Below, in pieces: positions 1 through 64,000 of a DNA stretch of 64,000 bases. The notes under the pieces are model-generated. The model was not told the origin of the DNA and did no database searches. It was given only the letters and a program-made list of their open reading frames with translations. The stretch covers positions 124,001 to 188,000 of the forward strand of contig JAMCPM010000013.1 of the NCBI GenBank assembly GCA_023382335.1. The letters are read 5' to 3'. The DNA is from Actinomycetota bacterium (GTDB taxonomy: Bacteria; Actinomycetota; Thermoleophilia; BMS3ABIN01). A program made the position numbers and the translations under genes. Within the stretch, counting starts at the first letter, position 1; every line of letters starts with the position of its first letter.

Positions 1-1
1 G

Positions 2-391
2 GAACAGAAAAGATATGCGGCAGTCCTGGGCGCGATGATGAAGATCGGTTTCGTGCTGCTCGTGATCACTTTTATCCTCTACCTCATCGGCATGCCCAAA
101 CCGCATGTGCCGGTGGGCGATGTGTCCAAGTTCTGGGGTCTCAAAGGAGAAAAATACCTCGAGGCTATCGGCGTGGAAAAGGGCTGGTCATGGGTAGAGC
201 GCCTGGGCGAGGGCGACTTTCTCAACTTCGCGCCGATCGCGCTGCTGGCGTCGATCACGGCTCTGTGCTACTTGGCCATAATTCCGATTTTTATCAAAAA
301 GAAGGACATGGTCTATGCTTTGCTGGCTTCACTGGAAATCATAATCCTGGTGCTTGCGGCATCAGGCGTGATTCCGTCGGGAGGTCACTGA
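2..391 (+). CDS. Conserved membrane protein, C-terminal part (5' end outside window)
   Basis: The reading frame is open from the first bases of the window, so the start lies upstream and only the last ~129 residues are seen. There are three hydrophobic segments: one at the N-terminal side (KIGFVLLVITFILYLIG), one in the middle (FAPIALLASITALCYLAIIPIF) and one at the C-terminus (YALLASLEIIILVLAASGVI). A soluble loop containing KGWSWVERLGEGDFLNF lies between the first two. I recall similar small membrane proteins of unknown function (DUF1634-like) beside TauE/SafE permeases, which fits the permease operons further along, but I cannot verify the family. The stop is one base from the next gene, so the two are co-transcribed. 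Confidence 0.65.
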   Translation, partial: EQKRYAAVLGAMMKIGFVLLVITFILYLIGMPKPHVPVGDVSKFWGLKGEKYLEAIGVEKGWSWVERLGEGDFLNFAPIALLASITALCYLAIIPIFIKKKDMVYALLASLEIIILVLAASGVIPSGGH

Positions 392-392
392 T

Positions 393-1226
393 ATGACTGA
401 CATCTGCCCGATCGACAACCTGGACAAGATCCTGCTGGCTACCGACGGTTCCGAGTTCTGCGAGGGCGCCGTCAGGGAAGCGCTGTATCTGGCGAAAAAG
501 TGCTCCGGCCATCTGACCGCGATCTCAGTGGTCGAGGCCAACGTCGAATTCGCCGCCCACGCGCCTGATTTCGTCGAGAAGCAGGAGCAGGAAGCGAAGA
601 AAATGCTTGAAGCGATAAAGGCCGCGGCTGAAGCCTCGGGAGTCGAAGCCGCCATCGAGACCCACACCGGTGAGAGCGTTTATCAGATCATCGTCGATGA
701 AGCCCGCAAGAACGCGAGCGAGATCATCGTCATGGGCCGGCGCGGCATGACCGGCATCAAGCGCATGGCCATGGGCAGCGTCACCGCCCGCGTGGTCGGC
801 CATCAGCCCTGCGACGTCCTGGTCGTTCCCCGTGACTGCCCCACCGAGTTCAAGACGATACTCACGGCCACCGACGGTTCGCCGCACGGAGAGGCCGCCG
901 CCAGAGACGCCATCAAGATCGCCAGGAAGGTCGGCGGCTCCCTGATAGCTTTTTCTTCAGCGGCGTCAGCGGACAAAGCCGCGGCGGCCCAGGAGAACGT
1001 CAACAAGGTCAAGCAGGCGGCAGATGCCGAGGGCGTCGCCTGCGAGACAATGACGGCCACTGGCAAGCCTTTTGCCCGCATCGTCGAGACCGCGATTGAG
1101 AAGAGGGCCGATCTGATCGTCGTCGGTTGTCACGGCAAGGGCAGTCTTGGTAAGCTCCTCATGGGCCACGTCACCGAGCGCGTCATCGGACACTCGAAGT
1201 GCGCGGTCCTGGTGTCATGTAGCTAA
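393..1226 (+). CDS. Universal stress protein, tandem UspA domains
   Basis: 277 residues forming two UspA (adenine-nucleotide alpha-hydrolase-like) domains. Domain 1 begins at KILLATDGSEF and carries the ATP-binding signature G-2x-G-9x-G-S (GRRGMTGIKRMAMGSVT). Domain 2 begins at TILTATDGSPH and ends in GCHGKGSLGKLLMGHVT, where His replaces the usual Ser/Thr, so nucleotide binding there may be weaker. The ATG lies one base past the preceding stop, implying an operon. It is one of six canonical UspA genes in the first 16.6 kb. The cytoplasmic stress role is inferred from the family; no substrate can be read from the sequence. Confidence 0.9.
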   Translation: MTDICPIDNLDKILLATDGSEFCEGAVREALYLAKKCSGHLTAISVVEANVEFAAHAPDFVEKQEQEAKKMLEAIKAAAEASGVEAAIETHTGESVYQIIVDEARKNASEIIVMGRRGMTGIKRMAMGSVTARVVGHQPCDVLVVPRDCPTEFKTILTATDGSPHGEAAARDAIKIARKVGGSLIAFSSAASADKAAAAQENVNKVKQAADAEGVACETMTATGKPFARIVETAIEKRADLIVVGCHGKGSLGKLLMGHVTERVIGHSKCAVLVSCS

Positions 1227-1280
1227 AGCCGGAACTGACATACCGGTCCCGGGCTTGATCGATCGCAACAGGAGTCGAGA

Positions 1281-1757
1281 GTGGCGAAGAAGATCCTCAT
1301 AGCGACGGACGGTTCGGAACCGGCCATGGACGCCGCCCGCTACGCTTTTCAGATAGCCGCCAAGATGGGGCTCAGCCTCACCGGCCTGCGCGTCGTCGAT
1401 ATCGACCGCTATGCTTCCGATTGGGGAGCGGTGCGCGACACAGTCGCCGGCGAACTCGAAGAGCACGCCCGCCGCATCCTGGGCGAGCTTGAGGCCGAAG
1501 CCGGCAAAGCCGGGCTCGAGGTCGATCTGCAGGTTCGCCACGGCGATTCCTCGCGGGAGATAATCCGTTTTGCCCAGGAAGACCCCGACGTGGCCATGAT
1601 CGTGCTGGGCGCCACCGGCCGCCGGCGCCTGGGACGCCAGCTCATCGGCAGTACCGCGGAGCGGGTGGTCCGGCAGGTCGGGCGCGATCTCGCCTGTCCG
1701 GTCGTGGTCGTTCCCAGCGCTTCCGCCACCCCCGGCGCGAGGCTGGATCTGGAGTAA
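1281..1757 (+). CDS. Universal stress protein, single UspA domain
   Basis: 158 residues starting at GTG, preceded by an AGGAG ribosome-binding site. A single UspA domain runs from KILIATDGSEP to the C-terminus, with an intact ATP-binding signature (GATGRRRLGRQLIGSTAERV). It is closely similar in layout to the UspA at 16189-16629 (shared features: DRYASDWGAVRD versus ESYAGNWEFMRD, and R-V-x-R-Q-V-G near the end), so the two look like paralogues. It lies between the tandem UspA gene and a sodium/proton antiporter on the same strand, with short gaps consistent with one transcript. Confidence 0.9.
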   Translation: MAKKILIATDGSEPAMDAARYAFQIAAKMGLSLTGLRVVDIDRYASDWGAVRDTVAGELEEHARRILGELEAEAGKAGLEVDLQVRHGDSSREIIRFAQEDPDVAMIVLGATGRRRLGRQLIGSTAERVVRQVGRDLACPVVVVPSASATPGARLDLE

Positions 1758-1796
1758 GGCCCGGTCGCCACGGGCCCTGTTCCGGCAGGCCGCTGA

Positions 1797-2993
1797 ATGG
1801 AAACCTTCGAATTATACCTTTTGTTACTGGGACTGCTGCTGGTACTCGGGGCGCTGCTTTCAGGACTAGCCAACCGCAGCATCCTCTCGCTGGCGATCGT
1901 CTTTCTCGGCGCCGGCATGGTCCTGGGAAGCCAGGGCTTCGGCCTCATCAATGAGAGCGCTTCCTCGCCGTTCGTACAACGGGTCACGGAACTCACCCTG
2001 CTGGTGATCCTGTTCGTCGACGGCCTCGAGGTCGAGAGGGGAGTGGTCCGGAGGGGTTGGCGCGTTCCGCTGCGCTCGCTGCTTATCGCCATGCCGCTGA
2101 CCGCGATCGTCACCGCCGCCGCCGCCCGCTTCATCATCGGGCTGAGCTGGCCGCAGTCGCTTCTGCTCGGGGCGCTGCTGAGCCCGACCGATCCTGTGTT
2201 GACCTCCTCAGTCGTCACCAACCGCAAGATCCCGTCGGCGATCAGAAACAGCCTCAACCTGGAGTCGGGGTTCAATGACGGGCTGGCGCTGCCGGCAGTG
2301 CTCATCTTCGCGCTGGCGCTTCAGATCGGCGGCGTTGGTGGCGCCGAGCATGCCTGGTGGCGTTTTCTTACTTTCGACCTGCTCATCGGCGCCACCGTCG
2401 GCGTCGCCGGCGCCTTCCTGGCCGTGCGCCTGCTGCGCCTGTTTCGGGGGCGGCTCAGCCTTGTGCCTCATTACCGCTCGCTTTACGCCTTCGCCGTGGC
2501 GCTGTTGCTCTATGGCATCTCGATCCTGCTCACCGGCAACGGTTTCATAACCGTATATGTGGCCGGGATCGTCTTCGCCGGCGCCGTCGAGGGCGACACC
2601 GCCGTTTTTGCGCGCTTCAGCCGCGACGTTGGCGAGGTGCTCAAACTGGCGACCTTTGTGATCTTCGGCAGCCTGCTTACCTTCAGCCTGCTGCTGGGTG
2701 ACGGCGCCAGCGGCATCCTCTTCGCCGTCTTCGTCCTCTTCGCCGCCCGGGCCATCGCGTTGCTGCCGGCGCTTGCCGGCACCAGGCTCGACTGGCCCCA
2801 GAGGCTGTTCATGTCCTGGTTCGGCCCCAAGGGCGTGGCCTGCATCGCCTATTCGCTGCTGGTGCTCTCCATGGATGTGCCGGAAGGGCAACGCATCTTC
2901 CAGCTGACGGCGCTGGTGGTCTTCGGTTCGATCATCTTCCACAGCGCCTCGGATACGCCTCTGGCCAACTGGTTCGGTTCGCGGACGAAATAA
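1797..2993 (+). CDS. Na+/H+ antiporter, CPA1/NhaP-like
   Basis: 398 residues with about eleven hydrophobic segments. The ion-binding core typical of cation/proton antiporters is visible as SPTDPVLTSSVV (~residues 130-141) followed by NLESGFNDGLALPAV, which matches the (N/E)-(S/D)-x-(F/L)-N-D-G-x-(A/L) pattern of the NhaP/CPA1 group. The start was chosen because it directly follows the UspA gene and begins a hydrophobic helix. It acts in the cytoplasmic membrane exchanging protons for Na+ or K+; the ion cannot be decided from sequence. No C-terminal regulatory domain (TrkA-C) is present. Confidence 0.88.
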   Translation: METFELYLLLLGLLLVLGALLSGLANRSILSLAIVFLGAGMVLGSQGFGLINESASSPFVQRVTELTLLVILFVDGLEVERGVVRRGWRVPLRSLLIAMPLTAIVTAAAARFIIGLSWPQSLLLGALLSPTDPVLTSSVVTNRKIPSAIRNSLNLESGFNDGLALPAVLIFALALQIGGVGGAEHAWWRFLTFDLLIGATVGVAGAFLAVRLLRLFRGRLSLVPHYRSLYAFAVALLLYGISILLTGNGFITVYVAGIVFAGAVEGDTAVFARFSRDVGEVLKLATFVIFGSLLTFSLLLGDGASGILFAVFVLFAARAIALLPALAGTRLDWPQRLFMSWFGPKGVACIAYSLLVLSMDVPEGQRIFQLTALVVFGSIIFHSASDTPLANWFGSRTK

Positions 2994-3009
2994 TTATTCA
3001 GAAAAAGCA

Positions 3010-3035
3010 GCGGCGCCGGCTTGCGCCGGCGCCGC
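3010..3035. terminator. Bidirectional hairpin between convergent genes
   Basis: An 11-bp GC-only stem (GCGGCGCCGGC pairing with GCCGGCGCCGC, loop TTGC) lies 16 bases after the antiporter stop and 25 bases from the end of the convergent UspA gene. U-runs are weak on both sides. Confidence 0.6.
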
Positions 3036-3060
3036 ATGATTCTAATTTATCACAAAACAG

Positions 3061-3507
3061 CTAGGAATCAACAACCATCACCGAGCAGGGAGCGCCGCTG
3101 GTGACCCGGTGGACCAGGTTGCCTTCCATGAAGCGGCGCAGTAGCCCGCCCCGCTTGCGGACACCCATGATGATGAGGTCGCAACCTTCTTCCGCCGCGA
3201 CCCGGTTGATCGTCTCCGGCAGCTCGCCCTGTTCCACCCTGACGCGGGCGGCGTCCTCCCTGCGGAGAGCCCGGTTCCAGGCCCGGGCTTCGCCGGACCT
3301 GTCGGATGTCAGCACCTGGCGGATGTTCCTGATGCCGGTGAGGTCGATTTCGCCCTCGTAAGGGGCGACCACCTCCAGCACCGTGACCCAGCAGTTCTCA
3401 TCCGCCGCCAGACGCAAGCCCTCCTTCAGCGCCTGCGAATCCTCGTGCTGCGCTTCGGCGGAGCCGTTGACGGTGACCAGCAGATTCCTGTGGCCGGCCA
3501 TGGTCAA
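3061..3507 (-). CDS. Universal stress protein, single domain
   Basis: 148-residue UspA-like protein (NLLVTVNGSAEAQHEDSQALKEG start). The nucleotide-loop region reads GVRKRGGLLRRFMEGNLVHRV, where the Gly-Ser/Thr of the ATP-binding signature becomes Gly-Asn, so ATP binding is doubtful. Its start overlaps the stop of the upstream tandem UspA gene by four bases. It is the last gene of the operon that begins at the sigma-54 promoter near 6660. Confidence 0.85.
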   Translation of the reverse strand: MTMAGHRNLLVTVNGSAEAQHEDSQALKEGLRLAADENCWVTVLEVVAPYEGEIDLTGIRNIRQVLTSDRSGEARAWNRALRREDAARVRVEQGELPETINRVAAEEGCDLIIMGVRKRGGLLRRFMEGNLVHRVTSGAPCSVMVVDS

Positions 3508-4373
3508 CGCACCACCAGCACCGGGATGTTGGAGTGGGCGATGACGCGCTCGGTGGTGCTGCCCAGGATGGACCGGCTGAGGCCGTGCCAGCCGTGGCTG
3601 CCGAGCACGATCAGATCGCTGCCGAGGCCGTTGGCCGTTTCCACGATCTTGTCGGCGGGGTTTCCTTCCTCGACCATGGTATTGGCGGTGATGCCCTCAC
3701 TGGCGGCGATCTTCTCACCGCCGAGGACGACCCTGGTCGCCTCCTCGCGCAGCCTTTTCTCGATCGCTTCGGTGCGGAAGAAGCCGACCATCTCCTCGTA
3801 GCGTGGAATCACGTAGAGGATGGTGGCCGAGGACTCGGCGATGCGCGAATTGGTGATGCTCTCGATACGGCTGACGGCTTTCTTGCTGAACTCCGAGTCG
3901 TCATAAGGCACGAGTATGCGCCGGTACTCGCCGGTGCAGTCCTCGCAATGCTTCTTCACCACCAGCACGTCGCAGGGAGCATCGAGTATGACCCCCGAGG
4001 TGACGCTGCCCATGATCATGCGGCGGATGCCCCGGCGCCCGTAGGTGCCCATGGCGATCAGGTCCGCTCCACGCTCGCGGGCAACGGCCGGAATGACTTC
4101 ATGCGGCTCACCCTGCACGACCAGGTATTCGAGGTCGACTCCAAACTCGGGGGAATAATCGGCGACTGCTTTCTCGCAGGCTTCCTTGCCGCGGCAGAGC
4201 CGTTCCTCCAGCTGGCTCGGCGAGATGCTGAACTCCTCGGAATCAAAGAACACCGCGTGCACGATCGTGACCTTGCTGCCGTGGGCCTTGGCCCACGAGA
4301 GCGTCTCCACCAGCGCCGCCCGGCTGTACTTCGAGTCGTCGAAGCCGAGGATTATGTTCTTGTACGCGCTCAG
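3504..4373 (-). CDS. Universal stress protein, tandem UspA domains (CTG start proposed)
   Basis: The first conventional start (GTG at 4310) would remove the first beta strand of the UspA fold. Reading upstream in frame gives SAYKNIILGFDDSKYSRAAL, a perfect UspA N-terminus, and the only plausible initiator is CTG at 4373, overlapping the previous gene's TGA, with AAAGGTGG about nine bases before it. That gives 289 residues. Both domains have ATP-binding signatures (GTYGRRGIRRMIMGSVT and GSHGWHGLSRSILGSTTERV). It is the fourth gene of the sigma-54-driven TauE operon and is translationally coupled on both sides. Confidence 0.85.
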   Translation of the reverse strand: MSAYKNIILGFDDSKYSRAALVETLSWAKAHGSKVTIVHAVFFDSEEFSISPSQLEERLCRGKEACEKAVADYSPEFGVDLEYLVVQGEPHEVIPAVARERGADLIAMGTYGRRGIRRMIMGSVTSGVILDAPCDVLVVKKHCEDCTGEYRRILVPYDDSEFSKKAVSRIESITNSRIAESSATILYVIPRYEEMVGFFRTEAIEKRLREEATRVVLGGEKIAASEGITANTMVEEGNPADKIVETANGLGSDLIVLGSHGWHGLSRSILGSTTERVIAHSNIPVLVVR

Positions 4374-5158
4374 TGCGAACCACCACCTTTGAAGACGAGG
4401 CCGACGCCGAAGCCCGCGGTCAGCGCCACGCCGATCGCGGCGGTGCCGTAAAGGGCGGCGTTGTTCCGCGCCATGTCATCGAGGGCTTTGATCGTTCCCG
4501 TCTCCTCGACCTTGACCGGCGATTCGGCTTTGTCTTGTATCTTGCCGTCCTTGACGGCATAGACCGTGACCATGTAATCGTCCGGCGGAGCCTGATAGGG
4601 CCAGTCGAATACAGTGTAGTAGGACTCGCCGGCCGGATCAGGTTCCATTTCAACATCGCCCACCGACTGTGAATAGACGTTAAGCGACTGCTTATACTTG
4701 ATGAAATCGCCAAGCAGCTTTTCCCGCTGTTCGGGGCTGGGGGTCGGCGTGATCCTGAGGCTGCTCTGGACGGCGTCGTAGCCGATGCCCTCTGTCTTCA
4801 GGGTCGCAGGGTCGAGCAGGTCGGCAACCGGCTTGGTGCTCTTGATCAAGTACAACTCAGGCACATTGTCCAGAGTAAGTTGCTCGACATTCATCCAGAG
4901 GATACCGGCTTCCCGCTCTTTGCGCATCATCTTCTCTTGCGCATTGCCCGAAGCCGGAGTTATTTTCATTATCAGGTCAACGCTGGGGTCAGAAATACCC
5001 GCAACGCTGACGGTGCTGCCGTGATAGCCTAAATTGATCTGGATATCATCATGATTCGCCTTCAACGTGAGCGCCGCCCAGGCGCTCGGGGTCAGGACGG
5101 CAAATCCCGACAATACCGCGATCAGCAAGACAACATATTTGGTCAAATTGTGTTTCAT
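4370..5158 (-). CDS. TIGR02186-like membrane-anchored protein of TauE operon
   Basis: 262 residues: a Sec signal peptide (hydrophobic to about residue 28, cleavage after AWA), a large extracytoplasmic domain rich in beta-type sequence (DDIQINLGYHGSTVSVAGIS... ELYLIKSTKPVADLL) and one C-terminal transmembrane helix (ALYGTAAIGVALTAGFGVGLVF). This layout, and the position directly after a TauE/SafE permease, match the uncharacterised family TIGR02186 / Alph_Pro_TM as I remember it. Its start overlaps the permease stop by four bases, so the two are probably translated together and may form a complex. Function unknown. Confidence 0.75.
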   Translation of the reverse strand: MKHNLTKYVVLLIAVLSGFAVLTPSAWAALTLKANHDDIQINLGYHGSTVSVAGISDPSVDLIMKITPASGNAQEKMMRKEREAGILWMNVEQLTLDNVPELYLIKSTKPVADLLDPATLKTEGIGYDAVQSSLRITPTPSPEQREKLLGDFIKYKQSLNVYSQSVGDVEMEPDPAGESYYTVFDWPYQAPPDDYMVTVYAVKDGKIQDKAESPVKVEETGTIKALDDMARNNAALYGTAAIGVALTAGFGVGLVFKGGGSH

Positions 5159-6087
5159 CCTCCATGACCTCCCGCCGGGCCCAGTAAGAGATCCGGGGTC
5201 AGGGTGAGATCGGTGATCATCTTCACGGTTACTGCCAGCACCAGAATCGCCAGCAGGATCTTGAGCTGCTCCCCCTTGAGTTTGCGGCCGAAAATCGTCC
5301 CGACCTGAGCGCCGAGCGTGGAGCCGACGAGCAGGAGCAGGGCGAGCATGAAATCTACAGTATGGTTCGTGAAAGCCTGCAGGAAAGTGACCTCTATACA
5401 GTTGAACAGAATCTGGAAGAGGCTGGTTCCCACGACGACGTGCATTGGCATCCTGAGCATGTAGACCATGATGGGAACCAGAAGGAAGCCGCCGCCTACG
5501 CCCATGACCGCGGCCAGCAGGCCGACGAAGATTCCGAAGAAGCCCGGCACCAGGTAGGAATGGGTGACACCTGATCCGGCCGGCGAGTTCTGGAAGGGCA
5601 GCGACGCCAGGAAGCGAGTTACCTTCGAATCGGCTTTCGGTGCTTCCTCAACTTCCTGCTTTTTCCTTCTCTTTCTGATCGCTGAGACACTTTCGGCGAA
5701 CATGTAGCTGCCGACGATTCCGAGCATTAATACGTAAGTCAGTTTGATGACGAAGTCAGCGTTGCCCATCGCCTTGAGGACCTTGATGACTTCGACCCCG
5801 ACAAGACCACCGGCAAAACCACCTGCCAGCAGGACGGAGCCCATCTTGAAGTCGACGTTGCCGAGTTTCCAGTGGGCGTAGGTGCCCGATGTGGAAGCTG
5901 CGACAATCTGGTTGGAGTCGGTGGCCGCAGCCACGGTCGATGGGATGCCCAGCATGATCAGCAGCGGCGTCATCAGGAAGCCGCCGCCGACGCCGAAGAG
6001 CCCGGACAGCAGCCCGACCGACAGCCCCAAAGCGATTGGGATGAGGATGTTGACACTAGTATGCGCAACCGGAAGGTATATATACAT
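5155..6087 (-). CDS. TauE/SafE-family permease
   Basis: 310 residues with two homologous halves, each starting with the glycine-rich signature of the family (GLLSGLFGVGGGFLMTP near residue 27; GLLAAVMGVGGGFLLVP in the second half). Around eight membrane segments are separated by a charged cytoplasmic linker (RKRRKKQEVEEAPKADSK). Members export sulfite, sulfoacetate or related organosulfur anions, but many are uncharacterised, so the substrate here is open. The start follows a GGAGG site. It is the second gene of the sigma-54 operon. Confidence 0.88.
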   Translation of the reverse strand: MYIYLPVAHTSVNILIPIALGLSVGLLSGLFGVGGGFLMTPLLIMLGIPSTVAAATDSNQIVAASTSGTYAHWKLGNVDFKMGSVLLAGGFAGGLVGVEVIKVLKAMGNADFVIKLTYVLMLGIVGSYMFAESVSAIRKRRKKQEVEEAPKADSKVTRFLASLPFQNSPAGSGVTHSYLVPGFFGIFVGLLAAVMGVGGGFLLVPIMVYMLRMPMHVVVGTSLFQILFNCIEVTFLQAFTNHTVDFMLALLLLVGSTLGAQVGTIFGRKLKGEQLKILLAILVLAVTVKMITDLTLTPDLLLGPAGGHGG

Positions 6088-6129
6088 TAAGGGTTATTTC
6101 CTCCTTTGATAGGGTTGTCATTGACCTGC

Positions 6130-6615
6130 TTATGAAGGGATAAAGCTGGAGGCGCCGCGCGCCATCGTTATCACCGGGCGCGGTGACGACTTGACCAGCT
6201 TCTTGAGCAACGAGCGGCTCTCGGTCACCTCGGGGCTCAGCAGCACCATGTCGACCTTCTTCTGCCTGAGGAAGTTCATCACCACGGTGACGGTGGCCTC
6301 CAGGCCGATGTGCACGCTGGCCTCGATCCCCTCGCTCGCGCATTTCTGCATGACGTAGTTCTGGATCGCGGCCGCCTCATTGCTGTCCGTCTCGTGGGAG
6401 AGTATCCGCTGGGCCGTTTCGTGCTCGTTGGCCTCGGCGAAGGTCACGGCGCTCATCAGGTCGTTGAGCTTCCGGCCGAAACCGCCGCGGCTGAGGAGTA
6501 TCACGGTCAGCCGCTCTCCCAGCAGGTTGGAAAGGTAGGTGGCGTAGGAAATTCCGTCATCCAGAGCCTCGTCCCTGTAGGCGACGTACAGTATTTCTTG
6601 CTTTGACATTTTCAT
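6130..6615 (-). CDS. Degenerate Usp-like protein, first gene of sigma-54 operon 1
   Basis: 161 residues with a Usp-like alternating beta/alpha pattern (EILYVAYRDEALDDGISYAT; ATVTVVMNFLRQKKVDMVLLSP) but no G-2x-G-9x-G-S/T nucleotide motif, so it probably does not bind ATP. An insert, LMSAVTFAEANEHETAQRIL, matches a motif found in two small proteins that open the paralogous operon (12286-12949). It starts about 25 bases downstream of the predicted sigma-54 transcription start, behind a strong GGAGG site. Function unknown; the position suggests a dedicated partner of the permease. Confidence 0.8.
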   Translation of the reverse strand: MKMSKQEILYVAYRDEALDDGISYATYLSNLLGERLTVILLSRGGFGRKLNDLMSAVTFAEANEHETAQRILSHETDSNEAAAIQNYVMQKCASEGIEASVHIGLEATVTVVMNFLRQKKVDMVLLSPEVTESRSLLKKLVKSSPRPVITMARGASSFIPS

Positions 6616-6650
6616 TCACCTCCTTGTATTGGTATTGCATACCTTAACGG

Positions 6651-6667
6651 AGCAAGAAGTGTGCCAA
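6651..6667 (-). promoter_or_regulatory. Sigma-54 (-24/-12) promoter of TauE/Usp operon 1
   Basis: On the minus strand the sequence reads TTGGCACACTTCTTGCT, an exact fit to the sigma-54 consensus TTGGCACR-N4-TTGCW, with the invariant GG and GC ten bases apart. The start codon of the first operon gene is about 36 bases downstream. An NtrC-family activator and its kinase are encoded immediately upstream. Confidence 0.9.
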
Positions 6668-6735
6668 GTAAGAAAAAGCCTGCAAATGAAGGGAAAACGG
6701 GAATAACGCGGTTGGGAGATGGCTATTCTAGTGTC

Positions 6736-6745
6736 TCAAATTTGA
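6736..6745. promoter_or_regulatory. Candidate enhancer site (TCAAATTTGA palindrome)
   Basis: A perfect 10-bp palindrome lies about 70 bp upstream of the sigma-54 promoter, in the gap before the regulator gene. A related site (GTTTCA-A-T-TTGAAAC type) lies at 6979-6993. Assignment to the adjacent NtrC-like regulator is inference. Confidence 0.45.
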
Positions 6746-6824
6746 ACGCGGATGAACGGTGAACGCTTAAATCGGCTGAAACGTGGTGGCTCCGCTGGCC
6801 GGACGATGAATCCGAATCCCGGGG

Positions 6825-8159
<1,335 letters not shown>

Positions 8160-8160
8160 G

Positions 8161-9738
8161 TCACACACCCTTTCGGGGGAGCTCGATCTCGAATACCGTT
8201 CCCATGTTCTCCTGGCTGACGACGGAGATCTCGCCGCCGTGCTTGTTGATGACGTTCATCACGATTGCCAGTCCCAGCCCGGTGCCCTTGTCCTTCTTGG
8301 TGAAGAAGGGGTCGAAGACCTTGTCCCGGTCTTCCTCGGGAATGCCCTTGCCGGTGTCGGATACATATATAGTAACGGAAGTCTCTCCGGGCTCGATCCT
8401 GACCGCCAGCTGTCCCGCCCCGTCCATGGCCGCGATGGCGTTAGTGAACAGGTTGACGAAGACGCGCTCCAGCTGAGCCGGATCGGCCCTGAGCATTATT
8501 TTTTCCTCTTCGGCGTCGAGCGCAAACGTGATATTGCCGGTATCGACGGTGGCGCTGACCAGCCGGTAGGCGTTGCCGACCAGCGCATTGAGCTCGACGT
8601 CCTGCAGGCGCGGCTCGCGCTCGCGGGCGAACTCCAGCAGGTTGCCGACGATCTCCTTGACGCGGGCCGTCTGCCCGACGATGTCGTTGATGATCTCGCG
8701 GACCTCGGCTTCGGACTCCTTGCTGAGGTTCTTCTTCATCACCTGGGCGGAGATATTGATGTTGTTGAGGGGATTGTTCAGTTCGTGGGCTACGCCCGCG
8801 GCGAGGGTGCCGATCGCCGCCAGCTTCTTCGATTGCAGCAGCTCCCGGTTCTTCTCGCGCAGCTCGATCTCCCAGGTGTTGAGCTGCGAGTTCATGTTGT
8901 TGAACTTCTCCACAAGCGTATCAACCTCGTCCTTGTGACCGGCTTTCTTGCCTTCCTGCGCCGGCGCCTCGCCGGCATACCTGGCGCCGATCCTGTCGAT
9001 GGCGACCGTGAGCGTCTTCAGACGCCTGACGACGCCGGTGCTTATGAACAGCATGGCGCTGAGGCCGATCAGCAGGAACAGCGGGAAGAACACCAGGATG
9101 GCGATCTGCGACTGACGGATCACATGGTCGGCGTCGTCGCGCGCGGTCCTGTCGAGGGACTCGGAAGTACTGAGGATGTTCTCGCCGGTCGAGCGCAGGG
9201 AATTGATGCTGGTGTCCAGCTGATTGAGTTTGACCACCAGAGGATCCGTGAGCGATAGGCCCTCGGTGTTCTGGAGGTAGCCGGAGACGAACAGCGGCGC
9301 GTCCCGGGCGTAAGCTTCAGCCAGCGGCACAAAACTCTGGGAAGGACCGAAAGAGGCCTTGCGGTTCTCGAAGTCGGCTGACACGCCGGCGAGCTGACTC
9401 TCTATCTTTGCGAACTGCGTCCCGTAATCGGCGACGAGGTTTTTCAGTTCCGCTATCTTTGCCGGGTCGCCCGACTGGAGATTCTCGGTTATGTCAGCGA
9501 GTTGGCTCAGCTGATTGCGGGTCGCGCCCGATTCAGCCGCAGCCTGCCCCGGGAAGAGGAAGAAGTTCTTCTCGTGCCGGCGCAGCTCCAGGGAAGCGTT
9601 TCGCATGGAATCCGTCACTTCGAGGAACTGCATCTCGTTTCTGACCTGGATGAAGTTGACGTACTCGAAGGCGGCGAGGATGGTGATGATGAAGGCGCTT
9701 ATGGAAAAGCCGAATATTATCTTTTTGCGCAGCGACAT
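8161..9738 (-). CDS. Membrane sensor histidine kinase 1 (partner of NtrC-like regulator)
   Basis: 525 residues. Layout: transmembrane helix (~9-29), a helical extracytoplasmic sensor with an LELRRHEKNFFLF motif like the HBM/four-helix sensor class, a second transmembrane helix (IAILVFFPLFLLIGLSAMLF), HAMP, a HisKA domain with the phospho-accepting His in GVAHELNNPLNNI, and an HATPase domain with an N box (NLFTNAIAAMDG) and a G box (DTGKGIPEEDRDKVFDPFFTKKDKGTGLGLA). It forms an operon with the regulator downstream. The kinase at 13239 has the same sensor motif, so both probably detect related signals. Confidence 0.93.
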   Translation of the reverse strand: MSLRKKIIFGFSISAFIITILAAFEYVNFIQVRNEMQFLEVTDSMRNASLELRRHEKNFFLFPGQAAAESGATRNQLSQLADITENLQSGDPAKIAELKNLVADYGTQFAKIESQLAGVSADFENRKASFGPSQSFVPLAEAYARDAPLFVSGYLQNTEGLSLTDPLVVKLNQLDTSINSLRSTGENILSTSESLDRTARDDADHVIRQSQIAILVFFPLFLLIGLSAMLFISTGVVRRLKTLTVAIDRIGARYAGEAPAQEGKKAGHKDEVDTLVEKFNNMNSQLNTWEIELREKNRELLQSKKLAAIGTLAAGVAHELNNPLNNINISAQVMKKNLSKESEAEVREIINDIVGQTARVKEIVGNLLEFAREREPRLQDVELNALVGNAYRLVSATVDTGNITFALDAEEEKIMLRADPAQLERVFVNLFTNAIAAMDGAGQLAVRIEPGETSVTIYVSDTGKGIPEEDRDKVFDPFFTKKDKGTGLGLAIVMNVINKHGGEISVVSQENMGTVFEIELPRKGV

Positions 9739-9775
9739 TCTTCCCGCAGTCTATATCATCGTGGGCGGCACGGGA

Positions 9776-9800
9776 ACGGGGGCCCGTTCCGGGCCCCCGT
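9776..9800 (-). terminator. GC-rich hairpin terminating operon 2
   Basis: A 10-bp perfect stem (ACGGGGGCCC / GGGCCCCCGT, 5-base loop) lies just after the last UspA gene of the second TauE operon and before the kinase gene start. There is no U-run, so termination efficiency is uncertain. Confidence 0.5.
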
Positions 9801-9810
9801 GTCGATCACG

Positions 9811-10662
9811 TTATTTCGCTTTCACCACGAAGACCGGCGAAGCCGACAGGCCGATGACTTTCTGGGCCACCGAGCCCAGCACGATCTTCCGCAGTCCCGA
9901 CTGCCCCCGGCTGCCGACGAAGGTGATCCCGGCCCCACCTTTGGCGGAGAATGCCGTGATTTCAGCCGCAGGATCGCCGCGTAGCACTTGTGTGGTGATC
10001 TCGACACCTTCCTGGCCGGCCCGCTCGCGGACATGCTCCAGGACCGTCGACGCTTTTTTCTCCAGCTTGTCAACGACCGCCCCGGCGTCGGCGTAGTATT
10101 CCGGATGCATGTCGACAACTGATATCGCATCAAGCGCGCTGCCGTGCCTGCCGGCATAATCCAGTGCGTCATCCAGGGCTGCATCGCCGCTGGCGGAACC
10201 GTCTGTCGCCAGCAATATCCGCTTCCAGCCGATCACGGCGTTCTTGGGAACAACAAGTACGTCCTTGTCCGAGTGGACTATCACCTTGGCGGTGACGCTT
10301 CCCATGAGCATGCGTTCCATCCGATGCAGGCCATGCCGGCCCATGACGATGAGGTTGCAGCTTTCCCGCTCGGCAAGGCCCACTATCTGCTCGAAGGCCT
10401 CGCCTCTCATCACCTCGACGCTGGCGCGGCTGGAATCGGCTCCTATTATCGCTGACGCTCGCTGTTTCAGGTCGTCGGTGGGCCCTCGCAGAAGGCTCTC
10501 GAGATCGCGGATACCCACCATCTCGAGGTCGCCGTCATAGCTGGGAACGACGCCCAGCACCTTGACCCAGCTCTGTTCGAACCCGCCAAGAGTCTGCCTT
10601 AAAGCGTTCTCACTGGATTCCGAGCCGTCGAAGGCAACCAGGATCTTGCTGTAATCACTCAT
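9811..10662 (-). CDS. Universal stress protein, tandem UspA domains
   Basis: 283 residues with two UspA domains (KILVAFDGSESSENA and RILLATDGSASGDAA). Both nucleotide loops are intact (GRHGLHRMERMLMGSVT and GSRGQSGLRKIVLGSVAQ). It is the last gene of the second TauE operon, separated from the permease stop by one base and followed by a strong hairpin. It occupies the same place as the tandem UspA gene of operon 1, which supports duplication of a whole permease-Usp module. Confidence 0.9.
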   Translation of the reverse strand: MSDYSKILVAFDGSESSENALRQTLGGFEQSWVKVLGVVPSYDGDLEMVGIRDLESLLRGPTDDLKQRASAIIGADSSRASVEVMRGEAFEQIVGLAERESCNLIVMGRHGLHRMERMLMGSVTAKVIVHSDKDVLVVPKNAVIGWKRILLATDGSASGDAALDDALDYAGRHGSALDAISVVDMHPEYYADAGAVVDKLEKKASTVLEHVRERAGQEGVEITTQVLRGDPAAEITAFSAKGGAGITFVGSRGQSGLRKIVLGSVAQKVIGLSASPVFVVKAK

Positions 10663-10663
10663 A

Positions 10664-11995
10664 TCAGGCGCTCTCGGCGACAGCTGCCTCTCTCTCTTCC
10701 ACCTTTGCCTGGGCGATTCCCTTTATCATGGCGCTGGCGATGATGAGGCCGGCGGTGACAAGAGCGGCAATCAGAGTCCAAAAGCTAAGCGTGCTCAGCA
10801 GGTCTGATGCTCCCGTACTGATATTTATCGCGCCCAGCTTGGACAGGTAAACCGGCACCTTGAGGCCGCGGCTGACCGCCACGATGAGCATTACAGAAGC
10901 CATGACCAGCTTGATCGTGTGGTCCTTGACGTACGTGGTTCCCAGTGCGCCGATCTGCACGCCGATAAGGGACGTGGCCAGGATCAGCAGGGTCATCCTG
11001 ATGTCGATCAGGCCGGCGAGGGCCCATTCGACCGAACCCCACATACCCATGACGAAAGCGATCAGCAGCTCGGTGGCGCTGGCAACCATTGCCGAGGCCC
11101 CGACTACGTAGATCATGCCGGGAACGCCGATGAAACCGCCGACGGCGATGGTTGCCGCCAGCAGCCCGGTGGCGAATCCGATCGGCACGGTTACCCAGGC
11201 CGAGAGGCGGACTCCGGCTTTCTTGAAGTTCATCATCGGGGGGATATTTATCTTTTGCATTTTCAACGCCAGCTTGGGCATGACGTCCGCTTTCACCGTC
11301 TTCGAGCCGGTCAGGGCGTCGCGAAGGATGATGCCGCCGACGACCACCAGGATGATGACGAAGACGAAGCTGACGTAGAGGTCAGAACCGGTGCTGCCCC
11401 AGGTATCGAGGATTTTTTCCTGGAGCCGTATGCCGAGCTCGACGCCGACGATGGAGGAAACGCCCATAACAATCCCGAGCTTGACGTCAACCTGACCGTA
11501 CTTGAACCGCTTATAGGTGCCGACCATGGCTTTCGGGAATTTATGGCACATGTTGCTGGCCACGGCGACCGCTCCAGGCGCGCCGAGGGCCATCATGCTG
11601 GGAGTCATCACGAAAGCGCCGCCAGAGCCGATAAAGCCGCTCAGGAGTCCGCCGACGAGGCCCACGACCAGCAGTGCGATCAATTTGTCAAGCGTCAATC
11701 CGATGAACATCGTCGAGATTTCCGACGCCACCTGCTCGCCATTGACATCGCTCATGGATACGAGCACCCGGTCATTGAGCCGCACGTCTTCGGTCTTGAT
11801 TGAATCGGCCAGCTTCAGAGTGATCGGCTGATCGGAGTCCACCGGCTGGAAAACAGCGGTATGCGCAGCCGGATCGACTGATGTGAAATCGCCTTTCTTG
11901 GCATTGGAGGGCGGAGCGCTTTCTGCGAAAGCCGCCGGCGCCAATGCCATCATTATGAATAATGCTGCCAGAATCGATACGATCCATTTTTTCAT
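10664..11995 (-). CDS. TauE/SafE-family permease with N-terminal periplasmic domain
   Basis: 443 residues from the ATG at 11995, chosen because AAGGAG lies 11 bases upstream and a good signal sequence follows (MKKWIVSILAALFIMMALAP). The first ~110 residues after it form a small extracytoplasmic domain (FTSVDPAAHTAVFQPVDSDQPI...) absent from simple TauE proteins. The two permease halves have the expected motifs (GGLLSGFIGSGGAFVMTP and ATGLLAATIAVGGFIGVPG). A conserved SNMCHKFPKAMVG follows the first repeat. Substrate unknown; sulfite or another sulfur anion is the family guess. Confidence 0.87.
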   Translation of the reverse strand: MKKWIVSILAALFIMMALAPAAFAESAPPSNAKKGDFTSVDPAAHTAVFQPVDSDQPITLKLADSIKTEDVRLNDRVLVSMSDVNGEQVASEISTMFIGLTLDKLIALLVVGLVGGLLSGFIGSGGAFVMTPSMMALGAPGAVAVASNMCHKFPKAMVGTYKRFKYGQVDVKLGIVMGVSSIVGVELGIRLQEKILDTWGSTGSDLYVSFVFVIILVVVGGIILRDALTGSKTVKADVMPKLALKMQKINIPPMMNFKKAGVRLSAWVTVPIGFATGLLAATIAVGGFIGVPGMIYVVGASAMVASATELLIAFVMGMWGSVEWALAGLIDIRMTLLILATSLIGVQIGALGTTYVKDHTIKLVMASVMLIVAVSRGLKVPVYLSKLGAINISTGASDLLSTLSFWTLIAALVTAGLIIASAMIKGIAQAKVEEREAAVAESA

Positions 11996-12029
11996 TCTGC
12001 GATCCATCTCCTTTGAGATAAGTAGTTTG

Positions 12030-12263
12030 TCAATGTCCCTTTGCCGACAGGCCCGCGATCGACAGCAGATCGCTGGCGAAGGTGCCGTGGACAAAAGAGA
12101 AATACAACGCCGTGAGTATTGGCAGCGCCGAGTAGATGCCGCCCTTGATGAAGTATTCCGTTACCAGGTTCTGGTTGGTCAGCAGCAGATAGTAAGATAA
12201 TGCTGACAGGATGCCCAGCGCGATCATCCTCAAATAGGGTTTTTTCTTGGCAGAGTTTGCCAT
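12030..12263 (-). CDS. Small two-helix membrane protein of TauE operon 2
   Basis: 77 residues: a short basic N-terminus (MANSAKKKPYLR), one transmembrane helix (MIALGILSALSYYLLL), a polar stretch and a second hydrophobic segment (GIYSALPILTALYFSFVHGTFASDLL). A purine-rich site precedes the ATG. It lies between the Usp-like gene and the permease on the same strand, so it may be an accessory subunit of the transporter. I do not recognise a named family. Confidence 0.7.
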   Translation of the reverse strand: MANSAKKKPYLRMIALGILSALSYYLLLTNQNLVTEYFIKGGIYSALPILTALYFSFVHGTFASDLLSIAGLSAKGH

Positions 12264-12285
12264 TTAATGCCTCCTTGCATTGTGG

Positions 12286-12759
12286 TCAGTCCAGCTTTTC
12301 CGAGACCAGCGCCAGCGGGCAGCCGATCTTGTCCCAGATGCCGGCGAATTTACGTTCCTCACGGGAGCAGTCGATGTCCAGCGCTTCCGTGGACTCGATG
12401 ACGACGCAGAGAAAGTCGCGCCTGTTCTTGGCGTAACTGATGACGGCTTTCTTGATGCAGCCGCTCTTCTTCACCAGCGTGTAGTCGAGCGATTCCTGCC
12501 CGGCTTCGCGTTCGCAGAGATCGAGGACGGCCGCAGCAACCTTGTTGCCCGAGGTGGTCAGGACCTCCAGGCCGGCATCTGTACGCTTGGCGATGCTGAG
12601 CGCGTACTTTAGAGACCGGACGTCGGTTTCCCTGCCCGTGAGCACTAACAGGACCTTCCTTTCGCCCGCGGCCAGCTCGCGGGCGGACTCGAATTCCCCC
12701 GCCTCAGCGAAAGAGGCGGCGGAAAACAGCTTCTCCAGCTTTTTGCCGAGATCAGACAA
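12286..12759 (-). CDS. FAEAGEFE-motif protein with degenerate Usp-like domain
   Basis: 157 residues. The N-terminus (LEKLFSAASFAEAGEFESARELA) is nearly identical to that of the 61-residue gene just upstream. The rest has Usp-like secondary structure (KVLLVLTGRETDVRSLKYALSIAKRTDAGLEVLTT) without an ATP-binding loop. It resembles the first gene of operon 1 (6130-6615), which carries the same motif internally. Possibly a regulatory partner of the permease; function unknown. Confidence 0.75.
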   Translation of the reverse strand: MSDLGKKLEKLFSAASFAEAGEFESARELAAGERKVLLVLTGRETDVRSLKYALSIAKRTDAGLEVLTTSGNKVAAAVLDLCEREAGQESLDYTLVKKSGCIKKAVISYAKNRRDFLCVVIESTEALDIDCSREERKFAGIWDKIGCPLALVSEKLD

Positions 12760-12763
12760 GGCT

Positions 12764-12949
12764 TCAGGCCTTCGGCGCCAGCTGGCGGGGTCCGAGCGGG
12801 GCTGCTCCCAGCTTCACGTCTTCGGCGCCGACCTTTCCGGCTTCCTCGTCGACGTCATCAGCCGCGATCTCCCGGGCGGCCTCGAACTCACCGGCTTCCG
12901 CGAAAGCGGCCGCGGAATACCAGTTGTCGATTTTTCGGAACAGTTTCAT
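12764..12949 (-). CDS. Small FAEAGEFE-motif protein, first gene of sigma-54 operon 2
   Basis: 61 residues: basic start MKLFRKIDNWYSA, the motif AAFAEAGEFEAAREIA, then an acidic, low-complexity tail. It is preceded by a GGAGG site and is the first gene after the sigma-54 promoter at 12990-13006, four bases from the next gene. The duplicated motif in consecutive genes supports its being a real protein. No function is known to me. Confidence 0.7.
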   Translation of the reverse strand: MKLFRKIDNWYSAAAFAEAGEFEAAREIAADDVDEEAGKVGAEDVKLGAAPLGPRQLAPKA

Positions 12950-12989
12950 TTTTTAACCTCCTTGTGGTTTGGTCTTTACTGTTTCAAGT

Positions 12990-13006
12990 AGCAATAACCG
13001 TGCCAA
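12990..13006 (-). promoter_or_regulatory. Sigma-54 (-24/-12) promoter of TauE/Usp operon 2
   Basis: The minus strand reads TTGGCACGGTTATTGCT, again a perfect TTGGCACR-N4-TTGCW match, about 40 bases before the first start codon. The geometry is the same as the operon 1 promoter. Confidence 0.92.
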
Positions 13007-13052
13007 AGACGTAAAAGTCGCTATAATTTGGGAAGAAAATGGCGTAAATAGG

Positions 13053-13215
13053 TGCAATTTGCAGGATTTAAGGATGAGGCCGGAGCTGGCTACGCCGAAA
13101 CTGTGGAGAAAAATACTGGGGAAAACTGTTGCAGAACGCAACGGATTTCAGGATTGCGCTCGAAGGGCATTAAGCGTTGTGTTGCATTAAATAGAGGTAA
13201 GGTTGCATATTGCAA
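13053..13215. promoter_or_regulatory. Cluster of TTGCA/TGCAA palindromes, candidate activator sites
   Basis: Three inverted repeats lie in the divergent gap upstream of sigma-54 promoter 2: TGCAA-T-TTGCA (13053-13063), GTTGC-N5-GCAAC (13128-13142) and TTGCA-TAT-TGCAA (13203-13215), plus half-sites near 13180. Their spacing (about 50-210 bp from the promoter) suits binding sites for an NtrC-type activator. The last one overlaps the region just before the kinase start, suggesting autoregulation. Confidence 0.5.
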
Positions 13216-13238
13216 TACGTAGCGATATATTTAGGACG

Positions 13239-14689
13239 ATGAAATTCTATCCGGGCAGTCTCAGGCAAAAAATCATAATCGCCTACCTGACGGGAGCGGC
13301 GCTGGTCTTCGCTTTTGCCGCGCTCAGCTGGAACAACCTCAATGCCCAGCAGGCGATCGTTTCCTCAGGCGAGTCGGTCTCGAGCCTCTTCGACACGACG
13401 CTGGAGATCCGGCGTTTCGAAAAGAATTATTTCCTTTACCGGACCGCGGGTGATTACAACGAGCTGCTGGCCTATATAGACCAAGCTGACGATATCCTGG
13501 GCCGGCAGGAGCTGACCATGTTTACCACTCCCGAGGTGATCGATGGCCTGAGTAACAATCTTCAGGCCTATCGCGATCTTCTGACGCAGGACACGGGCAG
13601 CTCGGCCGCCGCTGGCGCGAGCACGGCGGGCTCAGTCGCCGCCGCGGGCAGCTCCGCGGGCCCCGGCGGTTCCCCGGGCGATCCGGCGCTGGAAGCCGCC
13701 ATCCGTGAGAAGGGCAAGGAGATCGTCACCACCAGCGAGCAGATCAACACCAGCCGCAATGGGATCATGGCTGACACCCTGCAGTCCGGCAAGCGGAACC
13801 TTTTGATCGGCATCGGACTGCTGCTGGCCGCCGTGTTTGCAGGCGGCGTCCTCTTTTCCCGCAAGACCATCCGGCCGCTGGCCGAACTGGAGCAGCACAT
13901 GGTGCGCATCACCTCCGGCGAGTTCTCGCTGATCCCGGTCAAGTTCAGGGACAGGGAATTCGTCTCGCTCAAGGCGGCCTTCAACAGGATGCTCCTTGAA
14001 CTCCGGGCCCGCCAGGACTACCTCGTCGAGTCGGAGAAGTTCGCCGCCATGGGCACGCTGGTGTTCGGCGTCGCTCACGAGCTCAACAATCCGCTTGCCA
14101 ACATCTCCACCTCCACACAGATCCTCAAGGAAGAAATAGACGACGGGGATATCCGCTACCAGAAGGAGCTGCTGGGCCAGATCCAGGCAGAGACCGACCG
14201 GGCGCGGGACGTTGTGGGCTCGCTGCTCAACTATTCGCGCTCCAAGGAAAAACAGACTTTTAAGCTCAGGGGCGCCGTGGACGAGACCGTCAGGCTGGTC
14301 AAAGCCGAGGTGCCGTCAAACATCGCCCTGCAGATCGACATTCCCGCGGGGCTGACCGTCTACGCCGACCGCCAGAAGATCCAGCAGGTTTTGATAAACC
14401 TTGTCAAAAATGCCATAGACGCCATCGAGGGTGAGGGCAGGATACGCGTCTTCGCGGCCGGGCTCGATGACAGGAACCTCGAGATCGTCGTCCTCGATAA
14501 CGGCGCCGGCATGGAGCCCGACAAACTGGAAAAGATTTTCGATCCCTTCTACACCAGCAAGCAGGAGGGTTACGGCCTGGGGCTGTTCATCGTGCACAAC
14601 ATCATCGCCGACTACGGCGGTTCGATCAGTGTCGACAGCTATCCCGGCAAGGGGACAACCTTTACTATCGTGCTTCCCATGAAGGAGTC

Positions 14690-14693
<4 letters not shown>
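13239..14693 (+). CDS. Membrane sensor histidine kinase 2 (partner of NtrC-like regulator 2)
   Basis: 484 residues from the ATG at 13239 (AGGA site just before); an in-frame TTG at 13203 lies inside a palindromic regulatory site and is less likely. Domains: transmembrane helix, helical sensor with LEIRRFEKNYFLYR (shared with kinase 1), a low-complexity Ala/Gly/Ser stretch in the sensor (~125-150), a second transmembrane helix, HAMP, HisKA (His in GVAHELNNPLANI) and HATPase (NLVKNAIDAIEG; DNGAGMEPDKLEKIFDPFYT; GYGLGLFI). Its stop overlaps the start of the regulator gene. Confidence 0.93.
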
Positions 14694-16057
<1,364 letters not shown>

Positions 16058-16083
16058 GGGGCCCGGGGCAGGAATGGCGCCTG

Positions 16084-16143
16084 AAGGATTAGCCGGCGCC
16101 GCGCTGAACAATTAGCGGGCTGGAGCCCAAAGGATTAGCCGGC
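16084..16143 (+). repeat. Short direct repeat AAGGATTAGCCGGC
   Basis: The 14-base unit occurs at 16084-16097 and 16130-16143 in the leader of the following UspA gene, with a third partial copy (ATTAGCGGGC) between. The meaning is unknown; a regulator binding site or simple slippage are both possible. Confidence 0.4.
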
Positions 16144-16188
16144 CGGCAAATGAGGAAGAATCAAGGTCCAGGCGAAAAAGGAGTGACC

Positions 16189-16629
16189 ATGGGTAAGATA
16201 CTTGTTCCCGTCGACGGCAGCGAGTCGGCGAAGAAAGCAGCGGACGCGGCAATCGAGATGGCGTCCCTGATGGGCGATGAAGTTGTGGCGCTGCGCGTCA
16301 TCGACGTCGAGAGTTATGCCGGCAACTGGGAGTTCATGCGTGATCAGGTCGAAGAGGAACTGAAGCGTGACGCCGGTGAGATTCTGGATGATGTCGAGAA
16401 ACGGGCCGCGGCCAAAGGCGTCAATGTCGAGAAGATCATGCGTTACGGCGATGCTTCTAACGAGATCATTTCGTACGTCAAGAAAAACAAGGACGACATC
16501 CGGTCGATCATGATGGGTTCCGCCGGCCGCAGGGGCATCGCCCGCGCTTTTATCGGCAGCACTGCTTCGCGTGTGGCCCGCCAGGTCGGCGCCGAAGTGC
16601 CCTGTCCGGTGACGATCGTCCCCGCTTAG
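16189..16629 (+). CDS. Universal stress protein, single UspA domain
   Basis: 146 residues from the ATG at 16189, which has an AAAAAGGAG site; an upstream in-frame ATG at 16150 lacks one. The UspA domain has an intact ATP loop (GSAGRRGIARAFIGSTASRVARQVG). Paralogue of 1281-1757. It follows the second two-component pair on the same strand with a 130-base gap, so it may have its own promoter. The end overlaps the convergent HD-GYP gene by four bases. Confidence 0.88.
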   Translation: MGKILVPVDGSESAKKAADAAIEMASLMGDEVVALRVIDVESYAGNWEFMRDQVEEELKRDAGEILDDVEKRAAAKGVNVEKIMRYGDASNEIISYVKKNKDDIRSIMMGSAGRRGIARAFIGSTASRVARQVGAEVPCPVTIVPA

Positions 16630-17633
16630 GGCTGGGAGTCGACCTCGGTGGAATAGGGGATGAGCTCCCGCTCATTCTCGATAAGTTCCAGAAATGCCTT
16701 GACGACCGCCGGATCCCATTGCTTGCCGGCTTCGCGCCGAAGCGTTCCCAGGACCTGTCGTTGCGACATGGGCGGACGGTACGGCCGTGGTGAGGTCATG
16801 GCGTCGTAAGCATCGGCCACCGAGATGATGCGGGCTTCGATCGGGATCTGATCGCCGGCGAGGCGATCGGGGTAGCCGTCGCCATCAAAGCGCTCCTGGT
16901 GATGGCGGATGACCGTCAACAGCAGATTGGCTGAGCGCAGCGGCTTGCAGATCTTCTCGCCGATGGCCGGATGGTCCTGCACGGCTATTAGCTCGGTGTC
17001 CGTCAGCGGGCCCGGTTTTTGCAGGATGACCTCACTGATGCCGATCTTGCCGATGTCATGCAGGATGCCGGCGTTGCGGATGACATCGATCTGTTCCTCG
17101 GTGAGATTCATGTGAGCGGCGATGCTGGCCCCGTACTGGGCGACCCGCTCGGAATGTCCCCTGGTGTAGGGGTCGTTGGCTTCGATTGCAAGCGCCAGCG
17201 TATAGATCACGTCGCGGGCGTTTTCCAGGTCCTCGTTGAGATGCTTGGTGCGAAGCAGCGATTTGACTCGCAGCAGAAGTTCCAGCTTGTCAACCGGCTT
17301 GGAGAGGAATTCATCAGCTCCGGCTTCAAATCCCTTGACCTTGTCGTCGATCTCGCTCAGCGCCGTCAGCATCATCACCGGGATGCGGTGGGTATCATGG
17401 TGGTTTTTGATCTCCTCGCAGACCTGGTAGCCGTTGAGCCCCGGCATCATGACGTCTAGGATGATCAAGTCGGGAGGTTCTTCGCCCTCGAGTTTCTGCA
17501 GCGCCTCGGTGCCGTCGAAAGCGGCGGCCACCTCGTAACCCGCGGCAGCCAGGTATGCCTCCAGCAGCTGAACATTCTGCGGGCTGTCGTCCACAATGAG
17601 GATCTTGTCATGGTGGTTGCTGCCGTTCAGCAC
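16626..17633 (-). CDS. Response regulator with HD-GYP domain (c-di-GMP phosphodiesterase-type)
   Basis: 335 residues: receiver domain (KILIVDDSPQNVQLLEAYL; phospho-Asp in LIILDVMMPGLNG; Lys in LSKPVDK) joined to an HD-GYP domain. The metal and catalytic residues are visible in GHSERVAQYGA, ILHDIGKIGI, HPAIGEKI, IRHHQERFDGDGYPD and ADAYDAMTSPRPYR. Family members hydrolyse cyclic di-GMP, and the HD and GYP residues are intact here, so activity is likely. Last gene of a four-gene signalling operon. Confidence 0.92.
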   Translation of the reverse strand: MLNGSNHHDKILIVDDSPQNVQLLEAYLAAAGYEVAAAFDGTEALQKLEGEEPPDLIILDVMMPGLNGYQVCEEIKNHHDTHRIPVMMLTALSEIDDKVKGFEAGADEFLSKPVDKLELLLRVKSLLRTKHLNEDLENARDVIYTLALAIEANDPYTRGHSERVAQYGASIAAHMNLTEEQIDVIRNAGILHDIGKIGISEVILQKPGPLTDTELIAVQDHPAIGEKICKPLRSANLLLTVIRHHQERFDGDGYPDRLAGDQIPIEARIISVADAYDAMTSPRPYRPPMSQRQVLGTLRREAGKQWDPAVVKAFLELIENERELIPYSTEVDSQP

Positions 17634-17652
17634 GTTTTTGCCGCCTTCGGGT

Positions 17653-18048
17653 TCAATCTGCCTCCGCCGTATGAGGGCCCCCGTCCAGGAAACCCGAGAT
17701 CACTTCCGCAAACTCACGCGTGTTAATCGGTTTGGCGATGTAACCGCTGCAACCGGCCTCGCGTGCCTTCTCCTCATCGCCGAGCATGGCATGCGCTGTA
17801 AGCGCGACCACATCTATACTATTAGTCAACCGATTTTGCTTCAGCCGGCGGGTGGCTTCCAGGCCGTCCATCTCCGGCAGTTGCAGGTCCATCAGTATCA
17901 GGTCCGGTTGTTCTTTTTCAGCCAGTTCAATGGCCGCGGCGCCGCTCTGGGCCTGGACCACACTGAAGCCGTGAGCCTCGAGCAGGTCGCTGACCAGTTC
18001 GAGATTCATGACATTATCTTCCACGACCAGTATTTTCTTGTCTTCCAT
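17653..18048 (-). CDS. Single-domain response regulator (DivK/Spo0F-like)
   Basis: 131 residues consisting only of a receiver domain: acidic pocket in KILVVEDNVMNLELV, phospho-Asp in LILMDLQLPEMDGLEATR, switch Thr in VVALTAHAM and Lys in YIAKPINTREF. No output domain is present. It sits between the hybrid kinase and the HD-GYP regulator, so it probably passes phosphate between them or interacts with a partner protein. Confidence 0.92.
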   Translation of the reverse strand: MEDKKILVVEDNVMNLELVSDLLEAHGFSVVQAQSGAAAIELAEKEQPDLILMDLQLPEMDGLEATRRLKQNRLTNSIDVVALTAHAMLGDEEKAREAGCSGYIAKPINTREFAEVISGFLDGGPHTAEAD

Positions 18049-18051
18049 TAG

Positions 18052-20019
18052 CTACTCGACCGGTTTTGCCTTCAAACCCGATGTATAAAGGGAATGGCTC
18101 TCGAGACGGCAAAGAAGCTCTTTCTTCTCGATGGGCTTGACGAAATAATCAAACGCTCCCAGCTCGATCCCGCGGCGGCTCCGTTCCAGGATGGAGATGA
18201 TGATGACGGGAATATCCCTGGTCTCCGGATTGGCCTTTAACTCCTGCAACACCTGCCAGCCGTCAAGCTTGGGCAGCAGGATGTCCAGTGTGATGACATA
18301 CGGTTTCAGTTCCCTGGCAAGCCTCAGCGCCTGCTCGCCGTCGAAAGCGCGGGCGACGCGGTAGCTGGCTTCTTCCAGCCAGAGCCCGATCAGTTCGCTG
18401 GTCTGGCGGTCGTCTTCGACCACAAGCACCAGCGGCTGGCCGGCCACGGTCTCGGGGTCGATCACCGCTTCGGGCAGTTTGTCCAGGCGCCAGTCGGCAC
18501 TGCGCCTCTTGCCGGGCGTGATCGGCAGGGAGAAGGTAAAACGGCTCCCCTTGCCCAGTTCGCTCTCGACCCGGATGAGGCCGCCGTGCATCTCAACCAG
18601 TTTCTTGCTGAGGGCCAGGCCGACGCCGGTGCCCTCGTGACGCCGGGTATGCGCGGTTTCGAGTTGCTGGAATTCGGTGAAGATCCTGCCCTGGTCCTCC
18701 TGGCTGATGCCGATGCCGGTGTCAGTGACCGAGATTTCCACCATGTTGTCGACGGTTTTGGCTTCCAGAACCACGCGCCCGCCTTCGGGCGTGAACTTGA
18801 TGGCGTTGCTCACCAGATTATACAATATTCGTTTTATCTTGGCCCCGTCTCCCTGGATCAGGGGCAGTTGTTCCTGGGGCGGCACTTCCAGCAGGACGCG
18901 GCGCTGGGCTGCGAAGGGATGACCCAGTTTGCGGATGTCTTCCATGACCTGCGGGATGGACAGATCTTCGAGCATCAGCTCATTGTCTTCCGAGCTGATC
19001 TTGGCCAGGTCGAGGATATCGTTGATCAGCTGCAGCAGATGGCGGCCGCTGGTCTCTATGTTCAAAAGATATTTTTCCTCACGGTCGCCGATGTGGCCGT
19101 TGCCGTCGCCCAGGTCCTTGAGGACTTCCGAGAATCCGATGATGGCATTGAGCGGCGTGCGCAACTCGTGGCTCATCACTGACAGGAATTCTGACTTGAG
19201 GCGGTTGGCTTCCAGCAGGTTCAGGTTGACCCGGCGCAGGTTGTCCTGTGTCTCCTCGAGGCTGTCGGCCATCTTGTTGAAGCTGTCGGCCATGTCGCCT
19301 ACCTCGTCGGAGGAGCTGACCGTGACCCTCTCGCTCAGATCGCCGTCAGCGATGTTGTGGATGACGCCGACGACATGGCGCAGCGGCTTGAGGACCGTGG
19401 CCCTCAGGGCAAACCACAAAACCACGAGCAGGGTGATGATGCCGGTGATGAAGACGGCGGCCATGCGGATGATGTCGTCCTGGACGGCCTGCTGGACATT
19501 GGTCATGGATGTGGCCACCAGCACGGCGCCGCGCAAGGGCTGGCCGTCGCTGTGGCACTGCAGGCAGGCGGCCTCGGTCGGCAGCGGACGTACCTGGACC
19601 AGGTAATGTCCGTCGCTGCGGTCCTCATAATACTGGGCCGGCGTGCCGGTGCTCAGGACGCTGTTGACAGAGTCGTTGGCTGTGCCCTGGACCCCGGAAT
19701 CGCTGAAGACCTCGTTGCCCTTGTTGGAATAAACCTGGATCCTGTCGACTTCGGGAGCGGTCCTGAGCTTGTCGATGGCGCTGGTGGCGACCTGCCCCTT
19801 GCCCGCCAGCATCGTGTTCTGAATGCTGCCGACAACGCTGGCGCTCAGCTGATCGGTGCTCTCTTCCTTCTGCCGGTGCAGGTCGCTGGAATCGCGGCTG
19901 ACATCGAAGACGGCGAATATGCCGAAACCGATGGTCACGATTCCCATCACCAGGATAAGGATCTTGGCTTCGAGGCTTCTCTGAAGAGGATTAATCAACA
20001 GTCGCCGATCCCGGTTCAA
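18052..20019 (-). CDS. Hybrid histidine kinase with CxxCH (haem-like) sensor domain
   Basis: 655 residues. A transmembrane helix (~20-40), an extracytoplasmic sensor of ~145 residues ending in C152-L-Q-C155-H156, a second transmembrane helix (~184-206), HAMP, HisKA ([20 protein letters not shown]), HATPase and a C-terminal receiver ([13 protein letters not shown]; Asp in [13 protein letters not shown]). The CxxCH motif suggests covalent c-type haem binding in a DUF3365/Tll0287-like sensor, so the kinase may sense redox, oxygen or NO. The TTG start overlaps the stop of the upstream kinase by four bases. Confidence 0.9.
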
Positions 20020-21623
20020 TCGTTGAGCTCGGCGCCAACGGCGCCGGAGCCTGCCGTCCCGGGACGGTCCGGTATGGTGAAGGTGAAACGGCTGCCCTTG
20101 CCGGGCGAGCTCTCCACCCAGATCCTGCCGCCATGAAGCTCCACCAGTTTTTTTGTGAGCGCCAGGCCCAATCCGGTGCCCTCGTATTTGCGGGCATACG
20201 AGCCTTCGACCTGGAGAAATTCCGAGAAGATGCGCTGCTGGTCCTTCTCGCCGATACCGATGCCGGTGTCGGCGACGGATATGGCCACGTCGCCGTCGTT
20301 ATGGACGGCTTCGATCGAGACGCGGCCGCCGCTGGGAGTGAACTTGATGGCGTTGCTCAGCAGGTTATATAGGATCTGCTTGAAACGGGCAGGATCGGCG
20401 GAGATCATTTCAACGCCGCCGTCGATGTTGACCAGCAAATTGATATCCTTTTTGGTCGCCAGCGGTTCGACCACGCTCTGGACCACGCTCATCGCGTCGG
20501 GTAGCGACAGCAGCTCCGGCCGGACCTCAATAGTGCCCGATTCAACCTTGGCCAGGTCGAGGATGTCGTTGATCAGCTGCAGCAGATGCTTGCTCGAGAC
20601 GACGATGTTGCCCACGTATTTCATCTGTTTGTTGTTAAGCCCGCCGTAAGTCTCATCCTCCAGCAATTCCGAGAAGCCGATGATGGAATTCAGCGGCGTG
20701 CGCAGCTCGTGGCTCATGGTCGCCAGGAATTGCGACTTGAGGCGGTTGGCGGTCTCCAGCTGTTTATTGGTCAGCTGCAGCTCGTGCTCGCGGGACTGCA
20801 GATCGCAGTTGACCTGCTCGAGTTCCCCGACCTTGCCCTGGAGCTCCTGGCTCTGCACCTTGAGCGACTCGGTCATGCGATTCACCGACCGGCCCAGTTC
20901 GCCGAGTTCGTCCTTGGACTTGATCCCGACCTTGCGGTCGAAGTCGCCCTTGGCAACGCTCTGCGTGACGCTGGCAAGCCTGTCGATTGGATTGATCATG
21001 AAAATGTTGAGGCTCAGGTAAAGCAGCACCAGCAGGGCGATGATGCCCAGGCCGCCGATCAGCAGGAATTTGATCTGCTGGGAGTGAATCAGGTCGTCGC
21101 GCGCATCGAGATACATATAGATGCCGATGGTGGCCGCCGGCTTGCCGTCGCCCAGGGTAATGGGCGCGATAGCCTCGATGATCTTGCGGTCGTTCTTGAC
21201 GCTTTCGGCGTGGGTCGCCTGGTCGGTTTCCAGCGGCGCGTAATCCTCGGGATCGGCAATTTCGCCGATCTGGCTCGTATCGGTGCTGGCGATCCGGTAA
21301 ACCTGATCCCCGCGCGGAGCGTAAACCGAGATCTTCATGATGTCTGTGTTGAGTTCATGAAGCTTCTCGATCTCACCCTGGAAATGCTCGTAGCTGATCT
21401 TCTCGGGGAGATTGGTGACGTCGGCGGAGAAGAACTGCCCGATAGTCATGGCCCGCTGCTCGAAATCACGGTTGATGGTGTCCGTGAGCGTGCTGATCGA
21501 GATATAGGTGAGCCCGCCAATGATGGGAATGCACATGGCCGCCAGCAACAACAGGATCTTGGCCCTGAGGCCGAACCTCTTGCGTACTAAGACCTGATCA
21601 GGCTCTGGAGAGGCTGCCGTCAT
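20016..21623 (-). CDS. Membrane sensor histidine kinase, first gene of signalling operon
   Basis: 535 residues: N-terminal transmembrane helix ([21 protein letters not shown]), an extracytoplasmic sensor of ~155 residues (dCache/sCache-like by length, with [14 protein letters not shown] and [17 protein letters not shown]), a second transmembrane helix, HAMP, coiled coil, HisKA ([21 protein letters not shown]) and HATPase ([37 protein letters not shown]). It lacks a receiver domain and probably signals through the downstream lone receiver or HD-GYP regulator. Confidence 0.92.
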
Positions 21624-21865
21624 GGTTTACCGAATCTTTTCATTTGCTTTCGGGCTCGAATATCCCTGCGCAGGCGTGCCTTTGAGATGAACTCTATTCG
21701 GAAGCAGGGGATTTGACCTTGAGTTTATCTGTTTTGGCGAAAGTGGTAGAATTCCGCTTCAACCATGGAAGCTGACCCTCAAAGTATATCACAGCGGTTT
21801 CGTTTATTTGACTGCCATTGCGTGCGAAACTCCTGCATGCAGGCGGTAACGCTGGCGGCGCAACC
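21624..21865. other. Intergenic gap before signalling operon
   Basis: The gap separates the divergent kinase operon (minus) from the molybdenum island (plus). The promoter for the kinase operon must lie here, but I see no convincing -35/-10 pair. No gene is evident; the part beyond 21865 is described separately as promoter and riboswitch. Confidence 0.5.
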
Positions 21866-21895
21866 TTGGTTTTCCTTGATCGATTAGTGGATAAT
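21866..21895 (+). promoter_or_regulatory. Candidate sigma-70-type promoter of Moco operon
   Basis: TTGGTT and GATAAT are separated by 18 bases; the predicted transcription start lies at the 5' edge of the riboswitch. Confidence 0.45.
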
Positions 21896-21901
21896 CTAGA
21901 T

Positions 21902-22036
21902 ATATCTCCGAGCGGCTCCTTCTAAGGCCGGCGGCTTTCTTAAGCCCGCGGCTAGGAATGGGCAGCCGACGGCCGCCTCTGGCGGCCAAAGGGTCTGCCG
22001 GGAAACTGACAGGCCTCCCGTGTTTGGAAAGGAGAC
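21902..22036 (+). promoter_or_regulatory. Moco (molybdenum cofactor) riboswitch upstream of mobA
   Basis: The leader holds the elements I associate with the Moco RNA motif: CTCCGAGC near the 5' side, a perfect hairpin GGCCGCC-TCT-GGCGGCC (21971-21987), then GGGTCTGCCGGGAAACTGAC followed by AGGCCTCCCGTG and a terminal GGAAAGGAGA. The closing stem pairs TCTCC (21905-21909) with GGAGA (22031-22035), which is the ribosome-binding site of mobA, so ligand binding would block translation. It precedes a complete cofactor-synthesis operon, as this class usually does. Confidence 0.78.
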
Positions 22037-22041
22037 ACTAA

Positions 22042-23247
22042 ATGCCTCGCGATTCAGCGATGGAGGGCTTCTCCATCGCCATTCTCGCCGGCGGTGAGAG
22101 CACTCGCATGGGCGCCGACAAGGCGCTCCAGGACCTGGGAGGGAAACCTGTCATCGCCCACGTCATCGATTCGCTCGCGCCTCTGGCGAACGACATCTAT
22201 CTGGTCGCACGCGACGTCGGCGCCTACGAACGCTTCCAGCTGCCGATCTGCGCCGACCAGTACAGCGTGCGCTCCTCGATGGTAGGGATCTACTCGGCGC
22301 TGGCTGCCTCCCGCAATCAATACTGTTTCACGGTGGCCTGCGACATGCCCTTCACCGAACCGGGGCTGGTGCGGCATCTGGCGTCGCTGGCCGGGGGCCA
22401 TGACGCCGCCGTGCCGGTGAGTCCACGCGGCCGGGAGCCGCTGCACGCCATCTATTCGCGGCGCTGCCTGGAGCCGATGCGCCGGCAGATCGAAGCCGGC
22501 GATTTTTCCATCAGCAACCTGCTCGATACGCTCGAAGTCCGTTATGTCGATTCAGCCGAGATGGCGCCTTTCTGCGACCTTGGCATGGTTTTCCTCAATG
22601 TCAACACCGTGGTCGACCTCGAGGAGGCTGCGCAACTGGCGCCGCGCATCAACCGCTGGCGCGAACAGGCCATGTTGAGCGAGACGGGCCCGGGGCTGCC
22701 GCCGCTGGTCTGCTTCGTCGGCAACAAGAATTCCGGGAAGACGACCTTTCTGGAAAAGCTGGTGCCGGTGCTTGCGTCCCGCGGAGTCGTGGTGGCCTTC
22801 CTCAAGCATGACGTGCATGGATTCGAGATCGACCGGGAGGGGACCGACACCTGGCGCCTGGCGCGGGCGGGCGCGGTGCAGACGGTGATCTCTTCCCCCG
22901 GCTGCGTGGCATCGGTGCAAAGCGTTCGCGGGGAAAAGGAGCTCAATGAGCTGCGTCAGGGCCTTGGCGATTTCATCGACCTGGTGATTGCCGAGGGTTT
23001 CAAACAATCCGCGGCCGACAGGATCGAGATCTCGCGCAGCGATTGTTCCCGGCAGCTGGTCTGTGCGGAGGACGATCTGATCGCCGTGGTCTCCGACCGC
23101 CCCGACGCCGCCAGGACGGTGCCGGTCTTCGGCCTCGACGACTTTGACGCCGTCGCCAACCTCCTGACTATCCGTTACGGACTCGGGGCGGGCAGGACTG
23201 ACGGCACGATTGCGGATGGCGGCCTCGCGGAGGTCCCCGGGCCATGA
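22042..23247 (+). CDS. mobA: MobA-MobB fusion, molybdenum cofactor guanylyltransferase / GTP-binding protein
   Basis: 401 residues. The N-terminal ~200 residues are MobA, which links GMP to molybdopterin: nucleotide-binding motif ILAGGESTRMGADKAL and VACDMPF. From ~residue 228 a MobB domain follows with P-loop GNKNSGKTTFLEKL and the HDVHGFEIDREGTDTWR motif. MobB assists guanylation. Fusion of the two is known in other bacteria. The bis-MGD product is the cofactor form needed by formate dehydrogenase encoded 2.7 kb downstream. First gene of the riboswitch-controlled operon; its stop overlaps moaA. Confidence 0.93.
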   Translation: MPRDSAMEGFSIAILAGGESTRMGADKALQDLGGKPVIAHVIDSLAPLANDIYLVARDVGAYERFQLPICADQYSVRSSMVGIYSALAASRNQYCFTVACDMPFTEPGLVRHLASLAGGHDAAVPVSPRGREPLHAIYSRRCLEPMRRQIEAGDFSISNLLDTLEVRYVDSAEMAPFCDLGMVFLNVNTVVDLEEAAQLAPRINRWREQAMLSETGPGLPPLVCFVGNKNSGKTTFLEKLVPVLASRGVVVAFLKHDVHGFEIDREGTDTWRLARAGAVQTVISSPGCVASVQSVRGEKELNELRQGLGDFIDLVIAEGFKQSAADRIEISRSDCSRQLVCAEDDLIAVVSDRPDAARTVPVFGLDDFDAVANLLTIRYGLGAGRTDGTIADGGLAEVPGP

Positions 23248-24203
23248 TGAACCGTGTCGACTATCTACGCATCTCCATCACCGACCGCTGCAATTTCCGG
23301 TGTGTCTACTGCATGCCGCCGGAGGGGATTCCATGGAAACCGCAGGCGGATATCCTCAGTTTCGAGGAGATCGTGCGCTTCACCGAGGCCGCCGCGGCCG
23401 CAGGAGTCTCCCGGGTGCGGATCACCGGCGGCGAGCCGCTGGTCCGCCGGCATTGCGTATCGCTGGTCGAACAGCTGGAGGCGGTTACCGGCATCGAGGA
23501 CCTCTCGCTGACAACCAACGGTTCGCTCCTGACCGGCTGTTCCCGGGAATTAAAAAGAGCCGGGCTGTCGCGCCTCAACATCAGCATTCCCAGCCTTGAT
23601 CCCGGGCGTTTTTCCCGGTTGACCGGCGGCGCCGGTCTGGAGCCGGTTCTGACGGGGCTCGATAGCGCTCTCACCGCCGGTTTTTCACCGGTCAAGATAA
23701 ACGTCGTGGCGCTTGCCGGCGTCGAGGACGACCTCGAACGGTTTGCCTCTCTCACGCGCAGGCAACCGGTGCACGTGCGCTTCATCGAACAGATGCCCAT
23801 AGGCGGCATCGACGCGGACGGCATTGGCGCGGACGGCGGCAGGTTTATTTCCAGGGAATGGCTGCTGGCAGAGCTTCGCGCTTATGGGGAGCTTGCGCCG
23901 GCGCCGTCGCCGGGCGGCGGCGGGCCGGCCCGATATTTCCGGTTCTCCGGCGCGGCCGGCACTATCGGTTTTATCAGCTCCATGAGCGACCACATCTGCG
24001 GTGACTGCAACCGTCTGCGGCTCACGGCTGACGGCTACCTGCGCGGCTGCCTTTTTTCGGGCGACGAAGTCTATGTCCGGCCGCTCATCGGCCGTGACCC
24101 GGCGCGGCTGAAAGAGACGATCATGGCTGCGATCGGCGCCAAGAAGTTCGACCGCGGCGGCGCCCGTCCCGGACCGCGCACGATGTCACAGATTGGAGGA
24201 TAG
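23244..24203 (+). CDS. moaA: GTP 3',8-cyclase MoaA (radical SAM)
   Basis: 319 residues. Radical-SAM cluster motif C16-x3-C20-x2-C23 (DRCNFRCVYCMPP), SAM-binding GGEPLVR, the second [4Fe-4S] site in the C-terminal half (CGDCNRLRLTADGYLRGCLF) and the C-terminal Gly-Gly tail needed for catalysis (MSQIGG). It catalyses the first step of molybdopterin synthesis from GTP together with MoaC, encoded next. The ATG overlaps the mobA stop by four bases. Confidence 0.96.
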   Translation: MMNRVDYLRISITDRCNFRCVYCMPPEGIPWKPQADILSFEEIVRFTEAAAAAGVSRVRITGGEPLVRRHCVSLVEQLEAVTGIEDLSLTTNGSLLTGCSRELKRAGLSRLNISIPSLDPGRFSRLTGGAGLEPVLTGLDSALTAGFSPVKINVVALAGVEDDLERFASLTRRQPVHVRFIEQMPIGGIDADGIGADGGRFISREWLLAELRAYGELAPAPSPGGGGPARYFRFSGAAGTIGFISSMSDHICGDCNRLRLTADGYLRGCLFSGDEVYVRPLIGRDPARLKETIMAAIGAKKFDRGGARPGPRTMSQIGG

Positions 24204-24665
24204 ATGGACGCGTTTTCTCATATCGATAAGGAGGGCCGGGCGCGCATGGTCGATGTCGGCGATAAAGACGACAGCCACAGGCTGGCGCGCGCCGCCGCCC
24301 GCGTGGACATGTCCGCCGCCACAATCGAGCTGCTTGAGCGCCAGGCGCTGCCCAAGGGCGACGTGTTCTCGGTGGCGAGGGTCGCGGGGATCATGGCCGC
24401 CAAGGAGACATCGCGGCTGATCCCGCTGTGCCACCCTCTGAACCTGACCTACGTGGCGGTCAGCTTTCGCATCGACCGCGAGCGGCCGGGGGTCGAGATC
24501 GAATCGAGTGCGAGCCTGACGGGCAAGACCGGTGTGGAGATGGAAGCGCTCACGGCCGTCGCCGTGGCGGCTCTGACGATCTACGACATGTGCAAAGCCG
24601 TGGACAAGGAAATGGTAATCGGCGGGATCCGCTTGCTGGAAAAAAGCGGGGGCAGATCGGGATGA
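24204..24665 (+). CDS. moaC: Cyclic pyranopterin monophosphate synthase MoaC
   Basis: 153 residues, normal family length. Family motifs are clear: [39 protein letters not shown] and [26 protein letters not shown]. It converts the MoaA product into cyclic pyranopterin monophosphate. The start directly follows the moaA stop and the end overlaps the MOSC gene start (ATGA). Confidence 0.96.
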
Positions 24666-25126
24666 CGGCGGCGGTAGTATCAATAAATATTTCCCGGGGC
24701 AAGGGCGAGCGCAAGGCGCCTGTCGGCCAGGCGCGGCTCGTCGCCGGCCACGGCCTCGATGGTGACGCCCACGCCGGCAAATGGCACCGGCAGGTCAGCC
24801 TGCTGGCTTCGGAGAGCGTCGATACCATGCGGGGGAAAGGGCTTGATGTCGGCCCCGGCGATTTCGCCGAGAACGTGACCACGACCGGTATCGACCTTCC
24901 CTCGCTTCCTGTCGGTTCAAAACTGCGTCTGGGCCCGGCCCTGCTCGAAGTAACCCAGATCGGCAAGAAGTGCCATAGCCGCTGCGGGATCTTCAGGCGG
25001 GCGGGCGACTGCGTGATGCCTCGCGACGGCGTCTTCGCCCGGGTGATCGAGGGCGGGTTGATCAGGGACGGAGATTCCATCGAGGTCATTGAAGCCGCTG
25101 CCGGCGGCCCGGGGGAAACGGCATGA
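24662..25126 (+). CDS. MOSC-domain protein
   Basis: 154 residues from the ATG that overlaps the moaC stop. MOSC features: [18 protein letters not shown] near the N-terminus, [13 protein letters not shown], and the conserved cysteine region [17 protein letters not shown] proteins bind molybdenum cofactor and can transfer sulfur to Mo enzymes or act as Moco carriers. Stand-alone MOSC genes beside moaC and mogA are common in anaerobes. Overlaps mogA by four bases. Confidence 0.9.
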
Positions 25127-25635
25127 CCGGACCGATGAAACCGTTCATGGCGGCAGTCGTGACGGTCAGCGACAGTTGCTCCCGGGGGGAGCGTATCGAC
25201 GAGAGCGGCTCCATCCTGGGGGACCTGCTAGCCGAGGCGGGGGCAGTCACTCCGGTGGAACGCCGGCTGGTGTCCGACGAGCGCCGTGAGATAGCCGCCA
25301 TGCTCGATGAGCTTTGTACCGGTCCGGATGCGGTCGACCTGGTCATCACCACGGGTGGCACCGGACTCTCGCCCCGCGATGTCACACCGGAGGCGACGCT
25401 CGATGTCATCGAACGGCAGGCCCCCGGTTTTGCCGAGGCGCTCAGGGCGGCCTCGCTGGGCATCACTGCCAATGCGATGCTTTCACGGGCTGTGAGCGGG
25501 ATCCGCGGCGCCACCCTGATCATAAATTTCCCCGGAAGCCCCAAGGCCTGCCGGGAGGCCTTCGCCGTGGTGGGGCCGGCGCTGGGGCATGCCCTGGAGA
25601 CGCTTACGGGCATTGGCGGCGAGTGTGCCCGCTGA
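25123..25635 (+). CDS. mogA: Molybdopterin adenylyltransferase MogA/MoaB
   Basis: 170 residues of the MogA/MoaB family (AAVVTVSDSCSRGERIDESG; VITTGGTGLSPRDVTPEAT; PGSPKACREAF). It activates molybdopterin by adenylation so that MoeA can insert molybdate. Last gene of the riboswitch-led operon; four-base overlap with the MOSC gene. MogA versus MoaB cannot be separated with certainty by eye. Confidence 0.93.
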   Translation: MTGPMKPFMAAVVTVSDSCSRGERIDESGSILGDLLAEAGAVTPVERRLVSDERREIAAMLDELCTGPDAVDLVITTGGTGLSPRDVTPEATLDVIERQAPGFAEALRAASLGITANAMLSRAVSGIRGATLIINFPGSPKACREAFAVVGPALGHALETLTGIGGECAR

Positions 25636-25693
25636 CGCTGGATCCTGCCTGCTAGCAGCGGATTGTTAACTCCGCCGCAGGCGATTATTTTAC

Positions 25694-25721
25694 TTGCCTT
25701 TGCATAAATCTATCTGATATT
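25694..25721 (+). promoter_or_regulatory. Candidate promoter of the formate dehydrogenase transcript
   Basis: TTGCCT and GATATT with a 16-base gap, placed so that transcription would begin just before the ZTP aptamer. Confidence 0.4.
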
Positions 25722-25732
25722 GTTGCTGGCAC

Positions 25733-25817
25733 GAGATGTGACTGGCGTTCAGTGGATAACCACTCGGGAGCATCTCTGCTGGCTTGAAAAACCAGCCGAT
25801 TGGCCGGACGCCTGGGC
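25733..25817 (+). promoter_or_regulatory. ZTP (pfl-motif) riboswitch upstream of formate dehydrogenase
   Basis: The aptamer is recognisable from its conserved blocks: GTGACTGGCG (25738-25747), hairpin AGTGG-ATAA-CCACT (25751-25764), GGGAGC (25766-25771), and CGCCTGGGC (25809-25817), which forms the pseudoknot-containing second domain. GAGAT (25733-25737) pairs with ATCTC (25772-25776), and GCTGG/CCAGC forms the linker hairpin. The class senses ZMP/ZTP, which accumulate when 10-formyl-tetrahydrofolate is short. A stem (TCCAGA/TTTGGA) and a six-U run at 25846-25851 follow and could be the termination platform, although the exact switch is unclear. Confidence 0.88.
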
Positions 25818-25901
25818 CCTCCAGAAAATTTGGACGGCTTGGGTGTTTTTTCATCTCCGGAGCCTTCCACCGGACCTGACTTTTGGTTAGAAAGGGCAAA
25901 A

Positions 25902-28900
25902 ATGGCCGATCTTCCTCATCACGAGATAATCGCAGAGAGCGGGCCGCTGGTCAGGTTCTTCATTGACGGCCGTTATCTGCAGGTGAACCCCCGCATGACC
26001 ATCCTTGAGGCCGCGCAGGCGAATGGCATCGAGATTCCCACGATGTGCAGCGACTTCCGCATCGCTCCCTCGGGCCGCTGCGGCCTCTGCGTGGTCGAGG
26101 TCGTCGGCAACGGCATCGTCAACTCCTGCCAGACGCCCGTGGTCGACGGCATGGAGGTCATCAGCGAATCGCCCGAGATCGCCGACATCCGCCGGCAGAG
26201 ACTCAATGAATACCTGACCACCCATAACGCCTATTGCGAACCGCCGTGCCATAACGCCTGTCCGGCGCGCATCGATATCCCCGCCTACGTCGGCGCGATC
26301 GCTCGTGGAGACGACGCCGAAGCCATCAGGATCGTCAAGAAGCGCCTGCCGCTGCCGCGCATCATCGGCCGCATCTGCCCGCGCCCCTGCGAGAGCGCCT
26401 GCCGCCGCACCCAGGTAGACACCGAGCCCGTGGCGATCTGCCAGCTGAAGCGTTTCGCCGGCGACCGGGCCCAGGCCGATGCGGCCCTGGTCGATGAAGA
26501 GATGGCGCCGCCGAGCGGCAAGAAGGTGGCGGTCATCGGCGCCGGCCCCAGCGGTCTTTCAGCCGCTTACTATCTGTCGCTGAGCGGACATCAGGTGACG
26601 ATCTTTGAAGCCAATTCCAAAGCCGGCGGCATGATGCTGACCGGCATTCCGCCCTTCCGCCTGCCCCGCGAGGTGATCCAGGAGGAGGTTGATTCCATCC
26701 TGGGGCTGGGAGTCGAGCTGAGGCTGAATAGCCGCCTCGGCAGGGATTTCACCCTCGACAAGCTCAGGTCGGAGGGTTATGCCGCCATCTATCTGGCCAT
26801 TGGCGCCCAGCAGGGTTCCACCGGCCGCATCGAGAACGCCGAAGGCGATGGCGTTTACTCCGCAGTCGATTTCCTGGCGCAAAGCAACGCCGGCGACTGG
26901 GAAACTCCCCTCGGCAAGACGCTCGTGATCGGTGGCGGCTTCACCGCCATGGACGCGGCCCGGTCGGCGCTGCGGCTAGGAGCCGGCGAGGTGACGGTCG
27001 TTTACCGCCGTTCCCGTGAGGAGATGCCGGCCACCGCGGAAGAAGTCAATGAGGCCGAAAACGAGGGCGCCAGTCTGTCGCTGCTGACTTCGCCCGTATC
27101 CATAGTCAGGGAAGGGGGCCGCGTCACCGGCGTCGTCTGTCAGAAGATGGAGCTGGGCGAGCCCGACGAGAGCGGCCGCCGCCGCCCCGAGCCCGTCGCC
27201 GGCTCCGATTTTACCATCGAGGCCGACACCGTAATCCTGGCTATCGGCCAGCAGGTCGACCGCGAAGGACTGGAGACCTGCCTGGCACTGAGCAAGTGGG
27301 ACACCATCGAGGCCAACAAGCACACGCTGGCCACGACCGTCGACGGCATCTTCGCCGGCGGCGACTGCGAGACCGGCCCCGCCACCGTGGTCGAGGCCAT
27401 TGCCGCCGGACGCCGCGCAGCGGTCGCCATCGATGCATATGTCACCGGCCAGGACCCCAAGGAAGTCTGCCTCTCGCCGGCGGCCGGACTCAAGCCGCGC
27501 CGTCCGAGGATGTTCGACATCGGCGCCAAGCCGCTCGTGGAAGACGAGCGTCATCACATGCCCGAGCTCGCCGTTCCCGAACGCAAAAACTTTAACGAGA
27601 TCGAGCTCGGTTACGAAGAAGCCGACGCCCGGGCCGAGGCCGCCCGGTGCCTGCAGTGCACCTGCCACGCGGTCGCGGACTGCGAACTCAGGCGCCTGTC
27701 CATCCGCTACGGGGCCGGGACGAAAGAATTCAGAGGAGAGGGCCAGTTCCCCCTGTTCGACGGCTCGCCGATCCTGCAGCTGGACCGCAAGCGCTGTATC
27801 CGCTGCCATACCTGCGTCCGCGTCTGCGACGAGTTCGAGATGAACCATGTCTACACGGTCGACAAGGACCAGTACCCGGCATTACGCGGCGCCACCTACC
27901 GTGAATCGGGGTGCACTTCGTGCGCCTCGTGCGTCGACGCCTGCCCGACCGGCGCTCTTGTCAATGCGCAGCTCAAGAATACGCGCGAGTGGGAGCTGAC
28001 CAGGGTGACGACGACCTGCCCGCTGTGCGGCACCGGTTGCAACTTCGACCTCAATGTAAAAGACGGGAAGGTCGTCGGCGTCACCACCATCGCCGAGGCT
28101 CCGGTCAACCGCCGGGCTCTCTGCGTCAAGGGACGCTACCACACCGACCTGATAAACAGCCCCGATCGCCTGACGACGCCGCTGATCAAACGCAACGGCG
28201 GGTTCGAGGAGGCGACCTGGGACGAAGCGCTCGACCTGGTGGCTTCAAAATTCATGGAAATCAAACAGAGGGACGGCGCCGACGCCCTGGCTACGCTGAG
28301 CTCGGCGCGCTGCACCAACGAGGAGAACTGGTTGATGCAGAAGTTCACGAGGGCGGTGATGGGCACTAACAACGTTGATCACTGTGCCCGCACCTGACAC
28401 GCTCCCACGGTGGCCGGTCTGGCCATCTCCTTCGGAAGCGGCGCCATGACGAATTCCATCAGCGAGGTGGGATTCTACGATGCGCTCTTCATCATCGGCT
28501 CCAACGCCACAGAGGCGCATCCGATCATCGGCGGCAAGATGAAGCGCGCCGCCCGCCGCGGCGCCCGCGTCATCGTCGCCGATCCCAGGCATATCGAGCT
28601 GGTCGATTATGCCGAGCTCTGGCTGCGATTGAAGCCGGGCACGGACATGGCACTCGTCAACGGCCTTATCAATATCATCATCAACCAGGGCTGGGCGGAT
28701 GAGCGGTTCATCGAGGAACGCTGTGAGGGCTACGACGCCATGTGGAAAGTCGTCAAGGATTACACGCCCGATGTCGTCAGCGGGATCACCGGCATCCCGG
28801 AAGAAAAACTCAGCGCCGCCGCCGATATCTACGCCCACACTCCCAGGGCCGGCATCTTCTACACCCTGGGCATAACCGAGCACACCACCGGCACCGCCAA

Positions 28901-30017
28901 TGTCATGAACCTGGCCAACCTGGCCATGGTCACCGGCCACGTCGGCGTCGAGCACGCCGGGGTCAATCCCTTAAGGGGCCAGAACAACGTCCAGGGCGCC
29001 TGCGACATGGGCGCACTACCCAATCTGTTCCCCGGTTACATGAACGTGAATGCCCAGGAGAACGTCGTCCGTTTCGAGAAGGCCTGGGGCGTCGAGCTGC
29101 GCGATCAGTCGGGCCTGCGCATCCCGGAGATGTTCGACTCGATCCTCGACGGCGACCTCAAGGCGATGTACATCATGGGTGAAGACCCGATCATGACCGA
29201 CCCCGACGCCAACCATTCACGCAAGGCCATCGACGCGCTCGAGTTCCTGGTGGTCCAGGACATCTTCATGACCGAGACGGCAAAATACGCCGACGTTGTC
29301 CTGCCGGCGGCCCTTTATGCTGAGAAGGACGGCACCTTCACCAACACCGAGCGCCGCGTGCAGCGTGTGCGCAAGGCGGTCGAGCCGCCAGGAGAGGCGC
29401 GCGCCGACTGGGAGATCATCTGTGACCTCTCCAGGCGCATGGGATACGAGATGCAGTACGATTCACCCGAGGAGATCTTCGAGGAGATCCGGCCGCTGAT
29501 CCCCGCTTACGCCGGCATCACCTACGACCGCCTCGATATCGTCGGGCTGCAGTGGCCCTGCCCCGACATCTCGCATCCGGGCACGCCCTACCTGCATGAG
29601 AACTGCTTTCCCAGGGGGAAGGGGCTCCTGCAGGGGCTTATACACGAAGAGCCGGCGGAGCTGACCAACGATGAATATCCGATCCTGCTGACCACAGGAC
29701 GCATGCTCTATCATTACAACGTGTCAACCAGGCAATCGGAGATACTCGATTCGATGAGGCCTTACGAGCTGGCGGAGATCAATCCTGTGGACGCTGCCGC
29801 CATCGGCGTTGCCGAAGAAGAAGAGGTCCGGGTCAGTTCCCGGCGCGGGTCGGTCGTCAGCCGGGTGACGATCACCGACAAGGTGCCGCCGGGCATCCTG
29901 TTCATGACGTTCCATTACTGGGAATCCGCCGTCAACGAGCTGACCAATTCAGCCTACGATCCCATCTCCAAGACCGCCGAGTACAAGGTCTGCGCGGTCA
30001 AGATCGAGAAGGCCTGA
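25902..30017 (+). CDS. fdhA: Selenocysteine formate dehydrogenase fused to NuoG- and GltD-like domains
   Basis: One 1371-residue protein if the in-frame TGA at 28395-28397 is read as selenocysteine (U832, in DHCART-U-HAPTVAGLA, the formate dehydrogenase active site). Domains: NuoG-type [2Fe-2S] (C49, C60, C63, C76); GltD-like Fe-S region (CHNACPARIDIP, CPRPCESACRR) with FAD site GAGPSGLSAA and NAD(P) site GGGFTAMDAA; two [4Fe-4S] ferredoxin motifs (CIRCHTCVRVC, CTSCASCVDAC); then the molybdopterin catalytic domain with its own cluster (CPLCGTGC). Start ATG at 25902 has a GAAAGGG site. The flavin domain probably lets the single chain exchange electrons between formate/CO2 and NAD(P)H without separate NuoE/F-type subunits. 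Confidence 0.94.
28395..28427 (+). promoter_or_regulatory. UGA(Sec) codon and bacterial SECIS hairpin of fdhA
   Basis: After the UGA, a seven-base-pair stem (GGTGGCC with GGCCATC, one G-U pair) closes the loop GGUCU, which starts exactly 18 bases past the UGA. Both the loop sequence and, as I recall it, the spacing equal those of the E. coli fdhF SECIS element recognised by SelB. Confidence 0.9.
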
Positions 30018-30019
30018 CT

Positions 30020-30385
30020 TTGCGAAAAAAGCCGGGCAGGCTCGAGATCCGCTCCAAGATATGGATCGAGGCAGGCGGCAAGCCCGTCTTCAGCAAGGGA
30101 CGGGAAATGCTGTTTAAAGCAATTGAAAAGCACGGTTCCATCAATATGGCGGCGCGGGAGATGGGCATTCCCTACCGGCGCGCCTGGGGTTATATCAAGG
30201 CCATGGAGGAGCGCACGGGCCTGGCCCTGGTGGAAACCAGGAAAGGCGGAGTCAACGGCGGTGGCGCCCGCCTGACGGAAGCGGCGGCGGAGCTGCTGGT
30301 AAAGTTCGAGCGCCTGGAGCGGGGTGTTGACCGCATCGTCGACAAACGGTTCGATGAACTATTCAAGGGCGGCGGCAAGAAATAA
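30020..30385 (+). CDS. modE: ModE-type molybdate-responsive regulator (DNA-binding domain only)
   Basis: 121 residues beginning at TTG two bases after the fdhA stop. It has the LysR-like winged helix typical of ModE (SKGREMLFKAIEKHGSINMAAREMGIPYRRAWGYIKAMEE) followed by GGVNGGGARLTEAAAELL. The molybdate-binding Mop domains of E. coli ModE are absent, so either it does not sense molybdate itself or uses a partner. A matching operator lies just downstream in front of modA, indicating control of the transporter. Confidence 0.9.
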   Translation: MRKKPGRLEIRSKIWIEAGGKPVFSKGREMLFKAIEKHGSINMAAREMGIPYRRAWGYIKAMEERTGLALVETRKGGVNGGGARLTEAAAELLVKFERLERGVDRIVDKRFDELFKGGGKK

Positions 30386-30399
30386 ATTTTTTTCCGGTT

Positions 30400-30422
30400 C
30401 GTTATGCAATTTCGACATAACG
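30400..30422. promoter_or_regulatory. ModE operator in front of modABC
   Basis: Perfect inverted repeat CGTTATG-N9-CATAACG, very close to the ModE box of the E. coli mod operon. It lies 30 bases before the modA start, so binding would block transcription of the transporter genes. Confidence 0.85.
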
Positions 30423-30452
30423 GACTCTGGATCATAACCTGGAGGAGACAAT

Positions 30453-31253
30453 ATCAGGAAGCTGGTTCTATATCTGATTCTGGCGGCCGCATTGGTTCTG
30501 TGGATCGGCGCCTGCGAAGGCTCCGGCTCTGAGCCGCCCGGCTTGCCGGGCCGGGAGCTCACCGTGTCCGCCGCCAGCAGCCTGTCGGACGCTTTCAACG
30601 AAATAGGTAAAGATTTTGAAGGTCAGCATCCCGGCGTGAACATCAATTTCAACTTTGGATCGTCTGGAGATCTGGAAAAGCAGATAGCCGCAGGGGCTCC
30701 GGTGGACGTCTTTGCCGCCGCTTCGGCCAGGGAGACCGGCGACCTCGATCAAAAGGGCATGATCATAAAAGACACTCTGATCAGGCCGGCAGGCAACGAT
30801 CTCGTGCTGGTGGCCCCCGCCGCGGAGAGCACAAAGATAGGTTCCTTTAGCGATCTCAGCCTGGGCCAGGTCGGGAAGATCGGAGTCGGCGATCCGGCGA
30901 CCGTACCCGCCGGCAGGTATGCCCGGGACGTTCTGACATATTTCGACCTGTGGGACAACCTCCAGCCAAAGCTGGTTTATGGCGAGAATGTGCGCCAGGT
31001 GCTGGATTATGTCGCCCGGGGTGAAGTGGACGCGGGATTCGTCTACGCCACGGATGCAAAAACCAGGGCGAACGACGTCAGGATCGTTTTGACAGCGCCT
31101 GCCGAAAGCCATCAGCCGATCGAATATCCCATGGCGGTAATCACCGGTTCCCCGGACGAGCAGCTTTCAAGGCAGTTCCTTGATTATGTTTCCTCCAAAG
31201 AGAGCCGGCCCGTTTTTGAAAGGTACGGCTTCAGGGTGAACGGCAGTGGATAG
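30453..31253 (+). CDS. modA: Molybdate ABC transporter, substrate-binding lipoprotein
   Basis: About 266 residues. The lipoprotein signal (LVLYLILAAALVLWIGAC, lipidated Cys) extends upstream of the first TTG, and the only reading with a basic N-terminus begins at ATC (30453), five bases after GGAGGAG; an ATC start is unusual and should be treated as tentative. The mature part has the ModA signature LTVSAASSLSDAFNEIGKDFE, NFGSSGDLEKQIAAGAPVDVFAAAS and YGENVRQVLDYVARGEVDAGFVY. It captures molybdate or tungstate outside the membrane. Overlaps modB. Confidence 0.92.
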   Translation: MRKLVLYLILAAALVLWIGACEGSGSEPPGLPGRELTVSAASSLSDAFNEIGKDFEGQHPGVNINFNFGSSGDLEKQIAAGAPVDVFAAASARETGDLDQKGMIIKDTLIRPAGNDLVLVAPAAESTKIGSFSDLSLGQVGKIGVGDPATVPAGRYARDVLTYFDLWDNLQPKLVYGENVRQVLDYVARGEVDAGFVYATDAKTRANDVRIVLTAPAESHQPIEYPMAVITGSPDEQLSRQFLDYVSSKESRPVFERYGFRVNGSG

Positions 31254-31914
31254 CTCCGCCTTCTTCCCGATCAGGCTTTCACTGCAGGTAGCCATTGCCG
31301 CGACCTGTCTGGTCGTTCCCATAGGGATATTCTTTGCCTGGGTCCTGGCGGAAAAGAACTTCAGGGGAAAGAACCTTCTGGATATCGTCCTGACCCTGCC
31401 GCTGGTTTTGCCGCCTACGGTCACCGGCTACTATCTTGTCATCCTGTTCGGGCGCAACGGCCCCGTCGGCGGCCCGGTATTCAAGCTTACCGGATGGACG
31501 ATCATGTTTACCTGGCAGGCGGCGGTGCTGGCGTCGTTCGTGGTGGCGCTGCCGTTGATGGTGAAGACCGCGCGCGCTTCGTTCGAATCGGTGGAGCGCC
31601 AGCTTATCGATGCTTCCTTCACCCTGGGCCATTCGGAAGCCGTAACTCTTTTCAGGGTCATTCTGCCCCTTACCCGCAAAGGCCTAGTCGCCGGGGCTTC
31701 TCTGGCCTTCGCCAGGGCGGTGGGGGAGTTCGGCGCCACCCTGATGCTGGCGGGGAATATCCCCGGAAAGACCGATACGGCGCCCCTGGCCATATACGCC
31801 AGCGCCAGCAGCGGCGACTGGTCCGCGGCCAACGGCACGGTCTTGCTCCTGACGCTGATGTCCGGGGCTGTTCTTTATACCGCCATCAGATTCAACGGGC
31901 GGACAAGCCTGTGA
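31246..31914 (+). CDS. modB: Molybdate ABC transporter permease
   Basis: 222 residues with five to six transmembrane helices and the ABC-permease EAA-type loop (IDASFTLGHSEAVTLFRVILPLTRKG; AVGEFGATLMLAGNIPGKTDTAPLAIY), which is characteristic of ModB. The GTG start overlaps the modA stop by eight bases, and its stop overlaps the modC start. Confidence 0.94.
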   Translation: MDSSAFFPIRLSLQVAIAATCLVVPIGIFFAWVLAEKNFRGKNLLDIVLTLPLVLPPTVTGYYLVILFGRNGPVGGPVFKLTGWTIMFTWQAAVLASFVVALPLMVKTARASFESVERQLIDASFTLGHSEAVTLFRVILPLTRKGLVAGASLAFARAVGEFGATLMLAGNIPGKTDTAPLAIYASASSGDWSAANGTVLLLTLMSGAVLYTAIRFNGRTSL

Positions 31915-32621
31915 GCAGCCGGATCAGACTCTTAAAAGCGGTACCGGGATTCACGCTTGACGTGAGGTGGGAGGTCGGCGACGAGCTTGTGACCCTGTTC
32001 GGATTTTCCGGATCGGGAAAGACCATGACACTCCAGCTGATAGCCGGCCTGATGAGACCGGACGAAGGATATATCGAGATTAACGGCAGGCAGTATTTTG
32101 ACAGCGGTTCAGGACTTGATGTCAAGCCGGGGCGGCGCCGGACTGGTTACGTGTTCCAGGATTCAGCCCTTTTTCCTCACATGACCGTGAAAGAGAACAT
32201 AGCTTATGGATTGACCCGCCCGAACGCGTCGGAGCGGATAGCCCGGGTCGATGAGATGATCGACATCTTCCGGCTCGGCGGTCTCGAAGGAGCCCGTCCC
32301 CGTGAGATCTCCGGAGGCCAGAAGCAGAGGGTGGCTCTGGCGCGCGCCTTGATCGGAAGACCGGAACTGCTGATGCTGGATGAGCCATTTTCGGCCCTGG
32401 ACCGGCCGTTCCGCGCAAGGATGCAGAATATAATCAGGGATATCCGGTCGGAGTTTTCCATTCCCGTAATCCTGGTCACCCACGATTATTCTGAAGTGGA
32501 TAACCTGGCGGACAAAGTCATTGTCTATTCTGGCGGGAAAGTCGTCCAGCAGGGTTCTCCTCTGGAAATCCGGAAAAATCCGGCGGATGGCCGGGTAAGA
32601 GAATTGATCGGAATCGGATAG
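31911..32621 (+). CDS. modC: Molybdate ABC transporter ATP-binding protein (short form)
   Basis: 236 residues from GTG at 31911, which overlaps the modB stop. Walker A GFSGSGKTM, Q-loop YVFQDSALFPHMTV, signature ISGGQKQRVALARAL, Walker B LLMLDEPFSALD and H-loop VTHD are all present. It ends soon after the ATPase core, without the C-terminal Mop/TOBE domain found in the ~350-residue E. coli ModC, so feedback by bound molybdate is probably absent. Powers molybdate import with modA and modB. Confidence 0.93.
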   Translation: MSSRIRLLKAVPGFTLDVRWEVGDELVTLFGFSGSGKTMTLQLIAGLMRPDEGYIEINGRQYFDSGSGLDVKPGRRRTGYVFQDSALFPHMTVKENIAYGLTRPNASERIARVDEMIDIFRLGGLEGARPREISGGQKQRVALARALIGRPELLMLDEPFSALDRPFRARMQNIIRDIRSEFSIPVILVTHDYSEVDNLADKVIVYSGGKVVQQGSPLEIRKNPADGRVRELIGIG

Positions 32622-32687
32622 AATAGTAAAGAATGATACCGGTTTTTTTTGCGGGAAGTATCGGCTCGAATTATAAGGAAGGAAGCA

Positions 32688-33734
32688 ATGTGTGAACCCG
32701 ATCAGATAACCGTACCGGTGCGCGAGGCCGTCGGCATGACCCTCGGGCATGACATCACCGAGATCAACGCCGTGAAGCATTCCAAAGGCAGCGCCTTCCG
32801 CCGCGGCCACGTGATCACCGAGGCCGACGTCCCCAGGCTGCTTGATCTGGGCAAGGAGAACATCTACGTCCTGGACATCTCCGAGAGCCAGTTGCACGAG
32901 GATGACGCCGTGCTGCTCATGGCCGCGGCGCTGGCCGGCGAGAACGCCGAGTATATGCCGGAGCCGCGCGAAGGCAGGATCAATCTACTCGCCGGCGTCA
33001 CCGGCCTGCTGAAAATCGACGCCGCGGCGCTGGAGCGTTTCAACCTGGTGGAAGAGGTCATGTGCGCCACCCGCCATACCAACACCGTCGTCCAGGCCGG
33101 GGACATCATCGCCGGCACCAGGGCGATCCCGCTGGTGGTCGAGAAGCAGTTCGTCGAGCAGGCCGTGGCGATAGCCGGGGGCCGGGGCGGGATTGTCTCA
33201 GTGCTGCCGCTGAGGCCGGCGCGGGTAGCCATCATCATCACCGGCAACGAGGTCTATAAAGGCCGTATCAAGGACGCCTTCGAGCCGATCATCCGCGGCA
33301 AGGTGGAAGCTCTCGGCTGCAGTGTGGACAACGTCACCAAGTGCCCGGACAACATGCAGGCCATCCGCCAGGCGCTGCTGGCAGCCCGCGAGCAGGCGGA
33401 CCTGATCATCATGACCGGCGGCATGTCGGTCGATCCCGACGACCTGACGCCGCTGGCTGCGCGCGAAGCGGGAGCGGAGATCGCGGCTTACGGCTCCGCG
33501 GTGCTGCCGGGCGCCATGTTCATGGTCAGCTACTTCGAGGACGGCACGCCGGTGCTGGGAGTGCCGGCCTGCGGCATCCATCATGCCCGCACCATCTTCG
33601 ACCTGATCCTGCCACGGGTGCTCGCCGGCGAGGAGATCACCAGCGCCGATATCGCCCGTCTCGGTCACGGCGGCCTCTGCCTCGATTGCGAGGAGTGCCG
33701 CTTCCCGGTCTGTCCCTTCGGCAAGTCGGCCTGA
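32688..33734 (+). CDS. MoeA-like molybdopterin-binding protein with C-terminal Cys cluster
   Basis: 348 residues from the ATG with a GGAAGG site. The first ~150 residues resemble the MoeA N-terminal region (VPVREAVGMTLGHDITEI... FRRGHVITEADVPRLLDLGKENIYVLD), followed by a MogA-fold molybdopterin-binding domain (IITGNEVYKGRIKDAFEPII; DLIIMTGGMSVDPDDLTP; VLPGAMFMVSYFEDGTPVLGVPACG). It ends in CLDCEECRFPVCPFGKS, a four-Cys group that probably binds zinc or Fe-S. It may insert Mo into the cofactor or deliver cofactor to the formate dehydrogenase. It is shorter than true MoeA (~410). Confidence 0.85.
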   Translation: MCEPDQITVPVREAVGMTLGHDITEINAVKHSKGSAFRRGHVITEADVPRLLDLGKENIYVLDISESQLHEDDAVLLMAAALAGENAEYMPEPREGRINLLAGVTGLLKIDAAALERFNLVEEVMCATRHTNTVVQAGDIIAGTRAIPLVVEKQFVEQAVAIAGGRGGIVSVLPLRPARVAIIITGNEVYKGRIKDAFEPIIRGKVEALGCSVDNVTKCPDNMQAIRQALLAAREQADLIIMTGGMSVDPDDLTPLAAREAGAEIAAYGSAVLPGAMFMVSYFEDGTPVLGVPACGIHHARTIFDLILPRVLAGEEITSADIARLGHGGLCLDCEECRFPVCPFGKSA

Positions 33735-33797
33735 TGAGCGGGTCGATCCGCTCCTGCGGAGCATGAGGCCCGCACCCGCCGTCCGCGTCTTCCATTC

Positions 33798-34379
33798 ATG
33801 AAAACACTCGAGGAACATATTGAAGAATCGGCTGCCTTCCACGGTAGCGACTGTCCCGGTCAGACGCTGGGTGTGAGGCTGGCCCGGGCCGGGCTCGAGC
33901 GCGTCGGCATCGACGATCCGCTCTCCGACCGATGGCGCAAGAACATCATGGTCTATGTGGAAATCGACCGCTGCGCCGCTGACGCCATCATGATCGTGAC
34001 CGGCTGCCGTGTTGGCAAGCGGACGCTGAAGATCGTCGACTACGGCATCATGGCGGCCACTTTCGTCAATCTCAAGACCGGCAAAGCCGTGCGAGTGGCC
34101 GCCCGTGAGGAGGCCCGGGCTCTGGCGCCCAAATACGCGCCGGACGTCAAGGAAAAATATGAACAGCAGCGGCAGGCGTACCGGATCATCCCCGATGAAG
34201 AGCTGCTCAGTTTTGAAGAGGTGAAGGTGACGACGCCGGCGGAGGACATGCCAGGCAGCCCCGTCTCCCGTGTCGTCTGCTCCAAATGCGGCGACTACGT
34301 GGTCGACATGCGCGAGGTAACAAGCGGCGGCGCCGTCCTTTGCCGCGCCTGCGCCCGGGGCGGCTACTTCACCCGCTAA
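33798..34379 (+). CDS. FmdE-family protein with C-terminal zinc ribbon
   Basis: 193 residues. The FmdE domain shows HGSDCPGQTLGVRLARAGLERVGI and a Cys-rich core (EIDRCAADAIMIVTGCRVGKRTLKIVDYG). The C-terminus has two CxxC pairs (CSKCGDYVVDM... LCRACARG), a zinc-ribbon. FmdE was named as a formylmethanofuran dehydrogenase subunit, but in bacteria it is common near Mo/W formate dehydrogenases, where a role in cofactor handling is suspected. Sixty-three bases after the MoeA-like gene, likely in the same transcript. Confidence 0.9.
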   Translation: MKTLEEHIEESAAFHGSDCPGQTLGVRLARAGLERVGIDDPLSDRWRKNIMVYVEIDRCAADAIMIVTGCRVGKRTLKIVDYGIMAATFVNLKTGKAVRVAAREEARALAPKYAPDVKEKYEQQRQAYRIIPDEELLSFEEVKVTTPAEDMPGSPVSRVVCSKCGDYVVDMREVTSGGAVLCRACARGGYFTR

Positions 34380-34395
34380 TTTCAGGCTAATTTCA

Positions 34396-34435
34396 GGGAC
34401 ACATAACTAAATTAGTGGCACAAGGGACACATAAC
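34396..34435. repeat. Dispersed GGGACACATAAC repeat, copy A
   Basis: GGGACACATAACTAAATT (34396-34413) and GGGACACATAAC (34424-34435) occur in direct orientation. The first 18 bases are identical, in inverse orientation, to two elements at 45455-45472 and 45483-45500. Such sequences are often remnants of a small mobile or REP-like element. Confidence 0.6.
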
Positions 34436-34503
34436 AAAACTTCCGCATTACCAGATTCCTGCCGGGCGCCACGTGTCCGTCTCATTCCCATAGGATAGAA
34501 TAA

Positions 34504-36594
<2,091 letters not shown>

Positions 36595-36599
36595 AAAAA

Positions 36600-36617
36600 G
36601 GCGCACCTGGGTGCGCC
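36600..36617. terminator. Strong bidirectional intrinsic terminator
   Basis: Seven-base-pair stem GGCGCAC/GTGCGCC with a four-base loop, flanked by an A-run on the left and TTTT on the right. It ends ligA (plus) and the selenoprotein gene (minus), whose TAA lies 25 bases away. Confidence 0.92.
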
Positions 36618-36641
36618 TTTTCATTTGGGTAAAGCAGGTGA

Positions 36642-37142
36642 TTACTGAATCGGGGGCGTCGGGGTCGGCGTCAGACCCCGTGCCATGTACTCGGCATCTA
36701 TCTTTGCCCTTATGTCCTTGAGTGACAAGCCCTGTTTTTGTCCCCGGCTCACGGCCAGAGTGATATCCACTCATATGTCTCAGCCGGCGCCGTGCTTGTC
36801 GAAAGCGATATCGTTGCCGTCGCGGGACTTGATATAGCAGTCAAGATTGTCCTTGTGGTTCGCTTCCTGACCGCAGCCGCAATAGCAGGGAATCTGCTTT
36901 AGGACGTCAGGGTTGTCGATGGCGAACTGGTAGGCTTCAGCCGCGCCCTTGGGGGCGGTCGATGCATAGGCGAAATCCGGTGGCTTGGGAGCCGCAGACG
37001 CGGTATCCCCACCCTTGGTCATCACCCAGCCGAGCACGCCGCCGACGATGCCCACGGCAAATATCAGCCCGGCGGCGACGCCGATCCAGGTTGTATTTGA
37101 CATGCCGCTCTTCTTAACGGGCTTGCTTTTCTTCTTAGCCAA
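36642..37142 (-). CDS. PCYCGC-family membrane protein, predicted selenoprotein with U-x-x-U
   Basis: Reading two in-frame TGA codons (36780-36782 and 36771-36773) as selenocysteine gives a 166-residue protein that ends at TAA 36642-36644, directly before a strong terminator. Layout: basic N-terminus, transmembrane helix (~18-41), then IPCYCGCGQEANHKDNLDCYI (C86, C88, C90) and FDKHGAG-U121-DI-U124-VDITLAVS, followed by LSLKDIRAKIDAEYMARG. As I remember the family (PF13798), relatives carry HG-x-x-C-x-x-C-x-D here and the same helical tail, so both UGA sit on the Cys positions. Start TTG with AAGGTGG. It is the third gene after ArsR and a CDF exporter. A thiol/selenol metal-binding or redox role is inferred. 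Confidence 0.85.
36730..36782 (-). promoter_or_regulatory. UGA codons and candidate SECIS hairpins of PCYCGC selenoprotein
   Basis: After the first UGA a hairpin GAGTG-GATAT-CACTC lies 8-22 bases downstream. After the second, CTGGC-CGTGA-GCCGG places its loop 18-22 bases downstream, the same spacing as in fdhA. Each loop has a G in its first two positions, as bacterial SECIS elements usually do, although neither has the GGUCU loop. Confidence 0.55.
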
Positions 37143-37167
37143 TTTTCACCACCTTCGTTGAGTCCGT

Positions 37168-38091
37168 CTAATGTTCATGATTCAGATTGCAGTACGGCCC
37201 GGAGATATCGCAACGGTCGCATTCGAGTTCGAGAGTCGAGTGGATTATTCCGAAATCGCGAGCCAGTTTCATTCTCAGGTCTGCCAGGATGCGCCCGCCC
37301 TCACTTATCTTGACGTCGTCAACCATGACATGGCAGCTCAGGGCATATATCTCTGACCCGAGTGTCCAGATATGCATATCGTGGACATCCCTTACGCCGT
37401 CCTCCTGTTTCATTTCCTCTATCACCCGATCGACGTTGATACTGCGCGGGGAACTTTCGAGGAAGATTTCCAGCGTCTCCTTAATAATTTGCCATGCGCC
37501 CCATAAAATAGCCAGTCCCAGCAGGGCGCTCACCAGCGGATCCACCGGATACCAGCCCGTCGCGAGAATAACGAATCCTGCAACGACCACTGCCGCCGAG
37601 GCGGCCGCATCGCCTAGAAGATGCAGGATGGCGCTGCGGATATTTATATCGCCATGCGCCCGGTTCCGCAGGGTCCAGACTATAACCAGATTAGCACAAA
37701 GAGCCAGCGTAGCCGTAATAATCACCAGGGCTCCGCCGACCGGCTGAGGATTTAAAAAACGATGGTAAGCCTCGTAAAAAATCCAGACGGTCACCGCGAC
37801 CATCACCAGCGAATTGATGAGGGCGGTGAGGATGCCGGTCCGGTGGTAACCGAAGGTCTTCTCGGCCGTCGGAGGCTTGCGGGCCTGCACCAGGGCGAAC
37901 CAGGTGATGCCCAGGGCCGCCATGTCGGTGAAGTTGTGGACGGCGTCGCTGATGAGCCCCAGGCTTCCGGCCACGAGTCCGGCAGCCACCTCGATTATGA
38001 CGATCAGCAGGTTGAGCCCGATTCCCGCAGCCAGGCCGCGCTTGATGCTGGCGGAACCGCCCTCGGACCGGTCGGAGGCGTGTACGTGCAC
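37168..38091 (-). CDS. Cation diffusion facilitator (Zn/Cd/Co efflux)
   Basis: 307 residues from GTG at 38091, placed two bases after the ArsR stop with AGGAGG just before it; a longer reading would run over the ArsR gene. Six transmembrane helices with the CDF metal motif (LISDAVHNFTDMAALGITWFA), a His-rich loop region and a cytoplasmic C-terminal domain (DVHDMHIWTLGSEIYALSCHVMV). Exports divalent metals such as Zn2+ or Cd2+ in exchange for protons. Co-transcribed with its ArsR regulator and the selenoprotein gene. Confidence 0.92.
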   Translation of the reverse strand: MHVHASDRSEGGSASIKRGLAAGIGLNLLIVIIEVAAGLVAGSLGLISDAVHNFTDMAALGITWFALVQARKPPTAEKTFGYHRTGILTALINSLVMVAVTVWIFYEAYHRFLNPQPVGGALVIITATLALCANLVIVWTLRNRAHGDINIRSAILHLLGDAAASAAVVVAGFVILATGWYPVDPLVSALLGLAILWGAWQIIKETLEIFLESSPRSINVDRVIEEMKQEDGVRDVHDMHIWTLGSEIYALSCHVMVDDVKISEGGRILADLRMKLARDFGIIHSTLELECDRCDISGPYCNLNHEH

Positions 38092-38093
38092 GG

Positions 38094-38525
38094 TCAGTCC
38101 TCCTCGCCGGACGTGTGCTTCAGGTGGTCCAGTCCCTGGGTGAAGAGCTTGAGGACATGGTCGTCGTCGAGAGAGTACCAGGAGACCCGCCCTTCGCGGC
38201 GATACCGGACCAGCCGCGAGGTCCTGAGCACTCGCATCTGGTGCGAGACCGCCGACTGGGTCATGTTGAGAGCCGAGGCGATGTCGCAGACGCAGAGCTC
38301 TCCTTCCCCCAAAAGCGATATGATCCTCAGCCGCGATGGATCGCCCATGACCTTGAATATCTGGGAGAGCTCGACGGCGGCATTCCAGTCGATGGCGTTC
38401 TTCTCGAGCTTCTCGACCAGGTCGGGATGGATGCACTCGACATCGCAGACGTACTCCGTTTCCGGGCGCTGTTGCCGGGAGAGCGGTTTCTTCCCTGAAC
38501 TATGAATAGATGAACCCATGCTCAT
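38094..38525 (-). CDS. ArsR/SmtB-family metal-responsive repressor (CadC-like)
   Basis: 143 residues. Winged helix with AVELSQIFKVMGDPSRLRIISLL and recognition helix MTQSAVSHQMRVLRTSRLVRYRREGR. ELCVCDIA in the alpha-3 helix supplies the CxC metal-sensing site, and CDVECIH near the N-terminus could add ligands as in CadC (Cd/Pb/Zn). It probably represses its own three-gene operon. The ATG at 38525 or 38519 is possible. Confidence 0.93.
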   Translation of the reverse strand: MSMGSSIHSSGKKPLSRQQRPETEYVCDVECIHPDLVEKLEKNAIDWNAAVELSQIFKVMGDPSRLRIISLLGEGELCVCDIASALNMTQSAVSHQMRVLRTSRLVRYRREGRVSWYSLDDDHVLKLFTQGLDHLKHTSGEED

Positions 38526-38578
38526 ATATTAATTCGTTGCAGAGGAAAAGAAAAGTACTGGAAGAAATTGTTCCGCTT

Positions 38579-39649
38579 CTAGTAGACCGTGACCGTCACG
38601 GTCCGCACACCCCAGGCATATGCTTCGCCGCAGGGAAGCCAGACATCGATGCGGTTGCCCTGGATGGCGCCGCCGGTGTCGGCGGCGATGGCGTCGCCGT
38701 ATCCGGAGACATGCACACGGCTGCCCAGCGGAATCACACTCGGGTCAACCGCGATGACGCCGTGCCCGACGCGCATGCCCGTGGCCGTGGTGCCTTCCAG
38801 GCAATAAGAGGTTGCTTCCATGGTATAGCTCGATCCGCCGGCCGGGGGAGGCGAGTTATCGTAACCGCCGCCGCCATCAGACCCCGGAGACGACGTCACT
38901 TGCTGCTGGATCTCGTTCATGCGGGCCTCGATGGTTGCCGCTTCGGCCTGCGCCGAAGCCAGCTGGCCGTCAGTGGCTAATTTCTGGCTCTTGAGGGAAT
39001 CGACTGTCTCCTGCTGGTGGCCTTTGGCGGCGACCAGGTTGGACTCGGCGGTGTTGAGCTGTTCGATGGTGCCGGCGAGCTGGTTCTGTTTGTCGGAGAG
39101 GCTGGCGATCTTTTCCTCGACGCCGTTCTTGGCGTCCTGGAAGGAGCTGATGAGAGTGCGGTCCTCGTCAGCGATGTAATTGATCATGTCGACGCGGTTG
39201 AGGAAGTCGGAGAAATCGCCGGCGCCCATGACAACCTCCAGATAGCCGACGTCGTTGCTCTTGTACGTGCCCTTGAGCCGCTTCTCCAGGGCGTCTTGGC
39301 GACTGGCCAGCTCAGCCTGATATTCATTGAGGTGCTGCTGCTCTACTGCGATGGAAGCCCTGATCTCGTCGAGGCGCGTACCGGTATCGGTGATCTCGTT
39401 GCTGTAACGGGACACCTCGCTGTCTACGGCCACAAGGTCGGAGACAGCCTGCTGGTAGTTCGCATCGATTTCCTGTGACCGCGCCTGCAGGTCGCCGACC
39501 TGCTGGTTGGCAGAGTCCAACTCAGAGGGAGTCGCCAAAGCGGAAGGAATAGCGAGAAGCGGGATGATGAGAACGGGAAGTAAAAATATTAATTTTGGCA
39601 GAAATGAAGTTTTGTGTTTGTCAGTCTTTTTGGTAGAGCCCGCGTGGAT
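38579..39649 (-). CDS. Secreted coiled-coil protein with C-terminal 3D domain
   Basis: About 356 residues. Signal peptide (KLIFLLPVLIIPLLAIPSALA), a long coiled coil with Gln/Glu/Asp-rich heptads (residues ~40-240, PcsB/YkvT-like), a Gly/Ser/Pro linker, and a 3D domain with its three aspartates (GVIAVDPSVIPLGSRVHVSGYGDAIAADTGGAIQGNRIDVWLP). It resembles Rpf/YabE-type peptidoglycan-cleaving proteins. No canonical start follows the GGAGG site at 39655-39659; ATC at 39649 is five bases after it, while GTG 39700 and TTG 39661 have no site. The start is therefore uncertain. Confidence 0.85.
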   Translation of the reverse strand: MHAGSTKKTDKHKTSFLPKLIFLLPVLIIPLLAIPSALATPSELDSANQQVGDLQARSQEIDANYQQAVSDLVAVDSEVSRYSNEITDTGTRLDEIRASIAVEQQHLNEYQAELASRQDALEKRLKGTYKSNDVGYLEVVMGAGDFSDFLNRVDMINYIADEDRTLISSFQDAKNGVEEKIASLSDKQNQLAGTIEQLNTAESNLVAAKGHQQETVDSLKSQKLATDGQLASAQAEAATIEARMNEIQQQVTSSPGSDGGGGYDNSPPPAGGSSYTMEATSYCLEGTTATGMRVGHGVIAVDPSVIPLGSRVHVSGYGDAIAADTGGAIQGNRIDVWLPCGEAYAWGVRTVTVTVY

Positions 39650-39700
39650 AACGTCCTCCAATATTTGCTTACAGTACACCCATCTGGCTCGAATCCCCAC

Positions 39701-40040
39701 TGCTGAGCCAAAAATGCCCGCAAAAAAGGGCCGTGGTTACCAGAAAATGTTGCAAATTCCGCTATTTTCCCCACTTTTTCACTGACCAACGGGTTCTGGA
39801 CCCCGGCCGAAGTGCGACTATAGCATCCCCAAAAAGGGTATGCAAGTTATATTGTGACAATTGTCTCTTGGCCCCTGTCGGGTTTCACTTTGAAGGGGAA
39901 GGGGTATGCCGCTAGAACTCGGGAAGTACGGCGAAGCGAAGAGAAGCATGCGCTAGCCTATCAGAATTTCGAATCAAAGCTAATATCAATCTGGGATTTT
40001 GGCTGTCCGGCATGCCGGCGTCCCGCGGAAATGGAGCAAA
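39701..40040. other. Intergenic gap between 3D-domain gene and MarC gene
   Basis: The divergent gap must hold promoters for both genes. It is locally AT-richer than its neighbours; no conserved RNA motif or open gene could be recognised on either strand. Confidence 0.4.
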
Positions 40041-40634
40041 ATGGACTGGAAATTGCTGGTAACCGCCTTCATCACCCTGGTCGTGATCATCGATCCTGTC
40101 GGGAATACGCCGGTTTTCCTGGTACTTACCGGCGGCGAGAGCCCGGGCAGACGCAGGCGATTTGCCCTGCAGGCGGTGCTGGCGGCGGCAGTCGTGATTT
40201 TCGTCTTCGCCTTTTTCGGCAGGTATGTGCTCGATTACCTGGGAATATCGATGCAGAGCCTGACAGTCGCCGGCGGCATCCTGCTGGGCATCGTGGCGCT
40301 GGACATGATGAAGGGGAAGGTAGACGCCGGCAATCAGGCCCGGGGCGTCAATGTGGCGCTGGTGCCGCTGGGCACGCCGCTGCTGGCAGGCCCCGGGGCG
40401 GTCGTGGCCGCGATGCTGCTGATGAATGACGCAGGCTCGGTGAGCGGCATGGCGCTGGTCGCCGGCGGCATCCTCGCGGCGCTGGCCGTGGTCCTGGCGG
40501 CGCTGCTTGCGGCCGGAAGCCTGGTCAGGTTGCTCAAGGATACCGGCATCGATCTGCTCACACGCGTGATGGGGATACTGCTGGCGGCGATCGCCGTGGA
40601 GTTCATCCATCAGGCGGTAGTCAGCTGGGGATGA
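40041..40634 (+). CDS. MarC-family integral membrane protein
   Basis: 197 residues from the ATG with a GGAGC site at 40034. About six transmembrane helices with family features IDPVGNTPVFLVLT near the N-terminus, VPLGTPLLAGPGAV (NPLAFPLLAGPGAI-like) in the middle and RVMGILLAAIAVEF near the end. The name comes from E. coli MarC; no transport activity is established for the family. It stands alone and is followed by a strong hairpin. Confidence 0.9.
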   Translation: MDWKLLVTAFITLVVIIDPVGNTPVFLVLTGGESPGRRRRFALQAVLAAAVVIFVFAFFGRYVLDYLGISMQSLTVAGGILLGIVALDMMKGKVDAGNQARGVNVALVPLGTPLLAGPGAVVAAMLLMNDAGSVSGMALVAGGILAALAVVLAALLAAGSLVRLLKDTGIDLLTRVMGILLAAIAVEFIHQAVVSWG

Positions 40635-40710
40635 AATAACTGAAGGGATCTGAAGCGCAGCCGGCAGCGATTGATACCCGGCCGAGGCTGAACATGATCT
40701 GAAAGATTAA

Positions 40711-40740
40711 AGGGGCGGCCCGCGAATGCGGGCCGCCCCT
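40711..40740. terminator. Hairpin between convergent MarC and protease genes
   Basis: A perfect 13-bp stem (AGGGGCGGCCCGC with GCGGGCCGCCCCT, loop GAAT). It lies 77 bases after marC and 71 bases from the protease stop; there is no clear U-run. Confidence 0.65.
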
Positions 40741-40811
40741 GATCGTCCGTACTATATATCTACCCGGCGCCATTTCACTTTGTATCCACCCGGCGCTATT
40801 TCATTTCGTAC

Positions 40812-42548
40812 CTAGTGCTTAACCGGTTTGGAGCAGTTGGGGCAGAATTTGGCGTCCTCAGGGATGCCATGGCCGCAGTAGGCGCAGAAGCGCGGATTCT
40901 CTTCCTGCGGTTCCCCGGCCGGCTCCGCTGCCGCCTCAGGCGCCGCCGCCGCGGGCTCGGCTTTCTCGACCGGCTCTGCCGGGGCTGCGGGCTCGGTTGG
41001 CGCGGCCGGCTCTGATGGGGCCACTGGCTCGACCGGCTCTGCCGGCTGTGACGGTGCCACTGGCTCGGCTTTTTGCACCGGCGGAGTCTGCACCGGCGCC
41101 GCCGCCGCTGCGGGAGTGGTCGTAGCCGCCGGACCGCCGGCGGTTACAGCCTGCGGCTTCTTCTTTATCACGAACATGTACAGGGCGCCGGCGGTTCCGA
41201 TGACCAGGATCACGATCAGTACGATCAGCCACATCGGCACCGGGAAGGTCGACTTGTCCAGCCCGGCGTTGATCTTGTCGGTGCTGGCCGCTATCTGGTC
41301 ACTGATATACGGGAAGGCGGGGTTGGCGTCGGAGACCTGCTTGAACTTGTCCTTGGCGGCGCTGTAATGCTCGCCATAGAAGAGGTCGACGCCTTCGCGA
41401 TAGGTCTGGGTCAGCTGTCCCTGCGTCGGGGTCACGTTCGACTCGGTCAGGAACTGCTTGATAATGGTTGACGGCATGGCGAAGTTGAAGCCCTGAACCT
41501 GCGCCTGGTCGCCGCTGGAACCGACCTGCTTGACGGTGCCAAAGGTCGTTATGCCGATGACATCGCCCTTATTGTTGAAGAGGGGGCCACCGCTGTTGCC
41601 ATTGGTGATGGCGGCATCGGTCTGCAGCACGTCGAAGCCGCCCGGCATGGTCTTGCGGCCGCTGATGCTGCCGATGGTCAGCGACGGCTTGATGTTGTCC
41701 TGCGACTGCTTGAGCGCGGGATTGGCCAGCGCATCGGGATAGCCTAAAGCGATCGCCTGTTCGCCATCTTTCGTGGCCGTGTCCTCCCCGATCGGCACCG
41801 TCGGCAGATTGTTGGCGCTCACCTTGAGAATAGCCACGTCCTTGCCCGGCGTCGATTCTCCTATCTTTACCGTCTCGCAGGGCAGTCCGTCCTTCACCAG
41901 CCCGCCCGGCGCGCCGGGCGCCGCCAGGAACATCTCGCTGCTGGAGTTCTCGTTGCTCATGGTCAGGTAGGTAGCGTAAATGTCCGCTTCGGCCGCGGCG
42001 ACGCTGTTGTAGGCATCGTCACCCATCGTGATGTTGAGCGCGTTCTCGATATCGGCGATATCCTGCTTGATGATGTCCGCCATGCCCGAGGCCGCCAGAG
42101 ACTGTTTGATCTCGTCATCGGTCTTGACGACCACGTGGGCGTTGGTGACTGCGTAACCATCGGGGGTGACGATAAAACCGCTGCCCCAGCCGCTTGTCTC
42201 AACTGATTTTTTCTGGCTGCTTGCCGTCGGCACCAGATACAGGCCCGGATTCGTGAGGAATTCGTTGATGATGGCGTCGGAGATCTCCTGGTCTGTAGAT
42301 ATCAGGCCGGCTGCGGCCAGTGGGGCCAACTTGTTGACCATGGCCGTCTCATCGAAGGTCAGGACGGGAACAACGACGTCGGCTTTCCAGGTGGTCTCGA
42401 CATATACCGTCCCGGGTTTGTTGTAATCATCGATCCGGGGTGGATCGACTGCCTGCCCCGCTTTGCTTCCACAACCCGAAAGGAATAGCAGTAGCGGGAA
42501 AAGCGTCAGCACGATCAAAATTATTGCAATCTTCGCCCGCTTGACCAT
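40812..42548 (-). CDS. HtrA-like trypsin-type protease lipoprotein with zinc-ribbon tail
   Basis: 578 residues from the ATG behind AAAGGGAG. Lipobox LLLFLSGC places the N-terminus at the membrane. The protease triad is visible: His in AVTNAHVVV, Asp in KDVAILKV and Ser in ITNGNSGGPLF. There is no PDZ domain. A transmembrane helix (MWLIVLIVILVIGTAGALYMFVI) follows, then a Pro/Ala/Glu repeat linker and a C-terminal zinc ribbon (FCAYCGHGIPEDAKFCPNCSKP), which should be cytoplasmic. Extracytoplasmic protein quality control is the likely role. Confidence 0.9.
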   Translation of the reverse strand: MVKRAKIAIILIVLTLFPLLLFLSGCGSKAGQAVDPPRIDDYNKPGTVYVETTWKADVVVPVLTFDETAMVNKLAPLAAAGLISTDQEISDAIINEFLTNPGLYLVPTASSQKKSVETSGWGSGFIVTPDGYAVTNAHVVVKTDDEIKQSLAASGMADIIKQDIADIENALNITMGDDAYNSVAAAEADIYATYLTMSNENSSSEMFLAAPGAPGGLVKDGLPCETVKIGESTPGKDVAILKVSANNLPTVPIGEDTATKDGEQAIALGYPDALANPALKQSQDNIKPSLTIGSISGRKTMPGGFDVLQTDAAITNGNSGGPLFNNKGDVIGITTFGTVKQVGSSGDQAQVQGFNFAMPSTIIKQFLTESNVTPTQGQLTQTYREGVDLFYGEHYSAAKDKFKQVSDANPAFPYISDQIAASTDKINAGLDKSTFPVPMWLIVLIVILVIGTAGALYMFVIKKKPQAVTAGGPAATTTPAAAAAPVQTPPVQKAEPVAPSQPAEPVEPVAPSEPAAPTEPAAPAEPVEKAEPAAAAPEAAAEPAGEPQEENPRFCAYCGHGIPEDAKFCPNCSKPVKH

Positions 42549-42651
42549 CTGAGCTCCCTTTTTAGTTATTAAGTGGATGCCTATTATATGTCTATTATTA
42601 TTTTCATAGTAGTGGGAATGTCCTTCAATTTTCCTGCAGAGAAGCGGAAAA

Positions 42652-42684
42652 GGGGCGGCGGCCGATTTCATCGGCCGCCGCCCC
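42652..42684 (-). terminator. Terminator of clpB
   Basis: A 14-bp stem (GGGGCGGCGGCCGA with TCGGCCGCCGCCCC, 5-base loop) is followed on the minus strand by TTTTCC, 22 bases after the clpB stop. Confidence 0.8.
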
Positions 42685-42706
42685 TCCAAAAGAACTGCCC
42701 ATTCGA

Positions 42707-45340
<2,634 letters not shown>

Positions 45341-45870
45341 GAAAAGAGTTCCTTGTTCCTAGTTCCTGGTTCCTTGTTTTGGTTGGCGACACATTACTGA
45401 ATTTCCAATGTAATACTTATGCCCGGTTTCCCGGTATATGTCCCATTAATTACAAATTTAGTTATGTGTCCCTAAAACCTTGAATTTAGTTATGTGTCCC
45501 CAAAAAAGGAATGTGTCCCTAAAAAGGCAAAAAAAATCCGAAGCCGCTTTAACCGGTTTAAAGCAGGTGGCCTGATGCGTCTCTCGAACCCAACAGCACC
45601 GGCTCTTGATGGCCGACATTATCTGGACGGGCCACCTTACTCCACCCGGGTTCCCGACTGCTCCCCCGGATTCCCGGAAAGAACGACTCCGGACTGAATC
45701 TCCACTCTGACCAATGTGATCATTCGCTTCACCTCTTCGAGCCTCACGGACACACTCTTCGCATGTCCTGTTTTTACATTACTCCTTATCTTTCCTTCCA
45801 CTAATATAGACGATTCACCCCCCTGGAAGGATTCGTCTTGGGAAGGAAAAATACCTGCAAATTAGGGCAA
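45341..45870. other. Intergenic region with short tandem GTTCC and dispersed repeats
   Basis: The region contains a GTTCC-type tandem repeat (about 45349-45378), the dispersed repeat elements listed separately, and no convincing gene: the only open frames lack sites and family resemblance. No CIRCE or HAIR heat-shock operator was seen ahead of clpB. Confidence 0.5.
45455..45520. repeat. Dispersed repeat, copies B-D (AATTTAGTTATGTGTCCC)
   Basis: AATTTAGTTATGTGTCCC occurs at 45455-45472 and 45483-45500, with a truncated ATGTGTCCCT at 45511-45520. These are the reverse complement of the elements at 34396-34435, eleven kilobases away. Confidence 0.65.
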
Positions 45871-46314
45871 TTACTCGTCCGCATCATCGTCCGCGCCATC
45901 GGTCGTGCCTCCATCCGAGCTGACGTCCTCGCCGCCGTCAGCGAAGCTCACGGGGATGCGCCGCGGCTGCGCCGGCGCGGCCTCCGGGACCCTCACCCCG
46001 AGCCGGCCTCCCTCGAAGAAGGCATCCGCGTCCTGCCAACGCACGTTATCGGGCAGGGCCAGCTGCCGGGAAAACCTGCTGGAAGAAATGCTACGACATG
46101 TGGCGCCTTCACGCTCTATGGTGCTCTCCCGGCTGGATTGGCCGCGCACGGTCAGCAAGGCGGGGCCGACGCTCACTTCCAGATCTTCAGGTTTTATATC
46201 ATCGACTTCCAGGTAGTAGGTAATGACGCCGTCTTTACGCTGAACGCTGACCTCTGGAGTTCGCGCCGCCGGGTGCGCCTGAAAGCCTGAAGGGATTCTC
46301 AATAATAACGCCAT
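45871..46314 (-). CDS. Small heat-shock protein, Hsp20/alpha-crystallin family
   Basis: 147 residues. The alpha-crystallin domain begins at PEVSVQRKDGVITYYLEVDDIKPEDLEVSV and continues through LLTVRGQ, FSRQLALPDNVRWQDADAFFEGGRLGVRVPE, with a C-terminal IPV motif (RRIPVSF; I-x-V needed for oligomer contacts) and a very acidic Asp/Gly/Glu tail. It is an ATP-independent holdase. The sequence between the beta strands (ESTIEREGATCRSI) is atypical for the family but the fold is clear. Confidence 0.85.
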   Translation of the reverse strand: MALLLRIPSGFQAHPAARTPEVSVQRKDGVITYYLEVDDIKPEDLEVSVGPALLTVRGQSSRESTIEREGATCRSISSSRFSRQLALPDNVRWQDADAFFEGGRLGVRVPEAAPAQPRRIPVSFADGGEDVSSDGGTTDGADDDADE

Positions 46315-46363
46315 TTGTTGACGCTCCTTTCATATTCGCCGGTTTGACGGGCGATACGGCTTG

Positions 46364-46393
46364 ATTTTAGTGACGATATTGCATTTCTGTCAA
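46364..46393 (-). promoter_or_regulatory. Sigma-70-type promoter of hsp20
   Basis: On the minus strand TTGACA and TAAAAT are separated by 18 bases, about 50 bases before the start codon. AATCT-TAT-AGATT (near 46410) just upstream is a possible operator. Confidence 0.75.
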
Positions 46394-46551
46394 TAGTCTT
46401 TATAGGAAATCTTATAGATTAAGACTTAGATAGTGATTTAAAGGATTCAGCCTTTTTCTTGAGAAAGTGAAAAATTCGGGCGCAGAATAAGGAATCGTGC
46501 TGAAGTGCCGATTAAACGGTCGCAACTCTTTTAGGGGCCCAACAGCAGAAA

Positions 46552-48375
46552 GTGGGAAGTCGCGTGTCGACCGGAAGAATTCTCAACATAACCATAGCGG
46601 CTCTCATCTTTGTGCTGGGCTTGCTTCTGCTTGCGGGCAATGCGCTCAGTTCGACGGAAACCGGCCCGGTCGTAGCCGCCGTCAATCCCTCCAAAGCCGA
46701 GATCAAGACCCTTCTCTACAACGCCGCCGTGGCTCGCGGCATCCCGCCCGAGATCCTCTACGGCATCGCCTACCAGGAGAGCGGCTGGCGCCAGTTCGAT
46801 TCCAGCGGCAATCCGCTTATGAGCGGTTATGGGGATGGCGGCATCGGCATCATGCAGGTCACTTCTTACGGTAGCTATGACGTCAACAAACTCAAGTGGG
46901 ATATCAACTACAACATCAACGCCGGCGCCGACATCCTGATCGGCAAATGGAGCTGGACCCCGAGCATCGGCGACGACAACATGAACTGCTACGAGAACTG
47001 GTTCTATGCGGTCTGGGCCTACAACGGCTGGACCGCCAACAATGAATATCCCTATACGGTCTTTTCGCATATAGCAACCGCCCCCTATGGTTGGTGGACC
47101 GCTGTCCCGGTGACCCCGGTTCCCAGGGCCTGGAGGGTTAACGGCCTGGGCGTACAAGTGGCGACGCCGCAGCCGTCGCATTTCTGGTACGTGCCCGAGT
47201 CTCCTGATTCAAAACCGTACCGCAGCTATTTTTCCTGGTACGACAACATCGGGGGCAAGAACTGGATTCTGATGTCCAACCCGGTTGCTTCCGGGGATAG
47301 CTCACACTTTGCCCTTTCAGTGGGCGGACAGGCCCAGGGCCTGACCTCACTTACCGGGGTCCCGGGCGAGGTGCCCGCTGGCGGGGTGCTCTCCGCCAGG
47401 TACGCCAACCTCATGGGCGGCCCCGTGGTAGTCGGTTCCACCAGTCAGCCGCTGGTCAGCCAGCGTGTCCTCTGGGGAGGCAACTCGCTGGAGGAAGTGC
47501 TGGGCATCGACGAGGCTGCCCTTTCGGCACATTACTACTGGCCCTGGTACGACATGGCCACGCCTGGTTACAAGGACTGGGTGCTGGTGGGCAACCCGGG
47601 GGCGAGCGCCGTCAGCTTCCAGATAAAGATCGGGGGCCGGCAGGTTGCCGCCGGAACCGTGAATCCGGGCCAGCAGGCGACTTACACTTTCCCGGGCGTG
47701 ATGGCGGGGCCGGTGGAGGTCACCGCCTCCGGCAAGATCATCGCCAGCCAGCGGGTGCTATCCAATTATGACGCAGCTTTTAATGAGGTGCCGGGCATCC
47801 CGGCCGAGGAGCTCAGCGATCATTACATCTGGACCTGGTACGACAATGCCAGCCCCGGCGCCAAAGACTGGGTTCTGATCGCCAACCCCGGTACCCGCAC
47901 AGCCTCTTACGAGATCAGGATCGACGGGCACCAGCTGGCGGCAGGGACCGTAGGAGCAGGCCAGCAGGTGACGCCGACATTCCCGAACTCAGTCGGCGGA
48001 CCTGTGGAGGTCATCTCATCGGACCTTGTTATCGCATCGCAGAGGGTCGTCTGGGGGCCGTCGTTCGAAGAGGTCCCGGGCTACCGCTATTCGCAGATGC
48101 GGGGGCAGTATTCCTGGACCTGGTATGACAACCAGAGCATCGGCTCCTCCAACTGGGTGCTGGTCGCAAATCCGGGAGCAACCTCTGTTACTTACGAGAT
48201 CAGGATCGCCGGCAGCCTGGTGGCTTCCGGTTCACTGGCGCCGGGACAGAAGACAACGCCGACCTTCCCGGGATTGATGGCGGGCCCGGTCCAGGTAACG
48301 GCTTCGGCGCCGGTCATGGCTTCCCAGAGGGTGACCTGGAACGGATTCTTCAACGAGGTCCTTGGCCAGAGCTAG
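46552..48375 (+). CDS. Secreted lytic transglycosylase with four C-terminal repeats
   Basis: 607 residues. N-terminal signal/anchor helix (ITIAALIFVLGLLLLAGNAL), then a goose-type/SLT lysozyme domain (residues ~45-190) with the catalytic Glu in GIAYQESGWRQF, and GYGDGGIGIMQVTS. The C-terminal ~380 residues are four imperfect ~90-residue repeats, each with a W-Y-D motif, a WVLVANPG-type strand, GxxxAGTVxPGQ and an ASQRVxW-x5-EVxG end. Such repeats look like cell-surface adhesive or glycan-binding modules. Likely peptidoglycan remodelling or cell separation. A GTG start is used (46552 or 46564). Confidence 0.82.
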   Translation: MGSRVSTGRILNITIAALIFVLGLLLLAGNALSSTETGPVVAAVNPSKAEIKTLLYNAAVARGIPPEILYGIAYQESGWRQFDSSGNPLMSGYGDGGIGIMQVTSYGSYDVNKLKWDINYNINAGADILIGKWSWTPSIGDDNMNCYENWFYAVWAYNGWTANNEYPYTVFSHIATAPYGWWTAVPVTPVPRAWRVNGLGVQVATPQPSHFWYVPESPDSKPYRSYFSWYDNIGGKNWILMSNPVASGDSSHFALSVGGQAQGLTSLTGVPGEVPAGGVLSARYANLMGGPVVVGSTSQPLVSQRVLWGGNSLEEVLGIDEAALSAHYYWPWYDMATPGYKDWVLVGNPGASAVSFQIKIGGRQVAAGTVNPGQQATYTFPGVMAGPVEVTASGKIIASQRVLSNYDAAFNEVPGIPAEELSDHYIWTWYDNASPGAKDWVLIANPGTRTASYEIRIDGHQLAAGTVGAGQQVTPTFPNSVGGPVEVISSDLVIASQRVVWGPSFEEVPGYRYSQMRGQYSWTWYDNQSIGSSNWVLVANPGATSVTYEIRIAGSLVASGSLAPGQKTTPTFPGLMAGPVQVTASAPVMASQRVTWNGFFNEVLGQS

Positions 48376-48416
48376 CAACGGCCGCTAGCGCCGGCCGCTC
48401 ATTCCCGAGCGGCTTT

Positions 48417-49559
48417 CTAGTAGCGCAGCCTCGCGGCTATATGCCCGGCCCGGATGATGGCCGGATGTCCCGAAGGAACCGTCATGACCGTGGCGTCCTG
48501 CCTGACCGCCAGCTCCTTGGCTTCCTCGACCACATCGCCGACATGCTCGGCCTGGCGCCCGCAGACGGGACAGACTTCCTCGCCGAATTCCAGCGTGTTG
48601 CATGCCTGGCAGTGTCTGCCGGGTTCCGCATAGCCGTTTTCAACCAGCAGCAGATCGACGCGCCGTTGATTGAGAACCGCCAGCACGTCATCGAGCCCGC
48701 CGACGTAGATCCTGCCCGAACTCAGTTCCGGGCCCAGCGAATCCAGCAGGCTTGATTCTTCCTGATGCCGCTTCTCCGCTTCCAGGCTCGTGACCTTCGC
48801 CAGCACTTCGTCTGCGGAAGCGCCGATGTCCACGGGGACCCTTCCCAGCAGGCGCTCTTTCAGGTACGGGTGCAGCACCCGCTCGAGGTCCGGCCAGAGC
48901 TCGCCGGCGGTGCCGACGACCAGTTGCTCGAACTTCTCCTTCTTGAAATATTCCATCGTTGCGTCGCAGGCTTTTTTGAGGTGGTTGCGCACCTGCAGGT
49001 CGTGCCGCCGCTGCAGCTTGGACTGCTCCCAGCCCCCCTGCTCGTGATGCTTGAGCACCTGGTCGAGGATCTCGGTGCGCTCGGTGATCTCGCCCGCATA
49101 GACGCTGAAGATACGGGCGGTCTCCTTGCTGGTTAACAGGACGCAGATATGTGAGAAAGCCGACAGGGTTTCGATCAGAGGCGCCACCTGGGGTTTCCAG
49201 TCAACGTAGAGGTTGTTCTCCATCGGAATCTTCAGCGGGCTGATCTGCCACAGGCCTTCCGCCTGGCAGGCGAAGATGACCAGCCCGCGGGTGCCGTTGC
49301 GCTGGAACTCCAGGTTGACATATTCGCCTATTGATGACAGATCGGAGTCGAGGCGGGCCTGCTGATCGCGGCTGAGGCCGAGCGTGTCCGCGGCCGACTT
49401 GCGGGCCTGGCTGATGAGATAGCTGAGTTCGGTCTCGTAGTCCGCCCTGGTTGGATATCTGGAGCCGTCGACGTTGAGATAGAGGCTCACGACTGGAAGC
49501 TGGTCGTGACTGGTGAATCTTCGAAGGGAAGAGATTTCCGAAGCGCTTAGCATGTGCAC
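48417..49559 (-). CDS. Bacterial eRF1/Vms1-like (baeRF family) protein with zinc finger
   Basis: 380 residues. The N-terminal half begins LPVVSLYLNVDGSRYPTRADYETELSYLISQARKS, and the middle contains GLVIFACQAEGLWQISPLKIPMENNLYVDWKPQVAPLIETL, features I associate with the bacterial archaeo-eRF1/Vms1-like proteins (baeRF). The C-terminal third has a Cys4 zinc finger (CQACNTLEFGEEVCPVCG). These proteins are suspected to act on stalled ribosomes or as tRNA-cleaving factors. Not experimentally proven for this subgroup. Confidence 0.75.
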   Translation of the reverse strand: MHMLSASEISSLRRFTSHDQLPVVSLYLNVDGSRYPTRADYETELSYLISQARKSAADTLGLSRDQQARLDSDLSSIGEYVNLEFQRNGTRGLVIFACQAEGLWQISPLKIPMENNLYVDWKPQVAPLIETLSAFSHICVLLTSKETARIFSVYAGEITERTEILDQVLKHHEQGGWEQSKLQRRHDLQVRNHLKKACDATMEYFKKEKFEQLVVGTAGELWPDLERVLHPYLKERLLGRVPVDIGASADEVLAKVTSLEAEKRHQEESSLLDSLGPELSSGRIYVGGLDDVLAVLNQRRVDLLLVENGYAEPGRHCQACNTLEFGEEVCPVCGRQAEHVGDVVEEAKELAVRQDATVMTVPSGHPAIIRAGHIAARLRY

Positions 49560-49622
49560 CGCCTTGCCTAAGGGAAAAACAGGAGTTGCCCTTAATCTAC
49601 CCGCAAGGCGTAAAAAATATCC

Positions 49623-50453
49623 CTAGGTTGCCAGCGCGCCTTCCAGGCGCAGCAGTTCCCTGAGTGCCGCCAGGCCGACGGCCAGCTCGTCCTCGGTGGG
49701 TTCCGAGGTTGTGACCAGATGCTGCAGCTCGCCGCCGGGGCGGGTGAGCAGCTTCGACCAGAGGCTGGAGGGGTTGCGGGCGGCCCATTGCATGAGCTCG
49801 ACCGCTCCTGAGAGGCTCAGCACGCTCACGCTCAGCCGGGCGACATTGCTGCGCCGGCCCAGAGCCCGTTGTGAGAGCGTATTGCCCAGAGCCATCAGCG
49901 CCACAGCCGGACCGATGATGTTCGAGCCGCAGCGAGGATGCTCGGCGTCCGCCGAGCGGGCCTGGTCAACGTCGAGCCCACCGGAGGCTTCGAAGGCATT
50001 GATCGATTTGTGCTCGGCGGCGTGATATTCGGTTGCGCGCGAGCGGCGGAGCGCCACCAGCGAAGGCAGGACCGCCAGACCCGCCATGACCGCTTCCTCG
50101 ACGAGGGGGGAAAGCTTGCGCTTGGGGTTCTTGACCGCGACAGCGCCGATGATGCTGACGATCATCGAGGCCATGACCTCCGGCGAGCGGGTCATGATCG
50201 GCAGCCTGCCGCCATGCACGCTTGCCTGCGGCAGCACCATCGCCGTCTCAGCCAGGCCGACAAGCCCCCTGAGCAGGGGAATCCTGCGGAGGCGGGAGAG
50301 GCCCAGGCTCATCTTCTCACCCGAAGCGATGCTGATGCCGCCGTCACGGTCGCGGACGGCCATCGACCAGTGACGCGGGGTCTGGAACATGACGCCGTTT
50401 TCGAGCGCCATGCCGCCGATCTTCAGCTGTTTTTTGGCTTCGGCTGTCTCCAT
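49623..50453 (-). CDS. DUF1385 membrane protein
   Basis: 276 residues with the DUF1385 signature: GGMALENGVMFQTPRHWSMAVRD at the N-terminus, MTRSPEVMASM and RATEYHAAEHKSINAFEA in the middle, then PRCGSN and a hydrophobic C-terminal half. In many genomes this family lies near prfA or rpmE (translation genes), but here it stands next to malic enzyme. Function unknown; the conserved His/Glu (EYHAAEHK) suggests a metal site. Divergent from the malic enzyme gene with a 29-base gap. Confidence 0.88.
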   Translation of the reverse strand: METAEAKKQLKIGGMALENGVMFQTPRHWSMAVRDRDGGISIASGEKMSLGLSRLRRIPLLRGLVGLAETAMVLPQASVHGGRLPIMTRSPEVMASMIVSIIGAVAVKNPKRKLSPLVEEAVMAGLAVLPSLVALRRSRATEYHAAEHKSINAFEASGGLDVDQARSADAEHPRCGSNIIGPAVALMALGNTLSQRALGRRSNVARLSVSVLSLSGAVELMQWAARNPSSLWSKLLTRPGGELQHLVTTSEPTEDELAVGLAALRELLRLEGALAT

Positions 50454-50482
50454 GATGCTTCCAACTATATATAATAAATTCC

Positions 50483-51754
50483 ATGAGCGGCAACGACACT
50501 AATTCCACCACGGGTGGCAATCGCTTCAAATCCCTGCAGGAAGAGGCTCTGGCGCTGCACGAGCGGTGGCGGGGGAAGCTCTCGATCGACAGCAAGGTGC
50601 CGGTGGACGACAAGCACGCGCTTTCGATCGCCTACACCCCGGGGGTAGCCGAGCCGTGCCGGCGCATCGCTGCCGATCCGGCGCTGGTGGACATCTACAC
50701 CGGCCGCTGGAATACGGTTGCGGTCGTGAGCGACGGTTCTGCGGTGCTGGGCCTGGGCAATATCGGCGCCCGGGCGGCGCTGCCGGTGATGGAGGGCAAA
50801 TCGGTGCTGTTCAAGGCTTTTGGCGCCGTCGACGCTTTTCCCATCTGCATCGCCAGCCAGCAGGCCGACGACATCGTGCGTACGGTCAAGCTCCTGGAGC
50901 CAAGCTTCGGCGGCATCAATCTGGAGGATATCTCCGCGCCCACCTGTTTCGAGGTCGAGCGCCGGCTGATCGAGGAATGCGACATCCCGGTCTTCCACGA
51001 TGACCAGCACGGCACTGCCGTGGTGGTGCTGGCGGCGGCCATGAATTCCTGCAAGGTCACCGGGCGCGAGCTGGAGGATCTGAAGATCGTCATCAACGGC
51101 GCCGGCGCCGCCGGTATCGCCATCGCCCGCATGTTCAAGTCGATGGGCGTCAGGGAGATCATGCTCTGCGACACCAAGGGCATCATCGGCTCCCACCGCG
51201 GCGATCTGACGCCGGTAAAGCAGGAAGTATCCGGCTGGACAAACACCGCCTGCCGCCAGGGGGACCTGGCCGCGGCGATGGAAGGCGCCACCCTGTTCGT
51301 GGGGGTCTCGGTCAAGGACGCGGTCACCAAAGACATGGTGGCGGCGATGGAAAAGGATGCGATCGTCCTGGCCATGGCCAATCCCGATCCGGAGATCATG
51401 CCCGATGAGGCGCGGGCCGCGGGCGCGGCCGTGGTCGCCACCGGCCGCAGCGATTTCCCCAACCAGGTCAATAACGTGCTGGGTTTTCCCGGCATCTTCC
51501 GGGGCGCCCTCGATGTGCGCGCCAGCGTCATCAATCTCGAGATGAAGGTGGCCGCCGCCAGGGCCCTCGCGGCGCTGGTGGGAGACGGCCTCGGCGCCGG
51601 TTGCATCATCCCGGAAGCATTCGATCCGCGGGTGGCGCCGGCGGTCGCCGCCGCCGTTGCGGGAGCTGCGGCCGAGAGCGGCGTGGCCCGTGACCCCAAG
51701 CCGCCTGAAGATGTGGCCGCCTCGACCCGCCGCATGCTCGGCGAAGAGGGCTAG
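50483..51754 (+). CDS. NAD(P)-dependent malic enzyme (short bacterial form)
   Basis: 423 residues. Malic enzyme motifs: SIAYTPGVAEPCRRIA at the start of the malate-binding domain, FGAVDAFPICI, LEDISAPTCFEVERRL, PVFHDDQHGTAVVVLAA and the Rossmann NAD(P) motif VINGAGAAGIAIARMF. It decarboxylates malate to pyruvate, or the reverse. The two fumarase genes immediately downstream make a fumarate-malate-pyruvate path, a common arrangement in anaerobes. The gap to the next gene is about 30 bases. Confidence 0.96.
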   Translation: MSGNDTNSTTGGNRFKSLQEEALALHERWRGKLSIDSKVPVDDKHALSIAYTPGVAEPCRRIAADPALVDIYTGRWNTVAVVSDGSAVLGLGNIGARAALPVMEGKSVLFKAFGAVDAFPICIASQQADDIVRTVKLLEPSFGGINLEDISAPTCFEVERRLIEECDIPVFHDDQHGTAVVVLAAAMNSCKVTGRELEDLKIVINGAGAAGIAIARMFKSMGVREIMLCDTKGIIGSHRGDLTPVKQEVSGWTNTACRQGDLAAAMEGATLFVGVSVKDAVTKDMVAAMEKDAIVLAMANPDPEIMPDEARAAGAAVVATGRSDFPNQVNNVLGFPGIFRGALDVRASVINLEMKVAAARALAALVGDGLGAGCIIPEAFDPRVAPAVAAAVAGAAAESGVARDPKPPEDVAASTRRMLGEEG

Positions 51755-51787
51755 CCGTGCGCGAGAACGGCGTCAACGGGAGCAGCA

Positions 51788-52633
51788 ATGCGTGAGATCG
51801 ACGTCAGCGAGGTAACCGCCCTCGTCTCCCGGCTCTATCAGGAAGCAAACTTTTCACTGCCTGCCGACGTCATCGCCGCGCTGCAGGCGGCTCTTGCCCG
51901 CGAAGAATCTCCACTGGGGCGCGACGTCATCGAGACCCTCCTGAAGAATGCCGGGATCGCTGCCAGCGAGCGCGTTCCCTTGTGCCAGGACACCGGTCTG
52001 GCGGCTGTTTTTGCCGAAGTGGGCCAGGACGTTCATTTCACCGGCGGCGCTTTCGCGGCGGCGGTCGACCGCGGCATCGCCGAATCACAGGCGGAAGGTT
52101 ACCTGCGGGCATCGGTGGTCAGCGGCGCCTGCTTCGACCGTACCAACTCCGGCGACAATACTCCCGCGATGCTGCACACCGAGCTGGTCGAGGGCGACGG
52201 TGTTCGCATCACCGTGCTGCCCAAAGGCGGCGGCAGCGAGAACATGAGCCGGCTGGCCATGCTCAAGCCGGCCGACGGCATCGAGGGCATCATCGATTTC
52301 GTTGTCGGGACAGTCGAGCGCGCCGGAGCCAATCCCTGCCCGCCGATCTTTCTGGGCGTGGGCATCGGCGGCACCATGGACAGGGCGGCGCTTTTGAGCA
52401 AGCAGGCGCTGCTTCGCCCCGCGGGTTCCCCGAATGCCGACGGGCGGGTGAGGCAGCTGGAGGCGGACATCCTGGATAAGGTGAACGCGTTGGGCATCGG
52501 GCCGGGCGGCTTCGGGGGCACGGTCACCTGCCTGGGGGTTGCCATAGAGGAATATCCGTGCCATATCGCCTCGCTGCCGGTGGCGGTCAACATACAGTGC
52601 AACTCGGCGCGCCGCGCGGCGGGAAGCCTGTGA
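51788..52633 (+). CDS. Fumarate hydratase class I, alpha subunit
   Basis: 281 residues of the N-terminal half of class-I fumarase. Cluster-binding and catalytic regions are present: VPLCQDTGLAAVFAEVG, SGDNTPAMLHTELVEGD, LPKGGGSENMSRLAML and NPCPPIFLGVGIGGTMDRAALLSKQAL. It binds an oxygen-sensitive [4Fe-4S] cluster and hydrates fumarate to malate together with the beta subunit encoded next. Split subunits are usual in Gram-positive anaerobes and archaea. Confidence 0.96.
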   Translation: MREIDVSEVTALVSRLYQEANFSLPADVIAALQAALAREESPLGRDVIETLLKNAGIAASERVPLCQDTGLAAVFAEVGQDVHFTGGAFAAAVDRGIAESQAEGYLRASVVSGACFDRTNSGDNTPAMLHTELVEGDGVRITVLPKGGGSENMSRLAMLKPADGIEGIIDFVVGTVERAGANPCPPIFLGVGIGGTMDRAALLSKQALLRPAGSPNADGRVRQLEADILDKVNALGIGPGGFGGTVTCLGVAIEEYPCHIASLPVAVNIQCNSARRAAGSL

Positions 52634-52697
52634 TGGGAACCGCGCCAGCAAACAAGCGTCACACGCGGTTGGGCTATTTTCCTGAGGGAGAAGAGCG

Positions 52698-53252
52698 ATG
52701 GCTGAGACGGTAAGAATCCAGCCACCGCTGAGCGAAGACGAGGCCCGCGTCCTGAGGGCGGGTACCAGAGTCCTGATCTCCGGAACCATCTACACCGCCC
52801 GCGACGCCGCCCATCGGCGGCTGACCGAGCTGATCGAGCGGGGCGGGGATCTGCCGCTTGAGCTTGAAGGCCAGATAATCTATTACGTCGGGCCCACGCC
52901 GGCATCTCCGGGGAAGCCCACGGGCTCTGCCGGGCCGACGACCAGCTCCAGGGTCGACCGCTATACGCCGCAGCTGCTGGCCCGGGGCGTGCGCGCCTTC
53001 ATCGGCAAGGGAGACCGGAGCCCGGAAGTAGCCGCGGCGCTGGAGGAAAACGGAGCCGTCTATCTCGCCGCGGTCGGCGGCGCCGGAGCCCTGCTCGCCG
53101 GCAGGGTCAGCAGCGCCGAAGTCATCGCCTGGCCGGAACTGGGGCCCGAAGCGGTACACCGTTTCGAGGTCGAAGACTTCCCCGCGATCGTGGTCATGGA
53201 CTCGCATGGCGGCAATCTCTACGAATCCGGCCGCAAGAGCTTCCGGCGCTAG
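52698..53252 (+). CDS. Fumarate hydratase class I, beta subunit
   Basis: 184 residues matching the C-terminal part of class-I fumarase: RVLISGTIYTARDAAHRRLTELIERG, IIYYVGPTPASPGKPTGSAGPTTSSRVDRYTP, GVRAFIGKGDRSPEV and WPELGPEAVHRFEVEDFPAIVVMDSHGGNLYE. It forms the active enzyme with the alpha subunit. A GGGAGAAG site precedes the ATG. Confidence 0.96.
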   Translation: MAETVRIQPPLSEDEARVLRAGTRVLISGTIYTARDAAHRRLTELIERGGDLPLELEGQIIYYVGPTPASPGKPTGSAGPTTSSRVDRYTPQLLARGVRAFIGKGDRSPEVAAALEENGAVYLAAVGGAGALLAGRVSSAEVIAWPELGPEAVHRFEVEDFPAIVVMDSHGGNLYESGRKSFRR

Positions 53253-53551
53253 AAAGGACCGCCAGTGCGGCCACTCCGGCGCTGAAACCTGCCTGATTAA
53301 AGGAATTCCGCCGTCCGTGCGCGCCCTGAAGCACTTCCATTATTTTATGGGGAAAATAAATTAACAAATTCAAACTGGAAAATCCGGAGTATATTGCTAT
53401 ACTATAAACACTCTCCGTTGAGAATTGTGGTTCGACAGAAACTGAAGCTGTAGCTAATCTGAAGCTGTAACGGTGCCGTCTGCCGCCCCGGCGAGCTTAC
53501 GCCGAGGTGGCGGGCGGCTAAGATTTAAATGAGCACGGGAGTGGGTGGGGT
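53253..53551. other. Intergenic region with a TATACT palindrome and GC hairpin
   Basis: AGTATA-TTGC-TATACT (53388-53403) is a perfect inverted repeat overlapping a possible -10. CTGAAGCTGTA occurs twice near 53441 and 53459. A GC-rich imperfect stem (GCCGCCCCGGCG... with CGCCGAGGTGGCGG) lies at about 53480-53512 just before the regulator gene. No gene is seen. Confidence 0.5.
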
Positions 53552-54277
53552 ATGCCGAACGAGACAGTGCTGGTCGTCGACGACGACCCGGACGTCCTTC
53601 ACAACACCAAGGAATGCCTTTCCAGGATCGGCTACCGTGTTCTGACGGCCGTCGACGGATCCGCCGCCAGACAGATCTCCCGGGACGAGCGTCCCGACGT
53701 CATCATCCTCGATGTCGATATGCCTGTAACCAGTGGTCACGAAGTCTGCAAGTCCCTCAAGAGCGATTCCAGCCTCAAGCACATTCCCGTCATCTTCCTT
53801 CATGAGAAGCCGAGCATCGAGGACAAGGTGGCGGGTTTTGAAGTCGGCGCCCACGATTACCTCGCCAAACCTTATGACTCGGAAGAACTGGCGACGCGGG
53901 TGACGGCCGCGGTAAGGCAAAAAGTCGCTTTCGACCGCCTGCGCCACAAGAACGCCAAGCTGGAGGCGCTGGCCAAGCACGTGCGGGCCGCGATCCAGCT
54001 CTACGAGCAGCCGCGGCTGAGCAGCCCCGGCGCCGGAGGGTTCGAGGTCGAGGAAGAGGGCGGCAAGGCGATCGTCAGGTTGACCCGCCGCGAATTGGAG
54101 ATACTGCAACTGCTGGCGCGCGGCCTCAACAACGATGTCATTTCCCGGCAACTCTACATCAGCCCGACGACCACCAGGAACCACATCCAGAACATCCTGG
54201 GAAAGCTGGGGGTTCACAGCAAGCTGGAGGCGGTTGCTTATGCAGTCCGCGCCGGATATGTAGACTTCGTTGGCTAG
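53552..54277 (+). CDS. Response regulator, receiver plus LuxR-type HTH
   Basis: 241 residues. Receiver (LVVDDDPDVLHNTKECL; phospho-Asp in VIILDVDMPVTSGHE; Lys in YLAKPYDSEEL), a short alpha-helical linker, and a LuxR/NarL HTH at the C-terminus (LTRRELEILQLLARGLNNDVISRQLYISPTTTRNHIQNILGKLGV). It has no linked kinase; the nearest is the NarX-like sensor 1.2 kb away on the other strand. An ATG with a GGGGT site is used. Confidence 0.93.
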   Translation: MPNETVLVVDDDPDVLHNTKECLSRIGYRVLTAVDGSAARQISRDERPDVIILDVDMPVTSGHEVCKSLKSDSSLKHIPVIFLHEKPSIEDKVAGFEVGAHDYLAKPYDSEELATRVTAAVRQKVAFDRLRHKNAKLEALAKHVRAAIQLYEQPRLSSPGAGGFEVEEEGGKAIVRLTRRELEILQLLARGLNNDVISRQLYISPTTTRNHIQNILGKLGVHSKLEAVAYAVRAGYVDFVG

Positions 54278-54433
54278 CAGGGTTGACATAAGAGGGCTAA
54301 AACCGGGCTTTGATAGTACGGTAGCATCAGTTATTTAGGCATTATTACCTATAGACGGTTATATTATTAGACGATATGATACTAACCAACATACTTTTCT
54401 TAGCGTAAAGGGCTTAATGCCCCCCTTGGAAGG

Positions 54434-54451
54434 CCCCGAAAATATTCGGGG
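54434..54451 (+). terminator. Intrinsic terminator after response regulator
   Basis: CCCCGAA-AATA-TTCGGGG stem followed by CTTTCTCCTTT, about 155 bases after the regulator stop. Confidence 0.75.
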
Positions 54452-54608
54452 CTTTCTCCTTTGTGCAGAAGTATGTCGTTTAGTTCTAATTTCCTCACCT
54501 GGTTGATTCCTAATATGCGTAGATGAATTCATCACGCTCCAGGTCCCCGGAAGAAAGGCGTGGCGGGAAAGACAGAGATTCGTCGAGGGAAATCGCACGG
54601 AAAAAAGA

Positions 54609-54639
54609 AATCGGCGCGGGGTAGGAATCCGCGCCGATT
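54609..54639 (-). terminator. Intrinsic terminator of sensor kinase/regulator operon
   Basis: An 11-bp stem (AATCGGCGCGG with CCGCGCCGATT, 9-base loop) followed on the minus strand by TTTCTTTTTT; it lies about 210 bases past the regulator stop. Confidence 0.85.
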
Positions 54640-54848
54640 ATGATTGATGCCTGCTCGGGGACAGGCACCAAATCTTTCTTACAGCCCGACCGAGGCCGAA
54701 ACTTCACCTTCAAAGAAAAGAAATAATCGTACGGTAATCATATTATGTCTGTTGGTCCTGTCTACCTAGAGTCAAAGGGGGACTAATCCGGGGGGCAACA
54801 GGGGCCGTAAGTTCTGTTCGAGCCGGCTCGAACACGAACCGCGCTCAC

Positions 54849-55499
54849 CTAGCCGAACCAGTTCTCCCGGACAGCTTGGGCGATGGCTTCGGCGCGGTTG
54901 CGTACGCCGAGCTTGCGGTAGATGGAGGTGTTCGATCGCCTGACTACGCGGGGACTGATGAAAAGTTTTTGCGCTATCTCTTCGTTTGTGTTGCCCACCG
55001 TCATCAGGTTGAGCACGCTCCATTCCCTCTCGGTGAGGGCGTGAGGGAGTTCGTCGGGCGCCCGGTCCTTCAGCTTCTGCCACAGCGCCGCCTCAAGCTC
55101 CGGCTTCAAGGGAGGCCGCCCGCCGTCGTTGACGATGTTGAACGCCTCGGCGATCTCGTCCAGGTCGCTGTCCTTGATGAGATAGGCGGCGGCGCCGGCC
55201 TGGTTGGCGCGGAAGATATCCTCAGGCCGGTTGGAATAGGTAAGCACGATGACCTTGCAGGCCGACACGTGTTCGTTGCAGAAGCTTATCAGGCCGAGCC
55301 CGTCTTCAACTTCGGGCATGTTGAGATCGGTTACCATGAGGTCGAACGATCCGCCCATGATGAGGGTCCTGGCGTCCTCGACGTTGACGGCTGTTCCGAC
55401 GATGTCTACGTGGGGGTACTGGCTCAGCCCGGAGGTAAGCCCCTCCAGCACTACCGGGTGGTCGTCGATGACGATGATCTTTATCGGTTGGTCGCCCAT
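54849..55499 (-). CDS. NarL/FixJ-type response regulator
   Basis: 216 residues. Receiver (KIIVIDDHPVVLEGL; Asp in LMVTDLNMPEVEDG) and LuxR-type HTH (LTEREWSVLNLMTVGNTNEEIAQKLFISPRVVRRSNTSIYRKLGV). Its start overlaps the end of the kinase gene by 19 bases. The pair probably controls a local set of genes such as the rhodanese or MFS region. Confidence 0.92.
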   Translation of the reverse strand: MGDQPIKIIVIDDHPVVLEGLTSGLSQYPHVDIVGTAVNVEDARTLIMGGSFDLMVTDLNMPEVEDGLGLISFCNEHVSACKVIVLTYSNRPEDIFRANQAGAAAYLIKDSDLDEIAEAFNIVNDGGRPPLKPELEAALWQKLKDRAPDELPHALTEREWSVLNLMTVGNTNEEIAQKLFISPRVVRRSNTSIYRKLGVRNRAEAIAQAVRENWFG

Positions 55500-57601
55500 G
55501 TTCTTTCCTGATGCTCGCTTGTATCGTCTTCCAGTGACGCCAGAATCGTCCTCAGTCTTTTCTTCAACTCGGATGAGCTGTATTTGAGGTGCTCCACCGA
55601 GCCCGCATCGATCGTGCCCGCCGCTGACGGGCCGGCCGACTGCATCGCCCTGATCTCTTCGCCAAGCCCGAAGACGCCGTCGTACAGCTGCCGGTGGGTT
55701 TCCGCCGAAAGGATTTCCCGCTCCCGGGTCAGAGCCCGGTTGATGGCCTGCTGCTGCAGAAACTCGAGGCTCCTGATGAACTCTCCCGCCATGCCGGCGG
55801 AGAAGGCCAGGATGACAAAGATCGTCGTATGTTGCAGCGGTTCCTCCAATCGCAAACCTCTGACAACCGGCCCAGATGCCGCCGGCGCCAGCAGGTAAGC
55901 CAGAAAGATACCAGTGTTAAGTAACAAAGTCAACACAATATTTTCCAGTGTGTCAAGGAACAGGCCGTTCATGATGACGACCACGCCGACGTAAAGCGGG
56001 AAGAAGAAAAAGGCCTCGGCCCTCAGGCTGATGTACACCAGCACCGCAAACATCGCCGCTTCAAAAAGCAACAGCCAGGGGCGCCGGCTGAGAAGGCGGT
56101 ATAGTTGCGAACGGAAGAGGACGAAGGCGAGAGTGTCGACACCCAGCAGGGTCACGACGAGGACCAGCGGCGTGTCGAAGGGGTGATCTCCCATCAGCAT
56201 GAACAGGCGGATGAAGGTCCAGACGAACATGGCCGTCCGCAGCCGTATGAGGAAGATATATAAGCCGCTGCCCCGCTTGTCCCGGTCGTAATCGAGGACC
56301 CGCCCGATAAGCCCGGGCCGCTGGGCGTCGGTGACGAGCTCGACACGAGTCCCGCCTCCGGGGCTTGCAGCTATCTCCAGCTTGCCACGGATCAGGCGGG
56401 CGCGTTCCTGCATGCTCTTGACTCCCAGGCCGCCGTCCGCCTGCCTGGCCGCCAGTTCATCATCGCTGAACCCTTTGCCACGATCGGTGACCGATATGCT
56501 CATGCGGCGGCCGCGTTCGCTAGCCTCGATCGTGACCCGTCCGGCTCCGGCATGCTTAAAGGCATTTGCGGCAGCCTCCCTGACGATGCCGAGGACCTGG
56601 CGCTGGACCTCCGGGCTCAGCTGTGTCTTGCCCGTGGTCAGCCGGAGATCCACCTGTATGCCGGTCTCGCTCTCGAATTCACTCCTGAAGGAGGTCAGGG
56701 CGGAGTTGATATCGCCGCTGGCCTGTTCGTCCAGCCCGCTGAGGATACGTTTTAACACCGACGCGGCCCGGTCGTATCCGGCGGAGAGGAAGCTCAGCGA
56801 TCGTTTGACATCACTGCCGCTGCCTGGTTTTCTGAGGCTCTGGATCTTGAAGTGGAGCCCGCAAAGAGTGTTGCCGAGGTCGTCGTGCAGGCGGCGGCGG
56901 TAACTGCTTCGCTCCTCGGATAGGATCGACTCCAGCTCCAGCGCTGAAACCCTGGCGAGAACCGCGGAAAATCCCACGAAGCCGAAGCCCCAGAAATAAT
57001 AGAGGGCGAAGTTGTCGATTTCACGCGGCGAGGTGAAGAAGTCCATGGGCGCCAGCCCCGCCGACCACGAAGCCAGCAGGTAGGCCAGGCTGAGGGCTGC
57101 CGTCGCCGGCGCCGCCTTGCGCAGCAGTGTCGTCGGGCGCGCCAGCAGCGCGGAAAAGGAATAGAAGGACATGATGAAGATCAGCTTGGGTTCCTGTGCC
57201 AGAAACATGAGCGAAGCGCAACACGCCAGATCCAGCATGTGGAACCATTCGCGTCCGGCGGCCCGGGTCTGGGTTGATAGCCAGGCATAGATGCCGGTGT
57301 AAGAGACCGCGACGGCCAGAAGTAGAAAGGCCCGGCCAAGGGAGCCGAGGAGGTCGGGGCGGACGACAGCGACGATAGGTATCTGCACCAGGATGAGCAG
57401 GCGCCAGACGACTACCCACCACTGGATGCGCAGGTAACGCATGCGGTAGCCGTACTCGCCGATCAGGACGGGATTCCTGAGAGAGTTGCGGATGCGGGCA
57501 AGGAGGTTGCCGGCGTTCTTTTCACGAGAAATCTCAGGGATGGCGCTTCCTGCTCCTTTAGGCCCTGCGCCTCCCCAAAGGTCTTCTAACTCACCGCCCA
57601 T
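55481..57601 (-). CDS. Large NarX-like sensor kinase with duplicated membrane/DHp region
   Basis: 706 residues from the ATG at 57601 (a TTG 18 bases earlier is possible). Order: N-terminal membrane module of five to six helices (~60-215), HisKA_3 domain with His in YRRRLHDDLGNTLCGLHFKIQSL, and an HATPase domain (GIVREAAANAFKHAGAGRV; DRGKGFSDDEL; GLGVKSMQERARLIRGKL). After this normal end comes a second membrane module (~430-620) and a second DHp-like stretch (LSAETHRQLYDGVFGLGEEIRAMQ) with no ATPase domain. The extra half could be a regulatory module made by internal duplication. Confidence 0.85.
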   Translation of the reverse strand: MGGELEDLWGGAGPKGAGSAIPEISREKNAGNLLARIRNSLRNPVLIGEYGYRMRYLRIQWWVVVWRLLILVQIPIVAVVRPDLLGSLGRAFLLLAVAVSYTGIYAWLSTQTRAAGREWFHMLDLACCASLMFLAQEPKLIFIMSFYSFSALLARPTTLLRKAAPATAALSLAYLLASWSAGLAPMDFFTSPREIDNFALYYFWGFGFVGFSAVLARVSALELESILSEERSSYRRRLHDDLGNTLCGLHFKIQSLRKPGSGSDVKRSLSFLSAGYDRAASVLKRILSGLDEQASGDINSALTSFRSEFESETGIQVDLRLTTGKTQLSPEVQRQVLGIVREAAANAFKHAGAGRVTIEASERGRRMSISVTDRGKGFSDDELAARQADGGLGVKSMQERARLIRGKLEIAASPGGGTRVELVTDAQRPGLIGRVLDYDRDKRGSGLYIFLIRLRTAMFVWTFIRLFMLMGDHPFDTPLVLVVTLLGVDTLAFVLFRSQLYRLLSRRPWLLLFEAAMFAVLVYISLRAEAFFFFPLYVGVVVIMNGLFLDTLENIVLTLLLNTGIFLAYLLAPAASGPVVRGLRLEEPLQHTTIFVILAFSAGMAGEFIRSLEFLQQQAINRALTREREILSAETHRQLYDGVFGLGEEIRAMQSAGPSAAGTIDAGSVEHLKYSSSELKKRLRTILASLEDDTSEHQERTWATNR

Positions 57602-57740
57602 GCTGCCCTGCCTTCCCAAAACGCCCGGTGCTGGTCAAGTTGAGATAATGATAGACATAATCCACCTGCTGTCAACTGTGTGAGTGACGACAATGCCGGC
57701 AAACGTTTTGCACGAGTGACGATCGCCGGCGTGCGGGCCT

Positions 57741-58050
57741 CTATCTGTGATTATGAATCGGTATCTTTCTTGGCTGGAGCAGTCCAGGCTTAATTAAGAG
57801 GAATGTTGCATAGATCAACAGCACGATCGCGCCGATGGTGATGGCTGATTCGGGGCCGATGGCGCCTCCGAGCCAGCCGAAGGCCAGGGAGGAGAAGGGC
57901 TGCATGCCGATGAAGCAGAGCACGAACAGGGCCATGACACGGCCCCGCAGCCAGGCGACCCGACAGTTCTCGCGTACGTACCTGATGCCGGCCGTCAGAG
58001 TGCCCACCTGTCCCGCCCCCGAGCGTTCGTGCCGTGTCTGCCGGGGATGT
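57741..58050 (-). pseudogene. MFS transporter remnant with internal deletion
   Basis: The readable product (GTLTAGIRYVRENCRVAWLRGRVMALFVLCFIGMQP...) joins two segments normally far apart in MFS exporters: the TM6/7 linker GLRYVR-type stretch and the RGRVMALF motif before the last helices. Upstream the frame continues without a start. It looks like the tail of a decayed efflux protein. The stop is intact, so a short protein could still be made. Confidence 0.6.
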
Positions 58051-58128
58051 TGGATGCGGATTGAAACCGCATCTGAAAGTCATACCCTTTATCGCGCGGG
58101 AATATTCCGGCTATTGGAGCAATAGAGA

Positions 58129-58159
58129 GGCGGCCCTTCGGTGGAACCGAAGGGCCGCC
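58129..58159. terminator. Hairpin downstream of the RiPP-like gene
   Basis: A perfect 14-bp stem GGCGGCCCTTCGGT with ACCGAAGGGCCGCC, loop GGA, between the MFS remnant and the small peptide gene. Confidence 0.6.
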
Positions 58160-58217
58160 CATGAATGCCTCAATATACCACGTATCTTACTTGTGCTGCT
58201 TATCGTACGTGCTATTC

Positions 58218-58352
58218 CTACGGCGTCGGCGGCGGCGGAACAGTGACGCTGCACTGCCAGGCCGGGCACTCGAACGTTATCTCCTTAAGGTTCTCGTGCT
58301 TTGCCAGCGCCGGTTTCTCATACGGCTTGGTTTGTTCTTTCTTCACGCTCAT
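58218..58352 (-). CDS. Putative RiPP precursor peptide (lasso-leader-like)
   Basis: 44 residues from an ATG with a perfect GGAGGAGGG site. The N-terminal half KPYEKPALAKHENLKEIT fits the leader pattern Y-x2-P-x-L-x3-(G/E)-x-L-x3-T known from lasso-peptide and related precursors (glutamate replaces the usual glycine). The C-terminal half FECPAWQCSVTVPPPPTP has two cysteines spaced four residues apart and a proline-rich end, unlike most lasso cores. No maturation protease, B protein or radical-SAM gene is near, so it is an orphan or acts elsewhere. It lies after the rhodanese gene on the same strand. Confidence 0.6.
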   Translation of the reverse strand: MSVKKEQTKPYEKPALAKHENLKEITFECPAWQCSVTVPPPPTP

Positions 58353-58399
58353 TCCCTCCTCCATTTCAGTATATGACAGATGACAGCACGGCCGTCTGT

Positions 58400-59914
58400 C
58401 TAGGGATGACTGGAGGGGTTGTCGCAACCATCAGTCGAGCTGCCGGTGATGGCTGAGTGGAAGCTGCCAACCGCAGGGGGCAGATTGTATTTGAGCGTCG
58501 TCCCCGCGGAACCGGCCGGCGACATGATGTTGCTGAGCGTCAGCGGCAAAGCCGTGGAAACGGTAACGCCGTTTGTATTGGTGCTGCCCGTGAGCGCCAC
58601 ATCGTAGGCAATGCTGCTGCCGGTATTGCTGACGGTCCAGTCGATCGAGAGGATGCCGGCAACATAATCGGCATACGATCCCCAATGGGGAACCGGAGTG
58701 CCAAGCGTGAGACTGGCCTTGGTGGCGCTGCAACCGGATACGTAATTCAGGCCGCCAGGCGAGCTGCCCGCGACAACCGGATAGCTGTGTTCCTCAGTGG
58801 CGGTATTGAACTTCATCCCTAAGGTGTTGTTCCAGCTGGCAACTCCGAATCTCAGGCTCACCGTCTTGGCGCCGGCGTTGCGGATTCCCAGCGCGTTCAT
58901 GCCGATTTCCGCAGCATTTGCTTCCTGCTGGCCGTTGCTGTAAACAATGACCGGCTTGCTGAGGTCGATGCTGAGCAGATTAGTGTAATTGCCACCGCCG
59001 TCCGTGGCGAAGAGCTGCTGGTATGGGATGTTGACCGCGCCGGGAATGTGTCCGGCGGCGTAATCGGCAGCGCTTCTGACGTCGACAACCGTGTAGTTTG
59101 CGATATTAGTGTCATTGACCTGGCCTGCGCCGGTGCCCGGGAAAATAAACGGTCCGCCAGCGAGGTTGAGAGACAGGTTGTCCGCCACCCTGGTAATCTC
59201 CGCCGGTTCGGTCGAAGTGGTGTTGTTGATCACCGGATAGGCGCCCGGCGCCGGCAAAGCGTGTGCCACCATATCGATTGAGTATGTCTGCTGATAGATA
59301 TTCGTCGGAGAGGCAGGGTCCACCTCAGCCAGCACGGATGGTTCAGATGGCGTGTTCCACCCGAGGTTACCCCACTTCAGAGCAGTCACAGTCGGAGCGG
59401 GACTGCCGAAGTACCCGGCCTGCGCCACCGCTCCCAGCGCCATTTCAGACAGTTTGTCGGTATGGCCGCTAAAGCAGGCCAGCACGATGGTCTTATTGGC
59501 GTGCTTCGCCAGCTCGCTGCGGATCAGGGCCAGGTTGGCAGGCGTATCGATCGCCGTGTAGCCGATATTGATCGCCCCCGGGATGTGACCCGCGTTGCCC
59601 ATGCCGCCAGCAGTCCCAGCATAAGCGGCGGCGCTCCTCACGTCGATCACGAGAGGGTCGTTGGCGGGGTTATCGCTGGCATCGATGACCCCGTCATTGT
59701 TGTCATCGAGCAGTGCCATCAACGCCGGAGTGTCCATGTAAATCATTGGACTGGAATTCAGAAAGGCATTGCTGGCATCGGCAATAGTCCCAAACTCCTC
59801 GTCGCCAGGCGGCGGAGCCGCGGAACCAGCGACGGCAAAAAAGACCAGCAGGATGAGCAAAGCGCTCAAGACCACGGCCACGCATGTGGCCGGCCGTTTC
59901 AGGATATAACTCAT
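58400..59914 (-). CDS. Secreted double-rhodanese protein
   Basis: 504 residues: signal peptide (VAVVLSALLILLVFFAVAGSA), two rhodanese-like domains and a C-terminal beta-rich domain (~110 residues) with DUF11-like features (IDWTVSNTGSSIAYDVALTGSTNTNG). Domain 1 keeps the catalytic cysteine (IVLACFSGHTDK). Domain 2 has YSNGQQEANAAE in the same position, with Ser replacing Cys, so it is probably inactive. An EF-hand-like DDNNDGVIDASDNP precedes domain 1. The location outside the membrane suggests sulfur transfer or sensing, in line with the sulfur-anion permeases elsewhere in the window. Confidence 0.88.
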   Translation of the reverse strand: MSYILKRPATCVAVVLSALLILLVFFAVAGSAAPPPGDEEFGTIADASNAFLNSSPMIYMDTPALMALLDDNNDGVIDASDNPANDPLVIDVRSAAAYAGTAGGMGNAGHIPGAINIGYTAIDTPANLALIRSELAKHANKTIVLACFSGHTDKLSEMALGAVAQAGYFGSPAPTVTALKWGNLGWNTPSEPSVLAEVDPASPTNIYQQTYSIDMVAHALPAPGAYPVINNTTSTEPAEITRVADNLSLNLAGGPFIFPGTGAGQVNDTNIANYTVVDVRSAADYAAGHIPGAVNIPYQQLFATDGGGNYTNLLSIDLSKPVIVYSNGQQEANAAEIGMNALGIRNAGAKTVSLRFGVASWNNTLGMKFNTATEEHSYPVVAGSSPGGLNYVSGCSATKASLTLGTPVPHWGSYADYVAGILSIDWTVSNTGSSIAYDVALTGSTNTNGVTVSTALPLTLSNIMSPAGSAGTTLKYNLPPAVGSFHSAITGSSTDGCDNPSSHP

Positions 59915-60546
59915 TTTCCCCTCACTCCCTAAGTAGTTATCCGTGCGTTTAACAAGAATCGAAGAAGTTCTCCAGTTCTTCTATAGGCACTACCTCCTTA
60001 CTCCCCCGGTTAGGAAAACGTCCTCACGGACGCCTGCGAGCAAATGAAGTCATACAACTTAAATATAACGAACTTAGTCCTCTAAGGGATACAAGCCTAG
60101 TCCTGCGTTATGTAATCTGTCAATACCCATTCCGGTATGGGGTATCGATCGAGGGAAGTCAGGATTGGCGGGGAAGAACTTCACGGGAAATAATCCCCAA
60201 ACATAACGACGTTGCCGGTGCCATTCCTTTATGTGGGGCGTCCTTTGCCTGAAAAGCTTAAGAAGGGTGAATAACCTTCGTCGTTTTACACCGAGTTTCG
60301 CTTCGGCTTCAGCTTGGGCACAAGGTTAGAACGAGGGCGGATTGAGTTAAAGTCAGAACTTATCGGTGCACCTTTTGAGCAGAGTCCAGATAACAGACGC
60401 TTTGTGGAGGGTTGAAACGATATTCGAATTCTGAGCTTTGTATTCTGAGCCATTCGGAGGGAGGTTTTCAGCAGATTCCCGCCCATATGCTTTCCTTGGC
60501 TTCAGTCAGGCAAGCATCATTAAGGCTGCGACGGGATTGTCTGAGG
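59915..60546. other. AT-richer intergenic leader with inverted repeats
   Basis: Upstream of the rhodanese gene on the minus strand there is a leader with a GAAGAA-N9-TTCTTC hairpin (about 59970-59990) and CGTCC-TCAC-GGACG. ATACCC-N10-GGGGTAT (60124-60146) resembles paired NarL-type TACYYMT heptamers, though the spacing is not the classical two bases. No open gene is convincing. Confidence 0.4.
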
Positions 60547-60765
60547 TCACTGTGAACCGGATTCATAAGATGCGAAACGCCTGATCGCGACCAGGCACCA
60601 GATAGCCTCGACGACACCGAACGGCCATGCTCCCGAAAGAAAACCATAAGTGCTGGACAACGCACACCCCATGGCAAAGGCCAGGACAAAGGCGCGACCT
60701 CGTGGCTCCAGCGCGTACATTAACATCATGAACGTTAGTGAAATCACACCAAAAATCGTGATCAT
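60547..60765 (-). CDS. Small membrane protein of unknown function
   Basis: 72 residues with three hydrophobic segments (IFGVISLTFMMLMYAL; RAFVLAFAMGCALSSTYGFLS; WPFGVVEAIWCLVAI). A GGAGG site precedes the ATG. I recall conserved small proteins with the pattern MLMYALE-RRGR-x-FVLAFAxGCxLSSxYGFLSGAWPFGVVE in many bacteria, without known function. It is divergent from the ArsR gene. Confidence 0.7.
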   Translation of the reverse strand: MITIFGVISLTFMMLMYALEPRGRAFVLAFAMGCALSSTYGFLSGAWPFGVVEAIWCLVAIRRFASYESGSQ

Positions 60766-60813
60766 TATTCGAGCCTCCGTGTAAAGAAATTACGGTGTAT
60801 AGCTCCATTTTCC

Positions 60814-60842
60814 TTGACATCGAATTTCCTATAAAGTATTTT
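60814..60842 (+). promoter_or_regulatory. Promoter of arsR gene
   Basis: TTGACA and TATTTT separated by 17 bases. The -10 adjoins the TTAGTA palindrome. Confidence 0.65.
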
Positions 60843-60854
60843 AGTACATACTAA
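60841..60854. promoter_or_regulatory. Likely ArsR operator (TTAGTA-CA-TACTAA)
   Basis: A perfect 6+2+6 inverted repeat immediately upstream of the ArsR-type regulator and over its -10 region, the usual position for autoregulation. Confidence 0.7.
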
Positions 60855-60871
60855 TTTGTTGCTTAGGGAGC

Positions 60872-61189
60872 ATGATGAAAGAATCGGCTGAACTTTTCAA
60901 GATCCTTTCTGTTGATAAAAGGATTGAGATTATAGAGCTGTTAAAGAAAAAAGCCATGAGCGTTAATTCCATGGCCGAGGCTCTGGGAATAACTTCTTCG
61001 GCGGTTTCTCAACATCTGCGTGTACTGAAAAGCGGCGGTTTGGTCAGAGATGAAAGGAAGGGTTATTGGATCTACTATTCGCTGGACCGCGACACCCTGG
61101 AAAAGGCCCGGGAAAGGCTGAACAGAGTATGCACCTGTGGCTGCCAAAATAAAAACGGGGGAAGGAAAAAATGCGCAGGCAGCAAGTAG
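60872..61189 (+). CDS. ArsR-family transcriptional regulator
   Basis: 105 residues. Winged helix (AELFKILSVDKRIEIIELLKKKAMSVNSMAEALGITSSAVSQHLRVLKSGGLVRDERKGYWIYYSL). The C-terminus ends in CTCGCQNKNGGRKKCAGSK, a Cys-rich tail that could bind metal or arsenite. No CxC is present in the alpha-3 helix. The Cys-rich micropeptide gene follows on the same strand 67 bases later, so it is probably co-regulated. Confidence 0.92.
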   Translation: MMKESAELFKILSVDKRIEIIELLKKKAMSVNSMAEALGITSSAVSQHLRVLKSGGLVRDERKGYWIYYSLDRDTLEKARERLNRVCTCGCQNKNGGRKKCAGSK

Positions 61190-61256
61190 AAGCACAATAT
61201 TTTTTTCTTATCCATTTAAGTTTATCCGCATTAACTTAAAAGAGGAGGTGAAACTT

Positions 61257-61376
61257 ATGACGAGCAACAACAGAGAAACCCAAGCCATCGACAAGAAAGA
61301 AGAGCAGGAACAGGAAAACGACAGCACAAAGGGCTCATGTGGCTGCGGTTGCGTTCCCCCAATCGAAACCAAATAG
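61257..61376 (+). CDS. Cysteine-rich micropeptide, 39 residues
   Basis: ATG preceded by a strong GAGGAGGTG site. The N-terminal 28 residues are polar and charged (Gln/Glu/Lys/Asp), and the C-terminus reads KGSCGCGCVPPIETK, with a CxCxC motif. It is followed by a 13-bp hairpin. Position behind an ArsR regulator with a Cys-rich tail suggests a metal-binding or metallothionein-like role, but no family is known to me. Confidence 0.6.
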   Translation: MTSNNRETQAIDKKEEQEQENDSTKGSCGCGCVPPIETK

Positions 61377-61391
61377 CAAGAGAATGTTCAG

Positions 61392-61426
61392 GAGAGGGTG
61401 AATCATCAAAATCGATTCACCCTCTC
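61392..61426 (+). terminator. Hairpin terminator after the micropeptide
   Basis: A 13-bp perfect stem, GAGAGGGTGAATC with GATTCACCCTCTC, 9-base loop; the following sequence is U-poor (AATCTATTATT). Confidence 0.65.
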
Positions 61427-61449
61427 AATCTATTATTGGGAGGAAGGAT

Positions 61450-61671
61450 GAAAGAGACTTTACCCTGGTGGCAGACTGTTCAATCGCTCTGTTGGTACTC
61501 ATAGGGCGGCGATGGCAGTTCTGGAATGGCAGATTTTCGAGCACTGGAATTCTTGAAAATAACTGGATCATTGTTCTGGCCGCGAAGCATACCTTGGTTT
61601 TCGCAATGATTGTCATCCATTTTTATCGGGGGTGGGTTTTATCCCCCAGAATTATAAAAACCGCCGGCTGA
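61450..61671 (+). pseudogene. CopD-like membrane fragment
   Basis: The frame reads ...RDFTLVADCSIALLVLIGRRWQFWNG... ILENNWIIVLAAKHTLVFAMIVIHFYRGWVLSPRI. The end resembles copper-resistance CopD membrane proteins (NPW-xx-xLLxKH-x-L-pattern near their C-terminus). There is no clear start with a ribosome site, and the length is far below the family norm, so I regard it as a remnant. A genuine small membrane protein remains possible. Confidence 0.35.
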
Positions 61672-61740
61672 TATTGTGAGTCGGTTGGAAAGGGCGACAA
61701 GAGACAATTAGGACTTGTGTTTCATATCAGCAACCCGTAA

Positions 61741-62550
61741 CTAGAACTGCTTTTCGCTCAGATAGGCGCCGTGCCAGGAATGATACCATACCTGGCCGTA
61801 GTAGCCGTCCACGCTCAGCATTCCCAGCGTGCCGCCATCCTTCTTGACCTCGAGGGTGTAATAGCCGTAAAAGGTGTCCGGATCGCCGGCCTGAGTGCCC
61901 GGCAGTTGCCTGTCCAGAAACTTCTGGGCGCGGCCGCGGGCGTCTTCCTTTTTGATAGGCATGTCAGTTGTGGTTGCCGACCGGGTCTGGCCTGAGAGGC
62001 CGCCCATCATACCGCCGGAAGCACCGCCCATCCTGCCGCCGTAACCGGCGGTGTTATTTGTTCCCCAGACGCCATATTTGGTGTTCCACATCATATTGGG
62101 GCCGGGTTCTGGTGATGCAACTCCGGTGTTGCGGTCGATCAGCACCTCGAAGGCGCCCGCGCCGGTGCTCTGTTCCTCCACGCGCGCGTAAAACCCGTTG
62201 GTGAACTCGAGAACCTCCCGGACCTTCAGATCGGAATTACCCCAGTAGTCGAGATAACGATTGGCTGCGTCCCGGGCCTGGTCGATGGTCAGGGGAGCGG
62301 CCGCTGTATCGATGGGGCCTCCAAAAGCGCCCATCATGCCGCCCGAGCCCATCATGCCGCCCATTCCGTAGCCGCCCATCATGGAGCCGCCGTAATCGCT
62401 ACCATAGCCGCCCATCATGCCGTAGCCATTGTTCCAGCCGCTAACGCCACTCGCGCCATTGGACCCGAGAAAAACCAAACCCAATACTAACGCTACAATT
62501 GCGACGCCACTCGCGCCAAGCCCCCACCAAAGCAATGCCCGGCCTTTCAT
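61741..62550 (-). CDS. Met/Gly-rich membrane-anchored protein (PepSY-like domains)
   Basis: 269 residues from the ATG at 62550 with a GGGAGG site. A transmembrane helix (WWGLGASGVAIVALVLGLVFLG) is followed by a low-complexity run of MMGGYG/MGGMMGSGG units with ~10 Met. Two PepSY-like repeats follow (LTIDQARDAANRYLDYWGNSDLKVREVLEFTNGFYARVEE and IKKEDARGRAQKFLDRQLPGTQAGDPDTFYGYYTLEVKKDG). Methionine-rich segments often bind copper(I); with the CopD-like fragment next door this points to extracytoplasmic copper handling, which is inference. Confidence 0.75.
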   Translation of the reverse strand: MKGRALLWWGLGASGVAIVALVLGLVFLGSNGASGVSGWNNGYGMMGGYGSDYGGSMMGGYGMGGMMGSGGMMGAFGGPIDTAAAPLTIDQARDAANRYLDYWGNSDLKVREVLEFTNGFYARVEEQSTGAGAFEVLIDRNTGVASPEPGPNMMWNTKYGVWGTNNTAGYGGRMGGASGGMMGGLSGQTRSATTTDMPIKKEDARGRAQKFLDRQLPGTQAGDPDTFYGYYTLEVKKDGGTLGMLSVDGYYGQVWYHSWHGAYLSEKQF

Positions 62551-62564
62551 TGCCGACCTCCCGG

Positions 62565-62831
62565 TCAACCGGTTAAATCTTTTTTCTTCTCTTCAAATTC
62601 GTTCTTGTCAATCTCGCCGTTAGCATATCTCTTCTTGAGGATATCGAGGGACGACTCACCACCGACCGCGGTACCAGGACCGGCAACCGTCCCACCACCG
62701 GCCGTCTGCCGCACAAGCCAGACGATGAATAACACAATGCCGGCGATTATTGCCACCATGAAGACAATCATGAAAATATATCCGATAACATTCGTGCCGC
62801 CGTAACTTCCAGGGCCCCATCCATCCATCAT
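62565..62831 (-). CDS. SHOCT-domain small membrane protein
   Basis: 88 residues: GYIFMIVFMVAIIAGIVLFIVWLV transmembrane helix, Gly-rich linker, then the SHOCT motif LDILKKRYANGEIDKNEFEEKKKDL at the C-terminus. AGGAGG precedes the ATG. It lies 14 bases upstream of the Met/Gly-rich gene, in the same operon. SHOCT proteins often accompany membrane/metal loci; function unknown. Confidence 0.85.
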   Translation of the reverse strand: MMDGWGPGSYGGTNVIGYIFMIVFMVAIIAGIVLFIVWLVRQTAGGGTVAGPGTAVGGESSLDILKKRYANGEIDKNEFEEKKKDLTG

Positions 62832-62877
62832 TTCAATACACCTCCTAGGTAGTATTTTTAATATTACCCTCGATGAA

Positions 62878-62997
62878 ACCTTTGCAAACGAGCAAGCCTG
62901 CCTTGGCCCTGATTCAGTCGTCAGGTCCTACGAAGCGGTGATGAGAGCTATAGAAGATCTAAGAAAAAAAGGAAGTAATTGGAAAGAAAACTATTGA
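62878..62997 (+). pseudogene. Possible C-terminal gene fragment
   Basis: A 40-residue open stretch ending at TGA 62995-62997 (DSVVRSYEAVMRAIEDLRKKGSNWKENY) reads like a normal helical protein end but has no start or ribosome site. It may be a remnant left when the mobile region integrated. Weak evidence. Confidence 0.2.
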
Positions 62998-63022
62998 CAG
63001 GTGTTTCTTTGTCGATTATATT
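62994..63022 (+). promoter_or_regulatory. Strong promoter of RHH-PIN operon
   Basis: TTGACA and TATATT with the ideal 17-base spacing, about 45 bases before the antitoxin start. Confidence 0.8.
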
Positions 63023-63068
63023 GGAGATAATTAATTGTAAGACAGGGTAACACAATAAGGAGGTGAGA

Positions 63069-63323
63069 ATGTTGGCTAGGAAATCAAAAACTTTAACGAT
63101 TTCCTTGCCGCCGGAGGCGGCAAAGGTGGTCGATAGGCTTGCGAGCAAAGAAAACAAAAACAAAAGTCAGCTCTTTCGCGAAATGATTGCTTTCTATGAT
63201 GAGATGCAGGAAGAAAGAGAATGGCAGGAGCTAAGAAGGTATGGCAGCCAGAAGGCCAAGGAAGCGGGCATCACGGAAAAAGATATAGAGAGGATTATCC
63301 ATGAGGTAAGAGGTGTATCCTAA
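63069..63323 (+). CDS. Ribbon-helix-helix antitoxin
   Basis: 84 residues from ATG at 63069 with a perfect AAGGAGGTGAGA site. The ribbon-helix-helix fold is clear: LTISLPPEAAKVVDRLASKENKNKSQLFREMIAFYDEMQEER. The C-terminal helix (RRYGSQKAKEAGITEKDIERIIHEVRG) probably covers the toxin. Its stop overlaps the PIN-domain gene start by 11 bases. Confidence 0.9.
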   Translation: MLARKSKTLTISLPPEAAKVVDRLASKENKNKSQLFREMIAFYDEMQEEREWQELRRYGSQKAKEAGITEKDIERIIHEVRGVS

Positions 63324-63747
63324 AGTCGTCCTGGATACGAATGTTCTTGTCTCCGCCCTCAATTTCGGCGGCAACCCTGATTTGATTCTAAGGCTTTCCC
63401 GAGGCCGGACAAAAAGGTTTGATCTCTTTCTCTCTCCCTTTATTTTAAAAGAACTCTCCGTCATACTCTCCGGCAAGTTCTTCTGGTCTACCCCCAGAAC
63501 AGAAAGAGCTACTCAGCTTCTCGTGAAATGGGGCGATGTCGTTTCCACCAAGAAATCAATCTCGGCAATTCCCAAAGATCGAGATGATGACGATAATCGC
63601 ATATTGGAATGCGCCGTCAAAGCCAAAGCCGATTTCATTGTCTCGGGAGATAAGCATCTTCTTAATCTGAAAAAATATGAAGGCATACGCATGGTTACCC
63701 CGGCACAGTTCTTAAAGATTTTGGAGAAAAGCGGTGGGCAAAATTAA
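63313..63747 (+). CDS. PIN-domain toxin (VapC-like, COG1569 type)
   Basis: 144 residues from GTG. PIN acidic residues are present: D8 in VVLDTNVLVSALNF, E in LKELSVIL, D in DDDDNRILECAVKAKADFIVSGDKHLL. Such proteins are ribonucleases paired with an antitoxin; the RHH gene just upstream overlaps it. A small protein and a serine recombinase follow on the same strand, implying a mobile module. Confidence 0.9.
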   Translation: MYPKVVLDTNVLVSALNFGGNPDLILRLSRGRTKRFDLFLSPFILKELSVILSGKFFWSTPRTERATQLLVKWGDVVSTKKSISAIPKDRDDDDNRILECAVKAKADFIVSGDKHLLNLKKYEGIRMVTPAQFLKILEKSGGQN

Positions 63748-63901
63748 CAAAGAATGGCATCTGGCAAACAAGATGCCTAAAAATCCTACGAGGGAAGAAC
63801 GGATGCTGTGGCACCGCGAACATTTAAAGCATTGCGACTGCCGTTCAGTTACAACGGAGTTACGTAAAGAATTAGAAGAATTTTTTGGTAAGGAAAAATA
63901 G
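63734..63901 (+). CDS. Small recombinase-associated protein
   Basis: 55 residues starting at GTG inside the end of the PIN gene (VGKINKEWHLANKMPKNPTREERMLWHREHLKHCDCR...). I recall closely similar short proteins (INKEWH-x-MPKNPT-x-x-R-x-x-W-H-x-EH-x-x-H-C-x-C-R) placed just ahead of serine recombinases in many bacteria. The HCDC pair may bind zinc. It ends four bases before the recombinase start. Confidence 0.7.
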   Translation: MGKINKEWHLANKMPKNPTREERMLWHREHLKHCDCRSVTTELRKELEEFFGKEK

Positions 63902-63905
63902 CGAT

Positions 63906-64000
63906 ATGGACTGCCTCATCTATCTTAGAGTATCAACAAAAGAACAGGCTCAGACTAACGAGACTGGGGGTTCTTCTATTGCCGCCCAAAGGAAGGCCTG
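63906..64000 (+). CDS. Serine recombinase/resolvase, N-terminal start only
   Basis: The window cuts this gene after about 31 residues. MDCLIYLRVSTKEQAQTN... SSIAAQRKA is the start of the resolvase catalytic domain; the catalytic serine lies in YLRVSTKEQ (S10) and AAQRKA starts the following helix. It marks the end of a mobile or phage-derived element. Confidence 0.85.
   Translation, partial: MDCLIYLRVSTKEQAQTNETGGSSIAAQRKA

Follow-up and report, generated by a model that had tools for sequence, protein, structure and literature searches.

In the window, i.e., the whole 64,000-nucleotide stretch of Actinomycetota DNA that was analyzed, a minus-strand gene of the PCYCGC family (PF13798) is interrupted by two in-frame TGA codons, and the explanation that we favor, with moderate confidence, is that it encodes a membrane-anchored, extracytoplasmic selenoprotein with a U-x-x-U motif, made with the help of one shared SECIS and engaged in handling zinc, or a zinc-like metal, at the cell surface beside an efflux system. 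Under this explanation, both members of a conserved C-x-x-C would be selenocysteine, with SelB and tRNA-Sec decoding both UGAs via one hairpin situated 26 and 17 nt downstream of them. The U-x-x-U, along with the cysteines of the CYCGC segment, Cys102 and His117, would constitute a probable site, facing outward from the membrane, for soft-metal binding and/or diselenide redox chemistry, and co-expression of the protein with an SmtB-like repressor and a ZnT-like exporter would make it likely that it helps to handle such a metal there. Sequence evidence supports the frame, the Sec/Cys columns, the SECIS-like hairpin, the decoding machinery and the operon, and the features concerned are the following:

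37142-36642, minus strand: PCYCGC (PF13798) gene, a predicted double selenoprotein gene, with a TTG start, 166 aa including predicted Sec121 and Sec124, and a TAA stop
37026..37085, minus strand: N-terminal transmembrane anchor, residues about 20-39, predicted from hydropathy, with a Lys-rich segment before it
36870..36890, minus strand: PCYCGCG segment, residues 85-91, with Cys86, 88 and 90 invariant
36782-36780, minus strand: in-frame TGA 1, predicted Sec121, Cys or TGA in 40/40 aligned homologues
36773-36771, minus strand: in-frame TGA 2, predicted Sec124, Cys or TGA in 40/40 aligned homologues
36742..36760, minus strand: predicted bacterial SECIS hairpin CUCUGGC-CGUGA-GCCGGGG, loop 36753-36749
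36617-36593, minus strand: intrinsic terminator-like hairpin and T-run (GGCGCAC-CCAG-GTGCGCC-TTTTTTT) 3' of the TAA, read from the sequence
37168..38103, minus strand: CDF cation exporter (PF01545 + ZT_dimer), with ZnT8 as its nearest solved relative and an uncertain start codon
38094..38525, minus strand: ArsR-family repressor, closest solved relative SmtB (a zinc sensor)
38579..39700, minus strand: PcsB coiled-coil/3D-domain gene, the conserved upstream flank of the orthologous site
34510..36594, plus strand: convergent gene, named from its sequence and which we take to be a ligA-like DNA ligase, a conserved neighbour at the orthologous site

On re-reading the minus strand, the coordinates that the initial annotation had given for the frame, the TGAs and the TAA were all found to be right. 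The TTG start at 37142 lies 25 bases past the stop of the CDF gene, the residues DI separate the two TGAs, and past TGA 2 the frame runs on for 42 codons (VDITLAVSRG...TPPIQ) up to the TAA at 36644-36642. Scored with Sec entered as Cys, the read-through product matched PF13798 with 87.5 bits (cut-off 25) over residues 64-163, a span that includes both TGAs, and homologues do not end before that point. In addition, nucleotide differences in the tail downstream of the TGAs cluster at third codon positions (15, 18 and 50 by codon position), and its dN/dS of 0.05-0.57 between closely related pairs, being below 1, places it under purifying, protein-level selection. The match to residue 163 and this selection bear out the earlier suggestion that the continuation is the normal tail of the family.

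The proposal that both UGAs replace cysteines was supported as well, since in an alignment of 40 diverse homologues columns 121 and 124 are Cys or TGA without exception and, when Sec is entered as Cys, are invariant along with Cys86, 88, 90, 102 and His117. Fourteen distinct U-x-x-U genes were identified in 12 related genomes, nearly all of them, as far as the group is named, MAGs of Thermoleophilia or of other Actinomycetota, with both TGAs at the identical two columns and no other stops; the source genome itself has a second PCYCGC copy (L001), also with both TGAs. That the same two TGA columns recur in 14 genes, that the PF13798 score extends across them and that the tail has a low dN/dS indicate that the read-through frame is not due to chance. 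PF13798 genes are present in all 19 genomes of the source organism's family (source genome included), where they are U/U, U/C or C/C at exactly columns 121/124, so that the relatives with one or both Cys that had been sought do exist. Chloroflexota relatives are U/C or C/C and those of Bacillales are C/C, and no C/U form was found among the PF13798 homologues examined. On a tree built without columns 121 and 124, about three changes are required to account for the U/U label. In two congeneric genomes (loci L014 and L023, on G004:C2 and G005:C153), the exporter is followed by a tandem pair of PCYCGC genes, whose orthologous second copies differ at codon 124, with TGC in L014 (U-x-x-C) versus TGA in L023 (U-x-x-U). 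A PF13798 gene in Chloroflexota (L180) has Arg at the first Sec/Cys position (FGRDIC), where its relatives have TGA, perhaps because the Sec codon was lost recently or through a sequence error.

The ArsR/CDF operon noted in the initial annotation was confirmed, and its two genes could be described more closely, as coding for a repressor of the SmtB type and a transporter of the ZnT type. SmtB was the best solved match of the repressor (3.8e-26), with the region of its C-terminal D-x-H...H metal site aligned, and the best solved matches of the CDF protein were ZnT8, ZnT3 and ZnT4, with the H-x-x-x-D motifs of both transport helices aligned. Based on these two resemblances, zinc is likely the metal of the operon, and it is from this neighbourhood that we infer a link of the PCYCGC protein to zinc. 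At 13/13 loci examined, U/U genes lie directly behind a CDF exporter, the order being ArsR, sometimes a small CDF-like protein, CDF and then PCYCGC (at a few of the U/U loci no ArsR gene was found, or it falls outside the stretch covered), whereas the ArsR-CDF cassette occurred at 0/7 loci of U/C orthologues between the same flanks, i.e., the pcsB/3D gene and ligA (Fisher p=1.3e-5 for U/U versus U/C, with shared ancestry left in). U/C and C/C relatives also occur without an exporter, and C/C paralogues and the Chloroflexota forms adjoin membrane 4Fe-4S proteins and COX2/cupredoxin-like proteins, which argues that the PF13798 family is not zinc-only.

From the N-terminal anchor and the positive-inside rule, the PCYCGC domain probably lies outside the membrane; N-termini resembling a lipobox occur in several U/C and C/C relatives. 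In the AlphaFold model, confidence is high from roughly residue 51 onward (block mean pLDDT 90-98), and the tail helices belong to the confidently modelled domain (pLDDT above 90). No solved structure was found to be related to the PCYCGC protein by sequence, and a Foldseek search with its model returned nothing significant, the top two matches being CcmH structures at E 2.7. The C-terminal helical hairpin can be aligned with the profile of CcmH/CycL, the thiol oxidoreductase of cytochrome c maturation (hhalign 88% over 40 columns), a weak likeness that serves as no more than a lead, the C-x-x-C of CcmH being placed differently from that of the PCYCGC protein, and Pfam CcmH was weakly matched in 2/40 members (best E 0.14).

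This resemblance bears on the foremost alternative, which we consider rather unlikely, namely that the protein is indeed a double selenoprotein but its U-x-x-U is purely redox, acting on envelope proteins or on metal-site cysteines as a diselenide/thiol oxidoreductase, with the zinc operon incidental or the exporter's thiols being what is protected. Such a role would be in keeping with the UxxU and UxxC pairs of other families, which lie mostly in thiol-redox folds, and with the presence of membrane 4Fe-4S, COX2/cupredoxin-like and DsbD-type genes beside the Chloroflexota genes and the C/C paralogues. However, the linkage of the U/U form to the SmtB/ZnT-like cassette is strict, and the match to CcmH falls short of significance in Foldseek (E 2.7) and in Pfam (two members, best E 0.14).

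The bacterial SECIS model has a loop of 3-9 nt with a G in the first two positions, a stem of 4-16 bp, a spacing of 16-37 nt and an energy of at most -7.5 kcal/mol (PMC13188914 Fig. 2A). The hairpin in the window fits it for both UGAs, having 7 bp, the 5-nt loop CGUGA with G second and an energy of -9.1 kcal/mol, and its loop starts 26 nt after UGA1 and 17 nt after UGA2, so that one SECIS can serve both. A hairpin of 6-7 bp with a 5-nt loop CGUGN is found at exactly the same distances in 14/14 U/U genes, although four of these, all in relatives, are weaker (-6.3 to -7.0) than the limit of the model. Its pairs are kept in 96.8% of cells across 18 sequences, as opposed to at most 45% for slid controls, and 0/500 shuffles matched it on paired cells and covariation score, these covariation and register statistics being drawn from related sequences. 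Compensatory double changes were seen at two pairs; an A-U to C-G change adjoining the loop converts the codons GAC..CTC to GCC..AGC, so that the amino acids differ as well. Folded by energy as an isolated RNA, the 61 nt downstream of UGA1 favor a different structure (z -1.0), and the SECIS call thus rests on comparison and local stability. A second SECIS dedicated to UGA2 was considered and rejected, as no separate conserved element was identified and the one candidate, GAGUG-GAUAU-CACUC, overlaps UGA2 and is not kept in relatives. No bacterial case of two UGAs with one SECIS was found in the literature covered by the search.

It is improbable, in our view, that only UGA1 is read as Sec and that UGA2 stops a sizeable share of the products to give a regulated short form. 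Double read-through should be inefficient, and many relatives need the first Sec alone, but the tail past UGA2 is conserved at the protein level in the U/U genes, a stop there would truncate the domain within its confidently modelled part, and UGA2 is close enough to the loop to be within SECIS range. Of the U/C genes of Chloroflexota, 12/13 have a hairpin at 21 nt whose loop is CGUGA (or CGGGA), i.e., 12 nt from codon 124 and outside the 16-37 nt range, and none of these genes is U/U. The U/U form was found only with the loop at 26 nt (Fisher p=2.5e-5, shared ancestry left in), which suggests that an older single-Sec SECIS at this distance happened to allow a second Sec.

Genes for selenocysteine insertion, for which the initial annotation had proposed a check, were all found in the source genome: selA, selB and tRNA-Sec (anticodon UCA) are clustered on contig 16, and selD is on contig 14 (G000:C14:29557-30489), where the best match has one TGA, from which SelD may be a selenoprotein itself. 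Across the family, selB scored above the cut-off in 18/19 genomes and an unmistakable tRNA-Sec (67 bits or more) was present in 15/19, and the genomes without one or the other may be incomplete assemblies. One genome with a U-x-x-C gene (L109/G330) had no selB above the cut-off, this MAG perhaps being incomplete. In Chloroflexota, selB was found in 24/39 genomes regardless of whether the form was U/C or C/C, hence these provide no clean co-occurrence test. Within the window, the UGA reported earlier in fdhA was verified as an in-frame TGA at 28395 (plus strand; ...ARTUHAPTVAG), in a sequence context typical of formate dehydrogenase.

tRNAs that read opal codons are known from other systems, and relatives have Cys at both positions, so one could envisage that the UGAs are read as Cys or another residue via a suppressor tRNA or a reassigned code. 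We regard this as very unlikely, given the standard tRNA-Sec(UCA) with selA, selB and selD in the genome, the SECIS-consistent hairpins beside the TGA codons and, as regards global reassignment, the use of TGA as an ordinary stop for homologous genes in the same family. Two stops within one frame could also be the mark of a tail decayed after a nonsense mutation, or of a sequencing error, but 14 distinct genes in 12 genomes with exactly these TGAs, no other stops and a dN/dS indicative of purifying selection rule this out for practical purposes.

The statement in the initial annotation that no PCYCGC selenoprotein had been described proved to be wrong, as PF13798 is already catalogued as the predicted selenoprotein family OS_HP4/CYCXC, a UxxC form with one Sec (PMC13188914, PMC9312934), under which it appears with PF13798 in a 2026 review. 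The NCBIfam entry NF041379, 'CYCXC family (seleno)protein', matches the window protein with 81.2 bits, below its curated equivalog cut-off of 90. As this known family shares both the Pfam domain and the C-x-x-C site, with Sec first, a novel selenoprotein family is excluded; the difference is that its members are UxxC with one Sec, whereas the window protein is UxxU with two predicted Sec, a form absent from the PF13798 entry of the selenoprotein catalogue. SelL/Prx-like proteins, the NF041115 metal-binding protein and the FmdB family likewise have U-x-x-U for C-x-x-C, but none belongs to PF13798, and they are distinct in name and domain. The repressor and exporter resemble those of the SmtB/CzrA-CDF zinc efflux operons, down to aligned metal-site residues, and differ from them in having a third gene, that for the predicted double selenoprotein, behind the exporter. 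New in PF13798, then, are the U-x-x-U double form, the register of the shared hairpin and the linkage to a zinc cassette.

A bolder reading, which we offer only tentatively, is that one SECIS drives two Sec insertions nine bases apart, that its register determines in which C-x-x-C genes a second Sec can arise, and that zinc efflux has a dedicated partner in the resulting surface diselenol, a role for which no description was found for any selenoprotein. The natural series of C-x-x-C, U-x-x-C and U-x-x-U in one family, of which the tandem-copy orthologues differing at the second codon form part, makes the cost and benefit of a second selenium directly measurable. The 26/17 nt register, set against the 21/12 nt register of Chloroflexota that has never been seen with a second Sec, lets a SECIS spacing rule yield a specific prediction. 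Should the zinc link hold, a role in metal export would be added to a selenoprotein family without an assigned function.

Several other observations were made in the course of these analyses. The only Rfam matches in the window were two riboswitches, one for molybdenum cofactor (21894-22050, plus strand) and one for ZMP/ZTP (25728-25824, plus strand), the latter directly before the fdhA frame and slightly overlapping it. At the Chloroflexota loci L059-L123, PF13798 genes adjoin those for a COX2/cupredoxin-like protein, a Fer4_5 membrane protein and a small DUF1573-like protein (a likeness judged by eye, with no Pfam match for the one tested), possibly a copper or respiratory cluster. At four loci in the source organism's family (L138, L143, L145 and L151), a RelA-like gene is immediately followed by a separate U-x-x-C paralogue.
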